Virus record (IMG/VR): IMGVR_UViG_3300048118_000009
Coordinates: 1 to 36,296 of that record
Strand: one strand, 5' to 3'
DNA length: 36,296 nt
DNA from: a virus
Shown: piece by piece, positions 1 to 36,296 of the stretch
How the letters are laid out: each line of letters starts with the position of its first letter
Position numbering within the stretch: the first letter of the stretch is position 1
Notes under the pieces: model-generated
What the model was told of the DNA's origin: nothing
Databases searched by the model: none
What the model saw: the letters and a program-made list of their open reading frames with translations, nothing else
Position numbers and translations under genes: made by a program

Positions 1-3000
1 ACAAAGCCAAAGAAGTAATACTAAAATAGAACAGATCACGAGAATAGAAGTCATAGTCAGTCCCTAACACAGCGCCTTTGTTCAACACGTTAGCATCGTA
101 GTTAATTGCTACACCGTCTGACGAAGGTACTGTAGAACCCGATGTCATGTTGAAGACTATAGCTAGATCAAGATCGTCACCAAGAGCTATGTGGTTCGGG
201 TCTGTTACTGCGTCTAGTTGAGTCTTGTCCATTTGGTTTATGTAAGATGGTGCTGCATATTGAAATACGTCAGTAGTATCGCCAACAATGTAAAAATTAG
301 CGCCTGAATTAGCAAAAGCAAAACCTCTTGGAGTAGTTTCTTGAGAAGCAACACTAAAACTTATAGTGCTGTAACTAGCCGTAGATAAATCCCAAGCAGT
401 AGACAAGTTGTATTGATGTACAGAGTCTGAGTTAAAGCCAAGAACATACATTTCTGTTCCATCATTATTAAACTGAATACTAGCAGGTGTTGATTCTTGA
501 GACGTAACGCTAAAACTTACAGAGTCATAACTAGCCGTAGATACATCCCAAGCAGTAGATAATGTGTATTGATATACCGTGTCGTTAGTTAAACCAAGCA
601 TATACATTTTTGTTCCGTCTGATTTGAATGCAATATCATACGGATTAGTATCTTGACTGCTTACAGAAAAACTTACACTGTCATAAGAAGCTGTAGACAA
701 ATCCCAAGCAGTAGAACACGAGTAGGCATAAACGCTATCTGCGTCTCCTGTTACAACATAAAACTTTAATCCATCATCTCTAAAGTACAATCCATTTACG
801 TTGTTATCTTGCAAAGTAAACGACACTGAGTCATAAGAACCTGTAGTTATATCAAATGGCGTTGACATAGAGTATTGATACAGAGCCTGTGGAGTTCCGT
901 TGTGTAAAACATAAAACTTAGTTCCGTCCGACTTTACCGCTATGTCTGCATAAAAAACACCAAGAGGAGGGCTGTAGCTTTTGCTTGAGTAACTAGCATT
1001 CGCTAAATTATAACCCGCAGCAGCACCCTCCATAGCCTCAGCCAACGTAGCTAACTCTGTATTCGTAGCGCCGTTTACCCAAGTCTCTGAAGCGTATGTA
1101 CCGTTAGAGTTGTACTGCCAAGTCCCTGCGTTGTTCCTGACAATATCTCTCTCGCCATCAGTGTTATCAATGACAGTCCAAGTAGTACGGTCGTCTGTGG
1201 AGATAGCGTAGTAGACTTCACCGTCACCTGCGTTTTGGTCAGCCGTCATAGAGTTGATGTCTGTCCAGTAGGTAGAGTCTATTGACTGTGTGGTGTGTAC
1301 TGGTTGGTAGCCTGTTGGGATGTTATAAGAGCCTACTAAGTATTCTGTTACTCCAGAAAAGCCAGCAATAAACATCTTAGTGCCATCATTGTTAAAAGTT
1401 ATATCAAGTGGAATTGTTTCTTGAGATGCCACAGAAAAAGACTGAGCGTAAGATGCGGTTAAAACATCAAAACCTGTAGACAATGTATACTCATACACTG
1501 CATCTCCATTAAAGCCCACAATATACATCTTAGTTCCATCATTATTGAATGTTACTCCTGCTGGATTTGAGTCTTGAGTAATATTTATATCTTGTTGCGA
1601 CCCAGCGGTAGAAACGTCAAAGGCGGTAGATAATGTGTATTGATATAGCTTATTTGTCCCGTCACCACTAAAGTACATCTTTGTGCCATCATTGTTGAAT
1701 GCTATGCCATACGGTGTTCCTTCTATGCCTCCCACATAAAAATTTTGAGAGTAACTAGCGGTAGAAATATTAAATGCAGTAGATAATGTGTACTCATTGA
1801 TGTCATCTCCCACATTCCCACTAAGGTACATCTTAGTGCCATCATTATTAAAAGTAAGTCCTCTAGGTGCAGTATCTTGAGAAGCCACACTAAAACTTAC
1901 AGAGTCATAAGAGGCTGTTGAAGTATCAAACGCAGTAGACAATGTATATTGATATATTGCATCAGTATTTTGCCCAAGAACAAACATCTTTGTGCCGTCA
2001 GTGTTAAATGCTATTCCTGTCGGATTTGATTCTTGAGAAGAAGTTGAAAAACTTTGAGAATAAGAGGAGGTAGAAATATCAAACTTGTTAGTAACAACCC
2101 CACTAAGCTCCAAATCCCCATCCGCAGCATTATAGACAACACCGTACATCTCCCAAGAACCTGACGCGACCTGAGCGTATGATGTAGGCGCTGTAGTTTC
2201 TACATAGCTACCGTCTGTGGCTGTTAAGACAAACGCGCCACTGTTGGCTTCGATGGTCTTGCCTACGTCTGCTGAGGCGAATGAGCCTGTGCCGAGTTGT
2301 AGTGTAGAAGGAATAGTATATTCGTAAATGTTGTCAGCAGTATTTTCTATAATATAAAACTTTGATAAATCAGGATTACCCGTAATTCCTAATGGCACAG
2401 TTGCCTGAGACGCGACACTAAAACTTAATGAGCTATAAGAAGCTGTTGTAATATCAAACCCAGTTGATAAATTATATTGATAAACTGTGTCGTTATTTAT
2501 TCCTACAGTTATCATTCTAGTGCCGTCTGAATTAAACTGCATACCTCTTGTGGATGTTTCTTGACTTACACTGAAGCTGTTAGAAGTATAGCTTGCAGTT
2601 GATAAATCAAAACCAGTTGTTAAAGCATATTCATAAACAGTATTATTGGTTCTTCCAACCATAAACATTTTAGTGCCATCAGTATTGAAAGCTAGATCCT
2701 GCGGAAATGTGTCTTGCGCTGTTACGGAAAAACTTTGAGAATAAGTCGCTGTTGAAACATTATAAGCTGTAGTTAAATTGTATTCGTAAACAGTATCAGT
2801 AGCACCACCCATTAAGAACATTTTTGTACCATTAGAATTAAATTCTATAGCCAATGGTTGAGTGTCTTGGCTACTTACAAGTAAACTAATACTAGCGTAA
2901 GAAGCAGTAGATATAGAATATGGAGTGGTTAAGTTGTACTGATAAATAGTTGCAGCGTTTTGACCAACCATATACAAAATAGTGCCGTCATTATTAAAAG

Positions 3001-3397
3001 ATACGCCTTGCGGCGTTCCGTCTTGACCGCCTACATAAAAAGAAGAGCTTGAACTAGCCTCATTAACTCCACCTACAACCCAATCCAAAGTAGTCGCATA
3101 AGCACTATCAAGTCTCGTGTAATTCTCTGTAGTCGAATTAACATCCCAAGAGTTATTAGTCACGCCTGACTGTGGTACTTCTTTAGTCACAGAAACGACA
3201 GGCGCAAGCACAGAGCTAGTCAGTGAGATTGAAGCTGACTCGCCGTTTGTGAAGGTCTTGGTTAGTGTGCCACTGGTGACAGAAATGTTATCTAGCGCAG
3301 TGTCCAGTGTATTAAGCTGTGTCTGCACATTAGAGGTAACAGTGTCAATGTAGTTAATCGTTGCCGCGCTATCGGCTATGTCTCGTGACTTGCTCAT
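1..3397 (-). CDS. Large tail protein with three groups of five propeller-like repeats (runs off left edge)
   Basis: Starts MSKSRDIADSAATIN at 3397, right after the stop of the upstream 98-residue gene, and stays open to the left edge. Joined across the circular junction to 36093-36296 it would be about 1140 residues. The N-terminal part resembles coiled or linker regions of environmental tail fibres (motif SNVQTQL). The rest is built from about 15 degenerate units of roughly 53 residues with a core like GIxFNxDGTKMYxxG followed by DxVYQYTLSTAFDxSTASY. This looks like NHL/WD-type beta-propeller blades. The units fall into three blocks of five, separated by non-repeat inserts. Role inferred: distal tail or receptor-binding protein in the adhesion cluster next to the fibre gene. 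The last 15 residues at the left edge differ from the right-end copy. Alternative: a host-surface glycan-binding or baseplate-like decoration. Confidence 0.85.
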   Translation of the reverse strand, partial: MSKSRDIADSAATINYIDTVTSNVQTQLNTLDTALDNISVTSGTLTKTFTNGESASISLTSSVLAPVVSVTKEVPQSGVTNNSWDVNSTTENYTRLDSAYATTLDWVVGGVNEASSSSSFYVGGQDGTPQGVSFNNDGTILYMVGQNAATIYQYNLTTPYSISTASYASISLLVSSQDTQPLAIEFNSNGTKMFLMGGATDTVYEYNLTTAYNVSTATYSQSFSVTAQDTFPQDLAFNTDGTKMFMVGRTNNTVYEYALTTGFDLSTASYTSNSFSVSQETSTRGMQFNSDGTRMITVGINNDTVYQYNLSTGFDITTASYSSLSFSVASQATVPLGITGNPDLSKFYIIENTADNIYEYTIPSTLQLGTGSFASADVGKTIEANSGAFVLTATDGSYVETTAPTSYAQVASGSWEMYGVVYNAADGDLELSGVVTNKFDISTSSYSQSFSTSSQESNPTGIAFNTDGTKMFVLGQNTDAIYQYTLSTAFDTSTASYDSVSFSVASQDTAPRGLTFNNDGTKMYLSGNVGDDINEYTLSTAFNISTASYSQNFYVGGIEGTPYGIAFNNDGTKMYFSGDGTNKLYQYTLSTAFDVSTAGSQQDINITQDSNPAGVTFNNDGTKMYIVGFNGDAVYEYTLSTGFDVLTASYAQSFSVASQETIPLDITFNNDGTKMFIAGFSGVTEYLVGSYNIPTGYQPVHTTQSIDSTYWTDINSMTADQNAGDGEVYYAISTDDRTTWTVIDNTDGERDIVRNNAGTWQYNSNGTYASETWVNGATNTELATLAEAMEGAAAGYNLANASYSSKSYSPPLGVFYADIAVKSDGTKFYVLHNGTPQALYQYSMSTPFDITTGSYDSVSFTLQDNNVNGLYFRDDGLKFYVVTGDADSVYAYSCSTAWDLSTASYDSVSFSVSSQDTNPYDIAFKSDGTKMYMLGLTNDTVYQYTLSTAWDVSTASYDSVSFSVTSQESTPASIQFNNDGTEMYVLGFNSDSVHQYNLSTAWDLSTASYSTISFSVASQETTPRGFAFANSGANFYIVGDTTDVFQYAAPSYINQMDKTQLDAVTDPNHIALGDDLDLAIVFNMTSGSTVPSSDGVAINYDANVLNKGAVLGTDYDFYSRDLFYFSITSLAL
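47..178. repeat. Terminal redundancy, left copy
   Basis: Positions 47-178 match 36165-36296 with three mismatches (62, 68, 74). From 75/36193 onward the match is exact for 104 bp and ends at the right edge. Left of 47 the two copies diverge in DNA, yet their translations still align weakly (ITSLA against ITALA). This is the signature of a circular or circularly permuted genome whose overlap falls in a variable tail gene, with two alleles in the source population. A unit genome of about 36,118 bp is implied. Confidence 0.8.
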
Positions 3398-3399
3398 CG

Positions 3400-3696
3400 T
3401 TATACCTCTGGTTCTGTAGGCCAAGTAACTTCGTTAGGAAAGCCTGCTTGACTTGGAATGTCTCTTAATGCTTGGCGGTAGACTGTCCATACTGCTTTAT
3501 CTACTGGCGCATCTGCTACTTGCGTCCAATCTGACTCTGTTAGTTTAGCGTCTCGCTCTTTGCGAATCTCAGCAGCAGATCGGTCATATGCACCTGCTGC
3601 CCACGCTGCTTCTTTTGCATCTATCGCAGATTGCTCTTCTTCAGTTAGAGGAATCTCAGTAATTATATTTGTATTCACATCCAATATTTTTTTCAT
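3400..3696 (-). CDS. Tail fibre assembly / chaperone-like protein
   Basis: 98 residues. The C-terminal half has the pattern RDAKLTESDWTQVADAP then YRQALRDIPSQ, GFPNEVTWP. This resembles the small proteins found beside fibre genes in many tailed phages (tail fibre assembly / XkdW-like, with the recurrent DWTQ...YRQALRD...P..FP..V.WP signature). The charged N-terminus (LTEEEQSAIDAKEAAW) is probably helical. It sits between the fibre gene and the propeller gene, as expected for a chaperone or linker of adhesion proteins. The family assignment is by motif memory; the chaperone role is inferred from position. Confidence 0.7.
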   Translation of the reverse strand: MKKILDVNTNIITEIPLTEEEQSAIDAKEAAWAAGAYDRSAAEIRKERDAKLTESDWTQVADAPVDKAVWTVYRQALRDIPSQAGFPNEVTWPTEPEV

Positions 3697-3704
3697 AACA
3701 AATC

Positions 3705-6209
3705 CTAAAAGTAAGACAAACCAATTTTTCCAGTGTCAAAGTTTCCCTGTTCATTTACGACTTTCAGTTTCGTTAATTCCGCGCCTAAATCAACGCCTCC
3801 TGAACAAATATGAAATTCACCATAATCATAGTCGGTAATATTAGAACTTAATGACCAATAATTACTAGAAGTCTTTGTTAATATAATCATTCCGTTTCTA
3901 GCACTTGATGCAGTATTCAAATCAAGTCCAAGCGTAAATGCTGAGCCTTTATCATCTTGCGCCCAAGTTCCTGCTCTGTATTTCATTGCCATAGATTTAT
4001 ATCCGCTAGTTTTATAAGCAGAGCTTGTGCCAAGTGTTACAGTAATTTCGGTTGCGCTACTATCTCCTGTGTTTTGTAAAGCAAGAAAAATTACACTGAC
4101 TCCAGAAGGAATTCCTGTAAATTCCGCAGTTGTTGCTGAAGCTACATCTATAGATGATAAAATAGTAAATCCTGCCGCAACATCATCCCATGAAGCAATT
4201 GTTCCATTGGTTGTTAGATATTTGCCATCATTGCCTGTCTGACTTGGCAGAGCGTCAATGTTGTCTATCTGTGTTTGAATGTTAGAAGTAACGCCATCAA
4301 CATAGTTCAGCTCAGTAGAAGTAGCAGTAACGCCAAGATCGGTCAGATCATCGGGCTTTGCATCTATCTGAGTTTGGATGTTGGAAGTAACACCGTCTGT
4401 GTAGTTTAACTCTGTAGCCGTAGCTGTAAGACCAAGGTTTATCAGAGCTGTGGCTGCGTTATCAAGATCAGACAGGTTATTAGACTGCTGTGTGTATCTA
4501 GCGTCACTCTGTGCCTGTGTGTAGACATCAGCAACATTGAACGCACCGTAAGCAATGATAGAGACGTTATCGCCTGTGGTAGCGCCTGTAGCCAAGATGA
4601 TCGTAGCGCCGTCTGTGGCTGTGAAGTCTGTAGTAGGGATTAGCTTAGAGCCGTTCAGGTAGACATCAACAAAGCCCACATCGTAAGTGGCTGAGAAGTT
4701 GGTCTGACCTGACGTAGCGACATACTCTTGACGCTCTGCTGTACCGTTTACTGCACTACCTGCTGCTGCCCACGATGAGCCTGAGTACACAAACATCGTG
4801 TCCGAGACAGTGTTGAAATATAAAGCACCTGCTTGCAGTGGGTTGCCTTGATTATCTACCGTAGGAGCCGTGGATTTAGCGCCAAGATAAAGCTCCTCAA
4901 ACTCTTCCAGAGCTGCTTCTGCTCCGGTTTCCGCTGTGGCTGCGTCTGTAGCTGAACTAGCCGCCGCAGTTGCGCTTCCCGCTGCCGCTGTAGCGCTTCC
5001 CGCTGCCGCAGTTGCACTTCCCGCCGATGCAGTTGCACTTGACGCACTCGCTGCCGCCGAGGCCGCGCTATCCGATGCCTCTGAGGTACTGGTCGCAGCG
5101 CTTGCCGCACTAGAACTAGCAGAAGCCGCCGAAGCATTTTCGCTGACCAAGGCCGCTGCTGCCGAAGCCGCTGCCGCGCTTTCGCTACCGCTAGCCCCAG
5201 AGGCACTAGAGGCCGCTGCCGCAGCACTCGCCGCACTATTCGTCTCAGATGTTGCCGCAGCATTTTGGCTTGCTAAGGCCGCTGCCGCCGAAGTAGCACT
5301 CTCGCTGGCGCTAGTTGCCGATGATGCAGCACTTGCCGCGCTATTGGTTTCGGCTGTCTCGGCATTGGTTTCCGCAGTCTCTGCCGCTGCCTGAGCTGCT
5401 TCCGCTGCCACCTGAGCTGTCTCGGCATTAGTCTCTGCAAGTTCGGCTGCATTCTCGCTGACCAAGGCCGCTGCCGCACTCGCCGCTGCTGCCGTAGCAC
5501 TTGCCGCTGCCGCTGCACTTGTACCCACCCAATAAGCAGGCGACGTAGCAGGATCGTTACCAGTGTTAGAGTTTTGCAGAGACGTATAGAGAATGCCGTC
5601 AGTACCGACAGCGTTTTGATCCTCTGCATAAGTCGCTGTGGCAAGCCATGCAAAACTTAGCAATACCCAGTAATTAGGCTGAGTAGAGGGGTTCTGGTTT
5701 AGGTTAGAGTTTTGTAGGGATTGGTACTGCTCGCCGCCGTAAGTCACCAGCGCGCCAACCTGATAAGTTATGCCCTGATTCCATTCTACGGAATAAAGCA
5801 AGGTCCAGTAGCCCGTGGTAGTCACTGGATTGTTGTTCTGATTACCGTTAATCAGTGAGCGGTAAAATGTTCCGTCCGAACCTAGAACCACATCAGTGGC
5901 GCTGTAGATCTTGGTGGCTACCCACTGGTCGCCAAAGTCCGTATCTGTTTCGCCTACAGGATCTCGGACCGCAATTTGCACATCGGAATTGTTAGCAAGG
6001 ATGCACTTAGCAACACCGTCAAAGAAGATGTTGGGCTGGCGACCGGCAGCAGACAGTAGAACGGGATTAGTGTTCGGGATAGAGTTATTGATATCCGCAA
6101 AAGTAGTCTTAGGAGTCGTAGTGCCAGACTCATAAAAGTAAAGCTTACCCTCTACCAAAGGTTCGCCAGCGTTGTCTAGGTATTGGTCAAAATCGCCGAA
6201 ACGTGCCAT
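3705..6209 (-). CDS. Tail fibre/spike with head-binding N-terminus and Ala/Ser-rich shaft
   Basis: 834 residues. Residues 1-100 (MARFGDFDQYLDNAGEPL, GKLYFYESGTTTPKT, AGRQPNIFF) look like a podoviral fibre head-binding domain. Residues about 100-230 hold three tandem modules with a repeated YxSLQNSNxNxNPxTxPxYWV core, resembling CBM5/12 chitin-binding-type folds. About 230-430 is an Ala/Ser repeat shaft with blocks such as ASAAAALVSENAA, probably a trimeric coiled coil. Then comes a linker (ALYFNTVSDTMFVYSGSSW), two copies of TELNYxDGVTSNIQTQID and a C-terminal beta-rich domain. It is the first gene of the adhesion cluster after the ejection proteins. Function: host recognition (family knowledge plus position). 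The shaft makes long open frames on both strands that are not genes. Confidence 0.85.
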   Translation of the reverse strand: MARFGDFDQYLDNAGEPLVEGKLYFYESGTTTPKTTFADINNSIPNTNPVLLSAAGRQPNIFFDGVAKCILANNSDVQIAVRDPVGETDTDFGDQWVATKIYSATDVVLGSDGTFYRSLINGNQNNNPVTTTGYWTLLYSVEWNQGITYQVGALVTYGGEQYQSLQNSNLNQNPSTQPNYWVLLSFAWLATATYAEDQNAVGTDGILYTSLQNSNTGNDPATSPAYWVGTSAAAAASATAAAASAAAALVSENAAELAETNAETAQVAAEAAQAAAETAETNAETAETNSAASAASSATSASESATSAAAALASQNAAATSETNSAASAAAAASSASGASGSESAAAASAAAALVSENASAASASSSAASAATSTSEASDSAASAAASASSATASAGSATAAAGSATAAAGSATAAASSATDAATAETGAEAALEEFEELYLGAKSTAPTVDNQGNPLQAGALYFNTVSDTMFVYSGSSWAAAGSAVNGTAERQEYVATSGQTNFSATYDVGFVDVYLNGSKLIPTTDFTATDGATIILATGATTGDNVSIIAYGAFNVADVYTQAQSDARYTQQSNNLSDLDNAATALINLGLTATATELNYTDGVTSNIQTQIDAKPDDLTDLGVTATSTELNYVDGVTSNIQTQIDNIDALPSQTGNDGKYLTTNGTIASWDDVAAGFTILSSIDVASATTAEFTGIPSGVSVIFLALQNTGDSSATEITVTLGTSSAYKTSGYKSMAMKYRAGTWAQDDKGSAFTLGLDLNTASSARNGMIILTKTSSNYWSLSSNITDYDYGEFHICSGGVDLGAELTKLKVVNEQGNFDTGKIGLSYF

Positions 6210-6225
6210 TGTAGTTTCCTATAAT

Positions 6226-8034
6226 CTAATTTGAGGGCTCAAAGCTTTTGAGAAGATTTTCCATTGCCTCAAATTGCTTTTCTTGATTAACGCCTCGGAG
6301 CTTATTTGCTGCTGCTCGCGCCGTTGCGCTGACGAATTGGCTCGGGCTTGTAGGAGCTGTCGCTACTGCTTCTCCAAACACCCCTGCCAAACTTGTATCA
6401 GCCTTAGTTCCGAACACCCTATCCATATCTATTGTAAATGCTGTTTGGCTAATCACGTCGTCATCAAAGGGTAAGCCGTATTTTTCAGAAAGCGCTTCCA
6501 TGTCATCTAACGACTGCAACAATTTTGTGCGCCTTTGAGTGTTTGAGCTAAGCCCTCTGAGTGTGGTTCCTACCGCTGACCCTGCATACTTGCTATCTAA
6601 ATCTATACCTCTGCCTACTGCGCCTCGAAATTCATCCATGGCTTCAATAGTTTCAGCATAGGTCGTATTTAGCCTGTCGTATTCTGGAAAACGATTATCT
6701 AGTAATTGATCTAGTTCAGCACGAAGCTGTTTTACTACTGATTCAGATTTTCCAGAAAGCCCTTGTTGCACTTTGCCATAGCCGACCTGCTCGTCAATAA
6801 ATCTTTTAAAGTTATGAACTTCTGCCGCCGTCATATCTCGAGGGCTCGCCATTCTTTCAACGACTCTGCTTAAAAATCCTTCTAGATCTTTTAGTCCAGT
6901 AATCGTAGCTTTACTGAAGTCAAGCGTAAAATCGTCGTTTATCTTGATTCCCATGTCTTCTAGGTTATTCTTGAAATTGTTTACAGGGCCGCTAAATTCA
7001 ACGTATTCATTCGTCATGTTCTTTTTAGCGTAATTGTCTATTTGAGAGCCTACTTGCGTATTCTTCCTTTTCATTAAATTGTAGCGTTTCATCATAGAGC
7101 CGCCTACAACATCAGTGCTTCGCTTTAATAATCTGTAACGAGTATTTTCACCAGCCTCTTTCAATATTTTAAGAGACTCAAGCATATCTTTTCGATCCGC
7201 CGGATTAGTTTCGCGGATCATTGCTATAGTGCCCTCATCAAAACCTTGCTTAATAGCAGCTTGCTGAGCTGGGTTCTTAACCGCTCTAGTAGGCACTGCC
7301 GGCTTAGGCAGAGGCCCTCTCTCGCTAACAACGGTAGGCTCTGCGCCTTCAACCTGCTCTAAGCGATAAGGGGCTGTTACATTCCGTGTAGCTGTTGATT
7401 CACCGCCCTCAATAAGCTGCCTAGCTTCTCTAGCCTTAGTGGGCTCGTAAGTTCGTGCGTAGCGACCAGCGCTTTGCTTCCCAAGGCCGCCAAGGCCAGT
7501 AGCGCCAGAAATATTGACGACTGCTTCAATGTTGCGAGCTGCTCGCGGGTTCTCTTGTGAGAACTGGTCCCATGCCTCACCGCCGGCTGCTATGGCTTCT
7601 TTTCCTGCCTGCATCAAAGGCTGATCAAAGAAAATGCCGAGCTGATTCATTACCTCATCTTCAATAACGTCAGGGGTCATCCTAGAGACCCCTTCACCAA
7701 TGAGACCTACGCCTTTACCTATTAGGTCGCCAAGACTAGCGAAGCCTTGGCCATAAGCCTGCGTTACACCTTCTGAAACAGATTGATCGCCTTTCAGAGT
7801 AGATGCGAATATTTCGTTTGCCTTCTGAGCTCGAGTAGATTCGCCGCCGAGAGCATCAAAGCCAGCTTGAGTTGCGCTAAGCGCTGCTTGAGCGCCAAGA
7901 CCAATAGGCTCAGAGACAGGCTGAGAAATACCTAGCATCTCTTTTACTTTAGCTTTAATGACATCCTCAGGAGTCCCCAAAGGAAACTCTGCAATGCTGC
8001 CGTCGGGGAGATCTACTTCAATAAACTCATCCAT
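6226..8034 (-). CDS. Internal virion / DNA-ejection protein (602 aa)
   Basis: The N-terminus (FIEVDLPDGSIAEFPLGTPEDVIKAKV) is a short motif common at the start of phage internal-virion proteins. A glycine-rich amphipathic region (about 80-130, including LIGKGVGLIGEGVSRM) could insert in membrane. Residues 280-480 are helical and charged (KDMLESLKILKEAGENTRYRLLKR). It sits at the end of the head/ejection cluster, where P22 has its ejection proteins (gp7, gp20, gp16). I see no enzymatic motif. The ejection role rests on synteny and composition, not on recognisable homology. Its ATG overlaps the stop of the upstream gene by one base. Confidence 0.6.
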   Translation of the reverse strand: MDEFIEVDLPDGSIAEFPLGTPEDVIKAKVKEMLGISQPVSEPIGLGAQAALSATQAGFDALGGESTRAQKANEIFASTLKGDQSVSEGVTQAYGQGFASLGDLIGKGVGLIGEGVSRMTPDVIEDEVMNQLGIFFDQPLMQAGKEAIAAGGEAWDQFSQENPRAARNIEAVVNISGATGLGGLGKQSAGRYARTYEPTKAREARQLIEGGESTATRNVTAPYRLEQVEGAEPTVVSERGPLPKPAVPTRAVKNPAQQAAIKQGFDEGTIAMIRETNPADRKDMLESLKILKEAGENTRYRLLKRSTDVVGGSMMKRYNLMKRKNTQVGSQIDNYAKKNMTNEYVEFSGPVNNFKNNLEDMGIKINDDFTLDFSKATITGLKDLEGFLSRVVERMASPRDMTAAEVHNFKRFIDEQVGYGKVQQGLSGKSESVVKQLRAELDQLLDNRFPEYDRLNTTYAETIEAMDEFRGAVGRGIDLDSKYAGSAVGTTLRGLSSNTQRRTKLLQSLDDMEALSEKYGLPFDDDVISQTAFTIDMDRVFGTKADTSLAGVFGEAVATAPTSPSQFVSATARAAANKLRGVNQEKQFEAMENLLKSFEPSN

Positions 8035-9320
8035 TAATTATTTTCCTCAAGCTCACCCGTTTCAGGGTTAAACTTAAATCTCCTCGGTGTTGCCGGCTGT
8101 GGAGTAGGCTCCCCGCCACCGCCTTCTGGCCGCGCTCCTGCTGGGTCCACATTTTCTGTGTCCCCACCTGCTGCCTCAAATTGCTGGGCAAGATAGCCGT
8201 CAATCGCACTTAAAGACCGAGTATCTTGATTTGCTCTTGCCTCTACCCGCCCGCGCTGGACAGCAAGATCAAGTTTATCAATAAGGTCATCGAGAAGCCT
8301 CATATTACCCTCGGTACTCATATCCGTATTAGCCTCAATCCTTCCTAATAAGGCGCCTTCTTGATACGTAAAGGCTGCGCCGAATGTTGGCCTTAACTGG
8401 CTTAGTACGCTCTTTTGTAGTTCGTAAATTAACTTGGACTCATCGGCAGACGTAATACCAAGACGTTGCTTAAACGCAAGCATTGCCCCCTTCATGCCAC
8501 CCGTGCCCACGTTTTCCAAAATTTTGCGAGCTTCCATAAGCTGAGGCATTCTTTGCGCTGCGTCTATGCCATCGTTTATTGCTGTTTGCGCCCTACCTTC
8601 TTGGGCTCCCCCTCTTTCTCTAGCCATTGCAATATCTGTCTCGTAGATAACGCCAGACTTATTTGCATCATCTAAGGCTTTAGCCCTTCTTTGTGGATCG
8701 GTAATCACTCGCCCAAACTTATCAGTAAGCTCTTGCTGGCCCCCGCGCGTTACGCGAAGCACAGATCCGTTTTTAAATACTTTGGTAGCAGGGGTGCCGG
8801 TCTGCATATCTGAACCGCCACTGGTCCTCATAAACTCTTTAAAACCTTCTGTTCCTTCCTCTAAACCAGAATCACGAGCTCTTAGTCGCAGGGCCTTATA
8901 GGATGCAGGGAGATTTGAATCAGTGCTTATCTGGTTGTAAGCCTTACCAGCGGTAACAGCGTTATTCATCTCAGTCTTAAGACGATCCTTGGCCTCCATG
9001 TCGCCAGCCGCTGCCGCTTGAGCGAGCTGCAAGTAGCGTTTTGTATGACTGGTGTCTACGTTAGGGATCTGGCTAAGTATCTGAAAGCGGTCCTGCATTA
9101 AGCCAAGAACACCGCCAACGTCACCTTGATCCAAGAGATTACTGGCCGCAGATGCGTCCGCAAATAAAGTCTGCTTGCGCTTCTCTGCCGCCTGCTCATC
9201 TTCTAAGCCGCGCTTGCGAGCGATCTCGTCTTCTTGCATCATCTGTTGACGGAACTGCGGGGCTTCACCGCCTACCGCTGCTCCAAGGCCCATCAGAGCT
9301 CTTTCTATGTCGATCGCCAT
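8034..9320 (-). CDS. Probable ejection / internal virion protein (428 aa)
   Basis: Mostly helical, rich in Ala, Gln and Arg (AEKRKQTLFADASAASNLLDQ near the start, KFNPETGELEENN at the C-terminus). A long middle stretch (about 220-390) is predicted coiled or helical by eye. A proline-rich linker (EGGGGEPTPQPATP) precedes the last 20 residues. There is no signal peptide or catalytic motif. It lies between two other large virion proteins with one-base or few-base junctions, so it is co-translated with them. P22 gp16/gp20 position equivalents are the best analogy; the exact counterpart cannot be assigned. Confidence 0.6.
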   Translation of the reverse strand: MAIDIERALMGLGAAVGGEAPQFRQQMMQEDEIARKRGLEDEQAAEKRKQTLFADASAASNLLDQGDVGGVLGLMQDRFQILSQIPNVDTSHTKRYLQLAQAAAAGDMEAKDRLKTEMNNAVTAGKAYNQISTDSNLPASYKALRLRARDSGLEEGTEGFKEFMRTSGGSDMQTGTPATKVFKNGSVLRVTRGGQQELTDKFGRVITDPQRRAKALDDANKSGVIYETDIAMARERGGAQEGRAQTAINDGIDAAQRMPQLMEARKILENVGTGGMKGAMLAFKQRLGITSADESKLIYELQKSVLSQLRPTFGAAFTYQEGALLGRIEANTDMSTEGNMRLLDDLIDKLDLAVQRGRVEARANQDTRSLSAIDGYLAQQFEAAGGDTENVDPAGARPEGGGGEPTPQPATPRRFKFNPETGELEENN

Positions 9321-9331
9321 ATTGACCTCTG

Positions 9332-11047
9332 CTATCGGTTTAGATTGGTAGCAGCCTGAGCCGCAGGGTTAAACATATAAGGATTCGCCATAGGAGCTGC
9401 TGCTATGTTTGTCGCGGCCTGATTGGGGTATAGAAAATTTGAAAACCCAGTAGTCTGTGCGGCCGTAAACGTCTGATTAGGATTCGTTGGAGTGAATGTG
9501 TTTTGCTGCTGATTACCATTAGCATCTTTTATTATACCGTAACCAAGAGCCCCAGCGTTGAGAGCGTTTTGCACTCCACCTTGATAATCAGGCACGTTGA
9601 TCTGAGCCTGAGGAGTTCCAGAAATTCCTGCCGCTATGTTCTGCTGAATGTTAGACATATCCGCACCGTAGCCCTGCTGAGCTCGTGCCTCGTTTAGCGC
9701 TGCGCTATTATACTGGTCCATCAGCATATTGCGCTGACCGCCGAGCATAGTTGCTAAGTTGCTTCCTTGGTTGGCGTAGATATCGGCAAGGTTTGACGCT
9801 GCGCTGCCATACTGGTCGGCTAGTTGCTGCCCCGCCACTGTTCTACCTGTAGCAAGATTAACCCCGAGATTCCCAATCTGCTGGGCCGCAGGTAATCCGT
9901 AAGTTGTTAATTGATTGCTTAACTGATTTCCAAGAGCTTGCTGGCCCTGTAGCTGCTGAGTCCCAAGACCTGTTTGGATGTTGGCCATCGTACCCGCAGC
10001 GTTCTGACCCAGTGTAGACAATCCGCTAAGGTTGGATATCTGATTTTGCAAGCCTTGTGATGCAAGGCCCTGCCCAAAGCGCTGTAGCTCCTTCTGAACA
10101 TTACCGCCACCGAGGCCGCCTGTAGCGCCTGCACCGGCTAAGTTAGCCCGCATACCTTGCTCACGCAAGAAAGCTATTTGCGGGGATTCTTGATAAGCCG
10201 CATTAAATGCGTCTTGGCCTAGAGCCCCTGACAATGCCATCTGCTGCTGTAGAGCTGCTTCGCCTGCTTGTTGGTAAGGCTGGATAAATCCGCTGGCATC
10301 CTGAGCTCTCGCTTCTGCCTGCTGAAGCCCTAAGCCGTACTGGTTTGCGAGCTCTTGCCTACCCGTTCGGTTGAGCATATCCAGCATATCAATCGCGCCG
10401 GTTGCCCCGCTCTTGAGTGCCATCTCGGAACCGCGAAGGCCCGTAGGGATCTCGCTGCCAGTTTGGTATTGAGTTGTGGCCATCTGTGGCAGGTTGTACG
10501 ATCTACCAGCCAAGGCGTCAAGATCATTAACACTGCTCGGGGTAGCCGCAGGGGTAGCCGCAGGGGTAGCCGCAGGGGTAGGCGCAGGGGTAGGCGTCGG
10601 GGTAGGCGGCACATAAGGTGGCGGTGGAGGTATTGGCCTTACAGGCTCAGGATCTACATTGATTGGAGCCGGTGGAGGCGATATAGGCAAGCCTGCTTGA
10701 GCCTCTGCTATCTGGGCAGGATTAAAATCTAGCTCTTGCGTAAGGTTGCGCTCTACGATTTCTTGAGGCGCATTAAAATACTCTGAGACATCGCCAGTGC
10801 TTGTCACGCCTTTTCTGATTAAGTCTTGAACCCTTTCTACTTGAGGTGCAGTTAAAGTCCCGCTAGTGTAAACATCAGGGGGAATATCTGTAAGACTTTG
10901 AATAATAAGCGCTTTTGGCACGCTAAAGTATTGAGCGACATCATTGACATCAACCTCGCCAGAATTCAATAGCGCCTTTACGCGGTCCACTGTCTCTACT
11001 GAGTAGTCAGTTCCCTTAGGCAGGCCGTTTAGTTTTGCAATACTCAT
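9332..11047 (-). CDS. Gln/Ala-rich ejection-type protein with N-terminal duplicated domain and Pro-rich linker
   Basis: 571 residues. Residues about 20-110 contain two similar units (VDRVKALLNSGEVDVNDVAQY then VERVQDLIRKGVTSTGDVSEY), each ending YFxxP, perhaps small helical DNA- or protein-binding repeats. A Pro/Ala/Thr linker (about 120-170) is encoded by a tandem 12-bp repeat. The remainder is rich in Gln, Gly and Asn (QGLASQGLQNQISNLSGLSTL), like phage internal proteins that unfold and pass through the tail during ejection. The start overlaps the upstream gene's stop by four bases. The ejection role is inferred from the cluster. Confidence 0.6.
   Translation of the reverse strand: MSIAKLNGLPKGTDYSVETVDRVKALLNSGEVDVNDVAQYFSVPKALIIQSLTDIPPDVYTSGTLTAPQVERVQDLIRKGVTSTGDVSEYFNAPQEIVERNLTQELDFNPAQIAEAQAGLPISPPPAPINVDPEPVRPIPPPPPYVPPTPTPTPAPTPAATPAATPAATPSSVNDLDALAGRSYNLPQMATTQYQTGSEIPTGLRGSEMALKSGATGAIDMLDMLNRTGRQELANQYGLGLQQAEARAQDASGFIQPYQQAGEAALQQQMALSGALGQDAFNAAYQESPQIAFLREQGMRANLAGAGATGGLGGGNVQKELQRFGQGLASQGLQNQISNLSGLSTLGQNAAGTMANIQTGLGTQQLQGQQALGNQLSNQLTTYGLPAAQQIGNLGVNLATGRTVAGQQLADQYGSAASNLADIYANQGSNLATMLGGQRNMLMDQYNSAALNEARAQQGYGADMSNIQQNIAAGISGTPQAQINVPDYQGGVQNALNAGALGYGIIKDANGNQQQNTFTPTNPNQTFTAAQTTGFSNFLYPNQAATNIAAAPMANPYMFNPAAQAATNLNR
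10539..10610. repeat. Six 12-bp tandem repeats (GGGGTAGCCGCA-like)
   Basis: Six consecutive 12-bp units: three GGGGTAGCCGCA, then GGGGTAGGCGCA, GGGGTAGGCGTC and GGGGTAGGCGGC. On the coding (minus) strand they specify the repeated Ala/Pro-Ala/Thr-Thr/Pro-Pro linker of the 571-residue virion protein. The repeat is prone to slippage in multiples of four residues, so linker length probably varies between relatives. Confidence 0.9.
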
Positions 11048-11775
11048 GGTTGCGGGCCTCCAGTCATGCCAAGGGCTTTAGCGACTTGTTCAGATGTAAC
11101 AGATTCCCCCGCAACACCAGATGTTGCAGGTTTTAGAGGACGACCTTCTGCCTTGCCGTAATTATCGTAATGCCATTTAGCGTAGCCTTCCGCAGTTCTA
11201 AACTGAGGATCGCCTCCCTCAAGAAGCAATGCTTTCTTTGAATTATAATCAGCAAGAATGTCTGGGTTGGCCGATAGATACCCTTGAGCCGTGTTAGCGT
11301 CCCAGTCCATCACGCCGGCGTTTGAGTATTCGATCTGCTCGAATCCCTTGAAATCTAAAGGCTGAGGATTGGTCAAACCGCCAAGCTGCGAGTAGTCCAT
11401 AGGGACGCTCTGGGCTTGCAAATTCCCGTAATTGATAGGATCGCCAAGGATAGCCGAACGCTGCCCCATGAGGCCGGCGAGAAGCGCCTGCTGCGCCATG
11501 TAGTCGCCAGTCTGAGTAGCATCTACCATAGGCCGGAAAGTCTGGCCGGCAAGAGCAAGGTTTTGATTCATGCCTTGCTGGCGGATATCTTGAGACGCTT
11601 GATAGGCTGGTAGCATGGACTCTGTGGCGCGCTGGCCGTAGTCCTTGATCATGCTAATCTCTTGCGCTCGCTGGGCTGCGGATTGCTCGGCCATTTTCTC
11701 ATTGGCTTTGTTCTGCATATAGGAGCCGACCAAGCTTGCTCCACCGCCAATTAATGCACCAGTTACTGGATCCAT
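11044..11775 (-). CDS. P22 gp7-like DNA transfer/ejection protein
   Basis: 243 residues. The N-terminus MDPVTGALIGGGASLVGSYM followed by KANEKMAEQSAAQRAQE is typical of the first ejection protein in many podovirus and siphovirus structural clusters: a glycine-rich hydrophobic helix, then an amphipathic helix. The middle contains Gln-rich segments; the C-terminus ends ALGMTGGPQP. It follows a short gap (11776-11822) and has a good ribosome site (AGGTGGG) 7-8 bases before ATG. Assignment to the gp7 role is by architecture and order. Confidence 0.6.
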   Translation of the reverse strand: MDPVTGALIGGGASLVGSYMQNKANEKMAEQSAAQRAQEISMIKDYGQRATESMLPAYQASQDIRQQGMNQNLALAGQTFRPMVDATQTGDYMAQQALLAGLMGQRSAILGDPINYGNLQAQSVPMDYSQLGGLTNPQPLDFKGFEQIEYSNAGVMDWDANTAQGYLSANPDILADYNSKKALLLEGGDPQFRTAEGYAKWHYDNYGKAEGRPLKPATSGVAGESVTSEQVAKALGMTGGPQP

Positions 11776-11822
11776 CTTAATCCCACCTACTTAATTTATT
11801 TAATTTTATCACATTTTGCTGG

Positions 11823-12077
11823 TTAAACCGCTATCCAGCCCTGCGTTACGTCGCCACCAATTGACGGTAGCATTTTCCTATATTCTATCGATCCGGTGGT
11901 TCCAGCGGAGTTAATGTAAAGGCTGTACTGTCTGGCCTCTACTACTCCCTCTGGCGAGCCCACACCCACTATAGGGATGCTTAGGCTTGCGTCCTGAGTG
12001 AACTGCCTGAACGGTTGAGCCATGGTTCCATCGCTTTCAACGATAGGCTGGGCTGCGTTAAGCCTAGGGCCTGTCAC
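11823..12077 (-). CDS. Small structural-cluster protein of unknown function
   Basis: 84 residues, starting MTGPRLNAAQPIVESDG. It has a run of alternating hydrophobic and polar residues (QYSLYINSAGTTGSIEYR) consistent with beta strands, and no Cys or membrane segment. Its ATG overlaps the stop of the gp10-like gene (ATGA type), so the two are coupled. Position suggests a minor tail-hub or needle-associated component, but I do not recognise a family. Confidence 0.6.
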   Translation of the reverse strand: MTGPRLNAAQPIVESDGTMAQPFRQFTQDASLSIPIVGVGSPEGVVEARQYSLYINSAGTTGSIEYRKMLPSIGGDVTQGWIAV

Positions 12078-13510
12078 TTATCACCACCAATGATGTTAGC
12101 GGTTAACTGTATTATTACAGGCTTGACCGCATCCGTTAGGGTGAACCGGAATACCTCGAATCTTGCTGCCCTACCATTGCGACGCCAGATAGCCCTGCGG
12201 CTGTACTCACCGATCTTGCCTATGCTGCGAGATATAGGCCCGCTCCATGTCTTGCCGTCCTTGGACCGCTCGAGCGTGATCTGAGGATCTGCCACTGATT
12301 CATTGCCAACGCCAGACTCTACCGTGAGCTCTAGGCTTGGGAAAAATACTGACTGCATATTGTTTTGGAAAGGCTGAGTAGCAACCCTTCGAACGATTGT
12401 GTTTTCGTATTCGGTGTAGACGTTTTGATCAAACTGACCAATGCGGCCGTCAATGATGTCGCCGCAGAGAATATTATTGTACGCCTTAACTACAGAGGAC
12501 ACCCTCAGGGCCCCTAGATTGCCCTCTAAGAAAGACTTGCGCTCATGCCATCTCTGAGATGTGGTGTCGTATACAAGCGTTGTAGCAGGCAGGGCGAAGC
12601 CTATAAAGTAGGCTCCCTTGCTGGCGTATGCCCATGAGTAAATGCTTGCAACCTGAGCATCTGACAGCTTTGATAAAAGAGAGTCAATTGCAGTCGTAGA
12701 GACTTTGACTGTACTGTTACCGTTAAGAGCCCAGATAGCCGGTCCCTCGTTCTCTCCGCCGCCGACCCACATAAAGGTATCTTGCGCGTTTACGAGAGAG
12801 TAGGGCGCATAGCATCCTTTCTGGAGAAATAGTCCGGTCCGCTGAAATGGAAAGTCAGCTCCGCCGATATTCTGGAAAGCCTCAAACGTCTGGCCGCCTG
12901 AGATGAATAGCTGATTCTTGTAGACGACTGGAGCCACAATGTCATCGGGGTCTGACTCGGCTGTACCGAAGTCTAGAGCGTTATAGCTCAGGCCGTCATT
13001 GATGGAGCTTACTATGAACTTCTTAGAGTCTGTGGTGATTAAGAAGTAGCCATCAATAAACACAACGAACTGAGGGGAACCATTCGCTGTGAAGTCAGAA
13101 TCTGTGATCTGGGCAAACGTGTCCGTAACGTGGTTATAGATATAACCGTTACCGTTAGGCACGAGCACCATTAGCTGCGTTCCGTTATCGGCCATTGAGA
13201 CACGAGCAACACCAGCAACGTCGCCGATAAAGGTTAGGCTGTAATCGTCGCCAGACTGATCTAGACGGTATAACCGTTCGCCATTCACGAAGTAAGGCTT
13301 ACCAGCCATCTCGTGTGCGCCACGGTTTACGTTATCAAGTATTCCCGACGAAGCCAGCTCAACAATGCCCTCAGTGCCGAATAGAGTTTCTTGAGACAAA
13401 CCAGTGCCCTGAACAATGTTAGGGTACCAGTTGGTACACTCTTGCGCCGCGATTGGCAGGGAGTCGCTGACATAGAATCCGTTCGCTATCGGTAACTGGG
13501 TTACTGGCAT
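12074..13510 (-). CDS. P22 gp10-like packaged DNA stabilisation / tail hub protein
   Basis: 478 residues, beginning MPVTQLPIANGFYVSDSLP then AAQECTNWYPNIVQ. This NWYPN opening matches the P22 gp10 family, which plugs the portal-gp4 tube after DNA packaging and carries the tailspikes. The body has propeller-like repeats (e.g. NGNGYIYNHVTDTFAQI, GYFLITTDSKKFIVSS), and the C-terminus carries SKDGKTWSGPISRSIGKIGEY as in relatives. It lies downstream of the gp4-like gene as in P22-type clusters. Strong assignment by motif plus order. Confidence 0.85.
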   Translation of the reverse strand: MPVTQLPIANGFYVSDSLPIAAQECTNWYPNIVQGTGLSQETLFGTEGIVELASSGILDNVNRGAHEMAGKPYFVNGERLYRLDQSGDDYSLTFIGDVAGVARVSMADNGTQLMVLVPNGNGYIYNHVTDTFAQITDSDFTANGSPQFVVFIDGYFLITTDSKKFIVSSINDGLSYNALDFGTAESDPDDIVAPVVYKNQLFISGGQTFEAFQNIGGADFPFQRTGLFLQKGCYAPYSLVNAQDTFMWVGGGENEGPAIWALNGNSTVKVSTTAIDSLLSKLSDAQVASIYSWAYASKGAYFIGFALPATTLVYDTTSQRWHERKSFLEGNLGALRVSSVVKAYNNILCGDIIDGRIGQFDQNVYTEYENTIVRRVATQPFQNNMQSVFFPSLELTVESGVGNESVADPQITLERSKDGKTWSGPISRSIGKIGEYSRRAIWRRNGRAARFEVFRFTLTDAVKPVIIQLTANIIGGDK

Positions 13511-14356
13511 CTAAGATACTCCGAACAAGCAGTCCGTAACGGTTATATTGTTTGTGGTCGTAGCATTGGAAACAAAAACTTCAAGATAATCAGAGGTAGC
13601 CACGGAGACGTTATAAAACACTCCCACGTTTGCCGTATTGGATGCGGACACTAATCTGGATATTTTAGCGGCAGAAATAACAGTGCCATTTTTTGCCAAA
13701 TGAACAGTTAGATCCTGATTTGTCCCAACCACATCCAAAGTCACAGAAGCCGTCAAATGAACTGTAGTGGTCGTTGAACCTGTATAGGTCAGCTTGCCTG
13801 TCGTATCCACTGTGAAACTAGCAACAGATCCCGCTACAAATGTACCTGCTACTTTTACAGGAGTGCTTGTTGTAGAAATCGTTGTGGCAGTTGAGTTGCC
13901 GTGCATAGATACTTGAGCGTTTATCTCATCAGCAATAGACGTTATCTGAATGCCGTTAGTATTAACCGCCGTTACACTAATACCACTGCCAGCGACAATG
14001 CTTGCAATTGTCGGAGATGCTGCGGTTGTGTTCAATAGGATAGGGAGGCCGTCAGCATTAGCCGTAAAGTTGTGAGATATGACCAAGCCGTTTGTTGCTG
14101 AGACATTCACGCTAATGCCTGAGCCGTCTTCCATATTGCGGATACGGTTTACAGGGCCGTCAACCTCTAGGACCGGAGCGCCAGTGACAGCGCCAGTCTG
14201 AACGATTGAGCCAGTGACGCCAAGGTTGGCCACGAAGTTATCGTAGCTGATCTTGTAGTTTGTCCCGTTCACAACGTAATCAAGATAACCGCCAGCTTGG
14301 ACGGTATCTTTAGCTATGAACTCGCTTTTCCTGCGACCATCGGCTCTAATTGTCAT
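13511..14356 (-). CDS. Beta-rich structural protein inserted between gp4-like and gp10-like genes
   Basis: 281 residues, very Thr/Val/Ser/Asn-rich, almost no charged helices. The N-terminus (MTIRADGRRKSEFIAKDTV) is followed by LDYVVNGTNYKISYDNFV, a motif seen at the start of environmental podovirus head-fibre or tail-linked proteins. The C-terminal about 130 residues (VKVAGTFVAGSVASFTV to the end) resemble a jelly-roll or C1q/TNF-like trimeric domain. Likely a surface decoration or minor fibre. It overlaps the gp4-like stop by four bases. Function inferred; no enzyme motif. Confidence 0.6.
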   Translation of the reverse strand: MTIRADGRRKSEFIAKDTVQAGGYLDYVVNGTNYKISYDNFVANLGVTGSIVQTGAVTGAPVLEVDGPVNRIRNMEDGSGISVNVSATNGLVISHNFTANADGLPILLNTTAASPTIASIVAGSGISVTAVNTNGIQITSIADEINAQVSMHGNSTATTISTTSTPVKVAGTFVAGSVASFTVDTTGKLTYTGSTTTTVHLTASVTLDVVGTNQDLTVHLAKNGTVISAAKISRLVSASNTANVGVFYNVSVATSDYLEVFVSNATTTNNITVTDCLFGVS

Positions 14357-14832
14357 TGCGTGTTAAGCTCCAATCCAATTGCGCCAGTAGATTCGGCGAG
14401 TATCTCTGCTTCTTGTTCTGGGTAGAAATGACCAGAAATCCCGTAGCTGTCGTCTTCGTTCCCTGCACCGATAGGCAGTGTTGACGGTAATGAGGTTGGA
14501 CCCATGCGGCCACCAATGGTACGCATAGTATTCATGCCCTCGCGGGCTGCTTTAACCAATCCCTCTGAAACCACACCCCCGTAATCAGGGGAGACCTCTA
14601 TCGCCATGTTGGCGATGATTCCGCGCAGCGCGCCGGTGGGTACAGTGATTTCATCTCCAAGGCTATCGACCTCGGTATAGCCAAGCGTGATACCCTGAGC
14701 ATCTAGCTGAGCCATGTAATTATTTAGAGCGAATATGTAATCTTGGTACTCATCAGGCTCGAGAGGAGACTCAGATGCTTGAACCAGAATTCGCTGGAGT
14801 GATGCTTTTGCGACCTGCGCGACAGTAGCCAT
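14353..14832 (-). CDS. P22 gp4-like head-completion / tail accessory factor
   Basis: 159 residues: MATVAQVAKASLQRILVQAS, then PDEYQDYIFALNNYMAQLDA, GITLGYTEVDSLGD, VPTGALRGIIANMAIEVSP. This pattern fits the gp4 family, which assembles on the portal ring and begins the tail tube. The length matches the family (about 150-170). ATG overlaps the stop of the preceding 53-residue gene (TAATG). Confidence 0.85.
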   Translation of the reverse strand: MATVAQVAKASLQRILVQASESPLEPDEYQDYIFALNNYMAQLDAQGITLGYTEVDSLGDEITVPTGALRGIIANMAIEVSPDYGGVVSEGLVKAAREGMNTMRTIGGRMGPTSLPSTLPIGAGNEDDSYGISGHFYPEQEAEILAESTGAIGLELNTQ

Positions 14833-14993
14833 TACTCGTACGTTGCTCCTTTTTTACGCTTCTTAGCAGTCTTAGCTGCATCTTTAAACGCTTTATCCGT
14901 TGGTGCGCCTGTTTCGCCCACGCTACGCATTCTACCGCCTGACTTCTTTTTTGCAGCCCTGCGCTTGTGAATGTTTTCGTATAGTCCAGCCAT
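14832..14993 (-). CDS. Small basic protein, 53 aa
   Basis: Reads MAGLYENIHKRRAAKKKSGG, then MRSVGETGAPTDKAFKDAAK, and ends KKRKKGATYE. Both ends use TAATG overlaps with neighbours (start at the stop of the 86-residue gene, stop at the start of the gp4-like gene), so the frame is embedded in the translational chain. Lys/Arg content is very high, suggesting nucleic-acid or scaffold-acid binding. Proteins starting AGLYxNIHxKRxRI are frequent in phage head clusters, but I know no assigned function. Confidence 0.8.
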   Translation of the reverse strand: MAGLYENIHKRRAAKKKSGGRMRSVGETGAPTDKAFKDAAKTAKKRKKGATYE

Positions 14994-15253
14994 TATTCGT
15001 ACCTTGCAGATTTAGCGCCCTTACACTTCCAGCGCTTGCGACTTAGGTTATTTGGCGTATTAGGATCGTTCTGCTTCTCTTTAGGCAATCTTTTCTTGAT
15101 CCCTAATGATCTAGCACAGTATGAGTCGCCCTTCTTTGTGCCAGCGCGTACTCGCGGACCGCCACCCTTAGCCTCACCGGCCTGCCCGTAGGAGACCTTC
15201 TTGCCGGATGCGGTGACCTTTGCTTTAGCCTTGCCTTTGCTTGGTTTTGCCAT
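14993..15253 (-). CDS. Lys-rich protein with SYCARSLGI motif (86 aa)
   Basis: Begins MAKPSKGKAKAKVTASGKKV, then GGPRVRAGTKKGDSYCARSL and KNDPNTPNNLSRKRWKCKG-like residues, ending SARYE. The central GDSYCARSxGI and NTPNxLSRKKWKC segments are a recurring combination in small proteins of P22-like structural clusters, perhaps a Zn- or DNA-binding fold using the two Cys. It follows the coat gene after a strong hairpin (15263-15278), which may reduce its expression relative to the coat protein. Confidence 0.75.
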   Translation of the reverse strand: MAKPSKGKAKAKVTASGKKVSYGQAGEAKGGGPRVRAGTKKGDSYCARSLGIKKRLPKEKQNDPNTPNNLSRKRWKCKGAKSARYE

Positions 15254-15262
15254 AAAGAATCA

Positions 15263-15278
15263 GGGGGCCGAAGCCCCC
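15263..15278 (-). terminator. UUCG hairpin downstream of the coat gene (possible attenuator)
   Basis: The minus strand has GGGGGC-UUCG-GCCCCC, a 6-bp GC stem closed by a UUCG tetraloop. It lies just after the coat protein stop and is followed by TGATTCTTT, only a weak U-tract. Such a hairpin after the major capsid gene usually lets part of the transcription or mRNA decay stop here, keeping coat mRNA high. It could also be a 3'-end stabiliser. Confidence 0.6.
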
Positions 15279-15293
15279 ATCCTCAGTCAGTCG

Positions 15294-16556
15294 CTAGACC
15301 CCAAAGCCCTTTCCGGAAAATAAGGGGTTAAATGTGGCGTACGCCGGCAAGAGATCGAAACGAATCTTTTGCGTGTTAGCGTCACCGTCTGCGTACTTAG
15401 ATACTCGGATTGACATACCGTCGCTAGTAGTAGCGATAGTGTCAGTAGAGTAGAGCTTAGGCAGCTTAACAGTACCCATGCCGAACGCCTGCTTCGTGTA
15501 GAAGAGGTTAGGCTGGTACAGAGTTGAAGCAGCACCCAGAATCGTGACAACCGCAGCGTTTGCAGGAGCAGCGTCTACGTTGTTGTACTGACCGTTGGCC
15601 TCGTAGATAGCAGCACCAGAGACAGTAACTGTAGCAGCGTTGCCTGAAATGGTTACGTCTGCAAGTACAGTGCCAGTCCAAGGAACAACAGCGCCAGTTG
15701 CGTCAAGCATAGGCTGACGAGTAGCTACGTTCAGACGGTTAACGCCTGCGATAGTTACCATGTCACCAGCTTTGATAGTACCAGTACCCAGACCGTTCAA
15801 AGAAAGAACCTGAGTCATAGTGTCTTTAGCTGTGACGTAAGTTGCGTCAGGAGCAGAAGCCAAAGCGCCAGCACGGTCAGTAGTAGAACCTGAAGTGTAG
15901 CTAGGCAGTGCGTTAGAAGTAAGCGCCATCATGCCACCGAAAGACTGGCTGATCTGTGCTTTTTCCCATGCTGTACGAACAAGGCCATCAGCCGCATTCA
16001 GACCGTTCTGAGCTGAGGACAGCGCAGTAGTAGTGAATGGGTTCATGATGTAATACTTCTCGTCGCTCATAGGAACGCCGATAGAGTCCATCAATGCACC
16101 AGCACCTGCAACGTCGCCCCAAGCATCAACGGCAGTGCCGTGAGTACCATACTTGAGTGAAGCGTTCTTGTTCATGTACGCGCCAAGATCAAGCTCAAGG
16201 TCAGTCACAATGCGACGGGCCATAGGCTCAAGGATCTGGTCAAGCTGGTCGAGTTCCAATGCTTCTTCCACGTTGCCCCACTCAGTGGCCGCTGTGAAGT
16301 AGTCCTGTACTGTACCAGTTGCCTTGCCTGCAATGATGTCTGACTTATCAGAACCGCTGATATCACCACCAGAAGTACGGATAGAGTTGTAGTCGTGCGG
16401 GCGCTTGAAGTCTACGTTAGAACCAGAAGACGGGTTGAACTTGCCGCTCAGGAGCTGCGTGTTTACTGTCTTGGTTAGAACTCGTGAAGCTTCAAAAGCA
16501 TCAAGAAAGACGCGAGCGACTTTCCGTGTGATGTTACTGTTTAAATTATTAGCCAT
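15294..16556 (-). CDS. Major capsid (coat) protein, P22 gp5-like
   Basis: 420 residues. MANNLNSNITRKVARVFLDA then FEASRVLTKTVNTQ opens as in P22 coat-family proteins. FKRPHDYNSIRTSGGDISGS, EEALELDQLDQILEPMARRI and YYIMNPFTTTALSSAQNGL are further signatures. An inserted beta-rich region (about 240-330; TGTIKAGDMVTIAGVNRLN) matches the telokin-like/I-domain position. Length is close to P22 gp5 (430). It follows the scaffold gene and is followed by a strong hairpin. HK97-fold coat lattice protein. Confidence 0.92.
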   Translation of the reverse strand: MANNLNSNITRKVARVFLDAFEASRVLTKTVNTQLLSGKFNPSSGSNVDFKRPHDYNSIRTSGGDISGSDKSDIIAGKATGTVQDYFTAATEWGNVEEALELDQLDQILEPMARRIVTDLELDLGAYMNKNASLKYGTHGTAVDAWGDVAGAGALMDSIGVPMSDEKYYIMNPFTTTALSSAQNGLNAADGLVRTAWEKAQISQSFGGMMALTSNALPSYTSGSTTDRAGALASAPDATYVTAKDTMTQVLSLNGLGTGTIKAGDMVTIAGVNRLNVATRQPMLDATGAVVPWTGTVLADVTISGNAATVTVSGAAIYEANGQYNNVDAAPANAAVVTILGAASTLYQPNLFYTKQAFGMGTVKLPKLYSTDTIATTSDGMSIRVSKYADGDANTQKIRFDLLPAYATFNPLFSGKGFGV

Positions 16557-16571
16557 GATCTATTACCTTTC

Positions 16572-17402
16572 CTATTCAAATGTAGCGCCTTGCGGGCCCC
16601 TAGGTTTGGGGGCACTTCCAGCGCCATGCGGCTGCTCCAGCGGATCCGGAGCGTTATTTACCTTGGGTTTAAGCGATGCAGCTTTCTGCTTGATTTCTGT
16701 CGCTATCCTTACTGCTGCTTGCGCTGGCGGCAGGTATCGCAACGCGTCAAGCTCTAACGGGTTTTTGGCAAGGTACTTGGTAATCAGGGGCCCGTCGGTC
16801 TCATCAAGAATAATATTCACGAGAGATTCGTCGATCCCAAACTGCGCTACCGCGTTGCCTGCTTCCTGTAACTGCTCCGGCGTAATGCCGAATTTAGTTG
16901 CCCTGTCAGAGTAGGACTTAACCTTAGTGGTCATTTCCTCCTGCTGCTTTTGCCATTCCTGCTGCTTTAGCGCTTGCTGCTGCTGCTGGACGGCTTGCTG
17001 CTGCATATCGTATTCCGCAGCGGCTCTAAGCGCCTGATCCCTTCTATGTAGGCTCTGTCTATACTCTTCATCTGAGAGTCTAAACGGATCCGGCAGATCT
17101 GGAACCTTTGGCGCCTGACGTTCTCCAAGCTTGGCCTGTAACTCATCTAACTGCTTTTTCAGCGACTCGGCTTCACGCTCCTTCTCTCGAAGCTTGAAAA
17201 CCTTCTTGCCGACTGCATCGTTAAATACACGCTGCTGCTCTTCATCGAACTTGATTTCTTTCTCTGGGGTCTCCCCCGCCTCCGGTGCTGAATCGGTACT
17301 CTGTTCCTCAACAGAATCTTCAGTTTCTTCTACCTCCGGCTCCGTGGTTACGTCGTCCTCGGATTCGTACTCGTAGTTGTCTTCTGGTTGCAGCTCGCTC
17401 AT
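16572..17402 (-). CDS. Scaffolding protein
   Basis: 276 residues. A very acidic N-terminus (residues 1-60, e.g. YEYESEDDVTTEPEVEETED) is followed by a long charged coiled coil (KLREKEREAESLKKQLDELQ) and a Gln-run helix (DMQQQAVQQQQQALKQQEWQ). The C-terminus is Pro-rich with KPRGPQGATFE. This is the build of P22 gp8-type scaffolds, which form the procapsid core and leave through the portal. It is immediately upstream of the coat gene and has its own likely promoter at 17456-17482. Confidence 0.85.
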   Translation of the reverse strand: MSELQPEDNYEYESEDDVTTEPEVEETEDSVEEQSTDSAPEAGETPEKEIKFDEEQQRVFNDAVGKKVFKLREKEREAESLKKQLDELQAKLGERQAPKVPDLPDPFRLSDEEYRQSLHRRDQALRAAAEYDMQQQAVQQQQQALKQQEWQKQQEEMTTKVKSYSDRATKFGITPEQLQEAGNAVAQFGIDESLVNIILDETDGPLITKYLAKNPLELDALRYLPPAQAAVRIATEIKQKAASLKPKVNNAPDPLEQPHGAGSAPKPRGPQGATFE

Positions 17403-17455
17403 GTTGTGCCCCTTAAAGGTAAATGCCCAGATGAAGGTCTGGTGGCCTGTTGGTG

Positions 17456-17482
17456 ATTATAACATAAAGAGGTTAAAATCAA
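17456..17482 (-). promoter_or_regulatory. Extended -10 promoter for scaffold/coat operon
   Basis: The minus strand contains TGTTATAAT (perfect -10 TATAAT at 17461-17456 with an extended TGn). A TTGATT-like -35 lies 15-16 bp upstream (or TGTTGA at 17 bp). It lies 54 bases before the scaffold ATG; the leader holds a small hairpin (CCAGA/TCTGG). This would give the head genes independent late transcription by host sigma70-type polymerase. Confidence 0.6.
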
Positions 17483-17514
17483 CAAAATCTAGTCAATTTG
17501 ACCAACGGTGATTT

Positions 17515-17688
17515 ATGAGTGATTTATTCGAAATATTTGAGACAGACGATCCCGATCAAATATCAGATGATTTGATGGCAATGGTGGGGGAGATATTAAG
17601 TTGTCACGCCTACGGTGAGTTTGAGCGATCCAAAGAGCTCGAAGAAGAGCTTGAAGGGAGGATAAGAGTTTTAGCTGGCGCCGATTAA
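17515..17688 (+). CDS. Lone plus-strand ORF, acidic 57-aa protein
   Basis: Translates as MSDLFEIFETDDPDQISDDL, then MAMVGEILSCHAYGEFERSK, ending RIRVLAGAD. It is acidic, helical and plausible as a folded protein. It is the only plus-strand coding candidate in the window. It converges with the 45-residue gene, overlapping its stop by four bases. The ribosome site is weak (GGTG); a possible promoter (TTGGTG, 18 bp, TAAAAT) lies just upstream. No recognised family. Because it lies next to the kinase-toxin gene, an antitoxin or immunity role can be imagined but nothing shows it. Confidence 0.5.
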   Translation: MSDLFEIFETDDPDQISDDLMAMVGEILSCHAYGEFERSKELEEELEGRIRVLAGAD

Positions 17689-17822
17689 GACGCCTTGCCA
17701 CCAAGAGATTTAATTGATTGAGCGACTGCTCTATCGAATGCTGCTGCACGCTTTTCTAGATCTGAGCTAAATTGAGGCTTTGGTTGCTTCGTAGACTGCG
17801 TCGCTGATTTTCCCTTCTGCAT
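17685..17822 (-). CDS. Small 45-aa protein overlapping the end of the zeta-like gene
   Basis: MQKGKSATQSTKQPKPQFSS then DLEKRAAAFDRAVAQSIKSL, ending GGKAS. It has a strong ribosome site (TTGAGGATTATC before ATG, GAGGA at 7 bases) lying inside the last codons of the 735-residue gene; the overlap is 56 bp in a different frame. Basic N-terminus, helical C-terminus. Position is where polymorphic-toxin systems place an immunity gene, but it could equally be a head-cluster protein. Unrecognised family. Confidence 0.75.
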   Translation of the reverse strand: MQKGKSATQSTKQPKPQFSSDLEKRAAAFDRAVAQSIKSLGGKAS

Positions 17823-19974
17823 GATAATCCTCAAGCATATTGATTAGTTTGGGCCTAACATTATCCACGTTAAAGTCGCTCAAGTCACTAACATCTATTA
17901 GTTTTTGCTCGCCAGCGCTTCCTTGGTTGGACCATATCTGTATGTCAACGCTAGGGTCGTTAGCGTGTTTCTCGCTGAGCTTGCGAATCGTATCGCGTGC
18001 GCCACGATGCGAGTCAATGAAAACGTCGAGTGGCACTGTGCGGCCTTCTGATTCGGCTCTTTTAAAGTATAAGGGTAATGCTTTGTCAGGGTCCCTGTCA
18101 ACGTAAACTATACGAACTTTCTTGCCTGATTTAGCCGCCTCAGAAATCATCTTGTCGGACTTGTCGAAATTCTTCATAGTGCCGTCATACACTAGATCTG
18201 CTAGGTTCTCTGCCGCATCAGACAAGCCTGCTGACTTTCCTGACGCCGTGCCTCCCCCAGTAAATACCCAGAGACCTTCATCGCCCTGCGATTCGTTTAG
18301 GCGCTTGTTATATAGAGCCCTTGCAAATTCGCTTGAAGGGGCCTGAACGTCAGAGGCTAGAGCTTTGTTAGCCTTGTAGTCATCGCTGATCTCCCGCGCG
18401 TAGTCAGCATTGATAACCTTGCCGCCTTTGGTCCTTTTAATGTTGCTGTACTGCTCAATGGCGCCTTCGAAGTTATTAGCGATCTTATTGTTCAATCGCA
18501 TAGCAACAGGGTTTCCGGCCGCCCTTGGGTCTGCTGCCACCGTGTCAGCCTGATAGCTCGTTGGCGATGTTGGGCCCAGCTCCTGCTTGTTGAACACTGC
18601 TGCCGAGCCTGACCTGCCCATTTCTGGGTTAGCTAACTTGTCGGACAAGTATCCGCCATAGCCGCGAGACTCGATCATGCGCTCCATGTCAACAGGGCTT
18701 TTGGAGAATGACACGAGGCCCTCTGGGTCGCTAGTGATGTCATATAGGCCGCGTAGCTTTGTCTCATAGCGATTAGGGCCAGTAACTATTGCTTCCGGTC
18801 TAACATCCGATGGCGATCCCTGTGGCGTGTAGAAGTAAGTCCTGAGAGGGCCTTCGCCGTAAGCCCTGCGACCTTCACCTACGCGACCCTTCTCTGCTCC
18901 TGCTGATCCAGTGCCGTAGCGCGCTGGGTCCGTTTCGGTTAGCCCTTCTGCCCTGCTGAAATGCACGCCTCTAGCACTTGCTGGCGCTAGTTCTCCGCTG
19001 GGGTATTCGAGCTTAGTGTTGAAGTCTATAGGGAAACTAAACCGGATAGGATCGCCGCGCTTTGGCTGTATCTCAGTGTAGAAACTGTCCAGCTCAGAGT
19101 CTATGTTAGGTTTGTAGATCTGCTGCCCGTACTCGCCCGTCAAAGGGTTTATCTGCTCCCTTGCGCCAGCTCTGCCGGACCCAGAGGTATATAGTATGCC
19201 TCTGTCCGTAAATACTGAGTCCTGACCGTAACGGTTGCCGATGTTGGCCGCAGCAATTGGGTCCATGCCTTCGACCATATAAGTTCGCTCAGGACTTCCG
19301 TAATCACCCTTTACCAGAGATACGTTGTCTGGGCCGTATTCCCTTATTAGCTCTTCGCCTAATTGCTCGCTTCTAAGGATATTATCCGAATCAGTGAGGC
19401 TCATGTTTGGCGGGTTCTCTGCGGTTACCATTGCAAATCGAGCCGTGGGAGCATCTACGCCAGCAGGGTCAAGAGGGCCGCTGTACTTCGGGGCGCCGAC
19501 CAATGGCTCAAATCTTTCAATGGGCACATTCAATGCCTCGCGAAGAGATGACATCGCGCCCTGATTGATCTCTTCTTTGGTTAGGTTCTTTAGCCCCTTA
19601 GCCAAGACATCGCCGGCTATAGGGATAGCGCCAAGCATAACCGAGCCGCCATTGATTGCAGTGCCTAACAAATCGCCTTGACGAATAGATTGCGCCGTAT
19701 CACCAACCCCTACCGCGTCACCAATAATCGGCGTGAAGTCTATAGCTGTCTCAATGCCCTCTCCAGCGTTGATAAGCCCTCGCCTGTAGCCGCCGCCTAT
19801 GCCGCTGTCGTCAATCCACTCACGCAGCTTGCTGCCTATCGTGGCCCTGAAGTTAGGGTTAAACGGGTTGATAGACGGCGAGAAGGGCTTCATCTCTGCG
19901 CCTTTCCACTGTATACCCATGGAGTCCAACTGCTCCTGAGCGAGCTCCTGATTGGTTTTAGCCACCGTTAGCAA
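17767..19974 (-). CDS. Virion-associated multidomain protein with C-terminal zeta-toxin-like kinase
   Basis: 735 residues. Residues 60-130 are Gly-rich hydrophobic with FTPIIGDAVGVGD and LGAIPIAGDVLAKG, the look of pre-toxin segments. Residues 338-463 (HFSRAEGL, ARYGTGSAGAEKGR, TYFYTPQG, GYGGYL and SAAVFNK) resemble a module common in phage and mobile-element polyvalent proteins, perhaps ADP-ribosyltransferase-like (guess). Residues 567-735 hold a P-loop GGGTASGKS (573-581), VYDGTMKNFDK, VRIVYVDRDPDKAL and GRTVPLDVFIDSH, matching zeta-toxin/PNK-like kinases that phosphorylate UDP-GlcNAc. It lies between portal and scaffold, where other phages place MuF-type injected toxins. Inference: an effector packaged and injected with DNA. 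Confidence 0.75.
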   Translation of the reverse strand: MLTVAKTNQELAQEQLDSMGIQWKGAEMKPFSPSINPFNPNFRATIGSKLREWIDDSGIGGGYRRGLINAGEGIETAIDFTPIIGDAVGVGDTAQSIRQGDLLGTAINGGSVMLGAIPIAGDVLAKGLKNLTKEEINQGAMSSLREALNVPIERFEPLVGAPKYSGPLDPAGVDAPTARFAMVTAENPPNMSLTDSDNILRSEQLGEELIREYGPDNVSLVKGDYGSPERTYMVEGMDPIAAANIGNRYGQDSVFTDRGILYTSGSGRAGAREQINPLTGEYGQQIYKPNIDSELDSFYTEIQPKRGDPIRFSFPIDFNTKLEYPSGELAPASARGVHFSRAEGLTETDPARYGTGSAGAEKGRVGEGRRAYGEGPLRTYFYTPQGSPSDVRPEAIVTGPNRYETKLRGLYDITSDPEGLVSFSKSPVDMERMIESRGYGGYLSDKLANPEMGRSGSAAVFNKQELGPTSPTSYQADTVAADPRAAGNPVAMRLNNKIANNFEGAIEQYSNIKRTKGGKVINADYAREISDDYKANKALASDVQAPSSEFARALYNKRLNESQGDEGLWVFTGGGTASGKSAGLSDAAENLADLVYDGTMKNFDKSDKMISEAAKSGKKVRIVYVDRDPDKALPLYFKRAESEGRTVPLDVFIDSHRGARDTIRKLSEKHANDPSVDIQIWSNQGSAGEQKLIDVSDLSDFNVDNVRPKLINMLEDYHAEGKISDAVYEATKASI

Positions 19975-22216
19975 TCCTCATTAGGTCCTCAGGACTCATC
20001 ATGCCTAGCTGGGCCTTGCGGCGCTGCTCATCCATCATGTCGTTTATCTTGGCTTGATTGTCGAGCTCGTCACCGAATGCCTGAATCTGCGTTCGGTCAA
20101 TAGTCGCACCGGCCTGCTGGGCTTTGATCTGCGAATCAATGCGCTTGGTCTCTGCGTTGAACCCGTCGATCTGAGCGCTAGACTGAGAGTCCATAACCTG
20201 AGCTTCGATCTTGGCTTGCTCTAACTGTAGCTTCTGAGCTTCGATCTGTAGCTTCATCTGGTCATTTTGCAGCTTGGCTTGATCTATCTGAGCCTTGAGC
20301 ATTTCTGCCTGAGCCTTCATGCCTTCAGCCTGAGCCATGACCATTGCCGCATCGGGCTGCTGCTGGCCTTGTGCCTGCATCTGTGCCTGCTGAAGCTCGG
20401 CCATCTCTTCGTCGGTTAGCTGCTTCATAGGGATCAAGCCCTGCTGAATCATCTGGGCCCGCTTGCGCTCTGCGATCTGGCCTGCCGCTGGGGTAGCCAC
20501 GCTTTGCAGTAGTAGGTCGCCGGCGATCTGCATCAGCGACGGGTCTATCTGCGCTAGATTGGTGATTGCCTCTACAGTCTCTTGCTGGCGATTCTTGTAG
20601 CTTGGGCCGGCCTTGCATACTACGTCGTAGACACCAACGCTCAGGTCGTTAATCACCACGATCTCGCCGGTAGCGTTATCAACCACCTTCTGGTTAATGT
20701 CAGCCATGTCATAGGACTCGTCTTCCTTGAGAACACGAATAGTCCGCTCGGTATCGTAGACCTTGGGGATGGCGTCCTTGATGAGTTGGCCTGTAGCCTG
20801 TATGGCGATTTCCATTGATCGGCTGTACTTGAGAGTACCGTTGTCTCCCTTGTCTTGTAGCTGGCGTATAGCAACGCCTGACTGAGCGTTAGGGTTGTCG
20901 CCCATGTTGGCTGCAAACATACCAGCCGTGGCGTTGATCATGCCCTGCATTGCCTGAGCAACAGTGCGCAGACCTGCGTTGATCTGGGCTCCACCGTTCT
21001 GCTGCGGGACCGATGGGAACTCAGGGTCAGCGTTGAAGAACTGCACCGGATCATTGTTTGTGTTTAGAGTGCGTAGCTGGTCCTCGTGCCCTAATGCTTG
21101 GGCAGGGGTCATCCAGTATTTGGCTCGTGGCGCCAGAGCTCCCTCTTCGATCTCACGGCTCATCGCGTAGTTAAGGACGCGCTGCGGATCTAGTAGCTTC
21201 TCAACCACGCCCCAGTAGATCGTCTTATTCTCGAAGATCTTGAAGTTGCCGTATACAGGCACAACAGGGATTCGGTTGAATACTGTGTCGCGGTCATCCT
21301 CTAGCCAGTCCTTGCCATCAAAGAACCTAGAGCAGACCTTGTGCATCTTGCGCTTGCGGCGCTTAACCTCGGTCACCCCGATAGCCTCAAGGTCGTCTTT
21401 GATCTTGTCAAAGTCGTCACTGACCTCGTGAGTCTGGCCGTTGCTCATAAGCACGAGCTCGCGGTCCTCAGACTCTACATACAGAAACTCGCCGACAACA
21501 ATGACCTCGGCTTTGTCAAAGTAAGCATCGCCGTCACGGTCATCAGAGACAGACTCGCCAGAGCCCTCAGGCCAGCGGCTTTCGTATTCGTCTACGGCTA
21601 CCGGATGCAGCACGAACGCATAGCGAGAGTCGCTCTTATCCTGCTTCTCTGCTGCCGGATCAAACCATACCCGATCAAGCGGGTTAGCAATCTTCTCGAT
21701 CATGATGTCCTGATCGAATGAGTTGTCGTCTGCATACTTATGGCATACACGCCACGCATCAAAGCCACCGGTGACCATGCCACGAGCTGCCTGAGAGTAG
21801 ATCTGCTTAGCGTTAGATAGGTTCTCAATGTTGCGTATGATGCCGTCATAGGTCGCTGCAACGTCCTTCGTCGCATTGCCGCCGGCTGGGCTCACCCTGA
21901 TATCGTAGTCAGCATCCTCGATGCCGCTAGAGATCTGGTCAATGATTGGGTTCACTGAGTCGAACTGATAGCGCGGACGATTAGCGTTCGAATTCCAGAA
22001 CATGGGCTCCCACTGACCGTCCCTTTTATCTATGAACAAGTGAGACTCACGAGCGTTCTCGCGGTTGTCGTGGTCGGCCTCTTGGCAAGAAGACAGCAAG
22101 TTGATTACGTCTTGATGCTCATCGTAATCAGCCTTGTACGAGAGATCGTCCTCGGTGTACTGGCCCGACTCCTGATCCTCTTCCTTCTCTTCCGTTCCGT
22201 TCTCGTACTCAGCCAT
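19958..22216 (-). CDS. Portal protein, P22-like
   Basis: 752 residues. After an acidic start (MAEYENGTEEKEEDQESG), the motifs WEPMFWNSNANRPRYQFDSV, NPIIDQISSGIEDADYDIRV, ARGMVTGGFDAWRV and DRVWFDPAA are those of P22 gp1-type portals. The C-terminal 150 residues form a long Gln-rich coiled coil (KAQAEMLKAQIDQAKLQND), like the P22 portal barrel. It forms the dodecameric DNA channel. It overlaps the next gene's start by 17 bp and lies just after the large terminase gene, the usual order. Confidence 0.9.
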   Translation of the reverse strand: MAEYENGTEEKEEDQESGQYTEDDLSYKADYDEHQDVINLLSSCQEADHDNRENARESHLFIDKRDGQWEPMFWNSNANRPRYQFDSVNPIIDQISSGIEDADYDIRVSPAGGNATKDVAATYDGIIRNIENLSNAKQIYSQAARGMVTGGFDAWRVCHKYADDNSFDQDIMIEKIANPLDRVWFDPAAEKQDKSDSRYAFVLHPVAVDEYESRWPEGSGESVSDDRDGDAYFDKAEVIVVGEFLYVESEDRELVLMSNGQTHEVSDDFDKIKDDLEAIGVTEVKRRKRKMHKVCSRFFDGKDWLEDDRDTVFNRIPVVPVYGNFKIFENKTIYWGVVEKLLDPQRVLNYAMSREIEEGALAPRAKYWMTPAQALGHEDQLRTLNTNNDPVQFFNADPEFPSVPQQNGGAQINAGLRTVAQAMQGMINATAGMFAANMGDNPNAQSGVAIRQLQDKGDNGTLKYSRSMEIAIQATGQLIKDAIPKVYDTERTIRVLKEDESYDMADINQKVVDNATGEIVVINDLSVGVYDVVCKAGPSYKNRQQETVEAITNLAQIDPSLMQIAGDLLLQSVATPAAGQIAERKRAQMIQQGLIPMKQLTDEEMAELQQAQMQAQGQQQPDAAMVMAQAEGMKAQAEMLKAQIDQAKLQNDQMKLQIEAQKLQLEQAKIEAQVMDSQSSAQIDGFNAETKRIDSQIKAQQAGATIDRTQIQAFGDELDNQAKINDMMDEQRRKAQLGMMSPEDLMRIANGG

Positions 22217-22219
22217 AGT

Positions 22220-23626
22220 CTAGCCCCAGCCCTGAAAATTGATTTTGACCGCCTGCTTGGCGATCTGCTTCGGCGAAAACATCGCCATCATTAGTGCGTC
22301 GCCCATGTTAGGTGAGGGCAATTGATATTTCTTCGCCATGTCTATCTTGGTCATTATGGCGATTTTACCATTGTTTGACCTTTTTTGTGGTATACGACAC
22401 ACCTCGGACCTGAGCTGCTGTAATACGGGGATTTCAGACGACAGAGAGATGAGATTCTCGGGGTCTATATACTCTCCCTTTGTGACTGCGCGATAGGTTG
22501 CCTCGAAGCGGTCCCTGAGCTTCCACCAATACTGCGCGCGCTTATTCAGGAACGTGTCGCGGTTGCTCTTAGAGTCTGACCCGCTGTAAGGGACCATTGC
22601 GTCATCAGGTGACTCTGAGCCCCTGAACTGGTGCTTCTGCATTACAGTAGACTCGAGCTCGGCATCTACCTGACGCTTGAGCGCTATGCCCATGCCGTCA
22701 CAGTCCCAGACGAACCAATCAGCCTGACACTCTCGGGCCTTGCGTAGCGCCCAGTCCATACCCTCCGCAACGTCGCCTGTGACCTTCTCGCAGATGTCTA
22801 GGACTACTGACCCCTTGCGCGAGCAAAAGCCTTTTGAGTCCCCGCCCTCGTCTGAGGGGTCGTGCGACGCGATGATTGCGCCGGTGCCCTCAAAGCCTAG
22901 CTTAACGTGAGCATCGATCGCTGCATCAAACCATTCTGCTGGGATGATGCTGTCTTCAACGTCATCTAGGAAATGGCCTCGCCATACATGATCAAAGAGG
23001 GCAGGGCTCATCCTACCCCTGTCGCCCTCCATCTCACGTTTGAGAACGTCAGGCGCTAGGGCGTTGTCCTCAATGTTGATCATGATGATCAGATGGTCTT
23101 CGTCCTCATAGAACCCGTCGCGCAGTAGCTCCTTCTCAAACGGTTTGATAAAGCGCTGACTGAATGCGTCAAGTGAGGACCGAGGGTTAGCCGAGAACCA
23201 GAGCTCTGAGCCCTCCTCGCGAAGTGTCGGCGTTAAAGCCTTGAGTGAATCAAAAGAAATTGTTTGAGCTTCCTCCACCCAGAAGCGTTGGAACCCGTGC
23301 GCTGATTGAATTGCCACTGGGTCGCGGGCCATACCCTTGAAGCGGAACGCGGGCTCTTCGTTGTACAGGATCTGAGACTTTTGGACCTCGAAGCCTGCAA
23401 GGTTCAGGCGATCTATCTCAGCGCGCAGGATGCTCAGCACCGAGTCGTCTATGCTGTTCTGGAACTCACGAAAGCAAAGCGTTTTGATGCCCTTGGTCAT
23501 TGCGTCCATCAGGCACAGGTCCGCGATGCTCATGCTCTTTCCACTCCCTCTGCCACCAATAGCACACTTTATGCGCTTAGGCTTCAGGAACGGCTGGAGC
23601 TTCTTAGGGATTTGCATATTAGGCAT
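22220..23626 (-). CDS. terL: Terminase large subunit
   Basis: 468 residues. Walker A GGRGSGKS (24-31), Walker B with catalytic acid in RFWVEEAQ (114-121), coupling motif SANP (145-148). The C-terminal nuclease half has IIASHDPSDEGG and WDCDGMGIAL, supplying the acidic metal ligands of the RNase H-like fold. Pumps DNA into the procapsid and cuts headfuls. The ATG overlaps the 51-residue gene's stop (TAATG); an in-frame ATG three codons later is an alternative start. Confidence 0.92.
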   Translation of the reverse strand: MPNMQIPKKLQPFLKPKRIKCAIGGRGSGKSMSIADLCLMDAMTKGIKTLCFREFQNSIDDSVLSILRAEIDRLNLAGFEVQKSQILYNEEPAFRFKGMARDPVAIQSAHGFQRFWVEEAQTISFDSLKALTPTLREEGSELWFSANPRSSLDAFSQRFIKPFEKELLRDGFYEDEDHLIIMINIEDNALAPDVLKREMEGDRGRMSPALFDHVWRGHFLDDVEDSIIPAEWFDAAIDAHVKLGFEGTGAIIASHDPSDEGGDSKGFCSRKGSVVLDICEKVTGDVAEGMDWALRKARECQADWFVWDCDGMGIALKRQVDAELESTVMQKHQFRGSESPDDAMVPYSGSDSKSNRDTFLNKRAQYWWKLRDRFEATYRAVTKGEYIDPENLISLSSEIPVLQQLRSEVCRIPQKRSNNGKIAIMTKIDMAKKYQLPSPNMGDALMMAMFSPKQIAKQAVKINFQGWG

Positions 23627-23781
23627 TATTCGTAGGTTGCCTTATTTTTGCGTCGCTTCTTGGCCCGCTCAGCTGTGCTCATCGCTATCGCCACTGCCTG
23701 AGCCTGTGGCTTGCCCGCTGCCCGCTCGGTCCTTATGTTCTGGCTGATCGCCTTCTTGCTGTATCCCTTGTTTAGAGGCAT
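23626..23781 (-). CDS. DUF6496-like small basic protein, 51 aa, overlapping the 68-aa gene in another frame
   Basis: [20 protein letters not shown], then [20 protein letters not shown], ending RRKNKATYE. The pattern SKKAISxNIxTExxAGKPQxQAVAIA is very common in short phage proteins near terminase and head genes (I recall it as DUF6496-type; function unknown). It overlaps 113 bp of the 68-residue gene in a different frame and stops with TAATG at the terminase start. It is easy to miss because the overlapping frame is also open. Confidence 0.85.
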
Positions 23782-23875
23782 TGCCGAATATCCTGTCGTA
23801 GTTGTCCAGATACTTGCTCACGTTGTACTTGCGGGGCCGTGAGCCCTTGCCGCCTTCCCATGGGCCGGTACTCAT
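23669..23875 (-). CDS. Small GGKGSRPR protein (68 aa)
   Basis: [20 protein letters not shown] then [20 protein letters not shown]. The short module GGKGSxPRxYxV...YxxNxDxIFG recurs in tiny phage proteins near terminase or replication genes; function unknown. ATGA overlap with the small terminase stop gives coupling. Residues 33-68 (Gly/Ser/Asp-rich, low complexity) are encoded by the stretch that also codes for the 51-residue protein, so the conserved N-terminal half is probably the functional part. Confidence 0.75.
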
Positions 23876-24246
23876 TCAACCACCTCAATCGTCCAGCGCA
23901 TATCTATGTCAATAGGGTCGCCGTCCCTGCCCGAGACCTCTGTTCGCTTGGTCTCAGTCCATCCGGCTTGGTGAGATAGCCAGAACTTAGCGGCGTTCAC
24001 GTCACCCTCTATGCCCTTCATCTGAAGCGAGCCTGCCATCTGAGCAATCGCTAGAGCCTTACCCTTCCTGTAAGCTTCACCAAATTCTGGCTGCCTTTCC
24101 ATTGCGCGCTTTAACGTATTGAAACAACAGCCAAAATAATCAGCTAGCTGCTGCTTGGTAAGTGAAGGCGCAAGGTCAAAGCATTCCTTGATTTCTTCGT
24201 TAGTGAAAACGCGGGTGCCGCCGTGTACTGTCTTGTCGTCACTCAC
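23872..24246 (-). CDS. terS: Terminase small subunit
   Basis: 124 residues. An N-terminal helix-turn-helix (FDLAPSLTKQQLADYFGCCF then NTLKRAMERQPEFGEAYRKG) is followed by AIAQMAGSLQMKGIEGDVNA, AKFWLSHQAGWTETKRTEVS and a short acidic C-terminus. The AKFWL...GWxExxxxE tail is typical of small terminase subunits that recognise the packaging site and oligomerise. Two short genes upstream of terL on the same operon. ATGA-type overlap with the upstream gene. Confidence 0.85.
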   Translation of the reverse strand: MSDDKTVHGGTRVFTNEEIKECFDLAPSLTKQQLADYFGCCFNTLKRAMERQPEFGEAYRKGKALAIAQMAGSLQMKGIEGDVNAAKFWLSHQAGWTETKRTEVSGRDGDPIDIDMRWTIEVVE

Positions 24247-24668
24247 TGCTTAAACTCCTGAAACTGGTCTAATGGTATATGGCAGACCGGCTCTTGATCC
24301 TGCCAGTCCCTCATTTGATTCCTGCCGCCGAAGCCCAAAGTGAAATCGCATTGAGCTAAGTTGGTGAACGCTATCTTGTCTGTCCACTCAACGACGAGGA
24401 ACACCGGTAGGCCAGTGTCATCTTGTAGCCGCTTCGATCCCTGCACTTTAGCCAGAGAAATCATTAACGTAGGGTATTTTAGCATATTATTGTCCCGACA
24501 GCGCAATTCGACCCACGCCATCGGGTTATCGTCTCTCATAGCCAAGCAGTCAACGTGATACTTGATTGAGACCTTCTGTAATACGCATTTCCAGCGCTTT
24601 TCGGCTATTTCGCCCAGAGCTCTCTCTCGAGCCTTGGTAGCTTCGTTCTCGTACAGTGGCCTACTCAT
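24243..24668 (-). CDS. Putative PD-(D/E)XK-like nuclease or unknown protein (141 aa)
   Basis: Residues about 37-58 read YHVDCLAMRDDNPMAWVELR, followed by the strand-rich FLVVEWTDKIAF. A DxxA...WVELR pattern resembles the D-(E)xK core of Holliday-resolvase and VRR-like nucleases, although Lys is replaced by Arg. The C-terminus (RDWQDQEPVCHIPLDQF) is polar. It lies between the replication genes and terminase, a common place for a resolvase. Nuclease activity is uncertain; the fold call rests on one motif. Confidence 0.5.
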   Translation of the reverse strand: MSRPLYENEATKARERALGEIAEKRWKCVLQKVSIKYHVDCLAMRDDNPMAWVELRCRDNNMLKYPTLMISLAKVQGSKRLQDDTGLPVFLVVEWTDKIAFTNLAQCDFTLGFGGRNQMRDWQDQEPVCHIPLDQFQEFKQ

Positions 24669-24861
24669 ACTTTTTCTTCACGTCGCCGAAGCGCAGGTTC
24701 ACCTTCTTGTTTCTGGCGCTGTAGTCGCTATGCAGGTTAGAGGCGAAGGTTTGGGCAGGGTAGTTAGTGATCTTGCCACCAGCGGCGAAGTAAGCCGCCT
24801 TGTCCTGAGCAAGCTTTACCAGAAGCTTGTCCTTCTCTCTGTCATACTCTGTATTAATCAT
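24661..24861 (-). CDS. Small basic protein, unknown (66 aa)
   Basis: I start it at MINTEYDREKDKLLVKLAQD (24861), where GGGAG stands 8 bases before ATG and the stop of the primase-domain gene overlaps it (TAATG). Basic, with KITNYPAQTFASNLHSDYSA and a Lys-rich end (VKKKYE). No recognised family. It sits between replication and packaging genes. Confidence 0.65.
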   Translation of the reverse strand: MINTEYDREKDKLLVKLAQDKAAYFAAGGKITNYPAQTFASNLHSDYSARNKKVNLRFGDVKKKYE

Positions 24862-25286
24862 TAAAGTTTCTCCCATGGGATTATCGTCTGTTCTAGGCCC
24901 AGAGCGGATCTCTGAGCTCGTCTAGCCTTTGCTTGCTTATACTCTACCATGTCGTCATAGCGTGGCTTCTCGCCGCGTTTTAGGGCGCTCTCGTGTATTA
25001 CGATAAAGCCGTCATCTGAGTCCGTTGTAGAATTTAGTTGCCAGTGCCTGTCCTGCCCCTTTTGCAGAGGTTGGGCGAAGAGCTCTGATTTGTTGATTCC
25101 CAAGGCGTCAGCGAGGTCCATGCCGTTAGCGCCACACGCAAAGCAGTTTGCGATGATGTCCCCCTTGCGGCCCAGAGTAAGTCCCATGCTGGGATTCTTC
25201 TCACCGTGAACCGGACAGCATACGGTCCAGCCCTTGGAGTTCTTGCGGGGCTTGTCGCAGAGGTTAGCGAGCTCGTCGATGTGCAT
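24861..25286 (-). CDS. Stand-alone primase zinc-binding (CHC2-type) domain
   Basis: About 141 residues from MHIDELANLC (the ATG at 25286 has AAGGA 8-9 bases upstream). CCPVHGEKNPSM with C24-x2-H27 and later C48-x2-C51 (ANCFACG) matches the CHC2 zinc ribbon of DnaG/T7-type primases that reads the primer start site. No TOPRIM or helicase domain follows; the C-terminal 80 residues are polar and unlike a polymerase. It overlaps the helicase gene's end by about 23 bp. It would work with a host primase or supply sequence specificity in trans (inference). Confidence 0.75.
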   Translation of the reverse strand: MHIDELANLCDKPRKNSKGWTVCCPVHGEKNPSMGLTLGRKGDIIANCFACGANGMDLADALGINKSELFAQPLQKGQDRHWQLNSTTDSDDGFIVIHESALKRGEKPRYDDMVEYKQAKARRAQRSALGLEQTIIPWEKL

Positions 25287-26766
25287 TAGCAATGTTCCTT
25301 GATGTTATCCAGTTCTTAACTTCCAGAGAGATTCCGTCAACCTTGGTGAGATTAACTCTGGCCGGCGATACTCCGAACTTCTCTTGGTACTTGTAGTGGG
25401 CCCAGCCTTGCTTAAAGCCTTTGAGATTTGCGTAGTAATAGAGCTCTGACAGCCAGCGAGACTTATCGTCTATTGAAAACTGCTCAGGCTTGGGCATATT
25501 CTCACGCTCAATCTTTTTGAGTATCTCGTTGTCAGTGTAGATCTCAGAGTCCACAGGGAGCTCATAGCCGCAAGCTTTGCATCGCCTACCGCTCATTTGA
25601 GTTGTGCAGACTGGGCACGGCCTGAGCACTGGCTGGCGCTCTTCTTGCTCTATCAACCGGTCCTCGTTGTAACGCTTGGTGCCGTCGTCTAGCTGATAGG
25701 GCACAATCGTATCTGGGAGCTGGCCGTGGCGTGTAATGTTGCCGGCGTGATCAAGGTAGATCGCTCGTGTTTTGCCGGTTTCTGGAGATATCCTAGCCAC
25801 CCTACCGCAGCGCTGCACGAAATCTATCTTTGATTTGCACGGGTAGCAATCAATCAACATTTCGACATAGGGCGCATCGTATCCGGTCCCGAGCAAGCGA
25901 CTGCATGAGAGGACCGAGAATAACCCTGCCTTGTGATCTGCGTACAATGCCTGCCTCAGATCCTCTTCGGTATAACCGTCAATGTGACGGGCCTTAATTC
26001 CGCTTGGGTGCGCGTTGAACTTGTCTACTAGTGTCTTGCTATGGTCAATAGTAGGGCAGAACGCTATCGCCCGCTTTGAGCCGTCAGGCGAATGCTTTAG
26101 GTAGTTTTCCACTATGTCACCGCTAAGCTGGTCATCCTCTATCATCGCAGCACCAAGATCGTCTGGGTTGAACTCAGTGCCACCAGTGGGCAGGCGCTTT
26201 GTGCGAATGCCAGAGGTATCTACCGAGCTGCCGACGTAGTAATCAATCGGCGCCAAGTAACCTAGCTCAGTGAGCTCCTCGCTAGTAATAGGAATTAATA
26301 GATCATCCCAAACCTGCCCCAAGCCTTTGCTGAATGGCGTGGCTGAAAGCGCAACAAACGGAATAGCGTCGTAGCGATCTAGGTATTTTTCCTTGAACCC
26401 CTTATAGACAGTATGGGCCTCGTCTACTACGGCAAAGTGAAAATCAAAGTTAGGGCGATTCACTGCCGTTTGAATTGACGCAATTTGAATAAGCTTGCGC
26501 GGGTCCCACCTTGGATCGTCTGCCTGCATAACAGAATAATCAATGCCCATGCGGTCCAGCGTGTCGGCCGTTTGCTGCACGAGTTTCACTCTATCTGCGA
26601 AAAACACTGAGCGACGTCCTGTCTCAGCGTAAGCGAGCATCATTGTTAGCGCAACGTACGTTTTTCCATACGAGCAAGGCGCTGCCAGTAATGGCCTCAT
26701 GTGGCCTGTGCGAAGGGAATCACGAACCATGTCGATTCCCTTCTGCTGGTGAGGTCTAAGCTCCAT
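25264..26766 (-). CDS. SF2 DEAH-box helicase with C-terminal zinc ribbon
   Basis: 500 residues from the second ATG (MELRPHQQKG), which has AAGGAAGG 4 bases away; the ATG three bases upstream is too close. Motif I APCSYGKT (29-36), motif II DEAH (115-118), motif III SAT (141-143), motif VI QRCGRVAR (318-325). The C-terminus carries a four-Cys ribbon (C384, C387, C396, C399). Architecture matches phage UvsW/RadD-like helicases that unwind origins or recombination intermediates. It follows a tandem operator-like repeat at 26789-26851. Confidence 0.88.
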   Translation of the reverse strand: MELRPHQQKGIDMVRDSLRTGHMRPLLAAPCSYGKTYVALTMMLAYAETGRRSVFFADRVKLVQQTADTLDRMGIDYSVMQADDPRWDPRKLIQIASIQTAVNRPNFDFHFAVVDEAHTVYKGFKEKYLDRYDAIPFVALSATPFSKGLGQVWDDLLIPITSEELTELGYLAPIDYYVGSSVDTSGIRTKRLPTGGTEFNPDDLGAAMIEDDQLSGDIVENYLKHSPDGSKRAIAFCPTIDHSKTLVDKFNAHPSGIKARHIDGYTEEDLRQALYADHKAGLFSVLSCSRLLGTGYDAPYVEMLIDCYPCKSKIDFVQRCGRVARISPETGKTRAIYLDHAGNITRHGQLPDTIVPYQLDDGTKRYNEDRLIEQEERQPVLRPCPVCTTQMSGRRCKACGYELPVDSEIYTDNEILKKIERENMPKPEQFSIDDKSRWLSELYYYANLKGFKQGWAHYKYQEKFGVSPARVNLTKVDGISLEVKNWITSRNIANAHRRAR

Positions 26767-26788
26767 CATCCTTCCTTAAATTTAGACA

Positions 26789-26851
26789 CGCCTTATATTA
26801 GGCATAAAACACTTTAATGCGCCTTATATTAGGCATTGCGACACTTTATGG
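26789..26851 (-). promoter_or_regulatory. Two tandem 31-bp repeats with GCCT-N6-AGGC dyads (operator-like)
   Basis: GCCTTATATTAGGC occurs twice (26790-26803 and 26821-26834), exactly 31 bp apart, about three helical turns. Each is followed by a variant of ACACTTTAATG, making two direct repeats of about 31 bp. GCCT/AGGC half-sites with a 6-bp AT core suit a dimeric HTH repressor, for which the XRE protein at 31389-31598 is the obvious candidate. Between the 70-residue gene and the helicase; no good -35/-10 pair is visible in it, so it may be a repressor site or a noncanonical promoter. Confidence 0.6.
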
Positions 26852-26858
26852 CGGCTAA

Positions 26859-27071
26859 CTAAAGCCGCTCAATGGCCTCTTCTACTTCTTCTTCAATGCC
26901 GGCAACAATTCGGCGCGCCTTCTCGGCTATGGTCAATGTTTCGTTTGACAGTACGCGAGTTGCCCAGTCTAGGCGATCGCGGTAGAGCTCGAGCTCGGCT
27001 GCTTCCTGCTCGTCAATAGAAGCTTCGCACTCGTCGAGGTAGCGGTTAAGGTCTGCGATTACTGGATCCAT
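26859..27071 (-). CDS. Small helical acidic protein, unknown (70 aa)
   Basis: Start at the ATG at 27071 (MDPVIADLNRYLDECEASID), with TTGACGGAG 6 bases upstream. Upstream in-frame TTG is part of the ribosome site, not a start. Almost entirely alpha-helical and acidic, ending GIEEEVEEAIERL; looks like a coiled-coil adaptor. Its leader holds a UUCG hairpin (27091-27104). Unknown function; early-gene location. Confidence 0.7.
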   Translation of the reverse strand: MDPVIADLNRYLDECEASIDEQEAAELELYRDRLDWATRVLSNETLTIAEKARRIVAGIEEEVEEAIERL

Positions 27072-27090
27072 GGTGTTCTCCGTCAAGAGT

Positions 27091-27104
27091 GCCCCCGAAG
27101 GGGC
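27091..27104 (-). promoter_or_regulatory. UUCG tetraloop hairpin before the 70-aa gene's ribosome site
   Basis: The minus strand shows GCCCC-UUCG-GGGGC followed by ACUCUUGACGGAGAACACC and AUG. The stem sequence differs from the one at 27804-27817 but base pairing is kept (GGCCC/GGGCC there), supporting RNA-level selection. It could protect mRNA, arrest processing, or set ribosome access. Confidence 0.65.
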
Positions 27105-27112
27105 GGTTGAAT

Positions 27113-27382
27113 TTAGGCTATGATTTCTACTCTGGCATCAAAGTCAAAAGAAGTTTCGAAAGGAACGTAACCAGTGTCGCCGATTCGATCTGATCCCTCA
27201 GAGCTGTCAGCATCGATGCTAATAGTGTAGCCCTTAAAAAATTGACGACCAGTCTCAGGGTGGATAACCCAGCCTTTGTCAACGACAACGCCTTCAATGA
27301 ACTGGTCATCACGGCTAGGCATAGGTTGGAAATCATAAGCTCGGATTTTTTGGCCAATTTCTGCAATGTTTTCAAATTTCAT
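27113..27382 (-). CDS. Early small protein, unknown (89 aa)
   Basis: Start at MKFENIAEIGQKIRAYDFQP (27382) with ACGGGAGAAAC ahead of ATG. Contains beta-strand-like segments (VVVDKGWVIHPETGRQFFKG) and an acidic, polar C-terminus (DADSSEGSDRIG, DFDARVEIIA). No cysteine, membrane segment or known motif. It is the first gene of a promoter-leader cassette (P1, 27431-27458) nearly identical to that of the 107-residue gene starting at 28148. Confidence 0.75.
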   Translation of the reverse strand: MKFENIAEIGQKIRAYDFQPMPSRDDQFIEGVVVDKGWVIHPETGRQFFKGYTISIDADSSEGSDRIGDTGYVPFETSFDFDARVEIIA

Positions 27383-27399
27383 TTTGTTTCTCCCGTTTG

Positions 27400-27420
27400 G
27401 GAGGAGCACCGCGCCCCTCC
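27400..27420 (-). promoter_or_regulatory. 8-bp leader hairpin of cassette P1
   Basis: Minus-strand GGAGGGGC-GCGGU-GCUCCUCC, 8 bp with one G.U, loop of five. The copy at 28166-28186 differs at the first pair (U-A for G-C) and in the loop. It is 15-20 bases before ATG, between transcription start and the ribosome site. Confidence 0.7.
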
Positions 27421-27430
27421 AATGGTTCCC

Positions 27431-27458
27431 ATCTTAGCAGAACCATCAGGGGTGTCAA
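27431..27458 (-). promoter_or_regulatory. Promoter P1 (sigma70-like)
   Basis: TTGACA (27458-27453), 16 bp, TAAGAT (27436-27431) on the minus strand. It drives the 89-residue gene at 27382 through a structured leader. Very similar to P2 at 28196-28223. Confidence 0.8.
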
Positions 27459-27474
27459 CCACTTTAGATGACAA

Positions 27475-27783
27475 TTAATCAAAATAATGAAAATATTTTT
27501 TCATAGAGGTTTGCAGCAGTGTGGCGTAGGCTACCTTGGTCGCATGGTCCGAGATGCTGGTGAAGTGAGTATCGCCCGTCTCCTCAAGGTAATCCTCGCC
27601 CTCATCTGTGTCGCAATTCAAGCACAGTTGGAACGCCTTGGCGTAATAGGTGGCCCACTGGTGGGCGAGGCAGACTTCGTGGATTACTTGCACGGCGTCT
27701 TCGCCGAACTCATTGTGCGATACAAGCGCTTGATTAACGATGTTGTCAGCTTCGAGCTCGAGGGTGTAGTTGTTGATTTCCAT
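27475..27783 (-). CDS. Early acidic protein, unknown (102 aa)
   Basis: MEINNYTLELEADNIVNQAL, helical and acidic, with a two-Cys segment (CLNCDTDEGEDYLEE) and an aromatic end (KKYFHYFD). The ribosome site is TTGACGGAGAAACATC before ATG, following a UUCG hairpin at 27804-27817. No recognised family; perhaps a host-takeover inhibitor, given its early position, but nothing in the sequence proves it. Confidence 0.7.
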   Translation of the reverse strand: MEINNYTLELEADNIVNQALVSHNEFGEDAVQVIHEVCLAHQWATYYAKAFQLCLNCDTDEGEDYLEETGDTHFTSISDHATKVAYATLLQTSMKKYFHYFD

Positions 27784-27803
27784 GATGTTTCTCCGTCAAG
27801 AGT

Positions 27804-27817
27804 GGCCCCGAAGGGCC
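27804..27817 (-). promoter_or_regulatory. UUCG tetraloop hairpin before the 102-aa gene's ribosome site
   Basis: Minus-strand GGCCC-UUCG-GGGCC, then ACUCUUGACGGAGAAACAUC and AUG. Covaries with 27091-27104. Confidence 0.65.
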
Positions 27818-27827
27818 GGTTGGTTAA

Positions 27828-28148
27828 TTAATAAGCGCCAGAGTAGTTGCCTTTAAACTCGCCGAAGATGTTGCCGCGAGCAAAGTTTGTGGCAGGGCCA
27901 GACCAGCTTTTGGCCATTAGGATGTCACCAGCTTTGAACTTTTCGCCGTCTTCCGCGACTATAAAGCCCCAAACTGTAGGCTGGTCGTTTAAGCCAGTGA
28001 TAATTTTGTAATACTTTCGGCCTTTCTCGTAACCTACACCTTCGCACCAGTTTTTTACAAACTCGTCGCTGTGATCTCCGCGATTAGCAAATTGTTCAGC
28101 AAAAGATGATTTCATTGATTCGAGAAGGTTGTTAAGTGCTTGTTCCAT
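27828..28148 (-). CDS. Early protein, unknown (106 aa)
   Basis: Start at MEQALNNLLESMKSSFAEQF (28148), with ACGGGAGAAACATC before ATG; longer in-frame starts would run into the leader and promoter. The N-terminal helix is followed by DEFVKNWCEGVGYEKGRKYY and a beta-rich part (TVWGFIVAEDGEKFKAGDIL) that resembles a small OB- or SH3-like barrel. Driven by P2 (28196-28223). Function unknown. Confidence 0.75.
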   Translation of the reverse strand: MEQALNNLLESMKSSFAEQFANRGDHSDEFVKNWCEGVGYEKGRKYYKIITGLNDQPTVWGFIVAEDGEKFKAGDILMAKSWSGPATNFARGNIFGEFKGNYSGAY

Positions 28149-28165
28149 GATGTTTCTCCCGTTGG

Positions 28166-28186
28166 TGAGGAGCACCATGCCCCTCA
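28166..28186 (-). promoter_or_regulatory. 8-bp leader hairpin of cassette P2
   Basis: Minus-strand UGAGGGGC-AUGGU-GCUCCUCA; same length and loop size as the hairpin of cassette P1, with the outermost pair changed from G-C to U-A. Compensatory change supports a conserved RNA fold. Confidence 0.7.
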
Positions 28187-28195
28187 ATGGTTCCC

Positions 28196-28223
28196 ATTCT
28201 ACAGAAACCACTGGGGGTGTCAA
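28196..28223 (-). promoter_or_regulatory. Promoter P2 (sigma70-like)
   Basis: TTGACA (28223-28218), 16 bp, TAGAAT (28201-28196) on the minus strand. The -35 region, spacer and leader are a near copy of P1, so the cassette was duplicated. Confidence 0.8.
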
Positions 28224-28247
28224 CCCTTTTGGGTGACAAAAGTTAAA

Positions 28248-28448
28248 TTAATTTATCTCCTCGCAATTTATTTCAAGATTACGAAAATTTGGCCAGCCGA
28301 ATTGCTGACTTGTTTCTCTGCCCAAGCACACCATGGAGGCGTATTCAGCAGATGCGATTTCGGCGTCTTGCTGCTCAAGCTTGCCGGAATAGTTGAGCCC
28401 AGCAATAACAATGATTGCGAGCGTTAATAGATAGAATTCTTTTTTCAT
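28248..28448 (-). CDS. Small membrane-anchored or secreted protein (66 aa)
   Basis: MKKEFYLLTLAIIVIAGLNY is a basic start plus a hydrophobic segment (residues 6-18), i.e. a signal anchor or signal peptide. A soluble part with two Cys follows (MVCLGRETSQQFGWP, EINCEEIN) that could be periplasmic. The ribosome site is CGGGAGACGAAGAC before ATG. An early membrane protein might act in superinfection exclusion; this is inference from topology and position only. Confidence 0.65.
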   Translation of the reverse strand: MKKEFYLLTLAIIVIAGLNYSGKLEQQDAEIASAEYASMVCLGRETSQQFGWPNFRNLEINCEEIN

Positions 28449-28467
28449 GTCTTCGTCTCCCGAAAAG

Positions 28468-28746
28468 TTATATTAATTGGGCTTTTGCTGGGCGATTGTA
28501 GAATCCAAACTGAGGGTCGTCATCGCTAGGCTTAACAGTGCCGGTCAATTTTATGCGACGGCCTTTAAGCTCAATATTTTCTGACTGGGCGAAATCAACA
28601 ACGATGGTGGGAACTGATCCGAAAAGCTTAAAGCCTCGATCATCATGGATAGTGCATTTGAGCACTTCACCATAATCGCTTTCGTACCATTTGGTAAATA
28701 TGATTTGGCCTGTGATTTCTTCTCGGCCTTTAGGTATTGCTTCCAT
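28468..28746 (-). CDS. OB-fold-like small nucleic-acid-binding protein (92 aa)
   Basis: MEAIPKGREEITGQIIFTKW, then GEVLKCTIHDDRGFKLFGSV and GRRIKLTGTVKPSDDDPQFG, ending YNRPAKAQLI. Alternating beta strands with a DDDPxFGFYxRP finish resemble OB-fold domains found alone or fused in phage replication proteins. Ribosome site TTGACGGAGATAATCTA before ATG, behind promoter P3 and a 6-bp hairpin (28768-28784). Likely binds single-stranded nucleic acid (inference). Confidence 0.65.
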   Translation of the reverse strand: MEAIPKGREEITGQIIFTKWYESDYGEVLKCTIHDDRGFKLFGSVPTIVVDFAQSENIELKGRRIKLTGTVKPSDDDPQFGFYNRPAKAQLI

Positions 28747-28767
28747 TAGATTATCTCCGTCAAGAGC

Positions 28768-28784
28768 GACTGCGTTGTGCAGCC
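28768..28784 (-). promoter_or_regulatory. Leader hairpin of cassette P3
   Basis: Minus-strand GGCUGC-ACAAC-GCAGUC, 6 bp with one G.U, followed by GCUCUUGACGGAGAUAAUC and AUG. Same layout as the other early leaders (hairpin, then CUCUUGACGGAGA), though unrelated in stem sequence. Confidence 0.6.
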
Positions 28785-28793
28785 GATGCGAAG

Positions 28794-28823
28794 ATAATAC
28801 AAAATACTTTTATCTAATGTCAA
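28794..28823 (-). promoter_or_regulatory. Promoter P3 (sigma70-like)
   Basis: TTGACA (28823-28818), 18 bp, TATTAT (28799-28794) on the minus strand, overlapping the end of the 65-residue gene. Drives the OB-fold-like gene at 28746. Confidence 0.75.
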
Positions 28824-29017
28824 CCATTCTGGTTAATAAAAGTTTCCCTTCCTATTGCTTTATCTATCGCGTGGCATTCAAGGCAGTACCAGCAGACTCT
28901 GTACATAACCATCTGGCCATCAGTAACTCTCTCTTTGAACCCTATCACCTCACCCATTACCTCTCCGCATCTACATGGCTTCTCTCTAAGATCATCTATG
29001 TTCTCAGTGTTTGTCAT
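28820..29017 (-). CDS. Small zinc-ribbon-like protein (65 aa)
   Basis: MTNTENIDDLREKPCRCGEV, then MYRVCWYCLECHAIDKAIGR. CxC and CxxCxxC(H) clusters at residues 15-17 and about 42-48 make a plausible zinc ribbon. The ribosome site is AAAGG before ATG at 29017. It is the first gene downstream of the 29018-29577 non-coding block on the minus strand. Function unknown; possibly a transcription or translation modifier. Confidence 0.7.
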   Translation of the reverse strand: MTNTENIDDLREKPCRCGEVMGEVIGFKERVTDGQMVMYRVCWYCLECHAIDKAIGRETFINQNG

Positions 29018-29039
29018 TGTATTGCCTTTGGTGAGTTAG

Positions 29040-29320
29040 GAGGATTTGCGAGCAAGCAAGCCCCAACCCACGGGAAGTAGGTTTCGGGACGTTGCATTGC
29101 CTTCGGAGCCGTCAGTGTGGACAGCGAGGCCGTGTTATTGAGTCAGATAACACAAGCAAGTCTGCAAGGGATGCTGACTCCATCCCCCCGCGCCGCATTC
29201 AGACTTTTAGCAAGTTGCGGTGCCCCCGCGCTACTCTTTTGGGGCTTTAAACTACGATCGGTGAGAGACCCTTTATAGGTGACATATCCTTCGCAGTCGA
29301 GTCGGAGACTAAATCTATAG
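29040..29320 (+). ncRNA. Structured non-coding RNA with kissing loop and pseudoknot
   Basis: No convincing ORF on either strand. On the plus strand, hairpin A (GTGTTAT 29132-29138 / ATAACAC 29147-29153) has loop UGAGUCAG. Hairpin B (GGGATG 29168-29173 / CATCCC 29181-29186) has loop CUGACUC. The loops are complementary over 7 nt, a kissing interaction. AAGTCTG (29158-29164) can pair with CAGACTT (29200-29206), which lies inside the loop of helix GCGCCGCA/TGCGGTGC (29190-29197/29216-29223), a pseudoknot. AAGCCCC near 29060-29064 could pair with GGGGCTT at 29241-29247. A G.U in the 8-bp helix is a C-A mismatch on the minus strand, so plus-strand transcription is favoured. It may be one RNA of about 530 nt ending at the 29567 terminator. 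Reminiscent of large phage RNAs such as ROOL or GOLLD, without proof of kinship. Confidence 0.6.
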
Positions 29321-29330
29321 AGAAAATATG

Positions 29331-29358
29331 TTGAAGAACACAACATATAGTGTAGAAT
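29331..29358 (+). promoter_or_regulatory. Plus-strand promoter candidate
   Basis: TTGAAG (29331-29336), 16 bp, TAGAAT (29353-29358). The -10 and spacer equal those of promoter P2. Predicted start near 29365 coincides with the first base of the outer helix of the downstream RNA. An 8-bp inverted repeat (ATATGTTG/CAACATAT) overlaps the -35 and could be an operator. A weaker minus-strand promoter is also conceivable here. Confidence 0.5.
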
Positions 29359-29364
29359 AGCCCT

Positions 29365-29567
29365 TGTCGGGTTTCTGGCTACACTTGCTTCTCCGTATTG
29401 ATCTAGCCGGAATTCAGGGCCTTAACAACCCACCGACATCTAACTTTCACAGATTACTCTTACAGAAATAATTCTGCAAGCGAAAACGTGATTTAATCTA
29501 TATGCTTTTTATTTCTGATTCTTTTTTTTAAGTCCCGACACGTTGTGAAACGCTCGGGCTTTTTTTT
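29365..29567 (+). ncRNA. Candidate small RNA 2 with anti-Shine-Dalgarno loop
   Basis: About 203 nt between a promoter-like element and a strong terminator. TGTCGG (29365-29370) pairs with CCGACA (29433-29438). Nested inside, CTGGCTA (29375-29381) pairs with TAGCCGG (29404-29410, one U.G). The 22-nt loop (29382-29403) exposes CUUCUCCGU (29388-29396), complementary to ACGGAGAA in the ribosome sites of the genes starting at 27071 and 27783. A 3' intrinsic terminator has a GUGA tetraloop. No ORF. Regulation in trans is inferred; the folds are seen by hand and not energy-scored. Confidence 0.55.
29534..29567 (+). terminator. Rho-independent terminator, plus strand
   Basis: CCCGA/TCGGG outer stem, small internal loop, CGTT/AACG inner stem closed by a GUGA (GNRA) loop, then C and eight Ts. 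The opposite strand has no T-run after the stem, so it serves plus-strand transcription. It ends just before the minus-strand gene at 29578. Confidence 0.85.
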
Positions 29568-29577
29568 GACTGAAATT

Positions 29578-29796
29578 TTACACGTTGCGATCTGAGATCT
29601 CTTGATCAATAAGAAACTCAGCGTACTGGATTATCTTGCGCAAATCCTCAATGCCGTTCTTGTCCTTCCATCGAGTAATGTACTTGATAATATTCCCCTC
29701 GCAATAGCCGAGCTTATTCTCAAGGATATATTGAATAGGCTGAATCTTGAGTTTTTCGTAGTGAGTCCCGCCGACTTGGCGCCTAGGATTTATCAT
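29578..29796 (-). CDS. DUF3310-like protein (72 aa)
   Basis: MINPRRQVGGTHYEKLKIQP then IQYILENKLGYCEGNIIKYI, TRWKDKNGIEDLRKIIQYAE. The GGxHYxxxxIQPxxyI...GNxIKYixRxkxKnGxEDLrKaxxY pattern is diagnostic of the DUF3310 family, widespread in phages and related in part to T7 gp1.7-type nucleotide-kinase accessory proteins. Biochemical role not settled. TAATG overlap with the upstream gene. Confidence 0.85.
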   Translation of the reverse strand: MINPRRQVGGTHYEKLKIQPIQYILENKLGYCEGNIIKYITRWKDKNGIEDLRKIIQYAEFLIDQEISDRNV

Positions 29797-30002
29797 TAGT
29801 GCATCTCCACTTCGTCAAGCTGTATATAGTTCTCGAAATCGTCCCATAAATCGCTTTGCACAATAAAGTCCACGTAGTCTGAGCACATAAGCATTAAGGT
29901 CGCTACGGCCCTCTGAGAGCTCTCTGGGAGCTGTTTAAACTCATCATCCATGAAAGTGTCCATCTCTTTAGAACTCATAGAAATTATATGTTTTTCGCTC
30001 AT
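29796..30002 (-). CDS. Small acidic protein, unknown (68 aa)
   Basis: MSEKHIISMSSKEMDTFMDD, helical, with TLMLMCSDYVDFIVQSDLWD in the middle. ATGA overlap with the NinG stop, and its own stop overlaps the DUF3310-like ATG, so it sits firmly in the operon. No recognised family. Confidence 0.65.
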   Translation of the reverse strand: MSEKHIISMSSKEMDTFMDDEFKQLPESSQRAVATLMLMCSDYVDFIVQSDLWDDFENYIQLDEVEMH

Positions 30003-30574
30003 CTGAACTTCCTTTCGTATAACCGCTTTCGGTAATTAAAGATCTTTTTTACCCGCTTCAGGTACTCAATGGTAAATTTCAGCTGTGAATTATCATTTTC
30101 CAGTTGTAAAACTCTATCGGCTCCGATCTTTTCGATTAGACCCTTTCGGTACTCTACGACGTTGCCTGAGAGATACCGGTTGCATTTGACGCACTGGCTG
30201 TGGCAATTCAATAAATGGTATCTAAGGTGCCCAGCAGATCCACGTGAACGGTAGTGCCCAGCGTCGAATTTGCCGCCCTGCACTGTATCGCCCTGAGCGG
30301 CCCCGCAGCTAATACAGGGCTTGTTGCGGTCCCTCATTCTGATATATGCGTTAAAAGCAGTCTGAGCCTCTTTGACGTAATCTGAGGCAGTCTTCAGGGA
30401 TTCCTTAACAGCTTTTGCCTCACGAGCATACGACAATTTGGCAGTCTTTTTTGCCCGATCTGTCGTGGTGTACTCGTGCAGATGATCCCAAGAGCAGAAC
30501 GAATAAATGCCGCCCATGACCGCCTCGCTTTCAGGGGTCTTGGTGCGGCATAGTTTGCAGCGTCTTGTCTTCAT
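29999..30574 (-). CDS. ninG: NinG/Rap-like recombination protein
   Basis: 191 residues. Paired cysteines near the N-terminus (CKLC, 6-9), then a basic helical segment (DRAKKTAKLSYAREAKAVKE), CISCG (87-91), DAGHYRSRG (104-112) and CHSQCVKCNRYLSGN (124-138). This is the NinG (Rap) layout of lambdoid phages; the GHYxxRG and clustered Cys form an HNH-like zinc fold. In lambda, Rap aids RecBCD/Red recombination and cleaves branched DNA. Fits with ERF and exonuclease nearby. ATGA coupling to the upstream gene. Confidence 0.9.
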   Translation of the reverse strand: MKTRRCKLCRTKTPESEAVMGGIYSFCSWDHLHEYTTTDRAKKTAKLSYAREAKAVKESLKTASDYVKEAQTAFNAYIRMRDRNKPCISCGAAQGDTVQGGKFDAGHYRSRGSAGHLRYHLLNCHSQCVKCNRYLSGNVVEYRKGLIEKIGADRVLQLENDNSQLKFTIEYLKRVKKIFNYRKRLYERKFR

Positions 30575-30759
30575 CGGAAATAGCTTTTGCCCTTTAGGGC
30601 CGCCATGGTCCTAATGCACCGGTCAAAGGTTTCGTGGTCCATTTTTTTTGAGCGCGACTTTAGCAAAGCCAATGAAAACTTCTCACTCATTACAGAGAAT
30701 CCCTTAGATAGCCTTTCAACATCGTCGGGCGGAATATAATCACCTTTCTCATTTATCAT
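30571..30759 (-). CDS. Small protein, unknown (62 aa)
   Basis: Start at MINEKGDYIPPDDVERLSKG (30759), an ATG overlapping the upstream stop (ATGA) with GCGGAG 11 bases before it. The C-terminus (MDHETFDRCIRTMAALKGKS) is helical and basic. Residues 9-25 resemble short linker proteins next to ninG. Unknown function. Confidence 0.6.
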   Translation of the reverse strand: MINEKGDYIPPDDVERLSKGFSVMSEKFSLALLKSRSKKMDHETFDRCIRTMAALKGKSYFR

Positions 30760-31073
30760 CTTATATTCATCTCCGCGCGCTTGGTTGATTCCTGAGTGCG
30801 CCATGTCTCAAACTTCATCTGCCAGACTGCAAGCTGGTGCTTGAGCCCGACGGCCTGTTCTATTGCAACCTTGAGCCCATCAAGTAACTCTAGGTACTCA
30901 TGGTGAGAGTAAGCGTATCGCTCTTGAGCGGCAATAGGCATTTTAGGGTTATCGCGCTCAGCCTCGCCCATAAGCAAAGCTTTCTTAGATTTTCTAAACT
31001 CCATCAGGTACTGCCGGCTTGCTTCAGCCTCGGCGTACTTACGCGCTGTTTCTTCTAGCTGCTCGAATTTCAT
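30756..31073 (-). CDS. Coiled-coil protein, unknown (105 aa)
   Basis: Start taken at MKFEQLEETARKYAEAEASR (31073); an ATG two codons earlier is also possible. It is wholly helical, with KSKKALLMGEAERDNPKMPI and LLDGLKVAIEQAVGLKHQLA. No catalytic motif. It lies between the regulator region and NinG and is co-translated. Confidence 0.65.
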   Translation of the reverse strand: MKFEQLEETARKYAEAEASRQYLMEFRKSKKALLMGEAERDNPKMPIAAQERYAYSHHEYLELLDGLKVAIEQAVGLKHQLAVWQMKFETWRTQESTKRAEMNIR

Positions 31074-31164
31074 AAGCATTTACCACCAATTTTTTGACCC
31101 AGTCCCGAATGTCCTCGGGTACTTTATTAAGCGCCTCGCGGCGCTCCTCCTTTTCCTTAATCAT
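31039..31164 (-). CDS. Short ORF, 41 aa
   Basis: MIKEKEERREALNKVPEDIR, then DWVKKLVVNAYEIRAARRNS. ATG lies within the last codons of the 82-residue gene and the stop is inside the next gene's frame. It fills the only gap in this tightly packed part of the operon. Highly charged and helical; no family. The ribosome site is weak, so expression would rely on coupling. Confidence 0.5.
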   Translation of the reverse strand: MIKEKEERREALNKVPEDIRDWVKKLVVNAYEIRAARRNSA

Positions 31165-31405
31165 CATAATCTCTGCGGCGTATTGCCTCGGGCGCTTGAA
31201 ATTGTTCATTTTCCACCGTTAATTTGCTTTTGGTCGGAGTGCATATTTCCAAGATATTATCGTAGGGCTCTAGGTTGTCAAACGAACAAACGCCAAAATC
31301 GCCCTCGAGCTCGATGACTGCGTAGGGCTCCTGATACTGTGAAGCTCTCCATGTTGCATCTTCAATAGCCGCTAGGGCATAAGTGAATTTAGCTATTGCT
31401 GGCAT
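31157..31405 (-). CDS. Small protein, unknown (82 aa)
   Basis: MPAIAKFTYALAAIEDATWR, then YAVIELEGDFGVCSFDNLEP, ending RRRDYDD. It overlaps the end of the XRE regulator gene by 17 bp in another frame. Mixed alpha/beta appearance with a Cys at about 46. Unknown. Confidence 0.6.
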   Translation of the reverse strand: MPAIAKFTYALAAIEDATWRASQYQEPYAVIELEGDFGVCSFDNLEPYDNILEICTPTKSKLTVENEQFQAPEAIRRRDYDD

Positions 31406-31598
31406 TAGCGAGCTCCAAGAATTCCATTACGTCAATATCAAGCTCTTTTGAGAACTTAACAACCAGTGACAACCGCGCATCTTTCTTGGTGCGCCATTTG
31501 TGTATCTGCTGCCTGCTGACTCCAAGTTGCTCGGCCAGTTGCGCTGACCGAACACCCTTGAGATCTTGGGCCGCTATTAAAGCTTTACCAAAATCCAT
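31389..31598 (-). CDS. Cro/XRE-family DNA-binding regulator
   Basis: 69 residues. RSAQLAEQLGVSRQQIHKWR is a classical HTH (about residues 17-36), with FSKELDIDVMEFLEL as the dimer-type C-terminal helix. Good ribosome site (AAGGAG, 6-8 bases). Size fits a Cro-like repressor. No partner CI or integrase is visible, so it more likely tunes early genes in a lytic phage. The dyads at 26789-26851 are a candidate target. Confidence 0.88.
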   Translation of the reverse strand: MDFGKALIAAQDLKGVRSAQLAEQLGVSRQQIHKWRTKKDARLSLVVKFSKELDIDVMEFLELANASNS

Positions 31599-31607
31599 GA
31601 TTACTCC

Positions 31608-31916
31608 TTAAAACGGTAAGTCGTCGTCAAAGTCATCAACAGGTGATGCTACTGCTGGGACCGGTACAGTGCTTGGACCGTTTAGGAGCTCTGCCAGCTT
31701 GTCAGATCCTATGCTTGCCTCGCCTTTGATTAGCGGGCGATTAGGAGCTGCTGGGTCAGGCTTATTCGTGTAAGCGCTGGTCCTGATCTTAGGAATATGG
31801 AACTGGCACTTAGGGCAGGTAAAGCTTCCGCTGCCCGTAGTGTGAGGAGCTCGATCGTTCTTGCGCTCGTTGTCCTTCCATAATGCGTATTCAAATATAG
31901 TGGTGTAATTACTCAT
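31608..31916 (-). CDS. Zinc-binding protein with SSB-like acidic C-terminal tip
   Basis: 102 residues. FTCPKCQFHI (C34, C37, H40) suggests a zinc knuckle; the end DDFDDDLPF is the acidic tip of bacterial SSB (DDDIPF), which docks host repair and replication proteins. The body lacks the OB fold of SSB (no conserved aromatic pattern). It lies between the exonuclease and XRE genes, so it may recruit host SSB-partner proteins to phage recombination. Ribosome site CTGACGGAGACG before ATG, lying inside the last codons of the exonuclease gene. Confidence 0.65.
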   Translation of the reverse strand: MSNYTTIFEYALWKDNERKNDRAPHTTGSGSFTCPKCQFHIPKIRTSAYTNKPDPAAPNRPLIKGEASIGSDKLAELLNGPSTVPVPAVASPVDDFDDDLPF

Positions 31917-32512
31917 TTTAACGTCTCCGTCAGTTCATTAATTTTAATTGCAGTTTCTTTTAGCAGCTCTTCCGCTGCGGCCAGCAGTTTATCGTCCCGC
32001 TTGACGTTCAAGATAAAAGGCTTCATTTCTGGATGGTAAGCGTAGAACCACCAGTTAGACCGCCCAGTGACGAGCATACAACCGTGGACCTGCTGGACGT
32101 ATGCCGATGGAAGTTTGCCTGATCTTTTGTATGCTATCATGGTTGACGCAGAAGGGCACTTGATTTCTAAACCGGAGTCGTCACCTATGAGGGAGTCAGG
32201 TGAGCAACCTATCTCGTAATCGTCCATTTTAATCAGGCCGACGAGCTCCGCTGACAAGCCGGTTTCTAGCTCGAACATATCCCTAGCCTCCGGCTCTAGA
32301 TCGTTACCTCGCTGCATGGCTTCCGACTTAAACGTCTCTGTAGGCTTGCCAGTGATGCGTTCCGCTACAAGAGTATTGATAAGCGCGTCAGCCTGAGTAG
32401 ACGCCTTGCCGGCGCCTGTGAATACCTTGCTGAAGTTACTTGCAGTAATGACTCCGCAGCGCTGTGCAAGCCACGCGTCGCTACCCTGAATACAATCAAT
32501 TATTCGTGGCAT
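31913..32512 (-). CDS. YqaJ/lambda-exonuclease-like recombination nuclease
   Basis: 199 residues. W14 and R18 near the N-terminus (SDAWLAQRCGVITAS), MQRGNDLEPEARDMFE, GCSPDSLIG (catalytic D106), LEIKCPS (E116-x-K118) and YVQQVHGCMLV follow the YqaJ/lambda Exo order of a PD-(D/E)XK 5'-3' exonuclease. It pairs with the ERF annealing protein upstream to make a two-component recombinase. ATGA overlap with the SSB-tailed gene. Confidence 0.9.
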   Translation of the reverse strand: MPRIIDCIQGSDAWLAQRCGVITASNFSKVFTGAGKASTQADALINTLVAERITGKPTETFKSEAMQRGNDLEPEARDMFELETGLSAELVGLIKMDDYEIGCSPDSLIGDDSGLEIKCPSASTMIAYKRSGKLPSAYVQQVHGCMLVTGRSNWWFYAYHPEMKPFILNVKRDDKLLAAAEELLKETAIKINELTETLK

Positions 32513-32636
32513 CTGGAGCTCCCCTTATCCATAACGCTAGTGCGTAGTTAAAAAAGTCTAAGCAGGGCGAGCAGATACTTTGGCTGCGCGACCCCTGCTG
32601 TTTGCATAATTCACAAGCGTTATGGCTGCCCTTCAT
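32496..32636 (-). CDS. CxxC zinc-finger-like protein, 46 aa
   Basis: MKGSHNACELCKQQGSRSQS, then ICSPCLDFFNYALALWIRGA. Two CxxC pairs (C8/C11 and C22/C25) with an aromatic C-terminal helix. ATG lies in the last codons of the ERF gene with GAGG 6 bases upstream, and the stop is 17 bp inside the exonuclease gene. It fills the gap exactly. A 7-bp stem (AGCAGGG/CCCTGCT) near 32560-32605 lies inside it and is followed by TAGACTTTTTT on the minus strand, a possible attenuator. Confidence 0.75.
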   Translation of the reverse strand: MKGSHNACELCKQQGSRSQSICSPCLDFFNYALALWIRGAPDATNN

Positions 32637-33252
32637 TTTTGGCCTCTTTCTTTGAGATAAGATTAGCGACAATGCGCACCGCTTTATCCTGAGGAATTAG
32701 CTTTGTTTCAGAAGCTTTAGCCCATGCAGTGTAGCGCTGAACGTCTTCACCGAGCTCTTCGCACAGAGAGATAATCTGAGCAAGGGTCTCGGCTGTTACT
32801 AATGCTGGCTGTGAGGCCACCTGCTGAATCTGCTCGCTGTCAGCGTCTTCAACGCCGTCAATAGGAATGCAGAAGGCTTGGAACAAGAAGTATTTATAAG
32901 CGGCCGTCATAGCCTTATTTACTGCCTTGTCGCTAGTGTCCAGAGCTTCGCCGTAGGCAGTGTGGCAAATCGAATCTCCCTCGCTGTCATACAGTACAAA
33001 ACCTACCTCTAGGATAACGTGAGACGCTACACCGCCATTCTTGGTGGCCGTTGTCTTGATGTCTTTGCTTAGGACGTTAGGGATAATCAAAACGCCATGC
33101 TCAGCAATGATCGGCGCCAGCGTGTTAAGCACGTCGTCGATACCACGGAACTTGTAGCCTTGGTGGCTGTTCTTTTGATTTTTAGCGATTCCGACCTTGG
33201 ATAGATCAGACTGGACAGCGCTGAGCGCCTTGAAGATAGTACGTTGTGTCAT
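32620..33252 (-). CDS. erf: ERF-family single-strand annealing protein
   Basis: 210 residues. GYKFRGIDDVLNTLAPIIAE (32-51) and SDKAVNKAMTAAYKYFLFQA (about 127-146) are the two ERF-family signatures. The C-terminal 60 residues are Gln/Ala-rich and variable, as usual in this family. ERF forms rings on ssDNA and promotes annealing; in P22 it circularises terminally redundant DNA after injection, which this permuted genome would need. Ribosome site CTGACGGAGTAAAGAAA before ATG; promoter at 33285-33313. Confidence 0.9.
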   Translation of the reverse strand: MTQRTIFKALSAVQSDLSKVGIAKNQKNSHQGYKFRGIDDVLNTLAPIIAEHGVLIIPNVLSKDIKTTATKNGGVASHVILEVGFVLYDSEGDSICHTAYGEALDTSDKAVNKAMTAAYKYFLFQAFCIPIDGVEDADSEQIQQVASQPALVTAETLAQIISLCEELGEDVQRYTAWAKASETKLIPQDKAVRIVANLISKKEAKNEGQP

Positions 33253-33284
33253 TTTCTTTACTCCGTCAGTTAATAACGTAGACG

Positions 33285-33313
33285 ATGGTAAAGAGATGCG
33301 TATCTGCTGTCAA
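33285..33313 (-). promoter_or_regulatory. Promoter for the recombination operon
   Basis: TTGACA (33313-33308), 17 bp, TACCAT (33290-33285) on the minus strand, 30-35 bases before the ERF ATG. It lies back to back with the plus-strand small RNA 1 start, so the two could interfere. Confidence 0.7.
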
Positions 33314-33348
33314 GCAAAATGGATGACATCAACAAAAGAAAAATCGGA

Positions 33349-33354
33349 TATACT
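33349..33354 (+). promoter_or_regulatory. -10 element (TATACT) for small RNA 1
   Basis: TATACT at 33349-33354 on the plus strand, with an ATGACA-like -35 about 20 bp upstream (imperfect spacing). The predicted start, about 33361, is the base before the first hairpin. Confidence 0.4.
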
Positions 33355-33360
33355 CTGTCG

Positions 33361-33432
33361 AGTGGTTATCTCCGTCAGCTACCACCGCAGACCCCTAACT
33401 GGCTCTCCCGCTGGTTAGGGGTCTTTTTTTTT
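33361..33432 (+). ncRNA. Candidate small RNA 1 with anti-Shine-Dalgarno loop
   Basis: About 72 nt, two hairpins and nothing else. Hairpin 1: GUGGU (33362-33366) / ACCAC (33381-33385) with a 14-nt loop UAUCUCCGUCAGCU. Hairpin 2 is a 10-11 bp terminator. The loop is complementary over 11 nt to UGACGGAGAUA before the gene at 28746, over 10 nt to the site of the gene at 31916, and over 9 nt to those of 33252, 27071 and 27783. On the minus strand this GACGGAGA copy has no start codon behind it. A compact trans-acting translation repressor is inferred. Confidence 0.6.
33389..33432 (+). terminator. Rho-independent terminator, plus strand
   Basis: AGACCCCTAAC / GTTAGGGGTCT, 10-11 perfect bp, loop of 14, followed by nine Ts (33424-33432). 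The opposite strand lacks a T-run, so it is not the lysozyme terminator. It overlaps the last codon of the lysozyme gene. Confidence 0.9.
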
Positions 33433-33847
33433 ACGGGTATCTTCCGGTCCGCACCATGCAGTCTATATCACTGCTGCGCGTGGGCCCGACCTGATCAGCC
33501 CATTTCGAATCAAGGAACTCGTCGGCCGACTTGCTGAAGTCACCCTCAGCCATCGCGGCCAGAGCCTTTTTGAAGGTAAGTAGGCGAGTGATACCCAGAT
33601 TAAAGCAAAGGTTTATCATAGCGTCCTGCCGGACCCTACAGAGCTCCAGATACCATTTGAAGTTGTGTCGGAGCTCTCGGTCGCAGCGAGCTATATCGTT
33701 ATCAAGCAGATATAAACACTCGTCACGAGACAAGCCAAGCGACTCGAGATTTCTTCCGACCCCAATAGTGAGATTCCCAGTTGTGTCCTCGTAGGGCTTA
33801 TTCCTGAGAGACTCGTGCCTGATTAGCAGGCGTTGTAGCCTATCCAT
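33431..33847 (-). CDS. T4-type lysozyme (endolysin, GH24)
   Basis: 138 residues. HESLRNKPYEDTTGNLTIGV carries the E12-x8-D21-x5-T27 catalytic triad of T4/P22 lysozymes; RQDAMINLCFNLG and LLTFKKALAAMAEGDF follow as in the family. No signal peptide, so it needs the holin to cross the membrane. The stop of the 87-residue gene overlaps its ATG (TAATG). Last gene of the lysis cassette. Confidence 0.93.
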   Translation of the reverse strand: MDRLQRLLIRHESLRNKPYEDTTGNLTIGVGRNLESLGLSRDECLYLLDNDIARCDRELRHNFKWYLELCRVRQDAMINLCFNLGITRLLTFKKALAAMAEGDFSKSADEFLDSKWADQVGPTRSSDIDCMVRTGRYP

Positions 33848-34110
33848 TACTCTGCTCGCTTAAACAAACCTGTAGCGTTGAAGAGAGTAACGACTGCGCC
33901 GACAATATCGTGCGCTACTGGCTGAAGCTTATCGAAGCTCTCATCAATGTCGTCTGCCTTTTCTAGCGCGGCTTTTAACATCAAATCAAACGCAGCAAGT
34001 TTCTCTTTGCCGGCCCCGTCATCAGGTATTGTTTCTTCGATCAGCTTTACGATCTCTACAACGGTGGTCCAGAGCTTTTTGACCCAGCTTAAATAAGTAA
34101 ATATGTTCAT
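33847..34110 (-). CDS. Lysis-cassette protein, unknown (87 aa)
   Basis: MNIFTYLSWVKKLWTTVVEI, then DLMLKAALEKADDIDESFDK, ending FNATGLFKRAE. Amphipathic helices with a weakly hydrophobic C-terminal segment (VGAVVTLFNATGLF). Similar small proteins accompany endolysins in aquatic phages. Possibly a spanin partner or antiholin; not shown. Start overlaps the lipoprotein-like gene's stop (ATGA type). Confidence 0.6.
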   Translation of the reverse strand: MNIFTYLSWVKKLWTTVVEIVKLIEETIPDDGAGKEKLAAFDLMLKAALEKADDIDESFDKLQPVAHDIVGAVVTLFNATGLFKRAE

Positions 34111-34301
34111 ATCTTACACTCCATAGTCAGCAAAATGGCTTCTACGCCATACAAATTAGGCACAACGTGTACCCAGTGCGGGTTGACTATAACAGGCTTT
34201 AGACCAAAATTACATTCCGACCTTCTCAGATGTTGATAGTGTGAGCACCCAGTTGACGAGAGCAAGAACCCCAACAGCCACAGAATCAACGGTAGCTTCA
34301 T
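34107..34301 (-). CDS. Rz1-like lipoprotein candidate (64 aa)
   Basis: I start at MKLPLILWLLGFLLSSTGCS (34301); an upstream ATG would add seven residues before the signal. A hydrophobic core is followed by SSTGC, an imperfect lipobox (Ser at -3). The mature part has aromatic and basic residues (HYQHLRRSECNF) and no transmembrane segment. It overlaps the holin-like gene by 92 bp in another frame, as Rz1 genes overlap neighbours. Candidate outer-membrane spanin. Confidence 0.55.
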   Translation of the reverse strand: MKLPLILWLLGFLLSSTGCSHYQHLRRSECNFGLKPVIVNPHWVHVVPNLYGVEAILLTMECKI

Positions 34302-34464
34302 CCACTGGTAACGCATAACCAAACGCCTCTGCTGCCTGAATAGCCGCCCAGAATACCCCTGTGAGGGCCGTAGCGGTGATCTGCCGAGATTTCCACTTGG
34401 CTGGGTCTGATACTGCCTTGCCTTTCTGTAGTAGCGTAATGGCCGCTTTTGCCTTCTTAATCAT
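34210..34464 (-). CDS. Holin-like small membrane protein (84 aa)
   Basis: Basic N-terminus (MIKKAKAAITLLQKGKAVSD, PAKWKSRQ), then two hydrophobic segments (about 29-49, ATALTGVFWAAIQAAEAFGY; 61-77, SVAVGVLALVNWVLTLST). The KGKxVxDPAxWKxxQ opening and double membrane span are typical of small phage holins placed before the endolysin. Short polar C-terminus (SEKVGM). Confidence 0.7.
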   Translation of the reverse strand: MIKKAKAAITLLQKGKAVSDPAKWKSRQITATALTGVFWAAIQAAEAFGYALPVDEATVDSVAVGVLALVNWVLTLSTSEKVGM

Positions 34465-34642
34465 CTTCTACGTCTTCCAATAGATTGTATGAGATAGAGG
34501 TTTTATAGATATCTAGCAGACCTATAATGGTGATTTGATTCACCCCTAGATCAATGTAATGCTCAACCCACTCGCTTAGTTTTTCCAGTGCTTCCTCTGT
34601 CAGGCGGTCGTTGCGCATATCAGGAAACGGTATTGCGTCCAT
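34457..34642 (-). CDS. Small acidic protein, unknown (61 aa)
   Basis: MDAIPFPDMRNDRLTEEALE, then WVEHYIDLGVNQITIIGLLD. Helical, no membrane segment, acidic end (LLEDVEDD). It overlaps the holin-like gene by 8 bp. No recognised family; carried in the lysis cassette. Confidence 0.6.
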   Translation of the reverse strand: MDAIPFPDMRNDRLTEEALEKLSEWVEHYIDLGVNQITIIGLLDIYKTSISYNLLEDVEDD

Positions 34643-34645
34643 TTT

Positions 34646-34903
34646 CTACCCCATGAATTTCACTGCCGTCCCGATGGCCGCAGCGATACATATCCACACC
34701 ACTCTTTCAACCGATCTAGCGCTAGCAAGACTCTCAACCATGCGGTCCACCTTGTCATCAAGTCCGTTAACCTTTGACTCAATAGAAGACTGGCGATTAA
34801 ACACCGTGACCAGTTGCTCCTCGACTCTAGCTAAAGATATGACTGCCTCTTGAAGCTTGTCAATTTTCGCTTCTACACGATGTAATCTGTCTTCCATCTT
34901 CAT
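34646..34903 (-). CDS. XhlA-like coiled-coil membrane protein (85 aa)
   Basis: Residues 1-60 are a heptad-rich coiled coil (RVEAKIDKLQEAVISLARVE, SSIESKVNGLDDKVDRMVES). Residues 67-83 (ERVVWICIAAAIGTAVKFMG) are one membrane span. This is the layout of hemolysin XhlA/holin-associated proteins that work with a holin and an amidase or lysozyme. First gene of the lysis cassette after the metallophosphoesterase. Confidence 0.7.
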   Translation of the reverse strand: MKMEDRLHRVEAKIDKLQEAVISLARVEEQLVTVFNRQSSIESKVNGLDDKVDRMVESLASARSVERVVWICIAAAIGTAVKFMG

Positions 34904-34905
34904 AC

Positions 34906-36093
34906 CTATAAAGTCAGATCAGGGACCTTGCGGGTATCCCTGATTTGGTAAACGTGACGAAGGCATTCCCCGCCATCTCTGTGAAAGGTTATCTGCGTCA
35001 TCACGCTAGCAGACTGGTAGCCGGCCCCTGCGTGCCAAGAGTCGGGAGGAGACAAGGTCCCGAAGGTCTCGATTTTGCATCCATTGTCTGTCTCCAAAAG
35101 TTGTTGATGGTGCACGTGCCCCACCAACCACTTGCGATAGTTTGTCTGCGCCCACTGCTCAGGCAGCATTCTAGGGAGAATCGCCGCTAGCTTGGCTGGC
35201 TTCATGCGGTCGCCATGGTGACAGGCCAGCAAATTTTTCCCGAAGACTAGGGTATGCGTGAATCCGTGAGGCTCTAAAATTTTTACGCGCTTTTCTTTTG
35301 CGTAGTAGAATTTCAGGATCAGCGCCAAAGCGATAGCTGTATCAGAATCATGATTGCCTCGCGCCATAATCACAGTGACAGTTTTATGCTTTGATAGCAT
35401 TTTCTCAATAGCGAAGATGAATGTCTGAGCGGCTGTCTCTAAGACGATTTCAATTCTTGTATCGACATCTAGTTTTGTGCCTGCAAACGTAGTCCCGCCA
35501 GATCCATTAGCGTGTATAAAATCACCCACGTTCACCAGCAGCGCCTGTTCAGATGGCGTTGATGCCGAAACTAGGTACTCGATAGCTTCTAGGTGACACT
35601 GAGCTGCTATCTTCGTATCGTAATCTCGGGATTTCGTCTCACGTGCATCGCTGCGCATACCGAAGTGCGCATCCCCAATTATGATGCTGGGGAGGAGGTC
35701 AGGATCGTACTTTTTAGCCTTTGGCATAGCCTTGGGCTTGTATTGCGGAAGACCTTTAATAAGACCATCCACGAACCCTTGCAGAGCTTTATCACGCTCT
35801 GCCTCGGTCATGGTGCGTTTAGTCTTCAACCAGACCTTGTTATTTTCATTGTCTGAGGTGTATATACTGCGACCGACCACTATTTCGCCTTCAGGAACCA
35901 GCCGCCTAGCATCGAAATTATCTGAATAGCCACGCTGAGCCGCGAAGTTTTTAACCGCACCAATGTGGTCGCGCAGTGTAGACGGAGAAACACCCAAGAC
36001 ACCCGCCGCTTTGGCAACCACTTCCCCGCAGTCTTCCCAAGCCTTTATAGCCTCGCGTTGGCGTTCAGTCTTGGCGTAGTCTATTAGACTCAT
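34906..36093 (-). CDS. Metallophosphoesterase with N-terminal helix-turn-helix
   Basis: 395 residues. Residues 10-60 (RQREAIKAWEDCGEVVAKAA, GVLGVSPSTLRDHIGAVKNF) look like an HTH of the resolvase/terminase-small type. Residues 135-395 are a calcineurin-like phosphoesterase: GDAH (140-143), GD (190-191), GNHD (246-249), HHGD (292-295), GHVH (325-328), all metal-ligand blocks present. Such proteins occur in phage genomes near tail or packaging genes. DNA-guided phosphoesterase or nuclease activity is plausible; the substrate is unknown. One-base overlap with the tail gene stop. Confidence 0.85.
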   Translation of the reverse strand: MSLIDYAKTERQREAIKAWEDCGEVVAKAAGVLGVSPSTLRDHIGAVKNFAAQRGYSDNFDARRLVPEGEIVVGRSIYTSDNENNKVWLKTKRTMTEAERDKALQGFVDGLIKGLPQYKPKAMPKAKKYDPDLLPSIIIGDAHFGMRSDARETKSRDYDTKIAAQCHLEAIEYLVSASTPSEQALLVNVGDFIHANGSGGTTFAGTKLDVDTRIEIVLETAAQTFIFAIEKMLSKHKTVTVIMARGNHDSDTAIALALILKFYYAKEKRVKILEPHGFTHTLVFGKNLLACHHGDRMKPAKLAAILPRMLPEQWAQTNYRKWLVGHVHHQQLLETDNGCKIETFGTLSPPDSWHAGAGYQSASVMTQITFHRDGGECLRHVYQIRDTRKVPDLTL

Positions 36094-36296
36094 TAAACAA
36101 CCCGCACTTTCAGATTATTCCCTGCCAACGCTGTAATCCTTACAGAGTTCTGAGCAGGAGCATCGAAGTCATAGTCAGTTCCTAAGACAGCACCTTTGTT
36201 CAACACGTTAGCATCGTAGTTAATTGCTACACCGTCTGACGAAGGTACTGTAGAACCCGATGTCATGTTGAAGACTATAGCTAGATCAAGATCGTC
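36093..36296 (-). CDS. C-terminal end of the large tail propeller protein (continues from position 1 across the circular junction)
   Basis: The minus strand from 36296 reads the same 44 residues found at 178-47 on the left (DDLDLAIVFNMTSGS at the start), in the same frame. It then ends with ITALAGNNLKVRVV and a TAA at 36095-36093. The stop overlaps the ATG of the metallophosphoesterase gene by one base (TAATG), so the two are translationally coupled. This is the true C-terminus of the tail protein that begins at 3397 once the genome is circularised. Confidence 0.85.
   Translation of the reverse strand, partial: DDLDLAIVFNMTSGSTVPSSDGVAINYDANVLNKGAVLGTDYDFDAPAQNSVRITALAGNNLKVRVV
36165..36296. 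repeat. Terminal redundancy, right copy
   Basis: Partner of 47-178 at a constant offset of 36,118 bp. The reading frame of the tail gene is kept across the join, which supports true circularity over a chance repeat. Confidence 0.8.

Follow-up and report, generated by a model that had tools for sequence, protein, structure and literature searches.

Sense RNAs controlled by an overlapping antisense RNA are best known from plasmid copy-number control. In ColE1, a long structured RNA (RNA II) that can adopt alternative folds is met at its 5' end by a shorter antisense RNA (RNA I), and the sense RNA serves as the replication primer by way of a persistent hybrid that RNase H processes. Among phages, the sar RNA of P22 is a convergent antisense RNA that targets the ribosome site of ant, and RNAs of the put type (approximately 70 nt) allow RNA polymerase to pass terminators in cis.

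In plasmids of the IncI-alpha, IncB/O and IncK groups (PMC10724649), an antisense RNA (RNAI or Inc RNA) acts against stem-loop I of the rep leader, and the loop bases set specificity and compatibility; competition between a pseudoknot and the antisense RNA is named in the title of Asano and Mizobuchi 1998, cited in the same source. PMC12286853 describes GOLLD and ROOL as large ornate phage RNAs with pseudoknots and of unknown function, often found near phage tRNA genes.

The locus described here lies in a 36,296-base virus record (the window, by which we mean the whole stretch of DNA analysed) from a phage with a P22-type head. It appears to encode a previously uncatalogued structured RNA of ~400 nt, present in a group of uncultured phages and overlapped at its front end by a predicted antisense RNA. 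With the IncI-alpha-type systems it shares a 5' stem-loop whose loop pairs downstream as a pseudoknot and a predicted antisense RNA complementary to that loop; it differs in that the downstream gene varies and is not rep, that the carrier is a phage and not a plasmid, and that a further folded domain of 250–350 nt is present, with no sequence relation shown. The likeness to ColE1 RNA II/RNA I lies in a long structured RNA, an antisense RNA over its 5' end and alternative sense folds, whereas no Rfam match to the ColE1 RNAs was obtained and the predicted convergent starts here flank a core of 55–72 bp. As with sar, the predicted antisense RNA is convergent and belongs to a P22-type phage, but no ant gene was identified at the locus. 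HK022 put, likewise structured and from a phage, stands early in its operon and may be followed by varying genes; the RNA described here is much larger and has a predicted antisense partner. Like GOLLD and ROOL, it is a large ornate phage RNA with pseudoknots; unlike them, it has no covariance-model match, is not near tRNAs, measures ~400 nt and has a predicted antisense overlap.

The locus and its relatives

A portal protein (phrog_156) and a major head protein (phrog_283) were assigned in the window, and its terminase shares 46–48% identity with those of Pseudomonas phage AH02 and Escherichia phage Sortsne. The main genes lie on the minus strand. The locus occupies 560 bases without a credible gene, between a DUF3310 gene (29578–29796) and the following gene:

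28820–29017, minus strand: gene for a 65-aa cysteine-rich protein, directly after the sense RNA, replaced by other genes in relatives

The 65-aa protein had no match in PHROGs or Pfam. The initial annotation had seen no credible gene in this region, and this was confirmed: the only sizeable minus-strand ORF (29143–29346, 67 aa) contains a base inserted in the window only, so its frame is not common to the relatives, and a conserved protein frame, looked for among the relatives of the window's type, was absent, single-base indels (one of them within the 67-aa ORF) being found among these sequences.

Homologues were taken from IMG/VR, where searches with NinG and with the 65-aa protein returned 80 and 24 loci, respectively. 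Blastn with the gap gave strong matches in relatives of the window's type (F1) and two short conserved islands in the others. A core pattern built from the two islands matched 45 viral contigs; a version allowing too short a gap missed four of 12 records, three with longer cores (G006, G007, G010) and one with a deletion (G009/L002). A second, looser pattern matched 59 contigs, with four new ones of the second type (F2) by eye, three of them F2 also by the script rule and the fourth (L177) ending at the contig end. Three matches of a loose core pattern in bacterial genomes, with no promoter or terminator nearby by eye, were discarded as chance. In all, 49 distinct cores were found among 77 loci; the sequences are related to one another, so that the counts given below are not counts of independent events.

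Two types share this core, F1 with 11 and F2 with 34 distinct sequences (the latter by script); L091, L110, L136 and L139 were left unclassed for the 3' domain. Similarity between F1 and F2 was detected by nhmmer only over the first 104–137 nt of the F1 minus-strand RNAs and not between the 3' domains, and homology of these domains was rejected as a reading. The 3' domain of the sense RNA thus has two forms without detectable similarity that occupy the same slot. By eye, both show a hairpin followed by ACCGCA...UGCGG. The F2 alignment (A1) comprised 30 of the 34 sequences, leaving out L099, L103 and L125, in which the anchor was missed, and one duplicate; alignment A3 comprised 32 of the 44 five-prime sequences. 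INPHARED phages gave no match to the RNA of the window, L087 or L099, nor, by megablast, to a 12.3-kb part of the window, and a literature search of open-licence PMC papers found none on this RNA.

Strand and extent of the sense RNA

29045–29437, minus strand: sense structured RNA, ~393 nt (covariation, strand test, promoter position)
29045–29301, minus strand: F1-type 3' domain of the sense RNA, 257 nt (11 sequences, covariation)
29406–29437, minus strand: 5' hairpin H1, GUCGG (29433–29437) paired with CCGGC (29406–29410), with an inner GGG/CCC stem

The predicted 5' end is 29437, where the RNA begins GUCGGUGGG. Its 3' boundary was set at the conserved ...GCUUGCUCGCAAA, just upstream of the ribosome site of the next gene, and marks the limit of conservation only, there being no terminator on the minus strand.

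Plain RNAalifold, run on both strands, did not discriminate between them, as the fold of each strand favours the wobble pairs of that strand, and an unbiased helix search was therefore used. Read on the minus strand, F1 gave 11 G-U cells and no A-C cells, and F2 gave 47 G-U cells against 25 A-C cells, of which 17 came from one doubtful, perhaps spurious, four-pair helix (columns 29–32/223–226) kept in the totals. A separate unbiased strand search showed the same trend. The H1 partner of GUCGG was CCGAC in 36, CCGGC in 8 and CUGAC in 5 of the 49 cores, and all these changes read as G-U on the minus strand and as A-C on the plus strand. Against shuffles, the minus strand folded with a z of -4.8 and the plus strand with a z of -2.2, and the F2 RNAs on the minus strand contain GNRA (CCCA-GAAA-UGGG) and UNCG (AAGCC-UUCG-GGCUU) tetraloops. 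Because the covarying helices give G-U pairs on the minus strand where the plus strand gives A-C, we place the structured RNA on the minus strand, where a highly folded RNA is almost certainly encoded. The plus-strand version of the structure, in which several helices would hold A-C mismatches, was rejected.

Folding of the 3' domains

The F1 structure (11 sequences, 81 pairs) is paired in 99.7% of cells, well above slid controls, and ten pairs show two-sided change (shuffle mean 3.3; none of 500 shuffles as high). For F2 (30 sequences, 57 pairs), 98.8% of cells are paired and 16 pairs show two-sided change (shuffle mean 9.2; again 0/500). The large structured RNA proposed in the initial annotation is thus borne out by covariation in both types, but not on the plus strand to which it had been assigned; the proposed extent, 29040–29320, falls within a unit that runs from 29045 to 29437 on the minus strand. 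In F2, a hairpin loop also pairs with the 3' end (GCCCUU/AAGGGC), a helix that competes with the 3' terminal hairpin; three of its pairs have changed on both sides, in 21 cells against 6.7 in shuffles, the pair count alone being reached in 18 of 500.

Three elements of the F1 domain had been singled out from the window:

29168–29186, minus strand: hairpin with loop GAGUCAG (kissing loop A), its middle U inserted in the window only
29131–29154, minus strand: hairpin with a covarying stem, its loop (CUGACUC, kissing loop B) invariant
29158–29206, minus strand: pseudoknot AAGUCUG (29200–29206) / CAGACUU (29158–29164), all seven pairs invariant

Both hairpins are present, their loops complementary over seven bases, and within the window this pairing is not due to chance: the full sequence contains one such pair, and 20 mononucleotide shuffles gave none. 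As a conserved 7-bp kissing loop, however, it was rejected, being perfect in the window only: the middle base is missing in 10 of the 11 F1 sequences, where 3+3 pairs then flank a bulge, one of the remaining pairs is broken in L004, and with an invariant partner loop there is no covariation. No other part of the structure is as weak as this kissing loop. Three pairs in the stem of hairpin B (helix 11) show two-sided change. The pseudoknot, annotated as AAGTCTG/CAGACTT by the helix GCGCCGCA/TGCGGTGC, is likewise present; it is invariant in 11/11 F1 sequences and uninformative either way.

A large, multi-branched fold with pseudoknots, varying downstream genes and two interchangeable 3' domains might also be expected of a stable, trans-acting noncoding RNA that perhaps forms an RNA-only complex of the GOLLD or ROOL kind, its amount limited by the antisense RNA. 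We consider this unlikely: in the window and in 12 loci, the suggested Rfam families (GOLLD, ROOL, OLE, HEARO, tmRNA and RNase P) gave no match at the curated cut-off, further scans yielded only chance-level matches to other families, no tRNA or tmRNA occurs in the 36-kb window, and the kissing loop is not kept as 7 bp. Dimers or cages, which had been suggested from the kissing loops, drew no support from any analysis run.

Predicted facing promoters, terminator and antisense RNA

29474–29479, minus strand: predicted sense promoter -35, TTGCAG (TTGNNN in 49/49 cores)
29451–29456, minus strand: predicted sense promoter -10, TAATCT (TANNNT in 49/49 cores)
29331–29358, plus strand: antisense promoter-like site, TTGAAG-16-TAGAAT (position of the -10-like hexamer)
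29366–29567, plus strand: predicted antisense RNA, ~200 nt, beginning GUCGGGUUUC
29531–29567, plus strand: predicted intrinsic terminator of the antisense RNA, a hairpin followed by eight T

The candidate sense promoter is of the sigma-70 type, with a spacer of always 17 nt in 49/49 distinct cores and 27 different spacer sequences; the distance from the -10 to the RNA start (GUCGG) is 13 nt in eight cores, including that of the window, and 5–8 nt in the other 41. On the plus strand, a -10-like hexamer lies 6–7 nt upstream of GTCGGG in 49/49 cores, and the usual spacing to a -35 is missing in four relatives (L099, L101, L103, L104). Matches to promoters in single sequences were no better than chance (two found, 1.6 expected), and the argument for both putative promoters is their fixed position across diverged sequence. 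When the same stretch was searched on both strands for a hairpin followed by at least six T, a terminator was found on the plus strand in 47/49 cores and on the minus strand in 1/49; by this test, L008 and L129 had no terminator-like site within 215 nt.

The plus-strand element, named small RNA 2 in the initial annotation, is best read as an antisense RNA, since it has its own promoter-like site and terminator and faces the sense RNA. As predicted, it is complementary to nucleotides 1–72 of the sense RNA; the predicted starts sit at the two ends of the core, which is therefore the stretch common to both RNAs (72 bp long in the window). Both transcripts, predicted from conserved signals, probably exist; a loop antisense RNA with a promoter and terminator of its own, as in IncI-alpha, is here represented by conserved sequence signals. 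The proposal that small RNA 2 and the structured region form one RNA of about 530 nt was dropped because the former has signals of its own and is read from the other strand, as an antisense RNA over the 5' end of the latter. We regard a single 530-nt plus-strand RNA as very improbable, given the strand test and the better minus-strand fold (z -4.8 against -2.2), even though the terminator is on the plus strand and the pairings exist there too.

Alternatively, only the sense RNA may be made, the plus promoter-like site being one of its hairpins and the plus terminator an insulator of the neighbouring operon. The promoter-like stretch does form a hairpin in many sequences (29326–29348), and the chance-level number of promoter matches per sequence would agree; the -10-like hexamer, fixed at 6–7 nt from the core in 49/49, and the terminator, kept in 47/49 irrespective of the neighbouring genes, make this reading rather doubtful. 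The spacer of the plus promoter (29326–29348) contains in the window a perfect inverted repeat, ATATGTTG/CAACATAT, which covaries in relatives and may serve as an operator or fold as an RNA hairpin.

A proposed switch at the 5' end

29400–29408, minus strand: S1, GGCUAGAUC, overlapping H1; the strand of the pseudoknot that lies in the 5' loop region
29307–29315, minus strand: S2, GAUUUAGUC, partner of S1 (covariation by permutation test)

S2 lies ~90 nt downstream of S1. Across 47 distinct S1/S2 sets, the duplex of S1 with its own partner on the minus strand was -13.0 kcal/mol against -11.8 kcal/mol with permuted partners, and 0/20000 permutations were as good; clear examples are GACUUUGGGG/CCCCAAAGUC (L017) and GACUCAAGA/UCUUGAGUC (L011). 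In L099, L101, L103 and L104, the S2 stretch was taken too far upstream, so that the duplexes listed for them are not the expected ones. The gain over permutation was at least as large on the plus strand (z -5.7) as on the minus strand (z -4.0), and the test therefore shows pairing but not strand. A 5' loop that pairs downstream in the same RNA, the feature that characterises the IncI-alpha leaders, is thus also found here, in the same 47 sets and at the same 0/20000. As H1 and S1 have bases in common, the H1 and S1-S2 folds are mutually exclusive, and an alternative partner for GUCGG is offered by AACCCGAC, invariant in 49/49 cores. Structure, strand and S1-S2 pairing are established by comparison of the sequences. 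The predicted antisense RNA covers S1; since it carries the complement of S1, it should compete with S2, a competition that we find plausible at somewhat less than even odds.

Among 17 F2 sequences, 30 pairs have an identity of 97% or more across the initial 120 nt of the 3' domain, and in 28 of these pairs the apical segment differs. Such rapid change is in line with a resemblance to the incompatibility loops of plasmids.

One F1 relative (L002) is without the window bases ~29376–29432, and hence without H1 and S1, and keeps the 3' domain and the terminator; the switch has thus been dispensable at least once. At this locus (L002:9280–9768), the RNA starts with a mini hairpin, GUCGG-AAAC-CCGAC, which remains after the 57-base deletion of most of the core, and both promoters are retained.

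Genomic neighbours

Gene maps were drawn for six of nine genomes. In F2 genomes, the RNA is flanked by a leftward operon (helicase, CHC2-type zinc domain, and further on terminase and portal) and a rightward operon encoding ERF and YqaJ proteins; in G008 and in the window, the right neighbours of the RNA are also leftward. By the rules used, a downstream gene was found at 40 of the 49 loci and none at nine. The next minus-strand gene was the 65-aa gene in 23/40, a member of three other families in 7, 4 and 4, and a single gene in L018 and L133 (326 nt from the RNA in the latter), making at least five unrelated groups. There is thus no single conserved downstream gene at the 40 loci that would correspond to the adjacent rep gene activated by the pseudoknot in the IncI-alpha model. 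In L020–L023, relatives of the 65-aa protein are encoded immediately next to NinG, with the RNA absent. Because the downstream genes vary and the 65-aa relatives occur without the RNA, the latter is an independent unit and not the leader of one gene.

These arrangements bear on another possibility, that the sense RNA is a cis-acting leader which, like HK022 put, modifies RNA polymerase for terminator read-through of the leftward operon, with the antisense RNA a by-product or tuner. The RNA does head the leftward operon, opposite the rightward recombination operon, in the F2 relatives, and it is retained while the downstream genes vary, as expected for an element acting on the polymerase. Its ~400 nt, however, far exceed a put RNA, the next gene in L172 seems to have its own promoter (a separate promoter-like site ahead of the gene, after the RNA), and neither the S1-S2 switch nor the facing promoter of the antisense RNA would be explained; we therefore judge a put-like leader improbable.

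In L018 (L018:5117–5592), the orientation of the RNA unit with respect to NinG is the reverse of that at the other F1 loci, and the gene after it, small and lipoprotein-like, is unrelated. In L087 and L086-type relatives, short repeats (TTGCCACGGCAA and dyads of the type TCTACA...TGTAGA) between the terminator and the ERF gene look like operators.

Proposed role

We favour, at a probability of roughly 0.5, a sense RNA with two alternative folds that is controlled by the antisense RNA, likely for dosage control. The facing promoters would give two RNAs from one locus. The sense RNA would form, in order, H1, the pairing of S1 with S2 ~90 nt on, and the large folded 3' domain; the antisense RNA would start at the opposite end of the 72-bp core, stop at the intrinsic terminator and, by binding at S1, block the S1-S2 fold. 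Folded through S1-S2, the sense RNA might promote replication of the phage DNA, as a primer or activator, or alternatively raise expression from the leftward helicase operon; the antisense RNA, which would accumulate with the genome copies, would then turn the sense RNA down. Dosage control, whether its target is replication or the leftward operon, is a tentative and, taken alone, not a likely purpose, but we would place it first, with polymerase modification and a trans-acting RNA next. Neither a DNA polymerase nor an O-type initiator was identified among the proteins scanned, which covered part of the genes, and the GC skew, looked at as an origin test, showed no switch at the RNA locus. A bolder version, which we hold to be less likely still, is that these phages start or meter replication by RNA and not by an initiator protein, the pseudoknot fold being active, the hypervariable loop determining incompatibility (a superinfection exclusion by RNA) and the two unrelated domains playing the same role.

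If the favoured reading is true, the RNA would represent a new class of structured RNA in phages, absent from Rfam 15, and an antisense switch of the plasmid kind in a phage, for which the P22 precedent involves a much smaller RNA. One 5' switch would be joined to two dissimilar large RNA domains and to interchangeable downstream genes, and as the same switch is joined to both domains, it could be asked directly what they have in common. The hypervariable loop would predict specificity groups among co-infecting phages.

Other features of the window

The ends of the record (6–178 and 36124–36296) form a 173-base direct repeat with 90% identity, inside a tail-like gene, and represent either an imperfectly assembled terminal redundancy or a repeat internal to the gene. 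On the minus strand, a frame of 1141 aa (2–3424) runs off the end of the record and is built from many repeats of the form FNNDGTKMYxxG...YxLSTAxDxSTASY, by which it resembles a propeller-type adhesin or tail protein.

Follow-up and report, generated by a model that had tools for sequence, protein, structure and literature searches.

Nearly every plausible gene of the 36.3-kb virus contig studied here (G000; the window, 36,296 nucleotides in all) lies on the minus strand. Does the plus-strand interval at 29365–29567 encode a small RNA, and if so, which genes would such an RNA act upon? The first-pass annotation of this DNA had proposed an independent plus-strand RNA with an anti-Shine-Dalgarno (anti-SD) loop that would share the control of the phage's own leaders with another RNA, small RNA 1. 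By comparing the interval with relatives from other viral contigs, we find that the exposed RNA sequences match the ribosome-binding sites (RBSs) of each lineage, and the RNA is therefore probably a built-in brake on translation of the genes concerned. The promoter, the structure, the terminator, the family and the lineage-matched complementarity are all evident in the DNA itself. Gene starts throughout are predictions from a simple script, and the landmarks used below are these:

29578–29796: DUF3310 gene, near the small RNA
29999–30574: NinG/Rap-like endonuclease gene
31913–32512: YqaJ-type recombinase gene
32620–33252: erf, an ERF-family recombinase gene (Pfam PF04404)
33360–33431, plus strand: small RNA 1

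The contig ends (about 50–190 and 36150–36296) have about 140 nearly identical bases in common, with a few differences, which suggests that the genome end is circular or redundant, or that a domain is repeated.

Results

A predicted small RNA with its own promoter and terminator

The promoter, nested hairpins, 22-nt loop and GUGA-loop terminator of the first-pass annotation were all found in the sequence at the coordinates given for them. The elements of the locus are:

29326–29348: 8-bp dyad ATATGTTG-N7-CAACATAT spanning the -35 box, a candidate operator
29331–29358, plus strand: sigma-70-type promoter TTGAAG-N16-TAGAAT (-35 at 29331–29336, -10 at 29353–29358)
29365–29567, plus strand: small RNA, about 203 nt, a long member of its family
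29365–29438, plus strand: three-way-junction core
29365–29370/29433–29438, plus strand: helix P1, TGTCGG/CCGACA
29373–29381/29404–29412, plus strand: helix P2, including CTGGCTA (29375–29381) and TAGCCGG (29404–29410)
29382–29403: P2 loop of 22 nt, CACTTGCTTCTCCGTATTGATC
29388–29396, plus strand: anti-SD stretch CUUCUCCGU (as DNA, CTTCTCCGT) inside the P2 loop
29417–29419/29429–29431, plus strand: P3, a short third helix
29439–29530, plus strand: linker, degenerate in the window (GAUUACUCUU)
29531–29567, plus strand: intrinsic terminator (stem about 29531–29560, GUGA loop, T8 at 29560–29567)

It is the presence of P3 that makes the core a three-way junction. Inside the P2 loop a weak 3-bp stem (UGC/GUA) leaves the UUCUCC hexamer at 29389–29394 as the part predicted to be fully unpaired (p 0.98–1), and the anti-SD character ascribed to this loop is supported. 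Only the plus strand has the T-tract of the terminator, in agreement with transcription of that strand. The promoter matches at 9/12 positions, and such matches are in modest excess in the region (18 versus 12.8 ± 3.6 in shuffles); the folding energy of 29360–29570 by itself is unexceptional (z -1.64). As for the dyad, 2/200 shuffles were equally good, and L117, a relative, carries the compensating variant GATGTTG-N7-CAACATC at the equivalent position; a family-wide dyad was looked for and not found, most members having no clear one. This element could be an operator shared with a divergent minus-strand RNA.

Adjoining the small RNA, on the minus strand at 29018–29310, is another structured RNA, about 290 nt long, which leads into the gene at 28820–29017. 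It is >90% conserved in about 19 contigs and has 78 predicted pairs, 6 of them with double compensatory changes; its G.U pairs speak for the minus strand, and Rfam has no match to it. In every readable contig that has this block, the small RNA (or, in L005, its remnant) adjoins it, and L010 has just a short partial match to the block. Separately, L005 (rc about 5830–5990), L090, L101 and L113 carry a further conserved non-coding element 3' of the small RNA, reading ..GATAGTAGAGA..GGAGGGGTTCTNNCCAACCC..terminator, which is possibly a further small RNA.

An RNA family with constant anatomy

The first relatives came to light by way of the DUF3310 neighbour, and others followed from the pattern TTGTCGGGTT-N-AACCCACCGAC; two loci that matched this pattern, L088 and L123, did so by chance and are probably coding sequence. 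The family is present in more than 50 IMG/VR contigs and keeps one anatomy, in which a -10 box (TAGAAT, TATACT, TACAAT or TATAAT, with promoter spacing kept) stands about 7 nt before TGTCGG and is followed by the nested core, a linker, a GC hairpin and a T run. The terminator is kept in the relatives aligned, and promoter, core and terminator persist even where the loop has diverged. Most members measure 119–139 nt, and the 203 nt of the window copy are due to a longer P2 hairpin and linker. Variation among members falls in three places, namely both hairpin loops (P2 and P3) and the linker that follows P1. The P2 loop is hypervariable, and almost no change is seen in P1 or in the UUUAGGG/AACCC segment. 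In L005, a close relative of the window, P2 and P3 are gone (TGTCGGGTTTCCGACA) and promoter, linker and terminator are kept.

A covariance model, R1, was built from 14 members; the window, itself one of the training rows, scores 60.4 bits over the core (E about 1e-12), and members outside the training set match as well as trained ones (45–82 bits). R1 also picks up further members beside erf genes that had been fetched by protein alone. Conservation of the core across these relatives makes the small RNA more than a chance arrangement. When P1 was left unconstrained, every true member recovered had the same P1 and none an altered one, and it was only a search with the neighbouring RNA block at 29018–29310 that led to diverged members in which the first base and P3 are changed. 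Against Rfam 15, neither the window nor its relatives reached the gathering threshold of any family, the best weak matches (rliH, ncr982) lying far below it; for c4 (RF01695) there was likewise no gathering-level match in either, and none even at E up to 10 across 28950–29600. Cultured phages, plasmids and bacterial species genomes yielded chance matches only, including ten hits to genome contigs in which the rest of the anatomy is missing. In the papers searched for anti-SD phage small RNAs, no account of the family was found; it is apparently an undescribed RNA family of dozens of uncultured bacteriophages.

Base-pair counts over 40 distinct family sequences support the fold. The P2 pair 10/47 is U-A in 28, C-G in 10 and the intermediate U-G in 2, and the P2 pair 12/45 occurs as U-G, U-A or C-G; at the third P3 pair, 38 sequences have G-C and 2 have C-G. 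Double-changed cells number 13, versus 3.5 ± 1.5 in shuffles, and the signal is lost when the partner is shifted. Five of the six P1 pairs never vary, so P1 lends no covariation support and provides no evidence against the model either. Members also differ in loop length by amounts not divisible by three, an argument against coding. The conserved structure contains plus-strand G.U pairs. The argument for plus-strand transcription that had been drawn from a U.G pair in the inner helix is supported, and so is the reading of the locus as an independent plus-strand RNA.

Lineage-matched complementarity to ribosome-binding sites

Each of the three variable parts (P2 loop, P3 loop, linker) can bear the complement of RBSs of its own lineage. 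Across most of the family, the antisense site with the best support is not the P2 loop but the linker (in clade X, the P3 loop). Clades A and B, as well as L104, L120 and L176, have an ERF gene 3' of the small RNA and on its strand; in the two clades this gene starts about 120–630 nt beyond the P1 helix. In this setting the linker and the erf RBS are complementary, with both sides lineage-specific, and the linkers of relatives bear UCUCC/CCCC, the complement of the erf leader:

Clade A, linker/erf RBS: AGUCCCCUUGAGU/ACUCAAGGAGAUU
B2, linker/erf RBS: UCUCCUUUAGAUGU/AUAUCUAAAGGAGA
L176, linker/erf RBS: UUUUAUCUCC(C)UUAGUG/CACUAAGGAGAUAAAA

When erf leaders were swapped between RNAs, own pairs exceeded swapped ones (p<5e-5 over 24 pairs, p=0.0125 over 6 leader clusters), L120 being an exception. 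In the L117/L121 clade it is the gene heading the recombination operon that the linker fits. Clade X, a sister clade that has the RNA block 29018–29310 in common with the window, commonly has CTGGAG (CUGGAG) leaders, and its P3 loop reads UUUCUCCAGG, with UCUCCAG.

A hexamer test used the top clade-specific leader hexamers, so that no motif was picked in advance. The complement of CTGGAG is present in 5/5 clade X RNAs and 0/34 others, that of GAGAAT in 17/17 clade B RNAs versus 0/22 others, and that of ACGGAG (CUCCGU) in the window-type RNA only, with 0/34 among the RNAs of other clades tested; the RNAs of clades A and D lack the complement of their own clade's top leader hexamers. Over seven clades, unpaired k-mers matched own-clade leaders beyond permutation (p=0.0012 for 7-mers, 0.0002 for 8-mers), and an earlier, coarser swap test with all leaders and a fixed energy cut-off gave weak results (p=0.014 for the loop, p=0.23 for the linker). 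The clades were drawn partly from RNA type and neighbourhood, so that shared ancestry is only partly controlled in these tests, and it counts against the pairing reading that some SD is fitted by any CUCC-containing loop. Since the lineage-matched complementarity exceeds permutation, a small RNA that would block RBSs is, at the level of sequence comparison, well supported as the function of the family.

Candidate targets of the window copy

Leaders of the window clade are marked by ACGGAG. As the first-pass annotation had reported, the genes starting at 27071 and 27783 have ACGGAGAA ahead of their ATGs; ACGGAG precedes 28746, 31916 and 33252 too. Predicted pairing energies are given for the P2 loop and for small RNA 1:

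27072–27083, minus strand: candidate leader ACGGAGAACACC, gene starting at 27071; 8-nt exact loop complement; loop -13.7, small RNA 1 -22.1 kcal/mol
27784–27796, minus strand: candidate leader ACGGAGAAACATC, gene starting at 27783; 8-nt exact loop complement; loop -14.2, small RNA 1 -18.3 kcal/mol
28747–28760, minus strand: leader ACGGAGATAATCTA, gene starting at 28746; loop -12.4, small RNA 1 -23.1 kcal/mol
31917–31930, minus strand: leader ACGGAGACGTTAAA, 102-aa gene starting at 31916; loop -12.6, small RNA 1 -17.9 kcal/mol
33253–33266, minus strand: leader ACGGAGTAAAGAAA, erf; loop -10.7, small RNA 1 -16.3 kcal/mol

Among 35 family loops, the window P2 loop has the best mean energy with these five ACGGAG leaders (-12.7 kcal/mol), followed by that of L011 (-10.3 kcal/mol). 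Within the window clade the complete ACGGAG fit is confined to the window type (1/5), L011 and L013 fit in part, and L006, L012 and L296 lack CUCCGU. Pairing of the window copy with its own leaders is thus plausible but weaker than the case for the family.

Small RNA 1 (fold z -4.74) is conserved and its stem covaries. Its hairpin loop, UAUCUCCGUCAGCU, and its terminator loop, CUCUCCCGC, are complements of the two leader types; the core of the hairpin loop, CUCCGUCA, is invariant in six aligned sequences, and the terminator loop carries CUCCCG. Predicted energies range from -16 to -23 kcal/mol for the hairpin loop paired with ACGGAG leaders and from -13 to -20 kcal/mol for the terminator loop paired with ACGGGAG/UCGGGAG leaders. 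In L011, where the erf leader changes from CUGACGG to UUGACGG, the small RNA 1 loop is changed accordingly. From these comparisons, small RNA 1 is the stronger candidate regulator of ACGGAG leaders in the window clade.

Two further proposals of the first-pass annotation fare differently. That two unrelated RNAs have converged on the phage's own leader motif is supported, CUCCGU being absent from the 34 RNAs elsewhere and small RNA 1 being both conserved and covarying. A division of labour, in which the P2 loop would be the special partner of ACGGAGAA leaders, is not: small RNA 1 pairs better with both such leaders and is the stronger on ACGGAG leaders, L006 and L012 are without CUCCGU, and L005 has lost the hairpin and kept its ACGGAGAA leaders.

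Two side observations concern the leaders themselves. In small RNA 1, the hairpin loop UCUCCGUCA fits ACGGAG leaders and the CUCCCG of the terminator loop fits CGGGAG leaders, both being conserved. Small early genes in the window (27072–28760) and in L003–L006, L009 and L012 have the leader module CTCTTGACGGAGA or CTCCTC..ACGGGAGAA, and orthologous small genes exchange the two modules among relatives, so that repeated leaders may partly reflect module exchange.

Discussion

Our analysis leads us to propose that the small RNA at 29365–29567 would be a stand-alone plus-strand phage RNA with its own sigma-70-like promoter and its own terminator, in which a rigid three-way junction would display short unpaired pyrimidine-rich stretches in the P2 loop, the P3 loop and the linker. 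These stretches would base-pair with the extended SD region of early and recombination genes of the phage itself, the pairing would block ribosome binding, and the target genes would be turned down at some stage of infection. Lineages would keep the scaffold and alter the pairing sequence, or the loop that hosts it, as the leader motif alters; in the window copy the candidate pairing sequence would be CUUCUCCGU in the P2 loop, directed at ACGGAG-type leaders, beside the stronger small RNA 1. We infer expression, direct pairing, repression and its timing from the conserved features above, and we regard this account taken whole as probable. More tentatively, and with somewhat less than even confidence, we posit a re-addressable control in which each lineage marks sets of its own genes with an extended SD 'address' (ACGGAG, CUGGAG, AAAGGAGA and others) and has a matching anti-address on whichever loop of its scaffold RNAs is available, the two co-evolving, with small RNA 1 having taken over much of this role in the window clade.

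A conserved phage RNA that mainly serves some purpose other than RBS pairing (for example as a protein-binding scaffold, an RNA sponge or a host-directed RNA), with the window loop incidental, would be in keeping with a nearly invariant P1 and UUUAGGG/AACCC segment beside a hypervariable P2 loop, with the retention of promoter, linker and terminator in L005 after P2 and P3 were lost, and with window-clade loops of which not all match; we consider it unlikely, however, given lineage-matched leader complementarity at three different positions of the RNA. The position of the RNA on the erf strand in clades A and B, shortly ahead of the erf start, could point to a cis-acting leader or attenuator of erf, combining terminator and anti-SD, rather than to a trans-acting RNA, but many erf genes of these clades have their own TTGACC...TAGACT promoter beyond the terminator, and in three other clades (window, X and D) the RNA is oriented against its neighbours and has no gene to lead into, which renders this reading improbable.

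In the window clade the genes flanking the small RNA are read from the opposite strand, as an antisense RNA to a minus-strand operon crossing the interval would have it; clades A and B, however, have no convincing gene opposite the RNA, the structure is conserved with plus-strand G.U pairs, and we give this explanation even less credence. Least credible of all is a chance hairpin, promoter and terminator in an AT-rich spacer holding no RNA gene, an idea that the unexceptional single-sequence fold and the modest promoter statistics would suit but that is already contradicted by conservation, the anatomy being kept in more than 50 contigs with compensatory changes.

Our preferred reading, a small RNA that would pair with RBSs of its own phage, gains interest from the fact that phage regulatory RNAs are known mostly singly, from a few model phages, whereas here an entire family can be traced through evolution, its RNA sequences varying in step with the RBSs of the same genomes. 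Should the pairing be confirmed, one RNA switch would govern a set of genes through a common extended SD motif, and the family would show how such a switch is rewired between lineages.

Among known systems, RNAIII of S. aureus and LhrC of Listeria use unpaired UCCC/CUCC motifs in hairpin loops to bind the SDs of several mRNAs. The family described here resembles them in its C/U-rich anti-SD loop, but it is phage-encoded, unrelated in sequence, and its loop tracks a lineage-specific extended SD. The C4 antisense RNA, a further precedent, pairs with an RBS region. C4, of phages P1 and P7, is a structured RNA of about 77 nt directed at mRNA from the ant operon of the phage itself (PMC12197685), and the likeness lies in a phage-encoded structured RNA with the phage's own mRNA as candidate target; unlike C4, the present family has its own promoter and terminator, a three-way junction and no Rfam c4 match, its candidate targets are several unlinked genes including erf, and its pairing site shifts between loops. 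Similarly, P22 sar RNA blocks ant translation (PMC12197685), and the window RNA, as a small phage RNA and candidate pairing repressor, resembles both sar and lambda OOP, which repress phage genes by pairing; sar and OOP, however, each act on one gene (OOP being antisense to cII), whereas here complementarity is partial and extends to a leader motif of several genes. PreS of lambda and VpdS of VP882 are independent trans-acting phage small RNAs (PMC12197685), as the window RNA, which ends in a terminator U-tract, is a candidate to be; PreS and VpdS depend on Hfq and have important host targets, and the sites matched by the family are the phage's own RBSs. Phage antisense control of translation is already known, and our finding is best filed under it, with the swappable anti-SD motif on a conserved scaffold as its new element.

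Follow-up and report, generated by a model that had tools for sequence, protein, structure and literature searches.

The locus and its plus-strand element

The window analysed here is the whole of a virus record, a 36.3 kb phage genome of 36,296 bases in which all recognised genes lie on the minus strand, among them erf (Pfam ERF), a YqaJ-type exonuclease, NinG, a helicase, terminase, a metallophosphoesterase and a phage lysozyme. The late operon ends at the stop of this endolysin at 33431, and between that position and the start of erf (33252-32620, minus strand; identified by Pfam PF04404) sits an element on the plus strand, with erf, one small Cro-like HTH gene and small genes without assigned function nearby and an early promoter diverging from it upstream of erf. 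The phages that bear it are a group of uncultured aquatic phages; neither the region nor the element alone had a match by blastn in 50,697 phage records, no annotated phage record being similar at the DNA level, and no relative of the window's Erf group was found among bacterial genomes. At the window ends, two minus-strand open reading frames (2-3424 and 36093-36296) have the protein sequence MTSGSTVPSSDGVAINYDANVLNKGAVLGTDYDF in common, an indication of terminal redundancy or of a circular genome. The first of these encodes a large tail-like protein with many repeats of a FNxDGTKMFxxGxxxDxVYQYxLST-type motif.

The element is predicted to encode a small RNA with a hairpin followed by an intrinsic terminator (Table 1). 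The fold of 33350-33440 has a z of -4.1, and the terminator is the strongest in the window in an energy scan of both strands (-26.5 against -13.8 kcal/mol for the next), giving the RNA a 3' end with the GC-rich hairpin and U-run of intrinsically terminated small RNAs. No -35 box is visible at normal spacing (16-18 nt) from the TATACT box, and the promoter is a prediction from sequence. A small ORF within the RNA was rejected, as 33361-33432 has no ATG. Gathering and permissive Rfam searches returned no family over the gathering cut-off, the top sub-threshold family being ctRNA_pGA1 (23.3 bits against 45). A first-pass annotation of this DNA had placed the TATACT box, hairpin 1, its 14-nt loop and the terminator correctly in both coordinates and sequence, but it passed over the lack of a visible -35 box.

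Elsewhere in the window, 29353-29568 (plus strand) holds a second conserved plus-strand RNA candidate of ~205 nt, with counterparts at a syntenic place in L277, L280, L413 and L361. Its features are a -10 box, a 5' domain (TTGTCGGGTT...AACCCACCGAC) that is conserved in five genomes, of which G003 has lost the interior, and a T8-tailed terminator that adjoins a DUF3310 gene; no Rfam match to it was over cut-off.

Table 1. Positions in the window of the predicted small RNA, its parts and the ribosome sites complementary to its loops.
Feature	Position	Strand	Basis
-10 box TATACT, predicted small-RNA promoter	33349..33354	+	sequence; position kept in 8 variants
Predicted 72-nt small RNA	33361..33432 (start ~33361)	+	fold z; covariance-model matches
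Hairpin 1, 5-bp stem GUGGU/ACCAC (DNA GTGGT 33362-33366, ACCAC 33381-33385), 14-nt recognition loop 1 UAUCUCCGUCAGCU (DNA TATCTCCGTCAGCT, 33367-33380)	33362..33385	+	sequence, fold
Intrinsic terminator, 15 bp (stem 33389-33424, T-run up to 33432); loop UCUCCC(G), candidate recognition loop 2	33389..33432	+	energy scan; covarying pairs; invariant U-G pair
Early promoter TTGACA-17-TACCAT upstream of erf, divergent	33285..33313	-	consensus scan
Class-1 ribosome site CTGACGGAGT of erf (gene 33252-32620)	33260..33269	-	motif scan; Pfam
Class-1 ribosome site CTGACGGAGA of gene 31916-31608	31924..31933	-	motif scan
Class-1 ribosome site TTGACGGAGA of gene 28746-28468	28754..28763	-	motif scan
Class-1 ribosome site TTGACGGAGA of gene 27783-27475	27790..27799	-	motif scan
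Class-1 ribosome site TTGACGGAGA of gene 27071-26859	27077..27086	-	motif scan
Class-2 ribosome site CGGGAGA of gene 28448-28248	28456..28462	-	motif scan
Class-2 ribosome site CGGGAGA of gene 28148-27828	28155..28161	-	motif scan
Class-2 ribosome site CGGGAGA of gene 27382-27113	27389..27395	-	motif scan

Conservation and strand of the element

The lysozyme and Erf proteins, used as queries against viral contigs, gave relatives with the same gene order and with the element between endolysin and erf. Eight sequence variants were distinguished (the window, L004, L006, L040, L042, L012/L013 (G004), L283 and L284), with Erf identity to the window from 100% down to 64%; these form one group of related phages, and counts over them are not independent. 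A covariance model built on five variants recovered the three that had been left out, G004, L283 and L284, at 65.6, 60.1 and 55.6 bits (E 1e-16 to 1e-13), and gave no clear match among more distantly related Erf phages or among unrelated viral contigs. Loose DNA pattern scans of viral contigs gave mostly chance matches, and among the matches listed a hairpin plus terminator occurred only in the same group. The plus-strand terminator is present in all eight variants, as is the -10 box, which keeps its position and reads TATACT, TAGACT, TATTAT or TAGTAT. The loop 1 core UCUCCGUC is invariant (8/8), as is CUCCCG in loop 2 (8/8). Covariation among relatives, proposed in the first-pass annotation as a check, was found in the diverged relatives, where the stems of both hairpins vary by compensatory substitutions while the loop 1 core stays constant.

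In the alignment used, a covariance-model fit of six variants (earlier MAFFT alignments misplaced L012), 99% of cells pair, and in the terminator helix three of 12 pairs are changed on both sides and 100% are paired, counts that lean towards structure because the alignment is fitted to it; sliding the partners by 1-3 columns destroyed the covariation signal. Only one pair of hairpin 1 is changed on both sides, the fifth, which is U-A in five variants and G-C in L283 and L284; L012 loses this pair, and its stem is extended outward instead. The terminator helix holds a U-G pair that is invariant in 8/8 variants and pairs on the plus strand only, together with a G-U/G-C/A-U pair. Because of such wobble pairs, every variant forms 12/12 terminator pairs on the plus strand against 10-11 on the minus strand, and only on the plus strand is the hairpin followed by the T-run. 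Taken together, the wobble pairs and the plus-only T-run make a plus-strand RNA a better candidate than a minus-strand RNA.

The same features bear on a simpler account, that the hairpins serve to stop or insulate transcription between the late and early operons and that the match of loop 1 to early ribosome sites, described below, is a relic of a duplicated site. Such a role would suit an element whose position coincides exactly with the end of the late operon (endolysin stop 33431), where intrinsic terminators are common, but with a T-run on the plus strand only the late, minus-strand operon would not be stopped, and no plus-strand gene lies upstream of the element. A relic would moreover be expected to drift, whereas the loop core stays the same in variants that differ in flanks and stems, and we regard this account as unlikely.

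The loops and the early ribosome sites

The two loops of the RNA are complementary to the ribosome-binding sequences that early genes use most often, TGACGGAG and (A/T)CGGGAG respectively. TGACGGAG has six copies in the window, each on the minus strand. Five of them are followed after 6-8 nt by the ATG of an early gene (the class-1 genes, at 33252, 31916, 28746, 27783 and 27071), and the sixth is the complement of loop 1 itself. Loop 1 is complementary over 9-11 nt to all five class-1 leaders, and so to mRNAs encoded elsewhere, and these five genes give the best five loop 1 duplexes among 47 window leaders (-16.3 to -19.0 kcal/mol). When loop 1 was shuffled with its generic CUCC kept, one shuffle in 1000 matched the real result, and the match therefore exceeds generic anti-Shine-Dalgarno pairing. 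The first-pass annotation had already argued for a match beyond a generic GGAG and had suggested target prediction for the loop over all leaders; the matches of 11, 10 and 9 nt that it reported upstream of 28746, 31916 and 33252 are exact, but its list of targets missed 27783 and 27071, which carry the same motif, and the CGGGAGA class (28448, 28148 and 27382).

Complementarity to the erf leader extends over 9-12 bases in each of the seven variants compared, and in L283 a flanking base differs from the window in loop and erf leader alike, giving TTGACGGAGATA and a 12-nt match. The ssb gene of L283 (Pfam SSB) lies behind TGACGGAGA at a spacing of 11, a site similar to that of gene 31916-31608. 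Relatives G001-G007 show the same TGACGGAG pattern, with few copies elsewhere. Across the clade sample, 18 of the 27 copies of TGACGGAG are at ribosome sites, and the NNNNGGAG ribosome 8-mers are, commonest first, TGACGGAG (23), AACGGGAG (10) and TTCGGGAG (5), these counts including related genomes and hence events that are not independent; no clade genome has antisense TGACGGAG copies. In 64 element-less Erf-phage loci (363 kb), none of 20 copies of TGACGGAG stands before a start codon, and AAGGAG is used at 70 start sites. The relative G008, which is without the element and has a lysozyme 70% identical, likewise lacks TGACGGAG and has CGGGAGA at no start site and GGAG at 14. Several class-1 leaders resemble duplicated cassettes, and the motif common to them could be partly due to copying.

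Pairing over the Shine-Dalgarno sequence itself normally represses, which argues against a plus-strand RNA that is real but works as an activator or stabiliser, or on host mRNAs, instead of repressing the early genes of the phage. The match also takes in UGAC, well past the generic core, and it is to early genes of the phage itself that the motif is tied. CUCC loops are able to pair with many bacterial ribosome sites, and phage RNAs that act on host genes are known, such as PreS and DicF (PMC12197685), but we think it quite improbable that the element is of this kind.

CGGGAG, which is contained in AACGGGAG and TTCGGGAG, is the complement of loop 2. In the shuffle test in the window 104 of 1000 shuffles do as well as loop 2, which alone is not significant; the match to class-2 sites is suggestive only, and we do not claim loop 2 as an independently proven reader of target sites. 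The class-2 sites may instead pair with the CUCC of their own leaders. Two small early genes have a common promoter-plus-leader cassette (27373-27460 and 28139-28230, minus strand), TTGACACCCC...GGGAACCATT...CTCC...ACGGGAGAAAC-ATG, in which the ribosome site's GGAG is a possible pairing partner for the leader CUCC. Genes also differ in class between genomes, the 27783 homologue being class 1 in the window and class 2 in G001 and G005, and the 27382 homologue class 2 in the window and class 1 in G004. We tentatively propose that the two-loop RNA reads two codes, UGACGGAGA by loop 1 and CGGGAGA by loop 2, in which case nearly all independently led early genes would form one translational regulon under the control of the RNA, with genes swapping codes in evolution without leaving it.

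Proposed function and comparison with known RNAs

The anatomy of the element, its conservation and covariation, the match of loop to motif and the co-occurrence of the two are the basis on which we consider it probable that the element encodes a trans-acting small RNA of the phage that works as an anti-Shine-Dalgarno sequence and lowers the expression of a set of early genes, erf among them and, in relatives, ssb as well. The reading in the first-pass annotation, a trans-acting translational repressor, is supported at the level of sequence by the conserved element, the invariant loop core, the kept 9-12 nt complementarity and the absence of the motif from element-less start sites; the contrary case that it had named, a relative that keeps the terminator and the early motif UGACGGAG and loses loop complementarity, was seen in 0/8 variants. 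It is very unlikely that the minus-strand RNA is the functional one, with a late read-through hairpin that shows CUGACGGAG and titrates, as a sponge or decoy, some protein or RNA specific for the early ribosome motif: the minus strand folds too, and late transcripts probably cross the element because inspection of the region for terminators found no minus-strand terminator there, but the conserved -10 box, the T-run and the wobble pairs all favour the plus strand, and no protein partner is known.

For a trans-acting small RNA of the plus strand, we infer transcription, pairing in the cell, repression and timing as follows. The RNA would be transcribed away from the early operon and stop at its own terminator, with a short hairpin displaying loop 1, UCUCCGUCA. 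By pairing over 9-12 nt, this loop would cover UGACGGAGA in the ribosome sites of five or more early genes (erf together with four further genes of the window, and ssb in relatives, with small early proteins without assigned function among the targets) and block 30S binding or initiation, and the terminator loop UCUCCCG may act likewise on a second early-gene group with CGGGAGA. As loop 1 is complementary to a motif of several early genes, one short RNA probably lowers the whole gene set, and the early genes would be one translational set with one RNA as its reader. Their proteins would be lowered or switched off, most likely as the dosage of the RNA gene rises in replication; late shut-off or dosage control is plausible because the RNA and the early promoter are divergent and replication adds copies of the RNA gene. 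If this is true, a private ribosome-site motif on many early genes and one small RNA to read it would amount to a simple RNA-only control, by which a temporal gene class is controlled without a regulatory protein. Most characterised phage regulatory RNAs have one phage mRNA or host genes as their targets.

The c4 antisense RNA of P1/P7 is a 77-nt phage RNA whose recognition sequences are thought to lie in loops and which blocks the ribosome site of a phage mRNA (PMC12197685). The window RNA is predicted to resemble it as a phage RNA with loop recognition aimed at a ribosome site in phage mRNA, but c4 acts on ant mRNA for immunity, whereas the target motif in the window is common to several separate early genes. 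No immunity genes were recognised, and no ant gene was found among the proteins scanned, so that the ant target of c4 and sar has no counterpart here. The sar RNA of P22 and OOP RNA of lambda, of 68-77 nt, also regulate phage mRNAs (PMC12197685), but each has one main target (ant for sar; cII, overlapped in cis, for OOP), while the window RNA would act on several genes in trans. In the cuckoo/alpha-r14 RNAs (NfeR1) an anti-Shine-Dalgarno motif is conserved in hairpin loops while the stems diverge, and there are many mRNA targets (PMC10746234); the Caulobacter SisA-D siblings have a single-stranded anti-Shine-Dalgarno stretch common to all (PMC12559287). The eight variants of the window RNA are like alpha-r14 in that the loop motif is constant while the stems diverge. 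However, the alpha-r14 and SisA-D RNAs are chromosomal RNAs of alphaproteobacteria with CCUCCUCCC or UUUCCUCCCU, whereas the window RNA is a phage RNA whose UCUCCGUCA matches a phage-specific motif; CCUCCUCCC is not found in its unpaired regions, the loops being UCUCCGUCA and UCUCCCG. With another motif, another location and another set of targets, and with no match to any Rfam model, the window RNA belongs to none of these groups, and it would nevertheless work like c4, sar, OOP and cuckoo/alpha-r14.
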